From Sphingorhabdus sp. (GTDB lineage Bacteria; Pseudomonadota; Alphaproteobacteria; Sphingomonadales; Sphingomonadaceae), in NCBI RefSeq assembly GCF_029865925.1, contig NZ_JARXAI010000004.1, positions 1 through 35,173 on the forward strand: 35,173 nucleotides of DNA, in the 5' to 3' direction. The notes beneath the pieces are model-generated. The model ran no database searches and had not been told where the DNA came from. It saw only the letters and a list, made by a program, of their open reading frames with translations. Every line of letters starts with the position of its first letter. The stretch's first letter is position 1. The translations under genes and the position numbers were made by a program. Below, one piece after another: positions 1-35,173 of this stretch.

Positions 1-571
1 CCACCACTTCGGAAACGAGCCCGATGCGCAAAGCTTCTGCTGCGTCGATGGTTTCACCGGTTAAGGCAAGCTCGGTGGCTTTTGAAAAACCAACAATCCG
101 CGGCAACAGCCATGCGCCGCCGTCACCCGGAGTGATTCCCAAGCGCACAAAGCTCTCGGCAAACTTTGCCGAAGACGCGGCAATGCGGATGTCGCACATC
201 GTTGTCAGGTCAAGCCCTGCGCCGATTGCTGCCCCGTTGACCGCTGCGACAACCGGAACCTCAAGTGCCTGAAACATCAAGGGCAATCGCTGAATACCAT
301 ATTTGTAATTACGCCGTGTTTCAGCAGGCAGACCTGCCCGCAAACCGCCACTATCAGGGCGCATCTGCTTGAGGTCGCCACCCGATGAAAAAACGGTCCC
401 TGCGCCGGTCAGAATAACGCAGCGCACCGACATATCCTGATCCGCCGCCATGAACGCGTCGCACATTTGGTCCACGACACCGACATCTGATATCGGGTTA
501 CGTTTTTCGGGCATATTCAGGGTGATGGTCAATATTCCGCCATCGCGTGACTGAAGAATTTGGTCGGTCAT
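1..571 (-). CDS. Enoyl-CoA hydratase/isomerase family protein (partial, 3' end off window)
   Basis: Crotonase-fold enzyme acting on CoA thioesters; the exact substrate cannot be read from the sequence. Seen: reading the minus strand from ATG at 571 gives about 190 residues with no stop before the window edge. They include a TLNMPEKRNP start, a SSGGDLKQM segment, the oxyanion-hole region NGAAIGAGLDL and then GITPGDGGAWLLPR. These are typical of short crotonases of about 260 residues, so roughly the last quarter is missing. The ATG overlaps the fabD stop by one base (TAATG), which suggests translational coupling downstream of fabD. The GxGGxWLLPR segment is more like PaaG-type hydratases than FadB, but this is only a family-level guess. 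Confidence 0.85.
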   Translation of the reverse strand, partial: MTDQILQSRDGGILTITLNMPEKRNPISDVGVVDQMCDAFMAADQDMSVRCVILTGAGTVFSSGGDLKQMRPDSGGLRAGLPAETRRNYKYGIQRLPLMFQALEVPVVAAVNGAAIGAGLDLTTMCDIRIAASSAKFAESFVRLGITPGDGGAWLLPRIVGFSKATELALTGETIDAAEALRIGLVSEVV

Positions 572-1509
572 TATATCGCTTTCAATAAGGCTTCGATGCC
601 ATCCATGCTGATGACGCTTGAGGTCGCAATGTCTTCGCCCGCGCTGCGTTTGACCATAGGGGACAGAACTTTACCGCCGAACTCGGCAAAATGGGTAACG
701 CCGGCCTCGGCCATGGCAATCGCCGATTCGCGCCAACGCACACGGCCAGTGACCTGCTGCACCAACTGCGCAGAAATGGTATCGGGGTCGGAAACAGGCG
801 CAGCGGTTACATTGGCAAACAGCGGCACCAAAGGCGCGTGGATTGTTGTGGTCGCAAGCGCGCTTGCCAAGTCATCTGCGGCAGGCTGCATCAACGGGCA
901 GTGGAAGGGGGCGGATACGGGCAGTAATATGCCCCGCTTCATGCCATGGTCCTTTGCCAGCGCAATCGCGCGGTCAATCGCACCCTTATGTCCGGAAATA
1001 ACGACTTGCGATGGGTCGTTGTCATTGGCGACGGTACAGGTTTCGCCTTCCGCGGCGGCTGCAGCCAAGCTTTCTGCCTTTTCTATGTCCGCGCCAAGCA
1101 AAGCGGCCATGGCGCCAATGCCGACAGGCACAGCCGCCTGCATTGCGCGACCGCGCAGCTTAAGCAGCGCCGCCGTTACGGACAACGGCAGCGCGCCAGC
1201 GGCGCATAAAGCGGTATATTCGCCCAAGGAGTGGCCAGCGACGAAATGACATTTTTCGACCAACCGCACGCCGCCTTCGGTTTCCAGCACGCGCAAGGTT
1301 GCAATTGCGTTTGCCATGATCGCGGGTTGCGCATTCTCGGTGAGCGTCAATTCGCTCTCCGGGCCTTCACACATCAATCGGAACAGATGTTGGCCAAGTG
1401 CTTCGTCGATTTCCTCAAACACCGCGCGGGCGGTTGGGCTTGCTTCTGCAAGCGCCTTGCCCATGCCAACGGCTTGGCTGCCTTGTCCGGGGAAAATGAA
1501 TGCGCGCAT
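571..1509 (-). CDS. fabD: Malonyl-CoA:ACP transacylase
   Basis: Cytoplasmic enzyme that moves malonyl from CoA to acyl carrier protein to feed fatty acid synthesis. Seen: 312 residues, the usual length. There is an N-terminal FPGQGSQ motif (about residues 6-12), the nucleophile elbow GHSLGEY with Ser94, an arginine pair in KLRGR (119-121) expected to bind the malonyl carboxylate, and the active-site His in APFHCPLM (His203). The GHSLG and APFH elements are diagnostic for the family. It lies 36 nt downstream of the LD-carboxypeptidase gene and overlaps the hydratase start by one base, so the three may be co-transcribed. The usual fabD-fabG-acpP order is not present here. Confidence 0.96.
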   Translation of the reverse strand: MRAFIFPGQGSQAVGMGKALAEASPTARAVFEEIDEALGQHLFRLMCEGPESELTLTENAQPAIMANAIATLRVLETEGGVRLVEKCHFVAGHSLGEYTALCAAGALPLSVTAALLKLRGRAMQAAVPVGIGAMAALLGADIEKAESLAAAAAEGETCTVANDNDPSQVVISGHKGAIDRAIALAKDHGMKRGILLPVSAPFHCPLMQPAADDLASALATTTIHAPLVPLFANVTAAPVSDPDTISAQLVQQVTGRVRWRESAIAMAEAGVTHFAEFGGKVLSPMVKRSAGEDIATSSVISMDGIEALLKAI

Positions 1510-1545
1510 ATCTAGTCCTATCGGTCTGTGTTATTGCCAAACCGC

Positions 1546-2382
1546 CTATGGCGCAGCGCTTGATGTTGCAAGCCCGAACGGCACGATGCGATTGTCGGCA
1601 TCATGGCCAATGTCGGCGCGGCCAAGATAGTCTATACCCGTTTTCGCGCACCAACGCTTTGCTATTTCCTCTGCGTCCTCGCCAAAGGGTCGGTCATTGT
1701 CGGGCACATCGCTTACCCGGCCAAGCCGTAATCCGGTTAGTCCCACGGACCGCAGATGGCTGGTGACGTGAAAAAACGCGCGGTCATAGCCGTAAAGATA
1801 TTCGCTTACCTCTTCGACCATTAAGACATGGTCGCTTAGGTCTGGCATCAATGGCGTCCCAACCATCATGGCCAGCGTCATCAGGTTAAACGCCGCATAT
1901 TTTGCGCCCGCCAGCACATGCGGTTCAAGCGCCTGCGGTGACGCGTGCAGCATCCAGTCAAGCGCGCGTAGCAAAGCTGCCTCGCCGCCATTCCGCCGTA
2001 CGTCGGCTGGCATCGGGCCATGACAGACACGACCAATCTTCGCGCCGTACAACGCGCCAAGCAAATTGCCCGCATCGCTATACCCCATATAGATTTTATC
2101 CCCTGCCGCCGATTTAAGCGCAGCCAAAGCGCCCTGCGCAATACGACACGCGCCATAGCCGCCGCGCACGAACCAGACAGCTTCAAGGGCGGGGTTATTG
2201 GCAAGGTCCACAAACGCCGCAATACGCGCATTGTCCGGCCCGGCGAAATGCCCATCCTCGGCAAAGCATTGGTCATGGAAGATGAGATTGGCCGTCGGAT
2301 AGGTATGTGCTGCGAGCGCAGTAACACGCGCCGCATCCTCACGCGTAAACGGCGTAGACGGCGCGCAAATACCTATTCTCAT
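1546..2382 (-). CDS. S66 family LD-carboxypeptidase (LdcA/MccF type)
   Basis: The family cleaves the terminal D-Ala from muropeptide tetrapeptides (LdcA), giving tripeptide during cell-wall recycling; MccF relatives act on microcin. Seen: 278 residues starting MRIGICAPSTP. FVRGGYG is at about 72-77, the nucleophile region MGYSDAGNLLGAL has Ser102, a Glu pair (190-191) sits in MVEEVSEY, and a late His260 lies in DIGHDADN. This matches the Ser-Glu-His triad order of S66 peptidases. No signal peptide is visible, so the enzyme is probably cytoplasmic, as in LdcA. It is divergent from a Mur-ligase paralogue 110 bp away whose family (Mpl) uses the tripeptide product, which favours the recycling role. 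Length is slightly below E. coli LdcA. Confidence 0.88.
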   Translation of the reverse strand: MRIGICAPSTPFTREDAARVTALAAHTYPTANLIFHDQCFAEDGHFAGPDNARIAAFVDLANNPALEAVWFVRGGYGACRIAQGALAALKSAAGDKIYMGYSDAGNLLGALYGAKIGRVCHGPMPADVRRNGGEAALLRALDWMLHASPQALEPHVLAGAKYAAFNLMTLAMMVGTPLMPDLSDHVLMVEEVSEYLYGYDRAFFHVTSHLRSVGLTGLRLGRVSDVPDNDRPFGEDAEEIAKRWCAKTGIDYLGRADIGHDADNRIVPFGLATSSAAP

Positions 2383-2492
2383 AAGTTACCCGTTTCCTCA
2401 AACTTCGTCATTTTCGCGCAGGCGCGGGGGTGACGATGTTATTGCTATACAGAACCATTGCTAAAATCATCTTCCGGCCATAACCGCCACTG

Positions 2493-3887
2493 ATGCACAA
2501 AAACAAATCCTATTTCTTCTGTGGCGTTGGTGGATCGGGCATGTTGCCTTTGGCGAACATCGTTCGCGATGCAGGCGCGGCTGTTTCCGGATCTGACCGC
2601 GCGTTGGATCAAGGCCGGCTGGGATCGAAATTCGAATGGCTCCAAAGCCTTGGCATTGACCTGTTTGCGCAAGATGGCAGCGGTATCATCAGCGGTGACC
2701 AGGTCCTCATTGCCTCTGCAGCTATTGAGGACAGCGTTCCTGATATCGCCAAGGCCAATGCGCTTGGCTGTATCCGTATGACACGCGCCGAATTGCTCGC
2801 AGACTTGTTCAACGCCGCACCGCGCAGCGTTGCGGTGGGTGGAACGAGCGGAAAATCGACGGTAACCGGCATGATCGGCTGGATATTGACGGACGCCGGC
2901 CGTGATCCCACCATCATGAACGGCGCAGTGATGAAAAATTTCGTTGCTGATGATACCCCCTTTGCCAGTGCGCGGGTAGGGCAGGGCAATGTCTTCGTCA
3001 GCGAAGTCGATGAAAGCGATGGATCGATTGCATTGTTCACGCCCGAGGTGGCGGTTCTGAACAATGTCAGTCTGGATCATAAAACGCTTGAAGAATTGCG
3101 TCAGTTGTTTGGCGACTTTGCCAAAAGGGCAAAAGTCTGTGTCTGGAACGCCGACGACGCGGAAACGGCCGCGCTCATTGCGCCGATGAACCTGTCTGGC
3201 GCGGTAAGTTTCGGATTTGGAGCCGGCTCAGCGTTTTGCGCAACTGACATCATTAACCTCCCACTTGGAAGCAGCTTCACGCTCCACGCGCTGGGCGAAA
3301 CCCGCGCCGTGACGTTAATTGTACCCGGCAGGCACAATATCGCCAACGCGCTTGCCGCTATTGCCGCAAGCGTCGCGCTTGGCGTGCCTGTAGAGCAAGC
3401 GGTGCGCAGCGTAGAGCGTTTCTGCGGCCTTGCGCGCCGTTTTGACATTGTCGGCACCGCCAATGACATCACGGTCATCGATGATTTTGGCCATAACCCC
3501 GACAAGATTGCCGCAACCCTCGCGACGCTGAAGGCCTTTCCCGGGCGCATCATCGCCTTTTTCCAACCACATGGTTACGGCCCCATCCGCGTCATGGGCG
3601 CGGAACTTGCTGGCGTATTTGCTAACCTGCTTGGCGAGAACGACCACCTCATCCTTTGCGACCCAGTCTATTTCGGCGGCACGGTGGACAAAACCACGGG
3701 TAGCCAAAGCATCACCGACGCGGTCACGGCTGCTGGCCGCAACGCCGAATATATCCCCAGCCGCGAGGACTGCGGCAACCGTATATTGGAAATCGCGAGG
3801 CCCGGTGACCGCATCGTCATAATGGGTGCACGGGATGATACGTTGAGCGGGTTTGCGGCGGATATATTGCAGCGACTGGGGCGCTAG
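2493..3887 (+). CDS. Mur ligase family protein (Mpl/MurC-like)
   Basis: Mpl joins recycled L-Ala-D-Glu-mDAP tripeptide to UDP-MurNAc; MurC adds L-Ala. Seen: 464 residues, close to both. An N-terminal Rossmann-like GVGGSGM (11-17) is followed by SGSDR, an ATP loop GGTSGKST (116-123), an ESDGS segment (174-178), LDH (195-197), GRHNIANALAA in the central domain and DDFGHNPDKI (330-339) opening the C-terminal domain. Several positions differ from the norm: the loop reads GTSGKS rather than GTHGKT, and DDFGHNP replaces DDYAHHP. It is therefore a divergent paralogue rather than the main MurC, which normally lies in the dcw cluster. The divergent LD-carboxypeptidase next door favours Mpl-like tripeptide recycling. 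The Shine-Dalgarno is weak. Confidence 0.82.
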   Translation: MHKNKSYFFCGVGGSGMLPLANIVRDAGAAVSGSDRALDQGRLGSKFEWLQSLGIDLFAQDGSGIISGDQVLIASAAIEDSVPDIAKANALGCIRMTRAELLADLFNAAPRSVAVGGTSGKSTVTGMIGWILTDAGRDPTIMNGAVMKNFVADDTPFASARVGQGNVFVSEVDESDGSIALFTPEVAVLNNVSLDHKTLEELRQLFGDFAKRAKVCVWNADDAETAALIAPMNLSGAVSFGFGAGSAFCATDIINLPLGSSFTLHALGETRAVTLIVPGRHNIANALAAIAASVALGVPVEQAVRSVERFCGLARRFDIVGTANDITVIDDFGHNPDKIAATLATLKAFPGRIIAFFQPHGYGPIRVMGAELAGVFANLLGENDHLILCDPVYFGGTVDKTTGSQSITDAVTAAGRNAEYIPSREDCGNRILEIARPGDRIVIMGARDDTLSGFAADILQRLGR

Positions 3888-3970
3888 GGCGTCCAACCCT
3901 ATTCGCAATCCGGGGAATCGCTTGCTTTTCCTGTAAATCCCACCTAAGCGACCCACTTCGCTTGGGGTAA

Positions 3971-3998
3971 CCTCGGTGAATACGAAGAAGGCCGGAGG
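3971..3998 (+). promoter_or_regulatory. Candidate S6:S18-type leader hairpin upstream of rpsF
   Basis: About 50-80 nt before rpsF, CCTCGG (3971-3976) can pair with CC-G-GAGG (3992-3998) leaving one bulged G, so a CCG triplet lies in the right arm. Known bacterial rpsF leaders carry a CCG-containing hairpin bound by S6:S18 for feedback control. The fit here is by eye only; the loop is long, and other folds of the 161-nt spacer are possible. Confidence 0.25.
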
Positions 3999-4048
3999 GG
4001 CGTATGCATGGTGCTGCGTCAGCGATCGGTAGGAACAAGGAAACGCCC

Positions 4049-4498
4049 ATGTCTCTGTACGAGCATGTATTTTTGGCGCGTCAAGACCTTTCACAGGCCC
4101 AAGTAGACGCGCTGGCAGAAGCTGCCACGAAGATTGTGGAAGACAATAAGGGCAAGGTCGTAAAGACCGAAACTTGGGGTCTTCGCACATTGACCTACAA
4201 AATTCAGAAAAACCGCAAAGCGCATTTCGTAATGCTCGACATCGATGCTTCTGGCGACACCATCGCCGAACTCGAGCGTCAGACACGCATGAACGAAGAC
4301 ATCATCCGTTACATGACCGTCCGCGTTGACGAGCATGAAAAGGGGCCATCGGTCATGATGCGCAAGAGCGACCGTCCAGAGCGCAGCGAACGCGGCGAAC
4401 GTGTTGGATTTGGCGGCGGCGACCGTGATCGCGGCGCCCCTCGTCCAGATCGTGGCGACCGCCCCGATCGCGCACCCCGTGCAGAGCAGGAGGCTTAA
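4049..4498 (+). CDS. rpsF: 30S ribosomal protein S6
   Basis: Small-subunit protein that pairs with S18 on 16S rRNA. Seen: 149 residues. The S6 fold covers about residues 1-100 ([14 protein letters not shown] start, [20 protein letters not shown]-type segment), followed by a 45-residue tail rich in Arg, Asp and Gly with repeated RPDRGDR-like units. The alphaproteobacterial family often carries such charged tails. I chose the ATG at 4049 because AAGGAAA stands about 6 nt upstream and the protein then begins like other S6 proteins; an upstream in-frame ATG at 4004 would add 15 unrelated residues. First gene of rpsF-rpsR-rplI, with rpsR 3 nt downstream. Confidence 0.97.
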
Positions 4499-4501
4499 AT
4501 T

Positions 4502-4726
4502 ATGGCACGTCCGTTTTTCCGTCGCCGCAAGTCCTGCCCATTCCAGGGTAAAGATGCGCCGAAGATCGATTATAAAGATGTACGCCTGCTTCAGGGTTAT
4601 ATTTCAGAGCGTGGCAAGATTGTCCCGTCGCGCATCACCGCCGTATCGGCAAAGAAGCAACGTGAACTGGGCCAAGCTATCAAGCGCGCCCGTCACATCG
4701 GCCTTCTGCCGTACATCGTGAAGTAG
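4502..4726 (+). CDS. rpsR: 30S ribosomal protein S18
   Basis: Primary-binding partner of S6 in the platform of the small subunit. Seen: 74 residues, normal length. It has the basic start [14 protein letters not shown], then [31 protein letters not shown] split over the conserved middle, and [11 protein letters not shown] near the end. A strong GGAGG, embedded in the last codons of rpsF, stands 9 nt before the ATG, so translation is probably coupled to rpsF. The single Cys12 is what remains of the zinc-binding set found in some S18 paralogues, so this is the Cys-poor form. Confidence 0.98.
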
Positions 4727-4737
4727 GAGCCGAAAAC

Positions 4738-5415
4738 ATGGATATCATACTTCTCGAGCGCGTTGAAAAGCTTGGTGCAATTGGTGACGTTGTCACCGTG
4801 AAGGACGGCTATGCCCGTAACTTCCTGCTGCCAAACAAAAAAGCGCTCCGTGCGAACGCCGCCAACCGGAAGGTTTTCGAAGCGAACCGCGCGAAAATTG
4901 AAAGCGATAACGCAAGCCGCCGCGATGAAGCGCAAAAAGCTTCGGGCAGTGTCGAAGGCAAGCAGATCATTCTGATCCGTGCAGCTTCGCAAACTGGCCA
5001 GCTTTATGGTTCGGTCTCAGTCAAGGATATCGTTGACGGTCTGGTCGCCCAGGACGCCAAGGTTACCAAAGGCATGATCGTGCTTGAACGCCCAATCAAA
5101 ACGCTAGGCATTTTCGGTGTCAAAGTTGTTCTGCACCCCGAAGTTAGCGTTAATGTTCAGGTCAATGTGGCCCGTTCAGATGACGAAGCTGAATTGCAGA
5201 AGGACGGCGTTAACGTTCTCGACCAGATGTTCGAAGCCGAACAGGCCGAGATTGCTGCTGAAGCAATTGAAGCTCAGGTTGAAGCCGAAGTTGCATCTGA
5301 CGTCGCCGACGCTGCGGAAGCCGCTGCCAACGCAAAGCGCCGCGAAGAGCAAGCTGCCGACAAGGCTGCTGCTGAAGCTGCCGGCCTTTCTGCTGAGGCA
5401 AGCGACGAAGCATAA
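4738..5415 (+). CDS. rplI: 50S ribosomal protein L9 with long C-terminal extension
   Basis: Large-subunit protein that reaches from the L1 stalk base and helps keep reading frame. Seen: 225 residues versus about 149 in E. coli. Residues 1-150 match the normal two-domain protein: MDIILLERVEKLG, the KDGYARNFLLP signature at about 22-32, the long central helix, and GIFGVKVVLHPEV in the C domain. Residues about 165-225 form an Ala/Glu-rich tail (many EA, AE and AAE steps), probably helical or disordered. Related sphingomonads have similar tails, so it is not likely a frameshift. TAGGAG stands 8 nt before the ATG. The gene is followed by a strong terminator at 5436-5473. Confidence 0.97.
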   Translation: MDIILLERVEKLGAIGDVVTVKDGYARNFLLPNKKALRANAANRKVFEANRAKIESDNASRRDEAQKASGSVEGKQIILIRAASQTGQLYGSVSVKDIVDGLVAQDAKVTKGMIVLERPIKTLGIFGVKVVLHPEVSVNVQVNVARSDDEAELQKDGVNVLDQMFEAEQAEIAAEAIEAQVEAEVASDVADAAEAAANAKRREEQAADKAAAEAAGLSAEASDEA

Positions 5416-5435
5416 AGTTTTCGACTGCCGCATAC

Positions 5436-5473
5436 AAAAAGCCGCCTTGTTTTAAGACAGGGCGGCTTTTTTG
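5436..5473 (+). terminator. Rho-independent terminator of rpsF-rpsR-rplI
   Basis: GCCGCCTTGT (5441-5450) pairs with ACAGGGCGGC (5457-5466) over ten base pairs, one of them G-U, around a 6-nt loop. Six T residues follow, and five A residues precede the stem, so it could also end transcripts arriving on the minus strand. Confidence 0.95.
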
Positions 5474-5605
5474 TTGGGTTAAGCGATACCGTAATACTGT
5501 TGGTTCGGGGTTCTAAACCGCCCCAAGGTGACGGGTCGTGCTATAGTTGGGCGAGATACAAAGTGGGCAGTGGCAGCATCAGGCCGTTTGGTTTACAGCA
5601 CAGCA

Positions 5606-6112
5606 GTGACCGCACCCATCATCATCACCGCCGAAATGGGTAAGTCCGACCAAGCATGGGCCAATGGATTGCGCCGCGCGTATTTTCCCATGGAGCGCAA
5701 TTTTGTCGATGCGCATATCACGCTGTTTCATCACCTTCCGCCAAGCCACTTGCCGGAGATAAAGTCGCGTTTGGCGGCGCTTGTTGCGGATTATCCTGCG
5801 CCTGTTGCGCGTCTCACTGATATAAAGCTGCTGGGCACGGCAGTCGCATTTCAGGTCGATAGCCCCGAATTGCTGAGTCTACGTGAGGAGCTTGCAGATG
5901 CATTTCGCGGACTTTTAATCCCGCAGGATGAGGCGTCGCCCAAATTGCATATAACCGTCCAGAACAAGGTTGAGCTTCCGGTCGCCAAAGCGCTTCATAC
6001 CCATCTGTCGTCAACATTTCGTCCCCGACCTTTGGACATTTCCGGTCTGTCCGCGCATTATTATCGCGGCGGGCCATGGGAGCAAATTGGCAGATGGGCA
6101 TTTCGCGGCTGA
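5606..6112 (+). CDS. 2'-5' RNA ligase / 2H phosphoesterase family protein
   Basis: The 2H family hydrolyses or forms 2',3'-cyclic or 2'-5' phosphodiester bonds in RNA; the cellular substrate of this branch is not known to me. Seen: two H-x-T motifs, HITLFH (His37-Thr39) and HITVQN (His115-Thr117), 78 residues apart as the family requires, with a compact length of 168 residues. I chose the GTG at 5606, because the protein then begins VTAPIIITAE, a typical first strand. An upstream in-frame ATG at 5528 would add 26 residues with no family resemblance and start only 55 nt after the terminator. It is a single gene between the rplI terminator and tRNA-Met. Confidence 0.82.
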   Translation: MTAPIIITAEMGKSDQAWANGLRRAYFPMERNFVDAHITLFHHLPPSHLPEIKSRLAALVADYPAPVARLTDIKLLGTAVAFQVDSPELLSLREELADAFRGLLIPQDEASPKLHITVQNKVELPVAKALHTHLSSTFRPRPLDISGLSAHYYRGGPWEQIGRWAFRG

Positions 6113-6118
6113 CAATGC

Positions 6119-6146
6119 TTGACCCGTTCAAACCCCGCGCTTATAG
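6119..6146 (+). promoter_or_regulatory. Promoter of tRNA-Met
   Basis: TTGACC (6119-6124) and TTATAG (6141-6146) are separated by 16 nt, a good sigma-70 pair, ending about 42 nt before the tRNA. The -35 box starts just after the stop of the preceding gene. Confidence 0.7.
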
Positions 6147-6188
6147 CGCCGCGTGCTTCCCCGCAAATGCTGGGATTCACGCTAGGAT

Positions 6189-6265
6189 GGCGAAGTAGCT
6201 CAGCTGGTTAGAGCGGTGGAATCATAATCCATAGGTCGGGGGTTCAAGTCCCTCCTTCGCTACCA
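6189..6265 (+). tRNA. tRNA-Met (CAT), elongator type
   Basis: A full cloverleaf can be drawn by hand over 77 nt. The acceptor arm GGCGAAG pairs with CTTCGCT (first pair G-U), the D arm is GCTC/GAGC, the anticodon stem GTGGA/TCCAT encloses loop ATCATAA with anticodon CAT, and the T arm contains GGTTCAAGTCC. CCA is encoded. The body resembles alphaproteobacterial elongator tRNA-Met. An initiator is unlikely, because the anticodon stem lacks the three G-C pairs. A tRNA-Ile with a lysidine-modified CAT anticodon is less likely but not excluded by eye. Confidence 0.93.
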
Positions 6266-6287
6266 TTTCATTGGCGTCCGCAGGCGC

Positions 6288-6482
6288 CTAAGCTTTCCCG
6301 GTATCGGCGGGGCCGCCAACCAGGATAAAATGCCGGTCGCAATAGCCGCAGTCGACATAGCCTTTTTCATCAATCTGGAGCCACACGCGCGGATGACCCA
6401 ACGCGGCTGGGATATCTCCGCTGCCATCGCAGGCTACACGCGGTTCACGTACTCGGATGGTTTCAGGATCATATTTGTTCAT
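6288..6482 (-). CDS. Small zinc-finger protein (CHCC type)
   Basis: A 64-residue protein with the spacing of the zf-CHCC family, related to the zinc site of the mitochondrial complex I subunit NDUFS6. Seen: Cys18 in VACDGSG, His30 in ALGHPRVWL, and Cys45 and Cys48 in DCGYCDRHF, giving a C-x11-H-x14-C-x2-C site. The GHPRVWL and CGYCDRHF elements are characteristic. In alphaproteobacteria such proteins are stand-alone and their role is not settled; a link to complex I assembly is an inference from the eukaryotic relative. The gene is minus strand, divergent from the ABC ATPase, and its stop lies 23 nt past the tRNA. Confidence 0.88.
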   Translation of the reverse strand: MNKYDPETIRVREPRVACDGSGDIPAALGHPRVWLQIDEKGYVDCGYCDRHFILVGGPADTGKA

Positions 6483-6576
6483 GAGCGCCGCTTAGCAAAG
6501 CAGTCGCTACCCTGCAACGGGTCAGAAAGCGTTGAGCGTGATTGCACTGCTACCCCGCCTTCGCTATCGCAGGAGG

Positions 6577-7494
6577 ATGTCCGAACAAGCTATCTCCATA
6601 AAGAACCTCTCCAAAAAATATGCGGGGGGGAAACAGGCGCTCGACGATGTCAGTTTTGACGTTGCGCAAGGATCGATCTTTGGGTTGCTTGGACCCAATG
6701 GCGCAGGCAAATCTACACTGATTAACATCTTGGCCGGGTTGGTCATGAAAACATCCGGCAGCGCGTCCATTTGGGGTTTCGATATTGACGCCCATCCGCG
6801 CAATGCAAAGGCATCGATTGGCATTGTGCCGCAGGAAATCATGTTCGACCCCTTTTTCACGCCCAAGGAAGCGTTGGAGCTGCAAGCTGGCTTATATGGC
6901 GTGCCTAAGTCGAAGCGGCGGACGATGGAGCTGTTGAAGGCCGTCCGGCTTGAAGATAAGGCCGACGCATATGCCCGCACCCTGTCTGGCGGCATGAAAC
7001 GCCGTTTGTTGGTGGCAAAGGCCATGGTGCATGCGCCGCCAGTGATCGTGCTGGATGAACCTACCGCTGGCGTCGACATCGAACTGCGCCAGCAATTGTG
7101 GGACTATGTGCAGGAATTGAACCGTCAAGGTGTCACCGTTGTCTTGACCACGCACTATCTCGAAGAGGCGGAGCAATTATGTGACCGTATTGCGATCATC
7201 AACCATGGGCAGCTGATCGCCAATAAGCCAACACGCGAATTGGTCGGTATGGCCCGCGAAAAGGCAGTGGTGCTGACGCTAGATCGCGATGTGACCAGCG
7301 CGCCAACGCATGAAACCTTTGAAAAGGCGGAGCTGGTCGGCGACCGGACCATTGCAATTACATATAACAAAGACCGGATGAATGCAGGCGAAGTCCTGTC
7401 GGTGATACAAGGCCTCGGGCTTGGCATTATCGATGTCACCACAAAAGAAGCGGATTTGGAAGACGTCTTCCTTCGTTTGACGAGCACTGCATAA
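6577..7494 (+). CDS. ABC transporter ATP-binding protein (YadG-like, ABC-2 type)
   Basis: ATPase subunit of an ABC-2 type exporter; the substrate is unknown. Seen: 305 residues with Walker A GPNGAGKST (39-47), Q-loop VPQE (84-87), signature LSGGM (136-140), Walker B VIVLDEP (156-162), D-loop GVD and H-loop His193 in TTHYLEEAE. The stretch from the signature through the H-loop is very close to E. coli YadG. The C-terminal 70 residues form the variable accessory domain. AGGAGG abuts the ATG at 6577 directly, an unusually short spacing; in-frame GTG (6538) and TTG (6532) lie upstream. No permease (YadH-like) gene lies nearby. The stop touches the nadB start with no spacer. Confidence 0.9.
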   Translation: MSEQAISIKNLSKKYAGGKQALDDVSFDVAQGSIFGLLGPNGAGKSTLINILAGLVMKTSGSASIWGFDIDAHPRNAKASIGIVPQEIMFDPFFTPKEALELQAGLYGVPKSKRRTMELLKAVRLEDKADAYARTLSGGMKRRLLVAKAMVHAPPVIVLDEPTAGVDIELRQQLWDYVQELNRQGVTVVLTTHYLEEAEQLCDRIAIINHGQLIANKPTRELVGMAREKAVVLTLDRDVTSAPTHETFEKAELVGDRTIAITYNKDRMNAGEVLSVIQGLGLGIIDVTTKEADLEDVFLRLTSTA

Positions 7495-9069
7495 ATGGAA
7501 GCTGATGTTCTAATCATTGGATCCGGGGCGGCCGGTTTGACGGCTGCGTTGCAATTGGCAACTTCGCGCAAAGTTGTGGTGTTGGCGAAGGGTTCGATTT
7601 CTGATGGTGCGACGGCTTGGGCGCAGGGCGGGATTGCCGCTGTGCTTGAACCCGGCGACAATTTTGCCAACCATATCGAAGACACGATGGTTGCAGGGGC
7701 TGGGCTTAACAACCGCGCGACTGTCGAATTTGTGGTGGAAAATGCACCAGTTGCGATTGAGCGGTTAGCCAAGCTTGGCGTGCCGTTCAACCTTGAGGGC
7801 AATGACTGGCATCTAACGCGCGAAGGCGGGCATAGCCATCGGCGGATCGTCCATGTCGACGATGCCACTGGCTGGGCAGTGCAGCAAGCGCTTGAGACTG
7901 CCGCCAGAGCACATCCAAATATCATCCTGGTGCCCGACATGGTTGCGGTTGACCTGATTTCTGGCCGACATCAGGAACGGTTTTCAACGTCCGGTCGAAT
8001 CCACGGCGCCTATGCGCTGAACCGCAAGACGGGGCAGGTGGAGACCTTCACCGCGCGCGCCACGATCCTTGCAAGCGGCGGCGCAGGCCGGGCATATCTA
8101 TATTCCACGGCCCCGCGTGGCGCGACCGGAGATGGCATCGCCATGGCGTGGCGTGCAGGCTGTCGTGTATCGAATATGGAATTCATGCAGTTCCACCCGA
8201 CCTGCCTCTACAATCTTGAGGTCAAGAATTTCCTTATCACCGAAGCTGTGCGTGGTGAGGGCGGCATACTGAAGAACCCAAAAACCGGGCATCGCTACAT
8301 GCCTGATTATGACGAACGCGCCGAGCTTGCGCCGCGTGATATTATCGCGCGCGCTAATGATGCCGAGATCAAGCGCGATGGTCTGGATTATGTCCATCTG
8401 GATATCAGCCACAAGCCACCCGAATTTGTAAAAACGCATTTCCCGAACATCTACGAAAAGCTGCTTGGGCTTGGCATCGACATCACGCGGGAGCCAATCC
8501 CAGTCGTACCAGCGCAGCATTATACCTGCGGCGGCGTGCTTGTGGATATAGACGGTCGAACCGACGCGCCAGGCCTCTATGCCGCAGGCGAAGTGATGCA
8601 AAGCGGGTTGCACGGTGCGAACCGTCTGGCGTCGAATTCATTGCTGGAATGCTTCGTCTTTGGCGATGCCTGTGCCCGGCATATCGAGGCGCATTGGGAC
8701 AGCCTGCCACCACCGCCCCCCATACAGCACTGGGATGCAAGCCGGGTTACCGACAGCGACGAGGAGGTTGTGATCGCGCAGTGTTGGCGCGAGATCCGCC
8801 AGTTTATGTGGAACTTCGTCGGCATCGTGCGCACTACGAAACGGCTCGAGCGGGCGCAGCACCGCATTGACCTGTTGCGCAGTGAGGTCGGCGATTATTA
8901 CAGCCATTTCAGAGTCACCCCTGACCTTATCGAGCTTCGAAACCTCGTTGAGGTCGCCGCACTCATCATCCGTTCCGCTCTCTCGCGGCATGAGAGCAGG
9001 GGGTTGCACTTCACGCTGGATTATCCAGTGATGGCGACCACGGCGATCGATACGATTTTGGTACCGTAA
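7495..9069 (+). CDS. nadB: L-aspartate oxidase
   Basis: FAD enzyme oxidising L-aspartate to iminoaspartate, the first step of de novo NAD synthesis. Seen: 524 residues, near the E. coli length. The N-terminal dinucleotide fold is DVLIIGSGAAGLTAAL (4-19). ATAWAQGGIAAV, the active-site region MEFMQFHPTCLY, and RGEGGIL follow. AQHYTCGGVLVD and LHGANRLASNSLLE occur near residues 340-385. These elements are shared with succinate dehydrogenase flavoproteins, but the gene stands alone with no sdhB and the length and AQHYTCGGV segment favour NadB. The ATG follows directly on the stop of the ABC ATPase gene. nadA and nadC are not in the window. Confidence 0.94.
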   Translation: MEADVLIIGSGAAGLTAALQLATSRKVVVLAKGSISDGATAWAQGGIAAVLEPGDNFANHIEDTMVAGAGLNNRATVEFVVENAPVAIERLAKLGVPFNLEGNDWHLTREGGHSHRRIVHVDDATGWAVQQALETAARAHPNIILVPDMVAVDLISGRHQERFSTSGRIHGAYALNRKTGQVETFTARATILASGGAGRAYLYSTAPRGATGDGIAMAWRAGCRVSNMEFMQFHPTCLYNLEVKNFLITEAVRGEGGILKNPKTGHRYMPDYDERAELAPRDIIARANDAEIKRDGLDYVHLDISHKPPEFVKTHFPNIYEKLLGLGIDITREPIPVVPAQHYTCGGVLVDIDGRTDAPGLYAAGEVMQSGLHGANRLASNSLLECFVFGDACARHIEAHWDSLPPPPPIQHWDASRVTDSDEEVVIAQCWREIRQFMWNFVGIVRTTKRLERAQHRIDLLRSEVGDYYSHFRVTPDLIELRNLVEVAALIIRSALSRHESRGLHFTLDYPVMATTAIDTILVP

Positions 9070-9135
9070 GCACAAAACACTTTCCTACAGATACCAACAT
9101 CAGGCAGAGTCGATTCTGGATGATTGGAGGGTGTT

Positions 9136-10377
9136 ATGACGGTTCAAAATAGCGTTTTGGCTTTTACCTTACGCAGTTTTTTGCAGGTGTCTTTCTTGGC
9201 ATTGTTGGGCGCGCTTGCTGCGCCTGCCATGGCGGCAACGCCTGAAGAGACTGCGCGTCAGGTGTTGGCGAAGTCCCCCATCATTGACGGTCATAACGAT
9301 ACGCCGCACCAGATTGCGGAAGTGTTTGATCGCGATTTTTCCAAATTTGACCTGAACGCCTTGCCTGCCGATGGTTTGGCAAAAACGCATACGGATATCC
9401 GCGCCGCACGGGCAGGTTTTCTTGGGGGTCAATTCTGGTCTGTCTATGTCGATGCGGCTTTGCCTAAGCATGAGGCTGTGACGCGCACCATTCAGCAAAT
9501 TGACGTCGTGCGGCAGATGATAGCGCGTTATCCCGATAGCTTTGCCTATGCATCAACGGCGGCCGAGGTTGAGGCCGCAATGAAAGCTGGCAAAATTGCT
9601 TCGCTTATCGGCATGGAAGGCGGCCATTCGATTGGCGACTCGTTAGGAATTCTTCGTCAGACTTACGCGCTTGGCGCGCGGTATATGACCATCACGCACA
9701 GCCTGACCACCGATTGGGCGGATAGCGCCACCGATGCGCCCAAGCATGACGGATTGGCGCCCTTTGGTTTTGAAGTGCTCGCCGAAATGAACCGGCTGGG
9801 GATGATTGTCGACATCAGCCATGTGTCCGAGGCCACGATGCAAGATGTTTTGGACAAGACCACAGCGCCGGTGCTCTTCACGCACAGCAATGCGCGCGCC
9901 ATCACGCCGCACCCGCGCAACGTGCCTGATTCGGTACTTCGCCGCCTTCCGCAAAATGGCGGCGTGGTGATGGTAACCTTCGTGCCCGGATTTACATCGG
10001 CCGAACGGCGGGAGTGGGAATATCAACGCTCGGCTGTCGCTGGTCGCGCCAAGACCGAGTTCTCAGGCAATCCTGCCGGCGAAAAAGCCTCCGTTGATGC
10101 ATGGATTGCTGCACACCCGCAGCCCAAGGCAACACTTGCGCAAGTTGCCGACCATATTGACCATATCCGCAAAGTCGCTGGCATCGACCATATCGGCATT
10201 GGCGGTGATTTCGGCGGCGTAGATGAATTACCTGTTGGCCTAGAGAATGTGTCCACATATCCCGCGTTGTTCGCCGAACTCGTCCGCCGTGGCTATTCGA
10301 AAGCCGACCTCGCCAAAATCGCGCAAGGCAATGTCCTGCGCGTCATGCGTGGTGTCGAAAAGGCAGCGGAAAAATAA
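9136..10377 (+). CDS. Exported membrane dipeptidase (M19 family)
   Basis: Zinc dipeptidase of the renal dipeptidase family, cleaving dipeptides, probably in the periplasm. Seen: 413 residues. There is a signal peptide with a hydrophobic core at about 17-29 and a likely cleavage after APAMA (Ala33). The HND metal motif (His53, Asp55) is in IIDGHNDTPHQ. Next come the bridging-Glu segment GMEGGHSIGD, ITHSLTTDWADS, DISHVSE, and FTHSNARAITPHPRN, a standard order for M19. The C-terminal part has HIGIGGDFGG. I chose the ATG at 9136 with GGAGG 5 nt upstream, rather than the TTG at 9124. The next gene converges with only 2 nt between stops. Confidence 0.93.
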   Translation: MTVQNSVLAFTLRSFLQVSFLALLGALAAPAMAATPEETARQVLAKSPIIDGHNDTPHQIAEVFDRDFSKFDLNALPADGLAKTHTDIRAARAGFLGGQFWSVYVDAALPKHEAVTRTIQQIDVVRQMIARYPDSFAYASTAAEVEAAMKAGKIASLIGMEGGHSIGDSLGILRQTYALGARYMTITHSLTTDWADSATDAPKHDGLAPFGFEVLAEMNRLGMIVDISHVSEATMQDVLDKTTAPVLFTHSNARAITPHPRNVPDSVLRRLPQNGGVVMVTFVPGFTSAERREWEYQRSAVAGRAKTEFSGNPAGEKASVDAWIAAHPQPKATLAQVADHIDHIRKVAGIDHIGIGGDFGGVDELPVGLENVSTYPALFAELVRRGYSKADLAKIAQGNVLRVMRGVEKAAEK

Positions 10378-10379
10378 TT

Positions 10380-11585
10380 CTATGCGGCAAAGCCCTCGGC
10401 CAGATAACGTTCTGCGATGGCGGCATGCAGCGCCGCTCCTTTGGCCATGACGCTGTCGTCCAATATCATTCGGTTGGAGTGTAGCCCGCAACAGGACCGC
10501 CAGTCGTCGCCTTCGTGGGATGCGCCCAAGAAGAACATGGCGCCGGGGACTTTTTCGAGGACATAGGCAAAGTCCTCGGCACCCATGATGGGTGTATCAA
10601 GCGTGATCCAGCTTTCCGCGCCGAACATAGTTTCAACCACAGTTTTGCCGAATTGGACGGCGCGGTCGTCGCAGAAGGTGACGGGGAAGCCCTGTTCAAT
10701 ATGCACTTCCGCGCTACAGCCATGCGCAGCGGCGATTCCCGGGGCGAGGCGGTGCAGTTCTTCGGCCGCCCGCGCGCGCGACTGCGGCGACAATGTACGG
10801 ATCGTGCCAAGCAAATGCGCTGTTTCGGGAATGATATTGTTCGTCGTGCCCGCCGAGATTTTGGCGATGGTGATCACTGCAGGATTGAACACTGAAATCT
10901 TGCGCGTCACCATTGTCTGGATTGCCGAAACGATTTCGCAGGCAACGGGGATGGGGTCGATGGCGTCATGCGGCATTGAAGCGTGGCCGCCCGCACCCTT
11001 GACCGTGATGGTTAGCACGTCGGATGAAGCCAATAACGGCCCGCTCCGGCCGCTGAACACACCGCGCGGCGCGTTGGGCATGATGTGCAAGGCAAATGCC
11101 GCATCGGGGAGGGGATCAATCAGGCCATCGTCAAGCATGAAGCGCGCGCCATGATGGCCTTCTTCACCAGGTTGAAACATGAACTGGACGGTGCCTGCAA
11201 GTTGCTCACGCTTGGCACATAGCATCTTGGCTGCACCCACCAGCATTGCGACATGGGTGTCATGCCCGCAGGCATGCATCGCGCCGTCGGTCAGCGAGCT
11301 ATACTCTAGTCCTGTATCCTCGTGCAGCGGCAGCGCATCCATATCGCCGCGCAGCAACACGGTGCGGCCGTTGGCAGGGCCTTTGAGGGTTGCAATCAAA
11401 CCCGTTGTCGATAGCCCTTCCCGAAACTCAAGCGGAAGGCCGGCAAGTGCAGCCTTAATTTTTGCGAGCGTCTTGGGGTTCTGCAGACCCAATTCGGGTT
11501 CTGCATGAATGGCCCGCCGCAGGTCGACAAGGTCGGGAAGAATGTGTTCGGCGTCATCGCGCCAGTCAGTGCTGATTAAGTCCAT
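10380..11585 (-). CDS. M20 family amidohydrolase (N-acyl amino acid / hippurate hydrolase type)
   Basis: Metal-dependent enzyme that removes acyl groups from amino acids or related amides; the exact substrate is not readable. Seen: 401 residues with RRAIHAEPELG (23-33), LLRGDMDALP (77-86), HACGHDTH (104-111, with metal ligands Cys106 and His108), QPGEEGHHGAR (138-148) and a late LHSNR segment that supplies the last ligand. The HACGHDTH and PGEEG motifs define the M20D subgroup. No signal peptide, so cytoplasmic. It is convergent with the exported dipeptidase gene; both could serve peptide or acyl-amino-acid scavenging, but that pairing is inference. The CDS ends only 2 nt from the dipeptidase stop. 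Confidence 0.92.
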   Translation of the reverse strand: MDLISTDWRDDAEHILPDLVDLRRAIHAEPELGLQNPKTLAKIKAALAGLPLEFREGLSTTGLIATLKGPANGRTVLLRGDMDALPLHEDTGLEYSSLTDGAMHACGHDTHVAMLVGAAKMLCAKREQLAGTVQFMFQPGEEGHHGARFMLDDGLIDPLPDAAFALHIMPNAPRGVFSGRSGPLLASSDVLTITVKGAGGHASMPHDAIDPIPVACEIVSAIQTMVTRKISVFNPAVITIAKISAGTTNNIIPETAHLLGTIRTLSPQSRARAAEELHRLAPGIAAAHGCSAEVHIEQGFPVTFCDDRAVQFGKTVVETMFGAESWITLDTPIMGAEDFAYVLEKVPGAMFFLGASHEGDDWRSCCGLHSNRMILDDSVMAKGAALHAAIAERYLAEGFAA

Positions 11586-11625
11586 GACCTATCTAGCACC
11601 AGCCTGACGCGACCGACAACAGTCT

Positions 11626-13113
11626 TTAGTCCTCTAAGCGTACGGTCACATATTGCGTGGCTGCCCCGCGCCGTTTGACGCCAAGCAAGATCGCCCCGCG
11701 ACCTGCGGCCTGCGCTTCCTTCACGGCGGTTGCGAGACCAGCGGCTGTGGTAACAGGTTTGTAATTGGCCGAGACGATTACATCGCCGCGACGCAAACCA
11801 ACCTGCGCAGCTGTGCCTGCGCCGGGAACGTCGACAACGATGCCTTTGACATCAGCGGTCATACCGAGCGCCCGCGCTATTTCCGCGTCGAGCGGAATGA
11901 CGCTGAGGCCAAGCTTGTCACGGATGACCTTGGAATCGGGCGTATCGGTTTGTTTGTCGAAGTCCTTGTTTTCTTCCGGATTGAAGTTGCTTTGGGCGAG
12001 CTTTTCCTCCGGAGGACGTGCGCCGATAGTTGCAGTCAGCTTCAACGGCTTGCCTTCGCGCAAGATGTCGAGCGGAATTCGTGTGCCAGGTTTAATGTTG
12101 GCCACGATGTAAGACAGGGTGGCTTCGGGGGTCACTTCGCGGCTGTCGACGCGCAAGACGATGTCGCCTTCCTTAAGACCAGCCTTATCAGCGCCCTCGC
12201 CAGCGACAACGCGTGCGACGAATTCACCGCGATTTTTTTCAAGGCCAAGCGCATCGGCAAGATCTTCGCTGACGGGGGTGATGCTGATACCGAGATAGCC
12301 GCGTTCCGGACGGACGCCCTTTTTCAACGATTCAATCACCGGAATGGCTTCATCAGCAGGAATAGCAAAGCCAACGCCGATATTGGCACCTACTGGCGAA
12401 ATTAGGCGGTTGTTGATGCCGACAACTTCACCCTTCAGGTTAAACAAAGGTCCGCCGGAGTTACCCGGGTTAATCGCGGTGTCCGTTTGAATGAATCGGT
12501 CATACGCCCCACCGGCGCCGATGTTGCGCTGAAGCGCAGAAATAATTCCCGCAGTTACCGTGTTGCCCAAACCAAGGGGGTTACCGATGGCGATGACCCA
12601 GTCACCAACGCGGCTTTTTTTGGAATCTGCCATTTTGACAAAGGGCAGTCCAGTTGCGCGGATTTTCAGCAAGGCCACATCCGAAGATGGGTCGCGGCCA
12701 ACGATTTCGGCCTCATATTCTTTGCCATCGAACAAAGTGACCGTGACGCGGTCAACGGCGTCACCAGCCGGGCCCCCGACGATTACGTGGTTGTTGGTCA
12801 CGATATAACCGTCGCTTGAAATCAGAAAGCCCGATCCGCCACTGGCCTGCTCTTGCGTCACTGGCCGGCGTTCGCCGGTCAACGGGTTGAGGCTGGTGGC
12901 TACCTGCACCTTTTGACGCGTGGCGATGTTGACAACGGCTGGCTGCAACTGCGCTGCGAGGTCTGCAAAGGTTGCCGGTGCCCCGCCGGGTGCAAGATTG
13001 GCCTGTTCTGAAACGGCAAGGCCAGTCTGTGCGGTGACAGGGTTGTCATTAACCAGAGCGACTGTGCTGCCCGCCATCAAGAGCGCGGTGGTAACTGCAT
13101 AAGCGTAACGCAC
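11626..13113 (-). CDS. DegP/HtrA-type periplasmic serine protease (Do family)
   Basis: Periplasmic protease and chaperone that removes misfolded envelope proteins. Seen: 495 residues with an N-terminal signal peptide (hydrophobic 5-20). The trypsin-like domain has the triad His109 (TNNHVI), Asp145 (SSDVALLKI) and Ser219 (NPGNSGGPL). Two PDZ domains follow, at about 275-370 and 395-490 (RGYLGISITPV and the GLRRGDVIVSAN region). The start codon is GTG at 13113; the next in-frame ATG falls inside the signal peptide. AAGGGA lies about 10 nt upstream. It follows hflC by 104 bp in the same direction, an hflK-hflC-degP order common in alphaproteobacteria, so it may be co-transcribed or have its own promoter in that spacer. 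Confidence 0.94.
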   Translation of the reverse strand: MRYAYAVTTALLMAGSTVALVNDNPVTAQTGLAVSEQANLAPGGAPATFADLAAQLQPAVVNIATRQKVQVATSLNPLTGERRPVTQEQASGGSGFLISSDGYIVTNNHVIVGGPAGDAVDRVTVTLFDGKEYEAEIVGRDPSSDVALLKIRATGLPFVKMADSKKSRVGDWVIAIGNPLGLGNTVTAGIISALQRNIGAGGAYDRFIQTDTAINPGNSGGPLFNLKGEVVGINNRLISPVGANIGVGFAIPADEAIPVIESLKKGVRPERGYLGISITPVSEDLADALGLEKNRGEFVARVVAGEGADKAGLKEGDIVLRVDSREVTPEATLSYIVANIKPGTRIPLDILREGKPLKLTATIGARPPEEKLAQSNFNPEENKDFDKQTDTPDSKVIRDKLGLSVIPLDAEIARALGMTADVKGIVVDVPGAGTAAQVGLRRGDVIVSANYKPVTTAAGLATAVKEAQAAGRGAILLGVKRRGAATQYVTVRLED

Positions 13114-13217
13114 GGATATAATTCCCTTCGTCTATTCAATGGGCAATTGGCCCGAAAATCAGCCCTTCGATGGCGTGGCAAAGCTTAACGCCAATTGAAT
13201 GGATGTCCTAATATCTA

Positions 13218-14063
13218 CTAACGTCCGTTACGGAATTTCTCCAGATACGCATTTTGCGGTGACAATATAATGTTGCTTGAACCTTCGCCATTTTGGAACG
13301 TCTGACGATAGCTCTGCATTGCGCGATAGAAATCATAGAATCCTGGGTCCTTGCCATAGCTTATCGCGTAGATGCGGGCGGCCTCTGACTCGGCGTCAGC
13401 GCGGATGATCTGCGCTTCCTTCTGGCCCTCGGCGTCGATGGCGATGGCTTCCTGATTTCGGGCGCTTCGCATGCGGTTGTAGGCCGACTGCAAAGTTGCT
13501 GCGGGCAAATCGGCACGTTTGATGCGGACATCAATAACCTCTGCGCCATATTTGCTGGCTTCGCGGTTCAACGCGGTCTGGATATTTTCCATAACTTCAC
13601 CGCGTTCGGCGCTCAGCAATGCTACAAAAGTGCGCTTACCCAGCTCGTTGCGCAGCGACGATCCTAAAATCGTGCGCAACTGGTCCCGCAAACGATCTTC
13701 GGTACGAATTGTCCGATACATTTGCGCAGGCTTGGTAATACGAAAGCGCGCAAACGCATCCACCTGAAGTCGTAATTGGTCGGTAGACAGCACTTCTTGC
13801 TGCTCCATCTCAACGCTCAACACGCGCTTGTCGATGATCTGGATTTGTTCAACCAACGGGATGCGGAAGGTGAGCCCGGCGCGCGTTTCGCCAAATTGTT
13901 CACCCGTTTTGTAGGGGTTTACGATCCGATCAACCTTACCATAGCTGCTGATGATGGCCTGCTGCGTTTCGGGCACTACATTAATGGACATGCTCATAAG
14001 GATGAGCGCGGCGATTACGGATAATGCGAGGTACATTGGGTTTCGCAGGAATGTGCTAATCAT
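13218..14063 (-). CDS. hflC: Protease modulator HflC
   Basis: SPFH/prohibitin-family inner-membrane protein that forms a cage with HflK around the FtsH protease. Seen: 281 residues. There is one N-terminal membrane segment (about 11-27) and then the SPFH domain (QQAIISSYGKVDRI, GLTFRIPLVEQI, RVLSVEMEQQEV). A long Ala/Glu-rich helix (EAIAIDAEGQKEAQ, RADAESEAARI) ends in the conserved YAISYGKDPGFYDFYRAMQ. The last element is typical of HflC. The ATG overlaps the hflK stop by 4 nt (ATGA), indicating coupling and a 1:1 complex. A DegP-type protease gene follows downstream. Confidence 0.96.
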   Translation of the reverse strand: MISTFLRNPMYLALSVIAALILMSMSINVVPETQQAIISSYGKVDRIVNPYKTGEQFGETRAGLTFRIPLVEQIQIIDKRVLSVEMEQQEVLSTDQLRLQVDAFARFRITKPAQMYRTIRTEDRLRDQLRTILGSSLRNELGKRTFVALLSAERGEVMENIQTALNREASKYGAEVIDVRIKRADLPAATLQSAYNRMRSARNQEAIAIDAEGQKEAQIIRADAESEAARIYAISYGKDPGFYDFYRAMQSYRQTFQNGEGSSNIILSPQNAYLEKFRNGR

Positions 14064-15178
14064 TGCTTGTTCCCTGTCACGACTACGGGCTCGGTTTTTT
14101 GAGCCGCCTTTTTCTGGAATTCTGGAAGTGGGAGATAAGTATTCACACCGCCGGTCTCTACGATCGTTTTGTCAACCTTGCCCAGCACCTGTTCCATGGT
14201 TTCATAATATAGACGGCGCTTAGTGACCTCAGGCGCCTGTTTATATTGCACATAGATTTTGTCGAACTCCGCAGTTTCACCCAACGCAAGTTCGGTTACC
14301 CGGCTTGCATACGCGCGGGCATCGTTGAGATAACTTTCGCGGCGTTGCTGCGCAGCGTTCACTTCACGGAACGCGTCGGTTACTTCGGGTGGAGGATCCG
14401 ACTGGCGTATGGAGATGCTCTGGATCAAAACGCCGGCCCGATATTCGTCAAGCACTTGCTGCATCCGGCGGCGCACTTCAAGCTCAATTGCACCCCGGCC
14501 AGGGCCGATAGCTTGCGTCAGGTCATAATTGGCCACCGAAGCACGCATAGCGCTCTCCGCGACCTCTTTTACGGTGCCGTCGGGATTGTCGAGTTGGAAC
14601 AGATACAGCGATGGATTTTTGATCGACCACCGCACATCATACGCCATGTCGATGATACTCTGATCCTTCGATAGAACCAGATTTTCGCTGCTTGGCTTGG
14701 GCGACCCGATCGAAGTCGTCTGGATCTGTTTTGTGTCGATCTTTGTTATGTTTTCGAACGGTGCGGGTAGGGTAAACTGGATGCCCGGCTGAACTGTGCG
14801 CGCATATTTGCCCAGTTGCATGACAACACCCTCTTGCTCCGGACCAATTCGGTGGATGCTTGTCCACACAAGCCACAGCGCAAGAAAGGCGCCGATGATG
14901 AGGGGAAACCAGCTTTTGCCGTTGGGACGTTTGGGTAAGCCGCCAAATCCAGCGCCTTTCCCGCGCAGCATTTCTTCGAGCGAAGGACCACGTCCGCGCG
15001 TGCGCGCGGCCGGGTCGGGTGTTGGATCCCATGGGTTGACGGGATCTTGTTTTGATTCACCGCCGCGTCCGCTTGGATCGCTAGTCGTTCCAATATCCGT
15101 AGGATCTGATGAATCCCACGGTCCTTTGCCATTTGTTGCCAAAATTACCGTTCCCTGATCGTCAATTTTCTTGCTCAT
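14060..15178 (-). CDS. hflK: FtsH protease activity modulator HflK
   Basis: Partner of HflC in the membrane cage that restrains FtsH. Seen: 372 residues. A Gly/Pro/Asp-rich cytoplasmic N-terminus (1-88) precedes one membrane segment (about 89-107, SWFPLIIGAFLALWLVW). The SPFH domain follows (GPEQEGVVMQLGKY, QPGIQFTLPAP), with DMAYDVRWSIKNP, IGPGRGAIELEVRRRMQ and a C-terminal KKAAQKTEP tail. The N-terminal low-complexity region is usual for HflK. First gene of hflK-hflC; the divergent mrp gene starts 71 bp away, and this short AT-rich spacer must hold both promoters. Confidence 0.96.
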   Translation of the reverse strand: MSKKIDDQGTVILATNGKGPWDSSDPTDIGTTSDPSGRGGESKQDPVNPWDPTPDPAARTRGRGPSLEEMLRGKGAGFGGLPKRPNGKSWFPLIIGAFLALWLVWTSIHRIGPEQEGVVMQLGKYARTVQPGIQFTLPAPFENITKIDTKQIQTTSIGSPKPSSENLVLSKDQSIIDMAYDVRWSIKNPSLYLFQLDNPDGTVKEVAESAMRASVANYDLTQAIGPGRGAIELEVRRRMQQVLDEYRAGVLIQSISIRQSDPPPEVTDAFREVNAAQQRRESYLNDARAYASRVTELALGETAEFDKIYVQYKQAPEVTKRRLYYETMEQVLGKVDKTIVETGGVNTYLPLPEFQKKAAQKTEPVVVTGNKQ

Positions 15179-15249
15179 AAAATATATATGGGAATGGTTT
15201 TTCAGAAAAACAGTGTCAATCCCGCAATTCTGAATCTATTCGGCAAGAC

Positions 15250-16224
15250 ATGACAAATTTCAACACTTTTTCTGATGCCATAATGGCCGTTGTGGGAAGT
15301 CGCGCAAGCGGCTTGAAGGTCGCTGACGATGCGGTTTCGTTGATGCTGGACGTCTCCGGCCTAAGTGAGGAACAGCGCGCTGAAATTGAAACCGAGGTCC
15401 GTGCGGCAGTCGAAAAAGTCGGCGCGCGGTCAGTGCGCATTATGTTGACCGCTGAACGCATCGTGCCGCGCCTCATCGCGGTCGCCAGCGGTAAGGGCGG
15501 GGTGGGCAAATCAACACTGTCAACAAACCTTGCCATCGCCATGGCGCGGACAGGGCGGTCGGTGGGGCTGGTTGACGCGGATATCTATGGTCCATCTCAG
15601 GCAAGGCTGATGGGTGTAGAGGGCGTTAAACCTGAGGCCGACGGTAAAATTATGATACCCGTCATGGGGGCCGGCGGCGTTCCTTTTCTTTCAATGGGGC
15701 AGTTGGTCAGTCCAGGACAGGCTATTGCCTGGCGCGGCCCAATGGCGGGCACTGCGCTGTCCCAGCTTGTCGATGCAAAATGGGGCGCGGTGCGCGATAT
15801 TATCGTTGATATGCCGCCTGGTACCGGTGACATTCAATTGTCTATGGTCCAAAAGCACAAGCCTGTGGGGGCAGTCATCATTTCTACGCCGCAAGACTTG
15901 GCGCTCATGGACGCAATGCGAGCAATCAGCTTTTTCGAATCGGCTAAAGTACCTATCATCGGTTTGGTCGAAAACATGGCCGGATATTTGTGCCCGCATT
16001 GCGGTGAAATGAGCGATCCTTTTGGTTCGGGTGGCGCGGAGGCAGCGGCTAAGGAATTGGGCATCCCCTTTTTGGGGCGCATCCCGCTCGACATCAATAT
16101 ACGGATAGAAAGCGACGCCGGAACACCGCCAGCGTTGGGTGAAGGACCAATCAGCGATGCCTATTCCGCGATCGCGCAGCGTGTCGCAACGTGGATTGAT
16201 TCGCCGAAAGATACCGTTGCATGA
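15250..16224 (+). CDS. apbC: Mrp/NBP35 family iron-sulfur cluster carrier ATPase
   Basis: P-loop protein that binds and hands over Fe-S clusters to client proteins. Seen: 324 residues. An N-terminal DUF59/MIP18-like region (1-70) is followed by the deviant Walker A GKGGVGKST (81-89), the DADIYGPSQ switch (110-118), DMPPGTGDIQL (188-198), and the cluster-binding CPHC (Cys248 to Cys251) in ENMAGYLCPHCGE. All are diagnostic for the ApbC/Mrp branch. Its stop overlaps the start of a molybdenum-oxidoreductase gene (ATGA), and hemH overlaps next. Both kinds of downstream protein can depend on Fe-S clusters, so a functional link is possible but not shown. Confidence 0.95.
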   Translation: MTNFNTFSDAIMAVVGSRASGLKVADDAVSLMLDVSGLSEEQRAEIETEVRAAVEKVGARSVRIMLTAERIVPRLIAVASGKGGVGKSTLSTNLAIAMARTGRSVGLVDADIYGPSQARLMGVEGVKPEADGKIMIPVMGAGGVPFLSMGQLVSPGQAIAWRGPMAGTALSQLVDAKWGAVRDIIVDMPPGTGDIQLSMVQKHKPVGAVIISTPQDLALMDAMRAISFFESAKVPIIGLVENMAGYLCPHCGEMSDPFGSGGAEAAAKELGIPFLGRIPLDINIRIESDAGTPPALGEGPISDAYSAIAQRVATWIDSPKDTVA

Positions 16225-18497
16225 AGGAAGCGCCTGCGCTTAAAGAAGGTTTAAGCCGCCGAAAGCTGATGGTTGGCGGTGGTGTGGGTGTTGGACTATT
16301 GGTGGCATGGGGATTTTGGCCCCGCCGTTATGCGCCAAATTTACGCGCAGCAGATGGTGAGCATCTGTTCGGCCCGTGGCTTAAAATCGCAGAAGACGGC
16401 AAGGTTGTTGTCGCCATTCCGCAAAGCGAGTCCGGCCAAGGCGTGTATACGGCGCTGGCGCAAATTGTAGCAGGTGAATTGGGTGCCGATTGGCGTTCAG
16501 TTGCAGTGCAACCTGTTCCGCCAAGCCCGATTTTTGCCAATACTTTGCTAGCGCGCGAATGGTCGCCGGCATTCTTGCCCGAAAATATCGGCGTCGATGG
16601 CAATAGCGGCGTCCTTGAAAGCAGCATTAACGAATTGGCCCGCCGCGACATGTTTGTGGTAACTGGCGGATCGTCATCCATCCGGCAGTTCGAGATGCCA
16701 TGCCGCGAAGCTGGCGCTGCTGCGCGGGCTTTATTGTGTCAGGCAGCCGCTGCGCGCTGGGACATCGCGTGGGAACAGTGCCGGACAGAACGGGGCTTTG
16801 TAATAGCTGGGAAGCGGCGCACGTCTTTTGCCGATTTGGCGGTTGAAGCATCGGCGCTTGAGGTGCCGTCGCCGATCCCGCTGAATCCATCGGCACGCAA
16901 CCATCTTTCCGGGCGCGACGCGCCCCGCCTTGATTTGTCGGCTAAGGTTGATGGCAGTGCAAGTTTCGCAGGGGATATCCGCTTACCAGACATGCTATTT
17001 GCTTCGGTGCGGGCAGGGCCAGCGGGGGACACCAGCCTGATATCAGCGGATACGAAGGCTGGAATGAAGACACGCGGCGTGATTCAGCTCGTCAAAACCG
17101 ACAAGTGGATCGCGGCAGTGGCAAGCAATTGGTGGGCGGCTAATAACGCACTTGATACCATGAAGCCGGTGTTCAGAACAAAGGGCCGAACGGCGGACAG
17201 CGCGCAGATTGCGGGGTCCCTTTCCAACGCAATTGCCAAGGGGCCTGGCTTTCGCGCCATCAAAATGGGCGACGTAGATGCGGCAATTGCGCCCGAAACC
17301 GCGCCGCGCATTTTCAAGGCAGACTATTCGGCTGGCGCAGCTGTTCACGCCCCTATTGAGACGCGGACGGCGACAGCAAATTTCCACGATGGGCGCTTGC
17401 AATTGTGGCTCGCAACGCAGGCGCCGCAAGGGGCAAAGCGCGCAGCAGCAGATGCCATTGGCATAGATGTTGATGATGTTGTGCTATATCCCGTCATGGC
17501 CGGAGGCAGTTTCGATCGCAATTTCGACAATGTCGTCGCGGCGCAGGTTGCGGTTATTGCCAAAGAAGTCGGCCGACCCGTGCAATTAACGTGGTCTCGC
17601 ACAGAAGATTTCATGCGCGATCATGTTCGCAGCCCAGCACTTGGCAGACTTTCAGCGGCCATGAACGCCGATGGCGCGATTACTGGCCTTGCAATAAGGG
17701 TGGCGGCGGCATCGACTATGCGTGAGCTTGCCAACCGGATCGATGGCCAAGCGCCGGATAAAGCTCGAAAGTCGGCATCGGGCGCATTTGATGTTATGGC
17801 GGTTGAAGGGGCGCAGGTCCCTTACGCCATCCCAAATATCGCCATTGACCATTTCCCTGTCGCAATGCCTATGCCGACGGGCCCATGGCGGGGTTTGGCA
17901 AACAGCTATAATTGCTTTTTCGTCGAAGGATTTATCGATGAACTTGCACACAAGGCAGGCGTTGAGCCGCTGTCATTCCGTATGCAGATGCTGGTTGGAC
18001 AGACCCGTCTGGCGCGCTGCCTGACGGGTGTTGCAGAGATGGCTGGCTGGGATGGCGGCGGGTCGGGCAGCGGGCGTGGTATTGCATGCCACAGCATGCG
18101 CGATAGCCACATAGCCATCATTGTGACCGCGCACACCGGGGCGACCGGCGTGCGTGTTGAGCGCATTCATGCCATGGCTGATTGCGGCCGGTTAATTAAC
18201 CCCGATCTGGCACGCCAGCAGATTGAAGGCGGCATCGTCTTTGGATTGGCGCAGGCATTGGGGGCGGTTACGGACTTTGAAAGTGGCATGCCAACGGTGC
18301 GCCGATTGCGCGACATTGATTTACCCAAATTGGTCGACGTACCAGACATCACGGTCGAATTTGTCCGCAACGACGCGGCGCCGGGCGGGGTGACTGAACT
18401 TGGTGTACCTGCCGTGGCCCCAGCCATTGCCAACGCCCTTTTTTCTGCATCCGGTGTAAGGCTGCGCGAATTACCTCTATTGTCCAAAGGACTATGA
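16221..18497 (+). CDS. Molybdopterin-binding oxidoreductase, isoquinoline 1-oxidoreductase beta-like
   Basis: Large subunit of the xanthine oxidase family; relatives hydroxylate N-heterocycles or oxidise aldehydes at a Mo centre. Seen: 758 residues with an SRRKLM Tat-like motif (12-17) and hydrophobic segment (18-30), so it is probably exported folded. Further on are QSESGQG, a GGSFDRN segment where the family usually has GGGFGR, PTGPWRGLANS, and GVTELGVPAVAPAIANALF with the expected catalytic Glu726. The Fe-S small subunit (IorA-like) is not adjacent, and none is seen in this window. Overlaps of 4 nt with mrp upstream and hemH downstream suggest one transcript. Its substrate is unknown; assignment to the IorB branch is by overall pattern. 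Confidence 0.85.
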   Translation: MKEAPALKEGLSRRKLMVGGGVGVGLLVAWGFWPRRYAPNLRAADGEHLFGPWLKIAEDGKVVVAIPQSESGQGVYTALAQIVAGELGADWRSVAVQPVPPSPIFANTLLAREWSPAFLPENIGVDGNSGVLESSINELARRDMFVVTGGSSSIRQFEMPCREAGAAARALLCQAAAARWDIAWEQCRTERGFVIAGKRRTSFADLAVEASALEVPSPIPLNPSARNHLSGRDAPRLDLSAKVDGSASFAGDIRLPDMLFASVRAGPAGDTSLISADTKAGMKTRGVIQLVKTDKWIAAVASNWWAANNALDTMKPVFRTKGRTADSAQIAGSLSNAIAKGPGFRAIKMGDVDAAIAPETAPRIFKADYSAGAAVHAPIETRTATANFHDGRLQLWLATQAPQGAKRAAADAIGIDVDDVVLYPVMAGGSFDRNFDNVVAAQVAVIAKEVGRPVQLTWSRTEDFMRDHVRSPALGRLSAAMNADGAITGLAIRVAAASTMRELANRIDGQAPDKARKSASGAFDVMAVEGAQVPYAIPNIAIDHFPVAMPMPTGPWRGLANSYNCFFVEGFIDELAHKAGVEPLSFRMQMLVGQTRLARCLTGVAEMAGWDGGGSGSGRGIACHSMRDSHIAIIVTAHTGATGVRVERIHAMADCGRLINPDLARQQIEGGIVFGLAQALGAVTDFESGMPTVRRLRDIDLPKLVDVPDITVEFVRNDAAPGGVTELGVPAVAPAIANALFSASGVRLRELPLLSKGL

Positions 18498-19495
18498 TGA
18501 CCTTACCTATTGATCACCCACCCGTTGCGACGCCAAAGATTGGCGTTCTCCTTGTTAATTTAGGAACGCCGGACGCGCCGACAACGTCTGCTGTGAAGCG
18601 TTACCTAAAGCAGTTTCTATCTGACCGCCGCGTTGTCGAAATTCCCGCGCTTATCTGGCAACCGATCTTGCGCGGCATTATCTTGAACACGCGCCCGCAG
18701 AAATCTGCCGAAGCATATGCGAAGGTGTGGACGGATAAAGGATCGCCTCTTGCGTTTTTCACGGCTGGACAGGCCGAGGCACTTCAGGCGCGGATGGGCG
18801 ACAGCGCCGACGTCCGTTATGCCATGCGTTATGGTAATCCGTCGGTCGCTGATCAGCTTGCGGCGATGAATACGGCTGGGTGTAACCGCATATTGATTGC
18901 GCCCATGTATCCGCAATATTCGGGCGCGACGACTGGAACCGTGCTGGACGAGGCTTACGCCGCCCTAACGGCGATGCGCTGGCACCCTGCCATACGCACG
19001 CTTCCCGCCTATCATGATGATGCAGGCTATATTGGCGCGCTCAAAACTTCGATTGAAGCATCATTGGCGGCACTTGATTTTGAACCCGAAGCCATTGTCA
19101 TCAGTTTCCACGGGATGCCCGAACGGACATTGCAGCTGGGCGATCCTTATCACTGCCACTGCCAAAAAACGGCGCGTTTGTTGTCTGAGGCCATGGGCCG
19201 TGATCTGGTGATCAGTTTTCAGTCACGTTTTGGTCGGGCCAAATGGCTTGAGCCGGCGACTGACCATACGCTGATGCGTCTGGCACGCGAAGGTACCAAG
19301 AAAGTGGCCATTTTTGCGCCTGGGTTTTCCGTGGACTGCCTTGAGACGCTCGAAGAGTTGGCCATGCAAGGACATGAGCAGTTCGAGGAAGCTGGCGGAA
19401 CCCATTACGCCTATTTGCCGTGCCTAAACGACAGCCCCGTGGGTATGGACATGGTCGAGACGATTGTGCGCCGGGAACTCGGTGGCTGGATTTGA
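18494..19495 (+). CDS. hemH: Ferrochelatase
   Basis: Inserts Fe2+ into protoporphyrin IX, the last step of heme b synthesis. Seen: 333 residues with GVLLVNLGTPDAP (17-29), KRYLKQFLSDRRVVEIP, PMYPQYSGATTG (137-148), the catalytic His206 in SFHGMPER, and Glu284 in SVDCLETLEE. Cys residues at 130, 221, 223, 282 and 310 are visible; YHCHCQKT (219-226) is notable. Some bacterial ferrochelatases, including that of Caulobacter, carry a [2Fe-2S] cluster, so a cluster here is possible. The start is at an ATGATG where the first ATG overlaps the preceding stop; starting at the second ATG would shorten the protein by one residue. Confidence 0.97.
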   Translation: MMTLPIDHPPVATPKIGVLLVNLGTPDAPTTSAVKRYLKQFLSDRRVVEIPALIWQPILRGIILNTRPQKSAEAYAKVWTDKGSPLAFFTAGQAEALQARMGDSADVRYAMRYGNPSVADQLAAMNTAGCNRILIAPMYPQYSGATTGTVLDEAYAALTAMRWHPAIRTLPAYHDDAGYIGALKTSIEASLAALDFEPEAIVISFHGMPERTLQLGDPYHCHCQKTARLLSEAMGRDLVISFQSRFGRAKWLEPATDHTLMRLAREGTKKVAIFAPGFSVDCLETLEELAMQGHEQFEEAGGTHYAYLPCLNDSPVGMDMVETIVRRELGGWI

Positions 19496-19603
19496 CGCAC
19501 CGCCCAGGCGGTTGGTAAATTGTCTGGGCTAACGTTCACGGCAACTTGCGCTTGCCCTTCGCCGCATTAATTATCGCAGCAGTTGTTTGGTAAGGTAGCA
19601 TGT

Positions 19604-20326
19604 ATGAATCGAGTTGCAGTGGTTACCGGGGGAACCAGAGGTATTGGAGAGGCGATTAGCCTCAAGCTGCAAGAAAAAGGCAGGCACGTCATCGCCAATT
19701 ACGGCGGCAATGATGCCGCAGCAAAGGCGTTTTCGGAGCGTACAGGAATTGCGGTGCAAAAATGGGACGTGGGTGACCATAAAAGCTGCATTGATGCCTG
19801 TGCGGCGATTGAGGCCCAATATGGCCAGATCGACATCATGGTGAATAACGCCGGTATCACGCGCGACGCCACCATGATGAAGATGACCTTTGAGCAATGG
19901 GACGAGGTTATCCGCGTTGACCTTACCGGCTGCTTCAACATGGCAAAGGCGGTCTTTGCCGGCATGCGCGAACGCAAATGGGGCCGCATCGTCAACATCG
20001 GCTCCGTAAACGGCCAAGGAGGCCAAATCGGCCAAGTGAACTATGCCGCCGCCAAATCCGGCATTCACGGGTTCACAAAATCACTTGCGGCAGAAGGCGC
20101 GCGTTACGGCGTAACCGCAAACGCCATCGCGCCAGGATATATTGGCACCGAAATGCTTTCGACGATCCCTGAAAATGTGATGGAAAAAATTATCGCGCAG
20201 ATACCTGTTGGGCGTCTTGGGCAGCCCGAAGAAATTGCGCGCGGTGTTGAGTTTTTGACCAGTGACAATGCAGGGTTCATCACCGGATCGACTTTGTCGA
20301 TCAACGGTGGCCAGCACATGTATTGA
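19604..20326 (+). CDS. phaB: Acetoacetyl-CoA reductase
   Basis: NADPH-dependent reduction of acetoacetyl-CoA to (R)-3-hydroxybutyryl-CoA, the monomer of PHB. Seen: 240 residues of the classical SDR fold. The cofactor motif is GGTRGIG (9-15), NNAG is at 81-84, and the triad is Ser134 (NIGSVNG), Tyr147 and Lys151 (NYAAAKSG). The segments GQGGQIGQVNY and FITGSTLSINGGQHMY are typical of PhaB rather than FabG. I chose the ATG at 19604 with AAGG about 9 nt upstream; the TTG at 19583 would add an unlikely leader. phaC and a phasin are in the same window, but phaA is not. A small RHH gene follows 12 nt downstream. Confidence 0.93.
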   Translation: MNRVAVVTGGTRGIGEAISLKLQEKGRHVIANYGGNDAAAKAFSERTGIAVQKWDVGDHKSCIDACAAIEAQYGQIDIMVNNAGITRDATMMKMTFEQWDEVIRVDLTGCFNMAKAVFAGMRERKWGRIVNIGSVNGQGGQIGQVNYAAAKSGIHGFTKSLAAEGARYGVTANAIAPGYIGTEMLSTIPENVMEKIIAQIPVGRLGQPEEIARGVEFLTSDNAGFITGSTLSINGGQHMY

Positions 20327-20338
20327 GGGTTATTCGGT

Positions 20339-20566
20339 TTGAACGACATATACCACCCACCGGTCAAGCGCAGCATGACGGTTGCGGGGCATCAGACGTC
20401 AATTAGCCTTGAGCCATTATTCTGGAATAGGCTGCGCGCTGCGGCGGAAGCAGAGGGCTTGCCGGTAAACGCGGTTGTGGCCCAGATCGATGTTGCGCGT
20501 CTGGAATCGGAAACGCCATGTGGTCTGGCTAGCGCAATAAGATTGTGGCTTATGACGCGCACATAA
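20339..20566 (+). CDS. Ribbon-helix-helix domain protein
   Basis: A 75-residue protein with the pattern of the RHH_4 family: a beta strand in VKRSMTVAGHQTSISLE (about 9-25) followed by two predicted helices (EPLFWNRLRAAAEAEG and LPVNAVVAQIDVARLE). Such folds usually bind DNA as dimers. The start is probably TTG at 20339, because the family begins just before VKRS and a GAGG lies about 10 nt upstream; the first ATG at 20375 would cut into the strand. It lies 12 nt after phaB and may be co-transcribed; a role in PHB regulation is only a guess from position. Confidence 0.75.
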   Translation: MNDIYHPPVKRSMTVAGHQTSISLEPLFWNRLRAAAEAEGLPVNAVVAQIDVARLESETPCGLASAIRLWLMTRT

Positions 20567-20609
20567 AACTAACCCATGTGCCCTGTGATCCAGAACATGT
20601 GATGTGGAA

Positions 20610-21242
20610 TTAAAGCCCTGCTTCTACAGCAATTCTGACGGCATCAGCGGCGTTTGAAGTCGCAAGCTTCTTAAACATAAGCATACGGTGCATCTGAACT
20701 GTTTTTTCACTTAGCGATAGACGATACGCAATTTGTTTCGTGCGGAATCCGCGGGCCATTTGCTGCAATATCTCGCGTTGACGTGGGGATAGGCGGTCCA
20801 CAATTTGTGCAGCCTGTTGTTGCCGCACCAGGGCGATACTTTCTTCCTCGGGCAAAACCTCAATCTGCGAGCCTACGAAAAACTGCAGATTGCCCAGATC
20901 GTCGAACAAGGGCGCGATCATCACAGCGTTGCGAAATGGTGACCCGTCTTTCCGATAGTTGATAAGCTCGGCCAAAGCAGGACGCTGGCCATATACGGAG
21001 GAACGCAGTTTTTCGGTCTGGCCATTTTCGGTGTCCGGTCCCCGCAAGAAACGGCAATTCCGACCAACAACTTCGGCTTCAGAATATCCGGTCAGTGTGC
21101 AAAACGCGGCGTTGACTGAGATAATCGGATTGTCAGATTTAGTCGGGTCGCTGACGACCGTTGAAATCGGACTAAACTTAATCGCATCCAGAACCGGATG
21201 CCGGCTGGCTGAAACGGGGGAGGAGGGAGTGTCTAATTTCAC
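20610..21242 (-). CDS. LOV-HTH blue-light-responsive transcription factor (EL222-like)
   Basis: Flavin-binding photoreceptor fused to a LuxR-type DNA-binding domain. Seen: 210 residues. The LOV domain (about 18-130) has SPISTVVSDP, the LTGYSEAEVVGRNCRFL signature with adduct-forming Cys63, NYRKDGSPFRNAV and FVGSQIEV with the switch Gln126. The HTH part (about 150-205) has LSPRQREILQQMARG and LSLSEKTVQMHR. This order and many segments match EL222 of Erythrobacter litoralis (222 residues), which dimerises and binds DNA in blue light. The start is GTG at 21242; an in-frame stop lies two codons upstream and no good Shine-Dalgarno is visible. It follows murA by 75 nt on the same strand. Targets are unknown. 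Confidence 0.93.
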   Translation of the reverse strand: MKLDTPSSPVSASRHPVLDAIKFSPISTVVSDPTKSDNPIISVNAAFCTLTGYSEAEVVGRNCRFLRGPDTENGQTEKLRSSVYGQRPALAELINYRKDGSPFRNAVMIAPLFDDLGNLQFFVGSQIEVLPEEESIALVRQQQAAQIVDRLSPRQREILQQMARGFRTKQIAYRLSLSEKTVQMHRMLMFKKLATSNAADAVRIAVEAGL

Positions 21243-21317
21243 TCGTCAGAGGATGCAGCAAAAATGTCCTTCTGGCAACCGTTGCTTCGTTACCAGGTCA
21301 CAATGTAACCCAGTGTT

Positions 21318-22598
21318 TCATTCTGTGCCGACGCGTTCGATATCCGCGCCCACCAGCTGAAGCTTTTCTTCAAGGCGTTCGTAACCGCGATCGAGATGAT
21401 AAAGGCGGCTAACATGGGTTTCGCCCTCTGCTACCAAGCCCGCAATAACTAGGCTCATCGACGCGCGAAGGTCGGTTGCCATCACTGGTGCGCCCGTAAG
21501 TTTCTTAACGCCATGGACGATAGCCGTGCGCCCCTTAGTTTCGATATGCGCGCCCATCCGATTCAATTCGGGGACATGCATATAGCGGTTTTCAAATATG
21601 GTCTCCGTCAGCACGCTGGCGCCATCTACCATGCAGAGCATCGCCATGAACTGCGCCTGCATATCGGTTGCAAAACCGGGATAGGGCGCAGTTGAAATCG
21701 TGAGCGGCTTCAATTTGCCGTCCGACTTTACGCGTATGCCAGTCCCTGTATCTTCCACGGTAACACCCGCCTGACGCAAGGCATCAAGCGTCGCGTCCAT
21801 CTCACTGGCCTTTGCACCAACGAGCTCAACATCTCCGCCGGTCATGGCAGCAGCACAGGCGTAGCTGCCTGCTTCGATCCGGTCGCTCATCACGCGGTAG
21901 GTCGCGCCATGCAAGCGGTCCTTACCCTGAATGATGAGATCGGATGTGCCAATACCTTCAATCTGCGCACCCATGGCAACAAGCATATTGCATAGGTCAA
22001 CAATTTCAGGCTCGCGCGCCGCATTGTGTAAAACGCATGTGCCCTTTGCAAGGCTCGCAGCCATCAACGCATTTTCGGTTGCGCCCACAGATACGACGGG
22101 GAAGGTGTATGTACCGCCCGGAATGCCCTTTTTCGCGATTGCTTTCACATAGCCTGCGGCTACTTCAATCTCGACGCCAAAGGCCTCTAGCGCCTTCAGG
22201 TGGAGGTCGATCGGCCGGTTGCCAATCGCGCATCCGCCGGGCAGCGAAACTGTCGCTTCACCTGCCCGCGCCAGCATTGGTCCAAGCACCAAGATTGATG
22301 CGCGCATTTTGCGGACGAGGTCATAAGGCGCGACGTTGCTGGTAATCCGCGTCGCTTCAAGGGTCATGACGCGGCCAAAATCTTCGGGGCGCGATCCTGC
22401 CACAGTGGTCGATATGCCGAACTGGTTCATCAGATGCTGGAAGCCGTCAATGTCGGCCAGACGCGGCAAATTGCGCAGCGTCAACGGTTCATCGGTCAGC
22501 AGCGCGCACGGGATCAGCGTCAATGCGCTGTTCTTTGCACCGGAAATAGGAATTTTGCCTTTAAGTGCGTTGCCGCCACGTACTATTATTTTGTCCAT
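21318..22598 (-). CDS. murA: UDP-N-acetylglucosamine 1-carboxyvinyltransferase
   Basis: First committed step of peptidoglycan synthesis: transfers enolpyruvate from PEP to UDP-GlcNAc in the cytoplasm. Seen: 426 residues, normal length. It starts [23 protein letters not shown] in two conserved blocks and has [12 protein letters not shown]. The active-site loop [15 protein letters not shown] has Cys123, the fosfomycin target position, so the usual sensitive form is present. The central [28 protein letters not shown] and C-terminal [16 protein letters not shown] are all typical. It lies 36 nt downstream of the DsbA-like isomerase gene and 75 nt upstream of the LOV-HTH gene in a same-direction array. 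Confidence 0.98.
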
Positions 22599-22634
22599 CG
22601 CAGAGTATTTAGCGGGAATTGGTTGCGGCGCAAC

Positions 22635-23237
22635 TTAGGATTTGGTGAGCGCAGCCTCAACCTGCTCAAGCCGTTCCTTACCCCAGAACATCTCTTCGCC
22701 CACAAAGAAGGTCGGTACGCCAAATGCGCCGCGTTTTGCAGCAGCTTCGGTGTTCGCCATCAGCTCGGCTTTCACATCTGGATCATCGGCCAAAGCAAGC
22801 AAGGCTGTACTGTCGAGGCCAGCGCTGTCGAGGACTTGGCGAACAATCTCTGCTTCGCCCATGTCCTTGCTGTCTTCCCACATCGCCGCCATGACCGTGT
22901 CGACATAAAGCGCAAAGCAGCCAAGCTGCTGGGCAGCAACTGCGCCGCGCATCAGAAATAGCGAGTTAATCGGAAAACGCGGGTTCATCTTGAACGGCAA
23001 CGCATGCGCCTTCACGAAGCGGTCAAACTCGAGCATTTCGTAATTCCGCTTAGCCGGCGTTTCGGCATAACGCATCATGGGCGCTTGGTTGTTCGTCAGT
23101 TTGAACAGGCCACCGAGCAGAATGGGGGCGTACACAGGCTCCGCGCCGGTGCGGGCACAGATCTCGGGCAAGCTCTTGTGCGCGAGATAGCTATTCGGTC
23201 CGCCAAAATCGAAAAGAAACTCCAAATTTTTTGCCAT
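22635..23237 (-). CDS. DsbA-family protein, 2-hydroxychromene-2-carboxylate isomerase-like
   Basis: Kappa-class GST/DsbA fold; characterised relatives isomerise 2-hydroxychromene-2-carboxylate in naphthalene breakdown using glutathione. Seen: 200 residues. The N-terminal thioredoxin strand leads to FDFGGPNSYLAHKSL (9-23), then PILLGGLFKL, and a C-terminal GVPTFFVGEEMFWGKERLEQVE, all typical of the family. The residue that should be the GSH-activating Ser (the S of FDFxSP) is Gly13, so the standard activity is doubtful. I chose the ATG at 23237: it overlaps the SDR stop by one base and has GGAGAG about 7 nt upstream. An earlier in-frame ATG would add six residues. It is co-directional with murA. 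Confidence 0.82.
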   Translation of the reverse strand: MAKNLEFLFDFGGPNSYLAHKSLPEICARTGAEPVYAPILLGGLFKLTNNQAPMMRYAETPAKRNYEMLEFDRFVKAHALPFKMNPRFPINSLFLMRGAVAAQQLGCFALYVDTVMAAMWEDSKDMGEAEIVRQVLDSAGLDSTALLALADDPDVKAELMANTEAAAKRGAFGVPTFFVGEEMFWGKERLEQVEAALTKS

Positions 23238-23965
23238 CAGAAACTCTCCGACCAAGGACGCAAGTCTATCTCATGTGTCCAGGCGGTGCGGTGTTGTTTG
23301 TGTAAGGCGACATATTGCAGCGCGATGGCATCGGGCGACAATATACCGTCAGCGGCCTTCGCTGCTTCAAAATCAGGGTGGATGCCGCGGATGAACGCCG
23401 TATCGATTCCGCCGTCGATAATGACATGCGCGACATGTATATTCTGTGGCCCAAGTTCACGCGCCATCGACTGCGCGAGCATGCGCAATGCACCTTTCGC
23501 GCCGGAAAAGGCTGAAAATCCTTTGCCGCCGCGAATGCTTGCAGTTGCGCCAGTAAAAATGATGGTGCCCGATTGCCGCTCGACCATCCGCCGTGCAGCC
23601 TCACGCGCCATAAGGAAACCAGCGAACGCCGCCATCTCCCAAACCTTACGGTACACTTGCGCGGTCATATCAAGCACCGAGAAATTGACGTTGGCGCCGA
23701 TGTTAAAGACCGCGACTTCTATCGGCCCGACGTCGCGTTCAATCGCGTCGACCATCGCGACCACTTCGTCTTCGATGCGAGCATCGGCAGGGTAAGCGCG
23801 CGCTTTGTAACCCTCATCGCGGATCGATTGCGCGAGAGCCTCAAGTTGATCGGCATTACGCGCACGGCGGTTGACGCAAGCAACATAGCCTTCGCGCGCA
23901 AAGGCCTTAGCGATTGCGCCGCCTGTTGCGTCACCTGCGCCGACGATAAGGGCCGCCTTACTCAA
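23237..23965 (-). CDS. SDR family oxidoreductase with Phe in place of the catalytic Tyr
   Basis: Short-chain dehydrogenase fold, 242 residues; substrate unknown. Seen: an N-terminal nucleotide-binding region [16 protein letters not shown] (7-22), a basic RRAR patch at 33-36 that may favour NADP, FNIGANV (87-93) in place of [15 protein letters not shown], and FSGAK (153-157), where the YxxxK motif has Phe153 instead of Tyr. [20 protein letters not shown] is characteristic of a subfamily that commonly reads FASAK, so the change may be family-wide. The start is TTG at 23965, inside a TTGA overlap with the clpS stop, implying coupling. Its stop overlaps the next ATG. Classical dehydrogenase activity is uncertain. 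Confidence 0.82.
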
Positions 23966-24291
23966 TCTTTTTCAAGTGTGCATTGCAGTGGGTGCTGGTT
24001 CTTCAGGGCAAAGTCCATCACCTGCGTTACCTTTGTTTCAGCCACTTCATAGGTAAAAATGCCGCAAACGCCGACACCCTTTTGGTGTACATGGATCATA
24101 ACCCGCGTGGCTTGATCAGTGTCCATCTGAAAAAACGCCTTGAGGACATGTACGACAAATTCCATCGGCGTGTAATCGTCGTTCAGCAGCAACACCTTAT
24201 ACAGGCTTGGCTTCTTTGTTTTCGGGCGCGTGCGCGTGGCAAGGCCAACGCCCGGTCTGCCATCATTTTTATCGTCATCATCTTGCGCCAT
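23962..24291 (-). CDS. clpS: ATP-dependent Clp protease adaptor ClpS
   Basis: Adaptor that delivers N-degron proteins to ClpAP. Seen: 109 residues from the ATG at 24291. A disordered acidic N-terminus ([10 protein letters not shown]) is followed by the conserved core: [23 protein letters not shown] (29-51), then [18 protein letters not shown] and [10 protein letters not shown]. The [10 protein letters not shown] and HxxG elements form the N-degron pocket. An ATG at 24303 would add four residues; neither start has a clear Shine-Dalgarno. clpA is not next to it. The phasin terminator lies about 80 nt upstream, so clpS probably begins a separate transcript running through the SDR, isomerase, murA and LOV-HTH genes. 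Confidence 0.95.
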
Positions 24292-24367
24292 ATATATCTG
24301 CATAAGACTGAAATAGGATATGGGAGGGGGACTCTGCAAGCCCCGTTCACCATCAATTCGGTCGCAC

Positions 24368-24410
24368 CAAAAAGAAACCGCCCTTTTCCCAGGGAAAGGA
24401 CGGCTTCTTC
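24368..24410 (-). terminator. Rho-independent terminator of the phasin gene
   Basis: On the minus strand AAGCCGTCCTTTCC pairs with GGAAAAGGGCGGTTT around a short CTG-type loop, with a few mismatches, and is followed by a TTTTT run. It lies about 100 nt past the phasin stop, so the phasin is probably expressed apart from clpS. Confidence 0.85.
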
Positions 24411-24509
24411 GTTGGATTGCACCGGTTTATTTCGACTGCCCACCACCAAAAGGAGGAGAGAGAGAAGGTGGCAGGCGCATAACCCACCGGCGCAATATCG
24501 TTCGAAAGC

Positions 24510-25130
24510 TTATGCAGCTTTCTTGAAAAGCTCAGTCGTTACCGCGATGCGGTTTGAGATTGGCTGGAACATTTCGCTCACCAGCTTGACCATTGCTTCT
24601 GTGTTCTTCGAGCCCTGAGCAACTGCGGTGTCGAAACCCTTGCGGGCCATCTCACCCTGCAGCTTGACGAAATCGGTTGGAGATTTAACGGCGGTCAGTT
24701 CCTTAACGGCAACCTGGACGCCTTCAAAGTTCTTCTTGGCGAATTCCATATTGGTCTTGCCCATTTCTTGAGCGCCCTTAGCAACGATCTTGCCGGCTTC
24801 AACGACGGCTTCAACATTTGCTTTGTTAAATTCGACGGCTTCAGCGGCAAACTTTTTACCCTTTTCAGCGGCTTCGCTTGCCTTTACGCGGACGTCTGCG
24901 AAAAACTCAGTTGCTTTTTCTGTGGTGGCTTTAACAGTGTCAGTCATCTTAAATACTCCTTGAGCAATCGGTGTTGTTTCAACAGACACGGTTTTATGAG
25001 CCGGCGAAGTAGCAGGCGATTCCACCTTGGTCTTCGCAACGGTGCTCGATGCAGCCTTCAAAGCCACGTCCTTCGTCGCCGCGACTTTAGCGGTTTTCGA
25101 TGGAGTAGGGGTTTCTGCTTTGCGCGTCAT
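24510..25130 (-). CDS. phaP: Phasin family protein (two candidate starts)
   Basis: Coats PHB granules and controls their size. Seen: the reading frame from ATG 25130 gives 206 residues. The first ~61 are rich in Ala, Thr, Lys and Pro; the remainder is the phasin domain (TTEKATEFFADVRVKASEAAEKG, NVEAVVEAGKIVAKGAQEM, FAKKNFEGVQVAVKELTAVKSPTDFVKLQGEMAR split across helices). An internal ATG at 24947 has AAGGAG (24956-24961) 8 nt upstream and gives a 145-residue protein; the outer ATG has no good Shine-Dalgarno. Both starts may be used. TGC-rich repeats just upstream resemble PhaR operators, and a terminator follows. Together with phaB and phaC, this supports PHB storage. Confidence 0.9.
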   Translation of the reverse strand: MTRKAETPTPSKTAKVAATKDVALKAASSTVAKTKVESPATSPAHKTVSVETTPIAQGVFKMTDTVKATTEKATEFFADVRVKASEAAEKGKKFAAEAVEFNKANVEAVVEAGKIVAKGAQEMGKTNMEFAKKNFEGVQVAVKELTAVKSPTDFVKLQGEMARKGFDTAVAQGSKNTEAMVKLVSEMFQPISNRIAVTTELFKKAA

Positions 25131-25153
25131 AAGTGAGCACCATTTCTGTTGTG

Positions 25154-25213
25154 TTGCACTGCACAATAAATGCAGTGGCAAGCCGTGTCAACAAAAAATG
25201 GTGCAGTGCACAA
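25154..25213 (-). promoter_or_regulatory. TGC-rich repeats upstream of the phasin gene (candidate PhaR operator)
   Basis: TGCACTGCACAA (25155-25166) and TGCAGTGCACAA (25202-25213) form a near-perfect direct repeat 47 bp apart; each half is also a TGCA-N-TGCA palindrome. A third partial copy, TGCAGTGGCA, is at 25171-25180. Alphaproteobacterial PhaR repressors bind TGC-rich sites upstream of phasin genes and are released by PHB, so this is a plausible operator. phaR itself is not in the window. Confidence 0.6.
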
Positions 25214-25231
25214 AAATGACTTGGTGGCGCT

Positions 25232-26371
25232 TTAGTCCGCCAATGTTAGACGTTCGAAGCGTTCATAATGATGATCCGCAGAACCGAACTGATTCTCGAT
25301 CATCGTTGCCCGCTTAAAGAAATGGCCGATCGCCAATTCCTGCGTAATGCCAATACCACCATGTGTTTGGATGGCGCTTTGGCCAACAAACTTTGCAGAG
25401 CGCGAAACCTTCGCCTTGCAAGCCGATACCGCCGCCATGCGTTCGGCAGCGGGCAGATCAAGCTTAAGCGTCGCCATGGTGGTCATGGATTTCGATTGCT
25501 CAACTTCCATGAACATGTCGACCATCCGGTGCTGAAGCACTTGGAAGCGGGAAATTGGCTGACCGAATTGGTTACGCTGGCGCGCATATTCGAGCGTGCC
25601 TTGATGCAGCTTAGCGGTCACGCCGCAGGATTCTGCGCAGACTGCAACAGTTGCTTCGTCCACGATACGTTCGATAAGCGGCAGGCCTGCGCCTTCGTCG
25701 CCCAACAGGGCATCGCCGGAGATTGCTGCATTTTCGAAATAGATTTCAGAGGCTTGAAAACCATCTACCGTTGGGTAATCGCGGCGGACAATACCTTTTG
25801 CGTTTGCGTCGATGAGGAACAGAGACACGCCGTTTACATCGGTGTTCGCGCCGCCGGTGCGTGCGGTGACGAGCAAATGCGTTGCCCATGGTGCAGCGTA
25901 CACGACGCTTTTATGGCCGTTCAACACATAGCCCGCGCCGTCCTTCTTCGCGGTTGTGCGGATATTGGAGAGATTGTAGCGCCCTTGTGGCTCAGCATAT
26001 GCAAAGCCAATTATGACATTTCCGCCGATGATTTCAGGGATAACCGAGTCAGCGACAGCGCCGCCAACAGCCTTCAAAGCACCGCCTCCCAGGACGACGG
26101 TCTGGAGATAAGGCTCAATCGCGATGACCTTGCCAAGCTCTTCCATAATCAACGCATTTTCGAGATATCCGCCACCAAGGCCGCCATGTTCTTCGCTGAA
26201 GGACGCACCAAGCATGCCAAGATCCTGCGCCAGTGCCTTCCAAATGCCTGTATCACGCCCGCTGCTGCTGGCGATCATCTTGCTGCGGCTGTCGAAATCG
26301 TAGGTATCCGTTAAAAAGCGGCTCAATGTGTCGCGGATCATGTCCTGCGTTTCGGTGTAGCTGAAATCCAT
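25232..26371 (-). CDS. Acyl-CoA dehydrogenase, small subunit type (PimD-like)
   Basis: FAD-dependent alpha,beta-oxidation of an acyl-CoA. Seen: 379 residues with the acyl-CoA dehydrogenase fold: MDFSYTETQDMIRDTL start, GGLGGGYLENALIMEELGK, FAYAEPQGRY in the middle domain, RNQFGQPISRFQVLQHRMVDM, and ATHGGIGIT-like QTHGGIGITQE near 350. The usual IYEGT catalytic segment near the C-terminus is absent (ENQFGS instead). I chose the ATG at 26371; an upstream in-frame start would add unrelated residues. With the 397-residue neighbour upstream it fits the size pair of PimC/PimD (pimeloyl-CoA dehydrogenase) or other heteromeric ACADs such as ChsE types. Substrate unknown. Confidence 0.85.
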   Translation of the reverse strand: MDFSYTETQDMIRDTLSRFLTDTYDFDSRSKMIASSSGRDTGIWKALAQDLGMLGASFSEEHGGLGGGYLENALIMEELGKVIAIEPYLQTVVLGGGALKAVGGAVADSVIPEIIGGNVIIGFAYAEPQGRYNLSNIRTTAKKDGAGYVLNGHKSVVYAAPWATHLLVTARTGGANTDVNGVSLFLIDANAKGIVRRDYPTVDGFQASEIYFENAAISGDALLGDEGAGLPLIERIVDEATVAVCAESCGVTAKLHQGTLEYARQRNQFGQPISRFQVLQHRMVDMFMEVEQSKSMTTMATLKLDLPAAERMAAVSACKAKVSRSAKFVGQSAIQTHGGIGITQELAIGHFFKRATMIENQFGSADHHYERFERLTLAD

Positions 26372-26390
26372 TATAGTTATCCCGTCCAGT

Positions 26391-26511
26391 AGCCCGTCAT
26401 GCTGAACTCGTTTCACCTGCGGTGACTTCGTTCCAGCATCTTACTTTCGACGTTGCGAATTAAGACCCTGAGACGGAGTGACCATCGGTCAAACCGGTTC
26501 AGGGTGACGGT
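26391..26511. repeat. Intergenic imperfect inverted repeat (sphingomonad-type element)
   Basis: The spacer between the two acyl-CoA dehydrogenase genes begins with CCGTCATGCTGAACTCG (26394-26410) and ends with CGGTTCAGGGTGACGG (26495-26510), which is its near inverse complement. Similar GTCATGCTGAACT/AGTTCAGCATGAC modules are scattered in sphingomonad genomes. It may form a long hairpin in the transcript between the two genes. A single copy is seen in this window. Confidence 0.6.
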
Positions 26512-26522
26512 TAAATGTTAGA

Positions 26523-27716
26523 TTAAATACCCAGCACCATCTTGGCGATGATGTTGCGCTGGATCTCGTTCGATCCGCCGTAAATCGTCGTCTTGCGGGT
26601 GTTGAAATAGGTCGGCGCGGCGCGATGTGCGTAGTCCGGACCGATGGGGTGTTCGTTGTCACCTTCGCCAAAGCCACGGAAATAAGGCGCGCCATAATGG
26701 CCGACGGCTTCCAGTGCGAGTTCGGTAATCCGCTGTTGAATTTCCGAACCTTTGATTTTCAGCAAGCTCGATTCAGGACCAGGGCCCTTGCCCGAGGCTT
26801 CGCCGGCAAGACTGCGCAATTCCGTGAATTCAAGCGCGGTAAGATCGATTTCAAGTTCCGAAATCTTACGCTTGAAAAATGGATTGGCGATCAACGGGCG
26901 GTCGCCGTCCTGTTCGGTGCGGGCAATCGCCTTGATCTTCTCTACGCCGCGCTTCGAACGGGCAACGGCAGCAATGCCTGTACGCTCATGCGCAAGCAGG
27001 AACTTGGCACAGGTCCAGCCCTTATTTTCTTCATAAACGCGGTTTGCGACCGGCACGCGTACATCTTCCAACCAAACTTCGTTGACTTCATGCTCGCCGC
27101 CCAAGGTAATGATTGGACGCACGGTGACGCCCGGCGTCTTCATGTCGATTAACAGGAAGCTGATGCCTTCTTGCGCCTTGGCATCGGAATCGGTGCGCAC
27201 GAGGAAGAAACCCCAGTCGGCATGTTGCGCCATAGTTGTCCACGTTTTCTGGCCATTGACGACATAATCGTCGCCGTCGCGGACAGCCTTGGTACGCAAG
27301 GATGCAAGGTCGGAACCTGCACCTGGTTCGGAATAACCCTGACACCACCAATCATCACCCGACAATATGCCGGGAAGGAATTTGGCTTTCTGCTCCGGCG
27401 TACCGAAGGTGTAGATGACGGGACCAACCATTGACAGGCCGAAGGGCATCGTGCCTACGCAGTCAGCGGCAGCCAGTTCTTCCGACCAAATGAAACGCTC
27501 AGTAGCCGTCCAGCCTGTGCCGCCATATTCGACGGGCCACGCGGGTGCGATCCAGCCTTTTTTAGCGAGAATACGATGCCATGACAGGAAATCTTCCTTC
27601 GAAAGATCATGGCCCTCATCCTGAACGGAGCGGAGATTTTCGGGATAATTTTCGGCGATGAATGTACGCACTTCCTTCTGGAAGGCGATTTCTGCGGGGC
27701 TGAATTCCAGTTGCAT
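26523..27716 (-). CDS. Acyl-CoA dehydrogenase, large subunit type (PimC-like)
   Basis: FAD-dependent acyl-CoA oxidation. Seen: 397 residues with WPVEYGGTGWT (60-70), the QGYSEPGAGSDLASL FAD/substrate segment (126-140), NGQKTWTTMAQ (154-164), LAHERTGIA (241-249), EAVGHYG, and YGGSNEIQRNI at the C-terminus, where many ACADs have the catalytic Glu in YEGT. Here that position is Gly, so the base may instead be Glu244, as proposed for heteromeric ACADs. I chose the ATG at 27716, because AGGAGA lies 6 nt upstream; a GTG directly before it is less well spaced. It precedes the smaller ACAD gene by about 150 bp and follows an 18-bp palindrome. Confidence 0.88.
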   Translation of the reverse strand: MQLEFSPAEIAFQKEVRTFIAENYPENLRSVQDEGHDLSKEDFLSWHRILAKKGWIAPAWPVEYGGTGWTATERFIWSEELAAADCVGTMPFGLSMVGPVIYTFGTPEQKAKFLPGILSGDDWWCQGYSEPGAGSDLASLRTKAVRDGDDYVVNGQKTWTTMAQHADWGFFLVRTDSDAKAQEGISFLLIDMKTPGVTVRPIITLGGEHEVNEVWLEDVRVPVANRVYEENKGWTCAKFLLAHERTGIAAVARSKRGVEKIKAIARTEQDGDRPLIANPFFKRKISELEIDLTALEFTELRSLAGEASGKGPGPESSLLKIKGSEIQQRITELALEAVGHYGAPYFRGFGEGDNEHPIGPDYAHRAAPTYFNTRKTTIYGGSNEIQRNIIAKMVLGI

Positions 27717-27752
27717 CACGATTCTCCTAAAAACGTTAAGCCCGAATTAGTC

Positions 27753-27770
27753 GACGTTTACGTAAACGTC
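27753..27770. promoter_or_regulatory. Perfect 18-bp palindrome upstream of the acyl-CoA dehydrogenase pair
   Basis: GACGTTTACGTAAACGTC reads the same on both strands and lies 36 bp before the ATG at 27716, immediately after the phaC stop in transcript order. The ACGTnnACGT-like core resembles operators of regulators of acyl-CoA and branched-chain catabolism (TetR or LiuR type). No regulator gene is adjacent, so the binding protein is unknown. Confidence 0.65.
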
Positions 27771-27779
27771 AACTGAATC

Positions 27780-29420
27780 TCACCGTGCCTTTACATAGCT
27801 TCCTGGAGCTGATTCTAGAGCCCTCAGAGTGCCTTGGCCAGGTTGACGGCCTCCCGTCGCCGGCACGCGCGCATTGCCCTTCTCTGTCAGCCAAGCGATC
27901 CAATCAGGCCACCAACTGCCTTTGGTCTCGGTTGCGCCTTCAATGAACGCTTCAAGCGAAGGCGCAGGGGCGTCATTGGTCCAATATTGATATTTCATCT
28001 GCGCCGGCGGGTTCACCACGCCTGCTATATGCCCGCTGCCGGCCAGCACAAATTTCTTAGGGCCGGTAAAATGGTCCTGCAGTTTCCAAACGCTTTCGGC
28101 AGGTGCGATATGATCTTCGCGACCTGCCTGAATGTAAGATGGCGTCTTTACGCGGCGCAGGTCAATCGGGGTGCCCAAAGCCGACAAATCGTTAGGCTTC
28201 ACCAGCCGATTGTCGCGATAGAGGTCTATAACATAATTTCGATGCCATTTGGCGGGCAGGTTGGTGACATCGCCATTCCAGTGGAGCAGGTCAAATGCGG
28301 GATAATCCTCACCCAGCAAATAGTTCTTCACGACCGTCGACCAGATCAGATCCTTGCCGCGCAACATATTGAACGTAAGCGCGAGGAACCGTCCGTCCAT
28401 ATAGCCTTGCGGCGCGCTAAGTGCTTCCATCATGGCAATCTGCTGTTCATCGATGAAATGCAGCAGTTCACCGCCAGTGCTAAAATCGACCTGTGCAGTA
28501 AAAAATGTCGCGCTGCGCAACTTATCCGCAGCGTCAGTGGCCGCCAGGATGGAAAGGGTTGCCGCTAAGGTTGTTCCGGCAACGCAATAGCCAATCGCAT
28601 GTACGTCTGGCACATCAAAACCGGAGCAGACGGTATCAATCGCGTCGATCTGCGCCGCGATATAATCATCCCAGACGATGTCTTTCATACTGCTGTCGGC
28701 CGATTTCCAAGACACGACAAACACTGTGATACCCTGGTCCACGCAATATTTGATGAAGCTTTTTTCTGCCGTCAGATCGAGAATATAAAAACGGTTAATC
28801 CATGGCGGAAAGATAATCAGCGGCGTTTCCAGCACATCTTCCGTCGTCGGATCATATTGAATAAGCTGGTACAGTGGGGTTTGGTGAACGACCTTGCCCT
28901 TTGTCGCCGCGATGTTTTCCCCAAGTTTGAATGCGGTGGGATCGGTATGCGTAATTTGTCCGCGTTGCATGTCTTGTATCAGGTTCTGCATGCCGGATAT
29001 CAGACTTGCGCCGTTGGTTTCCATCGCTCGCTCAAGCGCCACTGGATTGGTAAAGGGCGAATTAGCCGGGCTCATCGCCTCGATAATGCTGCGCAAGGCA
29101 AAGTCCATCTTGGCCTTGTCATGATCAGCCAAGCCAACCAACTGATCGGCGGCAGTTAACATATATTCAGACATGACCTGATAACTCTGCCGCACAAGGT
29201 CAAAAACCGGGTGCTCCCATTGCGGTGCGGTAAATCGGCGGTCAGACGTATCGACCTTGTCACGCCCGGCCTTGGCAAGCGGCTCCAGCACAGCCCCCCA
29301 CGCGTCCAACGCGGCGCGATAGGCCCTTAAGGGGTCAGTGGTTGCAACAGCTGACTGCCCAAACAGTTTCATAAACTGGTCCGCGTCCATAAACGGCGGG
29401 ATATTGGTTGAGTCGGCCAT
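27780..29420 (-). CDS. phaC: Class I polyhydroxyalkanoate synthase
   Basis: Polymerises (R)-3-hydroxyacyl-CoA, mainly hydroxybutyryl-CoA, into storage polymer on granules. Seen: 546 residues, slightly short at the N-terminus compared with about 590 in Cupriavidus. An N-terminal region of helices is followed by the alpha/beta-hydrolase core: IIFPPWINRFYILDL, VVSWKSAD, the nucleophile elbow GYCVAG with Cys279, the Asp in GREDHI (Asp436), and the His in GSGHIAG (His464). The WWPDWIAWL segment near the C-terminus is typical of class I. A TGC-rich site lies about 50 bp upstream of the ATG. phaB and the phasin are 8 and 3 kb away. Confidence 0.96.
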   Translation of the reverse strand: MADSTNIPPFMDADQFMKLFGQSAVATTDPLRAYRAALDAWGAVLEPLAKAGRDKVDTSDRRFTAPQWEHPVFDLVRQSYQVMSEYMLTAADQLVGLADHDKAKMDFALRSIIEAMSPANSPFTNPVALERAMETNGASLISGMQNLIQDMQRGQITHTDPTAFKLGENIAATKGKVVHQTPLYQLIQYDPTTEDVLETPLIIFPPWINRFYILDLTAEKSFIKYCVDQGITVFVVSWKSADSSMKDIVWDDYIAAQIDAIDTVCSGFDVPDVHAIGYCVAGTTLAATLSILAATDAADKLRSATFFTAQVDFSTGGELLHFIDEQQIAMMEALSAPQGYMDGRFLALTFNMLRGKDLIWSTVVKNYLLGEDYPAFDLLHWNGDVTNLPAKWHRNYVIDLYRDNRLVKPNDLSALGTPIDLRRVKTPSYIQAGREDHIAPAESVWKLQDHFTGPKKFVLAGSGHIAGVVNPPAQMKYQYWTNDAPAPSLEAFIEGATETKGSWWPDWIAWLTEKGNARVPATGGRQPGQGTLRALESAPGSYVKAR

Positions 29421-29466
29421 GATTTAACGCATATCAAAGCTAACTGAATTGTCGAAGATTGTTTTG

Positions 29467-29481
29467 TTGTGCGGCGCAGCA
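29467..29481 (-). promoter_or_regulatory. TGC-rich site upstream of phaC (candidate PhaR site)
   Basis: On the minus strand TGCTGCGCCGCACAA stands 47 nt before the phaC ATG. It shares the TGC-rest-GCACAA layout of the two phasin-upstream repeats and contains CTGCGCCGCA, near the CTGC-spacer-GCAG form known for alphaproteobacterial PhaR sites. It lies in the phaC/helicase divergent spacer. Confidence 0.4.
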
Positions 29482-29519
29482 TGGACATTGCATAAAAAAG
29501 AGCGCAAAGGCGCCCCACA

Positions 29520-31346
29520 ATGACATTTGAAAACATACCCCCGCTTCTTGACGAAGCGCTTACCGCCCGTGGATATACTGCGCTAACCCCCGTTCAAACC
29601 GCTGTTATTGCAGAAGAAGCCATAGGACGTGACTTGGTCGTGTCCGCGCAAACGGGCTCAGGCAAGACCGTAGCTTTCGGCCTCGCCATGGCACCCCAAA
29701 TCCTTGATGGAGGCCTTGTAAGCCTTGCACGTGAGCCCGCTGCGCTGATCATCGCGCCGACTCGGGAACTTGCCTTGCAGGTGAGCCGTGAACTCATGTG
29801 GCTCTATGCCAAAGCGGGTGTGCGTATCGCGACCTGCGTTGGCGGGATGGATGCATCAAAGGAACGCCGCACCTTGAACCAAGGCGCGCAGATCGTTGTC
29901 GGAACACCCGGGCGCCTTCGCGATCACCTTGAGCGCGGCGCGCTGGACCTGTCGGCGCTGAAAGTCGCGATCTTGGACGAAGCAGACGAAATGCTCGACA
30001 TGGGCTTTCGCGAAGAACTCGAAGAAATATTGAATGCAACGCCAGAAGGTCGGCGTACATTGTTGTTCTCGGCGACTATGCCGAAACCGATTGTTTCGCT
30101 GGCAAAGCGTTACCAGCGCGATGCATTACGCATTTCGACCGTAGGTGAAGACCGTGGCCATGGAGACATCAGCTATCAGGTTTGCACTGTAGCGCCGCCG
30201 GACATTGAAAACGCAGTAGTCAACCTGTTGCGTTTACATGAAGCCGAAACCGCTATCCTGTTCTGCGCGACACGTGAAAATGTGCGCCGTTTGCATGCCA
30301 GCCTGACCGAGCGTGGTTTTAACGTCGTTGCGTTGTCGGGTGAGCATTCGCAGTCCGAACGCAACCAAGCGCTTCAGGCGCTGCGCGACCAGCGGGCGCG
30401 TGTTTGCGTTGCAACCGATGTTGCCGCACGTGGGATCGATTTACCGAACCTATCGTTGGTTGTGCACGTGGAACTGCCACGCGATGCAGAAGGGCTTCAG
30501 CACAGATCTGGACGCACTGGTCGCGCCGGTCGCAAGGGTACTGCCGTATTGATCGTGCCATATCAGCGTCGCAAGCGTGTTGAATCCATGCTGCGCGGTG
30601 CAAAGATTGAGGCGGATTGGATCAAGGTCCCAACCGCTGCCGACATTCGCGCGAAAGATCATGATCGTCTGCTTGAGACACTACTGGCGCCTGTGGAGGT
30701 CGAAGACGAAGACCGTGCGTTGGGCGCAAAGCTGCTCGAGACGATGTCTCCAGAAGACATTGCTGCAGCACTTGTGCGTGTGCACCGTTCGAAGATGCCG
30801 CAGGCTGAGGATATGCTGGATGACGGAAGTCGCGAGCGTCCACGCGACGACCATCGTGCCGGATTCGATGATTCCGTTTGGTTCAAGCTGAATGTCGGCC
30901 GCCGCAACAATGCAGATCCCAAATGGATATTGCCATTGTTGTGCCGCCGTGGCGGCGTGACCAAGAATGATATTGGTGCCATTCGCATTGCTGCGAATGA
31001 AACCCATGTCGGGATTGCGGCAGCTGCAGTAGCCAAGTTCACCAAAGCAATTGCGCAACCCGGGCATGACGAAGACAATGACGTCGAAATCGTGCAGGCC
31101 AATGGCCCGCCGCGTGAAGCGGCGCGTGAAAATAAGCGCATGGGCCGCGATGGCGAACGTCCTCAGCGTTCACAGCTTGGCGTCAATCCGCGCGGCGATG
31201 GACCACCACGGGGCGGTAACTTCCGCAGTGATGGGCCACGTGGCGGTGGATCGAACCGTGATGGTGCACGTCCATTCCGTAAGGATGGCCCACCCCCGTC
31301 AAAGCATGGTGTCAAACATAAGGCAAAGGGCAATCGGCCGCGTTAA
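29520..31346 (+). CDS. DEAD-box RNA helicase with DbpA-type RNA-binding domain
   Basis: ATP-dependent RNA remodelling, likely in ribosome assembly or mRNA turnover. Seen: 608 residues. The helicase core has the Q-motif (PVQTAV), AQTGSGKT (43-50), PTRELA (80-85), TPGR, DEAD (153-156), SAT (184-186) and HRSGRTGRAG. A C-terminal DbpA/CsdA-type RNA-binding domain starts at about 445 (WFKLNVGRRNNADPKWILP, GGVTKNDIGAIRI), and an Arg/Gly-rich tail runs from about 540. This layout matches DeaD/CsdA of alphaproteobacteria. AAAGG lies about 11 nt before the ATG. It is divergent from phaC with 99 bp between the starts. Confidence 0.93.
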   Translation: MTFENIPPLLDEALTARGYTALTPVQTAVIAEEAIGRDLVVSAQTGSGKTVAFGLAMAPQILDGGLVSLAREPAALIIAPTRELALQVSRELMWLYAKAGVRIATCVGGMDASKERRTLNQGAQIVVGTPGRLRDHLERGALDLSALKVAILDEADEMLDMGFREELEEILNATPEGRRTLLFSATMPKPIVSLAKRYQRDALRISTVGEDRGHGDISYQVCTVAPPDIENAVVNLLRLHEAETAILFCATRENVRRLHASLTERGFNVVALSGEHSQSERNQALQALRDQRARVCVATDVAARGIDLPNLSLVVHVELPRDAEGLQHRSGRTGRAGRKGTAVLIVPYQRRKRVESMLRGAKIEADWIKVPTAADIRAKDHDRLLETLLAPVEVEDEDRALGAKLLETMSPEDIAAALVRVHRSKMPQAEDMLDDGSRERPRDDHRAGFDDSVWFKLNVGRRNNADPKWILPLLCRRGGVTKNDIGAIRIAANETHVGIAAAAVAKFTKAIAQPGHDEDNDVEIVQANGPPREAARENKRMGRDGERPQRSQLGVNPRGDGPPRGGNFRSDGPRGGGSNRDGARPFRKDGPPPSKHGVKHKAKGNRPR

Positions 31347-31373
31347 TTGATGCGAAACATAGTTTTTCTGGAA

Positions 31374-31434
31374 ATGGGCGGAAACATCGCCCATGAAGGT
31401 GGCTCGTAAATCAACCAACCGGAAACGGGAGCCA
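31374..31434 (+). promoter_or_regulatory. Two hairpins in the alaC leader, the second masking the Shine-Dalgarno
   Basis: ATGGGCG (31374-31380) and CGCCCAT (31388-31394) make a perfect 7-bp stem with a 7-nt loop; no T run follows, so it is not a terminator. Next, TGGCTC (31400-31405) can pair with GAGCCA (31429-31434), which covers the GGGAG that should serve the ATG at 31435. This could be cis-regulation, but pairings were found by eye. Confidence 0.35.
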
Positions 31435-32646
31435 ATGTCCGAAGAATTCTACCGCATCAAGCGACTGCCGCCTTATGTTAACGCTGAAGAGAACGCGATG
31501 CGTGCGGCGGCCCGCAGCGCGGGTGTGGACATTATTGACTTAGGCATGGGTAATCCAGATTTGCCGCCGCCAGCGCATGTCATAGAAAAACTCTGCGAAG
31601 TGGCGCAGAAGCCGGACTCTCATGGCTATTCAGCATCAAAGGGTATTCCCGGTCTGCGCAAGGCGCAGGCCAATTATTATGGTCGGCGTTTTGGGGTTGA
31701 TATCGACCCTGAAAATGAAGTTGTCGTAACCATGGGTTCCAAAGAGGGCTTAGCGAGCCTTGCCACGGCCATCACCGCGCCGGGCGACGTCGTGCTTGCG
31801 CCAAACCCCAGTTACCCGATCCATACCTTTGGGTTCATCATTGCAGGCGCGACCATCCGGTCCGTGCCGACCACGCCGGATGAAAATTACTTCCGTTCGC
31901 TTGAGCGCGCGATGGCCTTCACCGTCCCGCGTCCTTCGATATTAGTGGTAAATTACCCGTCGAACCCGACAGCAGAGACTGTCGATCTCGCTTTCTACGA
32001 ACGCCTTGTCGCATGGGCAAAGGAGAATAAGGTCTGGATCTTATCCGACCTGGCGTATTCGGAGTTGTATTTCGACGGTAATCCAACGCCGTCAATTTTG
32101 CAGGTTAAAGGTGGCAAAGACGTCGCCGTGGAATTTACTTCCTTGTCCAAAACTTATTCGATGGCGGGTTGGCGCGTCGGCTTTGCTGTTGGAAACCGCG
32201 AACTGATTACGGCAATGACCAGAGTTAAAAGCTATCTCGACTATGGCGCATTCACACCTATTCAGGCCGCCGCCTGCGCCGCGCTGAATGGTCCGCAAGA
32301 TATTGTTGAACAGAACCGCCAGCTATATCACAAACGCCGCGATATCCTTGTGGAGGCGTTTGGGCGAGCAGGCTGGGACATACCTCCGCCGCGTGCATCG
32401 ATGTTTGCCTGGGCACCGCTGCCGCCCGCACTGGCGCATTTGGGTAGCCTTGAATTTTCCAAACAGTTGCTGACACAGGCGAATGTCGCTGTCGCACCGG
32501 GCGTCGGATATGGCGAAGATGGCGAGGGTTATGTGCGCATTGCCATGGTCGAAAACGAACATCGTCTGCGGCAGGCTGCCCGCAACGTGAAGCGCTATCT
32601 GCAATCCATGGGTGTCAATACGCCTAGCCAGTCGAACGCGATTTAA
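31435..32646 (+). CDS. alaC: Alanine transaminase (AlaC-type pyridoxal-phosphate aminotransferase)
   Basis: Transfers an amino group between alanine/pyruvate and glutamate. Seen: 403 residues with RIKRLPPYV (7-15), DLGMGNPD, HGYSASKGIPGLRKA, VTMGSKEGLA (98-107), PNPSYPIH (123-130), NYPSNPTA, SDLAYSELYFDG, and the PLP-binding Lys239 in SLSKTYSMAGWRVGF. The layout and many segments match E. coli AlaC closely; related proteins are annotated as LL-diaminopimelate aminotransferase, but AlaC is the better match. I chose the ATG at 31435 with GGGAG upstream; an earlier in-frame ATG at 31393 sits inside a hairpin and would add residues without family match. The thioesterase gene follows after 1 nt. 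Confidence 0.92.
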   Translation: MSEEFYRIKRLPPYVNAEENAMRAAARSAGVDIIDLGMGNPDLPPPAHVIEKLCEVAQKPDSHGYSASKGIPGLRKAQANYYGRRFGVDIDPENEVVVTMGSKEGLASLATAITAPGDVVLAPNPSYPIHTFGFIIAGATIRSVPTTPDENYFRSLERAMAFTVPRPSILVVNYPSNPTAETVDLAFYERLVAWAKENKVWILSDLAYSELYFDGNPTPSILQVKGGKDVAVEFTSLSKTYSMAGWRVGFAVGNRELITAMTRVKSYLDYGAFTPIQAAACAALNGPQDIVEQNRQLYHKRRDILVEAFGRAGWDIPPPRASMFAWAPLPPALAHLGSLEFSKQLLTQANVAVAPGVGYGEDGEGYVRIAMVENEHRLRQAARNVKRYLQSMGVNTPSQSNAI

Positions 32647-32647
32647 C

Positions 32648-33112
32648 ATGGCGCGCAGCGAATTTGCTTTCCACTATCGTTTCCGCGTGCGTTGGTCCGA
32701 GACCGATGCGCAAGGCGTCGTCTTTAACGCCCGTTATCTGGATTATGCCGACGTCGCGATTACCGAATATTGGCGCGCAGTAAAGTTCCGCGAATATGCG
32801 GATGGCGCACCGCTGGAGTTCCATGTTAAAAAGGCCACAGTGACCTGGTTCGCTCCCATTAAACCGGATGAGTTGATTGAGGTCATGGCACGTACGATTG
32901 CCACCGGCCGGACAAGCGTGAGCCAGTTGGTTGAAATTCACGGTGTGACCGAAGATGGGTCGGACGATTTGCGTGCTACTGTTGATTTGGTCAGCGTGCA
33001 TGTGGACCTTGATGTTCACCGGCCCATCCCGTTGCCCGATTGGGTGAAGGACGTGTTCGTTTCATTCGACAGCCAAGCGGGTTCCGCGCCGCTTGAGCTG
33101 ATCGAGGGCTAA
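32648..33112 (+). CDS. Acyl-CoA thioesterase (4HBT/YbgC family)
   Basis: Hot-dog-fold enzyme hydrolysing acyl-CoA or similar thioesters. Seen: 154 residues with FRVRWSETDAQGVVFNARYLDY (12-33 region), in which Asp20 is the expected catalytic residue and the GVVFNARYLDY segment is typical, followed by VEVMARTIATGRTSVSQL-like core strands. It starts MARSEFAFHYR; the ATG follows the alaC stop by 1 nt, so it is probably translated by coupling. The Tol-Pal genes that often accompany YbgC are not here. The next gene starts right after its stop. Substrate unknown. Confidence 0.88.
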   Translation: MARSEFAFHYRFRVRWSETDAQGVVFNARYLDYADVAITEYWRAVKFREYADGAPLEFHVKKATVTWFAPIKPDELIEVMARTIATGRTSVSQLVEIHGVTEDGSDDLRATVDLVSVHVDLDVHRPIPLPDWVKDVFVSFDSQAGSAPLELIEG

Positions 33113-33856
33113 GTGCAACGCGATATGCGTAATTTTTTCACGACGATTGGGCCCGCCGCAATTGTGCTGGGCAGTTTGGCCGTCGGCGCCTGTTCAGCCG
33201 GTGGTTCGTCGGAAACCAAAAATGCCACGTCACAAGAATTTCCACGTGCGGAACGCCTTGTGTCTGCGGCTGGCGACACACAGTTTTCCACCGAAGCCGC
33301 ACGTGATGAAGCCGGTGAGTCGGAATTCGTGATGGATTGGGCAGGCATTCAGCTTGGCACAACTGTGGCCGATATTGGTGCGGGCGAGGGGTATTACACC
33401 ATAAGGCTTGCCGAGCGGGTTGGCCCCAAGGGCCGCGTATTGGCGCAGGATATTAATCGCGGCGCGCTGGATCGTTTAGGCGAACGCGTCACTCGGGAGC
33501 AACTCGACAATGTTGCAATCAAGGAAGGTGCGGTAGATGATCCCTGGCTTCCCGAGAACAGTTTTGATCGGATATTCATGGTCCATATGTATCATGAAAT
33601 CGAAGAGCCATACGCGTTTCTGTGGCGTATGCGGCCTGCATTGGCAAGGGGCGGACAAGTAATCGTCGTCGACCGCGACCGCGCAACGGACCGCCATGGC
33701 ATTCCGCCGAAGCTGTTGTTCTGCGAATTCGATGCGGTCGGCTATCGCCTGACGGGTTTCACCGAGCAATTGAAATTGGGCGGATATATCGCGCGGTTCG
33801 AGGCGAGCGGCCCGCGACCCGATCAATCGGCTATCCGGACCTGCGCAAACCGCTAA
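33113..33856 (+). CDS. Putative lipoprotein with class I SAM-dependent methyltransferase fold
   Basis: Seen: 247 residues from GTG at 33113 (ATG at 33125 is an alternative). A basic N-terminus and hydrophobic stretch lead to a lipobox-like VGAC with Cys27, then a Ser/Glu-rich linker. The Rossmann fold has motif I VADIGAGEGYYT (85-96), QDIN after the second strand, HMYHEIEEPYAFL, and GGQVIVVDRDR. This resembles the predicted exported methyltransferase group COG4798. An exported SAM enzyme is puzzling, because SAM is not expected in the periplasm; it may use another ligand. GAGGG lies 4 nt before the GTG, and the thioesterase stop abuts it. Convergent with apt. Confidence 0.8.
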   Translation: MQRDMRNFFTTIGPAAIVLGSLAVGACSAGGSSETKNATSQEFPRAERLVSAAGDTQFSTEAARDEAGESEFVMDWAGIQLGTTVADIGAGEGYYTIRLAERVGPKGRVLAQDINRGALDRLGERVTREQLDNVAIKEGAVDDPWLPENSFDRIFMVHMYHEIEEPYAFLWRMRPALARGGQVIVVDRDRATDRHGIPPKLLFCEFDAVGYRLTGFTEQLKLGGYIARFEASGPRPDQSAIRTCANR

Positions 33857-33874
33857 CCGCAATCCTAAGGGATT

Positions 33875-34411
33875 TCAGTCGCCGTCGAAGCCGATGAGCG
33901 CATCAACGCGTATGTTTTGCCCGCGCAATTTTTCTGCGCCGCCTAAGTTGGGCAAATCGACGATAAACAACGCCTGTTCGACCTTGCCTCCGCCCCGCCG
34001 GATGAGGTCGACGCCGGCCAATGCGGTGCCGCCAGTGGCAATGAGATCGTCGACAAGCAGCACTTTCTGATCCGGTTTAACATGGCCAACATGCATTTCG
34101 ATCCGGTCGGTGCCATATTCAAGCGTGTAATCGATGCCGATTTTCTCGCCCGGTAATTTGCCGGGTTTGCGGAGCATCAATTGCCCAAGGCCAAGCGCAT
34201 AGGCGATGCCAGAAGCCACAATGAAACCGCGCGCCTCAATACCAGCGACAAGCGCGGTATCGGGGTCAACCAAGGCTGCCAGCCGGTCAATCGTGGTGCG
34301 ATAGCCGCTTGCATCCAGAAGCAAGCTGGACACGTCGTGGAACATGATCCCCGGTTTTGGGTAATCCGGGATGTTGCGGATTAGCGCCGCGAGGTCTGCA
34401 TTGTCACTCAT
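33875..34411 (-). CDS. apt: Adenine phosphoribosyltransferase
   Basis: Salvages adenine to AMP with PRPP. Seen: 178 residues from the ATG at 34411, starting MSDNADLAALIRNIPDYPKPGIMFHDV. Further on are GIEARGFI (flexible loop region), LRKPGKLPG, and the PRPP-binding VLLVDDLIATGGTA near residue 120. These define Apt. An upstream ATG at 34465 would add 18 residues without family resemblance, so I prefer the inner start. The gene is on the minus strand after the rplL terminator, so it needs its own promoter in the 70 nt between. Convergent with the methyltransferase gene, 18 nt apart. Confidence 0.95.
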   Translation of the reverse strand: MSDNADLAALIRNIPDYPKPGIMFHDVSSLLLDASGYRTTIDRLAALVDPDTALVAGIEARGFIVASGIAYALGLGQLMLRKPGKLPGEKIGIDYTLEYGTDRIEMHVGHVKPDQKVLLVDDLIATGGTALAGVDLIRRGGGKVEQALFIVDLPNLGGAEKLRGQNIRVDALIGFDGD

Positions 34412-34483
34412 GTCGTATGACTGCCTGTTGCTGCGGATAATTTCAAGGAAATCTGGCAAAGCCATCGCGTGCGTTTTCAGTAC

Positions 34484-34518
34484 AAAAAAAGGGCGGAGCC
34501 AAAGGCGCCGCCCTTTTT
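34484..34518 (-). terminator. Rho-independent terminator after rplL
   Basis: On the minus strand GGGCGG pairs with CCGCCC, and an inner GCC/GGC pairing continues around a short AAA-type loop with one mismatch. Seven T residues follow, with an A run on the other side, so it may work in both directions. Confidence 0.92.
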
Positions 34519-34553
34519 AAAAATCTTATTTGGAGACAAGCCCCAAAGCGAGA

Positions 34554-34925
34554 TTACTTCAGTTCGACGGTTCCGCCGGCTGCAAGGATCTTCGCCTTGA
34601 TCTCTTCGGCTTCTGCCTTGTTCACGCCTTCCTTAATCGCCTTTGGCGCGGACTCAACAAGAGCCTTTGCTTCGGTCAGACCAAGCTGGGTGATTGCACG
34701 GACTTCCTTGATGACTGCAATCTTGTTTCCGCCGTCGCCGGTTAGGATAACGTCGAATTCAGTCTGCTCTTCAGCGGCAGGTGCAGCAGCAGCGGCAGGG
34801 CCAGCAACAGCAACAGCAGCAGCGGCGCTAACGCCCCATTTTTCTTCCAAAGCCTTTGCAAGGTCAGCCGCTTCAAGAACGGTCAAAGCCGAAAGTTGGT
34901 CTACAAGCTTTTCAATATCAGCCAT
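34554..34925 (-). CDS. rplL: 50S ribosomal protein L7/L12
   Basis: Stalk protein that recruits translation GTPases. Seen: 123 residues, normal length. The N-terminal dimerisation helices are [22 protein letters not shown], the hinge is Ala-rich ([17 protein letters not shown]), and the C-terminal domain has [24 protein letters not shown] and GGTVELK. GGAG lies 9 nt before the ATG. It is downstream of rplJ, the standard order of the rplJL operon, and upstream of the terminator. The spacer to rplJ (88 nt) contains two copies of CAGCCGGTT. Confidence 0.98.
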
Positions 34926-34968
34926 TTAAATAACACTCCGATTTTCTGTCATATCTGTAGGGCTCGCC

Positions 34969-35004
34969 CAGCCGGTTAAAAACCATGGGACGCAGCCGGT
35001 TTTA
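34969..35004. repeat. Direct repeat in the rplJ-rplL spacer
   Basis: CAGCCGGTT occurs at 34969-34977 and again at 34993-35001, 24 nt apart, in the 88-nt spacer. The spacer may shape the ratio of L7/L12 to L10 through RNA processing or folding; no clean stem was found. Confidence 0.4.
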
Positions 35005-35013
35005 TTTAAAAAG

Positions 35014-35173
35014 TTACGCTGCCTTTTGGTCAGCATAGGCACCAAAAACGCGTGCCAATTTCGCAGCTGGTGCTGTCGACAGCTGAGCGATCTTCGTTGC
35101 CGGTGCTTGTACAAGCCCGATAATCGTCGCGCGCAGTTGATCGAGCGATGGCAATGAAGCCAGCGCCTTAACA
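35014..35173 (-). CDS. rplJ: 50S ribosomal protein L10 (partial, 5' end off window)
   Basis: Anchors the L7/L12 stalk to 23S rRNA. Seen: the last 52 residues, including [36 protein letters not shown] and the end ADQKAA, which match the alphaproteobacterial L10 C-terminus. The stop TAA is at 35014-35016; the remainder lies beyond the right edge. Followed on the same strand by rplL. Confidence 0.93.

Follow-up and report, generated by a model that had tools for sequence, protein, structure and literature searches.

EL222 of Erythrobacter litoralis, a much-used optogenetic tool, consists of a LOV domain followed by a LuxR-type HTH domain. Regulators of this type carry an adduct cysteine together with the conserved Asn, Asn and Gln residues of the flavin pocket. 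Flavin-adduct formation, HTH release and dimerisation have been described for EL222 (PMC4844311 and PMC9614035), and PMC10521638 gives both its consensus site RGNCYWWRGNCY and the C120 operator. Here we analyze an EL222-like gene in a window of 35,173 nt, the whole of contig 66 in a 2.10-Mb draft genome of 103 contigs, whose named near relatives are for the most part species of Sphingorhabdus or MAGs assigned to Sphingomonadales.

An EL222-like LOV-HTH protein

The features of the locus are collected in Table 1. The encoded protein has an N-terminal LOV domain (PAS_9, residues 34-126, 56.4 bits against a Pfam cut-off of 27) and a C-terminal LuxR/GerE HTH domain (64.6 bits against a cut-off of 23.5), and nothing else. 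Its adduct cysteine, Cys63, lies within GRNCRFL and Gln126 within FVGSQIEV, in a numbering that agrees with invariant alignment columns. EL222 was the best match in the PDB (8a5r, E 4e-65; 3p7n, E 7.9e-65; each covering residues 15-210), at 53-54% identity. An AlphaFold model, for which the input was 35 aligned sequences from the window and the fetched loci, reached a pLDDT of 86.9 and a pTM of 0.77, with low confidence at residues 1-13. Foldseek ranked EL222 first (8a5r, TMq 0.87 over 193 columns at 54% identity; 3p7n, TMq 0.85), and the other 48 matches among those listed scored a TMq of 0.55 or less. In this model the HTH is predicted to pack on the LOV domain as in the solved EL222 structure, and the two proteins share domain order, similar length, photocycle residues and predicted fold. 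Pfam, the PDB match and the model all bear out a sequence-only reading of the window, which had named Cys63 in GRNCRFL, Gln126 and a LuxR-type HTH in the EL222 order; its view of the product as an EL222-like, light-activated DNA binder is likewise supported by sequence, architecture and model.

Table 1. Coordinates of the LOV-HTH gene, its parts and its upstream neighborhood in the window
Feature	Position	Strand	Remarks
LOV-HTH gene, EL222-like	20610..21242	(-)	210 aa, GTG start, predicted leaderless
LuxR/GerE HTH, recognition helix Gln183/Met187/Phe190	20628..20795	(-)	residues 150-205
LOV core, Cys63 + Gln126	20850..21164	(-)	about residues 27-131
murA-LOV intergenic region, 75 nt	21243..21317	(-)	terminator-like site not found on (-) strand
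-10-like hexamer CATCCT	21250..21255	(-)	17 nt after TTGCCA, 7 nt before GTG
Conserved -35-like hexamer TTGCCA	21273..21278	(-)	from motif match 21273-21287
murA	21318..22598	(-)	TIGR01072 above its cut-off
Isomerase-murA gap, TTGC...GCTAAATAC element, predicted murA promoter	22599..22634	(-)	36 nt, element conserved

The residues Asn62, Cys63, Asn95, Asn105 and Gln126 were present in all 19 rows of the murA-type clade in a thinned set (18 murA-linked proteins and L092, after prior removal of 19 near-duplicates), and also in 50 of the 51 other rows, the remaining row being a gap. Judged by dN/dS, the gene is under purifying selection: the ratio was 0.04-0.09 against five of seven relatives, those with a dS of at least 0.58, and 0.14 and 0.40 against two very close relatives, at a dS of 0.07 and 0.05.

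Position behind murA

The sequence-only reading had placed the gene 75 nt behind murA, which is exact (murA stop at 21318, LOV start at 21242), and its names for the preceding genes, clpS, SDR, isomerase and murA, were correct, the isomerase being an isomerase-like DSBA-domain protein. The order murA, LOV-HTH, then convergent RHH and phaB was found in 28/28 close loci (our own L001, L004-L029 and L038), and hemH came next in line in all 27 that were long enough to reach it. Among 45 genomes of the genus, 40 had a LOV-HTH match, located behind murA in 35, beside amiC-mrcA in four (L090-L093) and elsewhere in one (L083). Four of the five genomes with no match carried murA with RHH downstream and no LOV match between them; in the fifth, G032, murA was also not found.

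Adjacency to murA was thus seen in 35/45 genus genomes versus 0/39 LOV-HTH loci outside the genus, the latter comprising 31 family matches from 29 genomes and eight other-genus loci (L030-L037), with L039, a 25% match, excluded; none of the 39 had a murA match anywhere in its fetched flanks, which reached up to 6 kb per side, some less, and some species may occur in both sets. In the family sample as a whole, 31 of 139 genomes had a LOV-HTH match at 1e-40. The position had been called new, and the murA-linked locus does set the murA type apart from EL222; within the genus, behind murA is the usual place. Judging by titles and the starts of abstracts, with incomplete coverage, we found no description of a murA-LOV link in the open literature.

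The genes further upstream behaved differently. The spacing between clpS and SDR was about 1.8 kb in eight loci (L008-L012, L017, L019 and L027), that between isomerase and murA about 440 nt in L024, L025 and L027, and in L023 clpS stood directly before murA, with no match for SDR or isomerase (L029 was left out of this absence count because its stretch reads N). The clpS-SDR-isomerase stretch is not conserved as a unit and is broken in several relatives.

Promoter-like elements before the LOV gene and before murA

The clearest block kept in the murA-LOV gap, by eye, was TTGC[CTA]A, 17 nt and CA/TA in the 28/28 loci compared. As a pattern, TTGC[ACT]A-N17-[CT]A occurred in 31/35 distinct murA-LOV stretches, compared with a mean of 0.33 and a maximum of 3 in 300 composition shuffles; a loosened pattern, TTG[CA][ACT]A, occurred in 34/35 (shuffle mean 0.73, maximum 5). 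Both patterns postdate viewing of the alignment, the loosened one having been drawn up after L087-L089 were seen, and the shuffles preserve base content only, while the stretches share descent. The exception is L086, where murA and the LOV gene touch or overlap at about 6600-6625, leaving neither gap nor element, unlike the other 34 distinct stretches. The -10 part of the element is poor.

The spacing between element and GTG is 7 or 8 nt in 22 of these stretches, so the gene's first base, or one beside it, is where the transcript would be expected to start; the other 12 of the 34 have no GTG at that spacing and carry ATG codons further down, some with a Shine-Dalgarno-like sequence. The GTG of the LOV gene is the sole ATG, GTG or TTG within the first 60 codons. 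The best anti-Shine-Dalgarno duplex before it has +1.3 kcal, and we therefore assign it no Shine-Dalgarno sequence. Such starts are common in the window (murA, clpS, phaC and hflK, in a survey of 19 start points of which two were not start codons), so this absence alone proves little.

Before murA, the arrangement TTGC, 12-20 nt, G[CT]TAAA, 6-9 nt, ATG was kept in 30/30 distinct upstreams, and this element resembles the Caulobacter housekeeping promoter. It lies in the 36-nt gap after the isomerase gene, and murA may be leaderless too. A generic promoter scan of the window listed neither the LOV element nor the murA element. From the conservation of the two elements, murA and the LOV gene likely have separate promoters, and a sensor driven purely by a housekeeping promoter is unlikely. 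No terminator-like site was found between murA and the LOV gene.

As a marker of a regulon, the motif AAGSAANNGTTGCCA of the LOV promoter was rejected: with at most one mismatch allowed, 10 of 12 genomes had no more matches than their reversed control, the exceptions being G000, our own genome (11 versus 7), and G002 (7 versus 6). Several one-mismatch AAGSAANNGTTGCCA strings turn up in more than one genome, and in L015 one of these falls within the acyl-CoA dehydrogenase gene.

Recognition helix and relation to EL222

Residues 183, 187 and 190, whose equivalents in NarL contact bases, are Lys, Gly and Met in EL222 and Gln, Met and Phe in the murA type. Gln183, Met187 and Phe190 were present in 19/19 thinned clade rows; among the 51 other rows, 50 had Lys183 (one gap) and none had Met187. 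One of the 33 distinct clade proteins (L029) has Val in place of Met187, and Arg67 of the murA type corresponds to Ala79 of EL222. Because these recognition-helix residues are changed, the targets of the murA type probably differ from those of EL222.

Searches for an operator found none. For every one of the 28 loci, 61 or more of 200 shuffles equalled the best match to the EL222 consensus in the murA-LOV gap, and the window holds two exact RGNCYWWRGNCY sites versus 1.08 expected. One of these two, AGTCTTTAGTCC at 11621, looked promising because a Peptidase_M20 gene lies downstream of it, but was discarded, its consensus being kept in only 2/29 relatives (L250 and L256).

In the tree, built after the same removal of near-duplicates, EL222 groups with L162 and L163 and the murA clade stands apart, several deep supports being weak; trees were built without L039 and L084, and L037, which gave a 10-residue piece in one analysis and an odd long branch in another, was dropped. 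On this topology the murA clade is a paralogue of EL222 and not its orthologue in the strict sense. Nearest to it in both trees are the LOV-HTH proteins beside amiC-mrcA, which differ from the murA type in lying at another locus, also with peptidoglycan genes. L092 joins the clade with a support of 0.975 and already has Gln183 and Met187, as in the murA type; L090, L091 and L093 join with a support of 0.0. At L092 (6007-6528) the LOV-HTH match begins at residue 35, which could reflect a pseudogene, an error of assembly or an overlooked start.

We also considered amiC as a partner and rejected it. At 1e-60, the only cut-off tried, 11/45 genomes had no amiC match (G000, G008, G016, G021, G026, G029, G032, G038, G039, G040 and G044), several of them near complete; that our own genome is among them speaks against an amiC target here.

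A second LOV-HTH type beside rhodopsin

A second type, here called type B, occurs alongside the murA type in 12/45 genus genomes (L071-L082, in G006, G010-G014, G017, G019, G024, G027, G028 and G030). It has the same architecture as the murA type, with 47-50% identity over aligned positions, but differs in its EL222-like Lys183 and its 57-63% identity to EL222. In 12/12 genomes it and a rhodopsin gene are divergently oriented, with blh behind in all eight loci whose gene order was compared.

Upstreams could be read at 21 of 28 rhodopsin loci, the other seven having no readable start or upstream. In 20 of these 21 (11 with and nine without type B), the rhodopsin -35 is immediately preceded by the box GGTATAAAGGAT, and 17-21 of the 21 bases of a wider core are kept; the exception is the second rhodopsin copy of our own genome, with 11/21 bases and no box. 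In 12/12 searched genomes a match with 0-1 mismatch occurred only at the rhodopsin promoter, the remaining matches having three mismatches and a number within what the reversed control allows. The box resembled C120 more closely than shuffled sequences did in 8/11 promoters with type B and in 0/10 without. This conserved box beside a divergent type B suggests that rhodopsin transcription may be under LOV control.

Light-related genes elsewhere

The earlier reading saw nothing else light-related in the window, which fits; elsewhere the genome carries a photolyase (Pfam family) and the beginnings of two rhodopsin genes, each at a contig end (L098, 1-760, and L099; contigs 29 and 30), and no BLUF gene was found in it. 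One of these starts has no type B beside it, and a glutamine synthetase gene there is preceded by a frame of 99 codons, as though a segment had been lost; by eye, this frame looks like the final part of the gene that usually comes next.

Outside the genus, rhodopsin-blh, folE, photolyase or carotenoid-type genes lay within the fetched flank of 12/31 family loci (L158-L188) and 7/8 other-genus loci (L030-L037), as raw counts with no chance control. Pfam confirmed the representatives of rhodopsin, blh, folE, ispH-crtE and crtB, placed that of crtI in the amine oxidase family only, and gave no match for that of crtZ. In a partial scan, 16 loci with no such genes had mixed neighbors (GGDEF-EAL, decarboxylase, aminotransferase, CFA synthase and others).

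Discussion

Taken together, the gene quite probably encodes an EL222-type, one-component transcription factor that responds to blue light, is made mainly from its own promoter on a leaderless GTG message and reads a DNA site different from that of EL222. By analogy with EL222, the flavin-bound LOV domain would hold the HTH in the dark; blue light would form the Cys63-flavin adduct and reorient Gln126, the HTH would be freed, and the protein would dimerise and bind DNA. As conservation suggests, transcription would come mainly from the promoter in the 75-nt gap, starting at the GTG, with at most some read-through from murA. The changed recognition helix points to a different DNA site, and the murA type would therefore be a paralogue that has diverged and that probably controls a regulon of its own.

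The sequence-only reading had the LOV gene ending a clpS-SDR-isomerase-murA array, with a housekeeping promoter setting its level. The common strand, the short gap lacking a terminator-like site, the murA-LOV order in 35/45 genomes and the touching or overlapping genes of L086 all agree with such an operon, but the promoter-like elements before the LOV gene (34/35 stretches) and before murA (30/30) predict internal promoters, and the set is not kept together, as the widened clpS-SDR spacing in eight loci and the direct clpS-murA contact in L023 show. We consider this operon reading rather unlikely. That the protein kept its LOV fold and lost light sensing, acting as a redox or constitutive regulator, is highly improbable given the flavin-pocket set retained in 19/19 clade rows; Leu in place of Arg61 in L014 is a motif change in one of the 33 distinct proteins.

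It is unlikely, too, that the murA type took over the rhodopsin operon where type B is missing, as in our own genome. The box persists in the promoters without type B (17-20/21 bases in eight other genomes and 19/21 in one G000 copy), and 26/27 rhodopsin genomes carry a murA-type gene, the exception being G032, which also lacks a murA match (Fisher p 0.0004, uncorrected for kinship). However, nine genomes have a murA-type gene and no rhodopsin match, the murA-type recognition helix is unlike that of type B and EL222, and the box, confined to rhodopsin at 0-1 mismatch in the 12 genomes, is not at the LOV promoter. The C120 likeness also did not beat shuffles in promoters without type B, the second G000 copy has no box, and the upstreams at a quarter of the rhodopsin loci (7/28) are unreadable.

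In the genus, all members of the murA-type clade neighbor peptidoglycan genes: they follow murA in 35 genomes and stand next to amiC-mrcA in L092, and the probable nearest relatives, whose placement has weak support, neighbor such genes in three more genomes. Joined to the changed DNA-reading helix, this would make the clade a light regulator whose role has shifted to the cell envelope, with blue light adjusting wall synthesis, a reading we regard as quite unlikely. The two paralogues of the genus, one divergent from rhodopsin and one usually linked to murA, with a changed recognition helix, form a natural pair for the divergence of DNA specificity in LOV-HTH proteins, and the pair yields a testable prediction, that rhodopsin transcription would be under LOV control.
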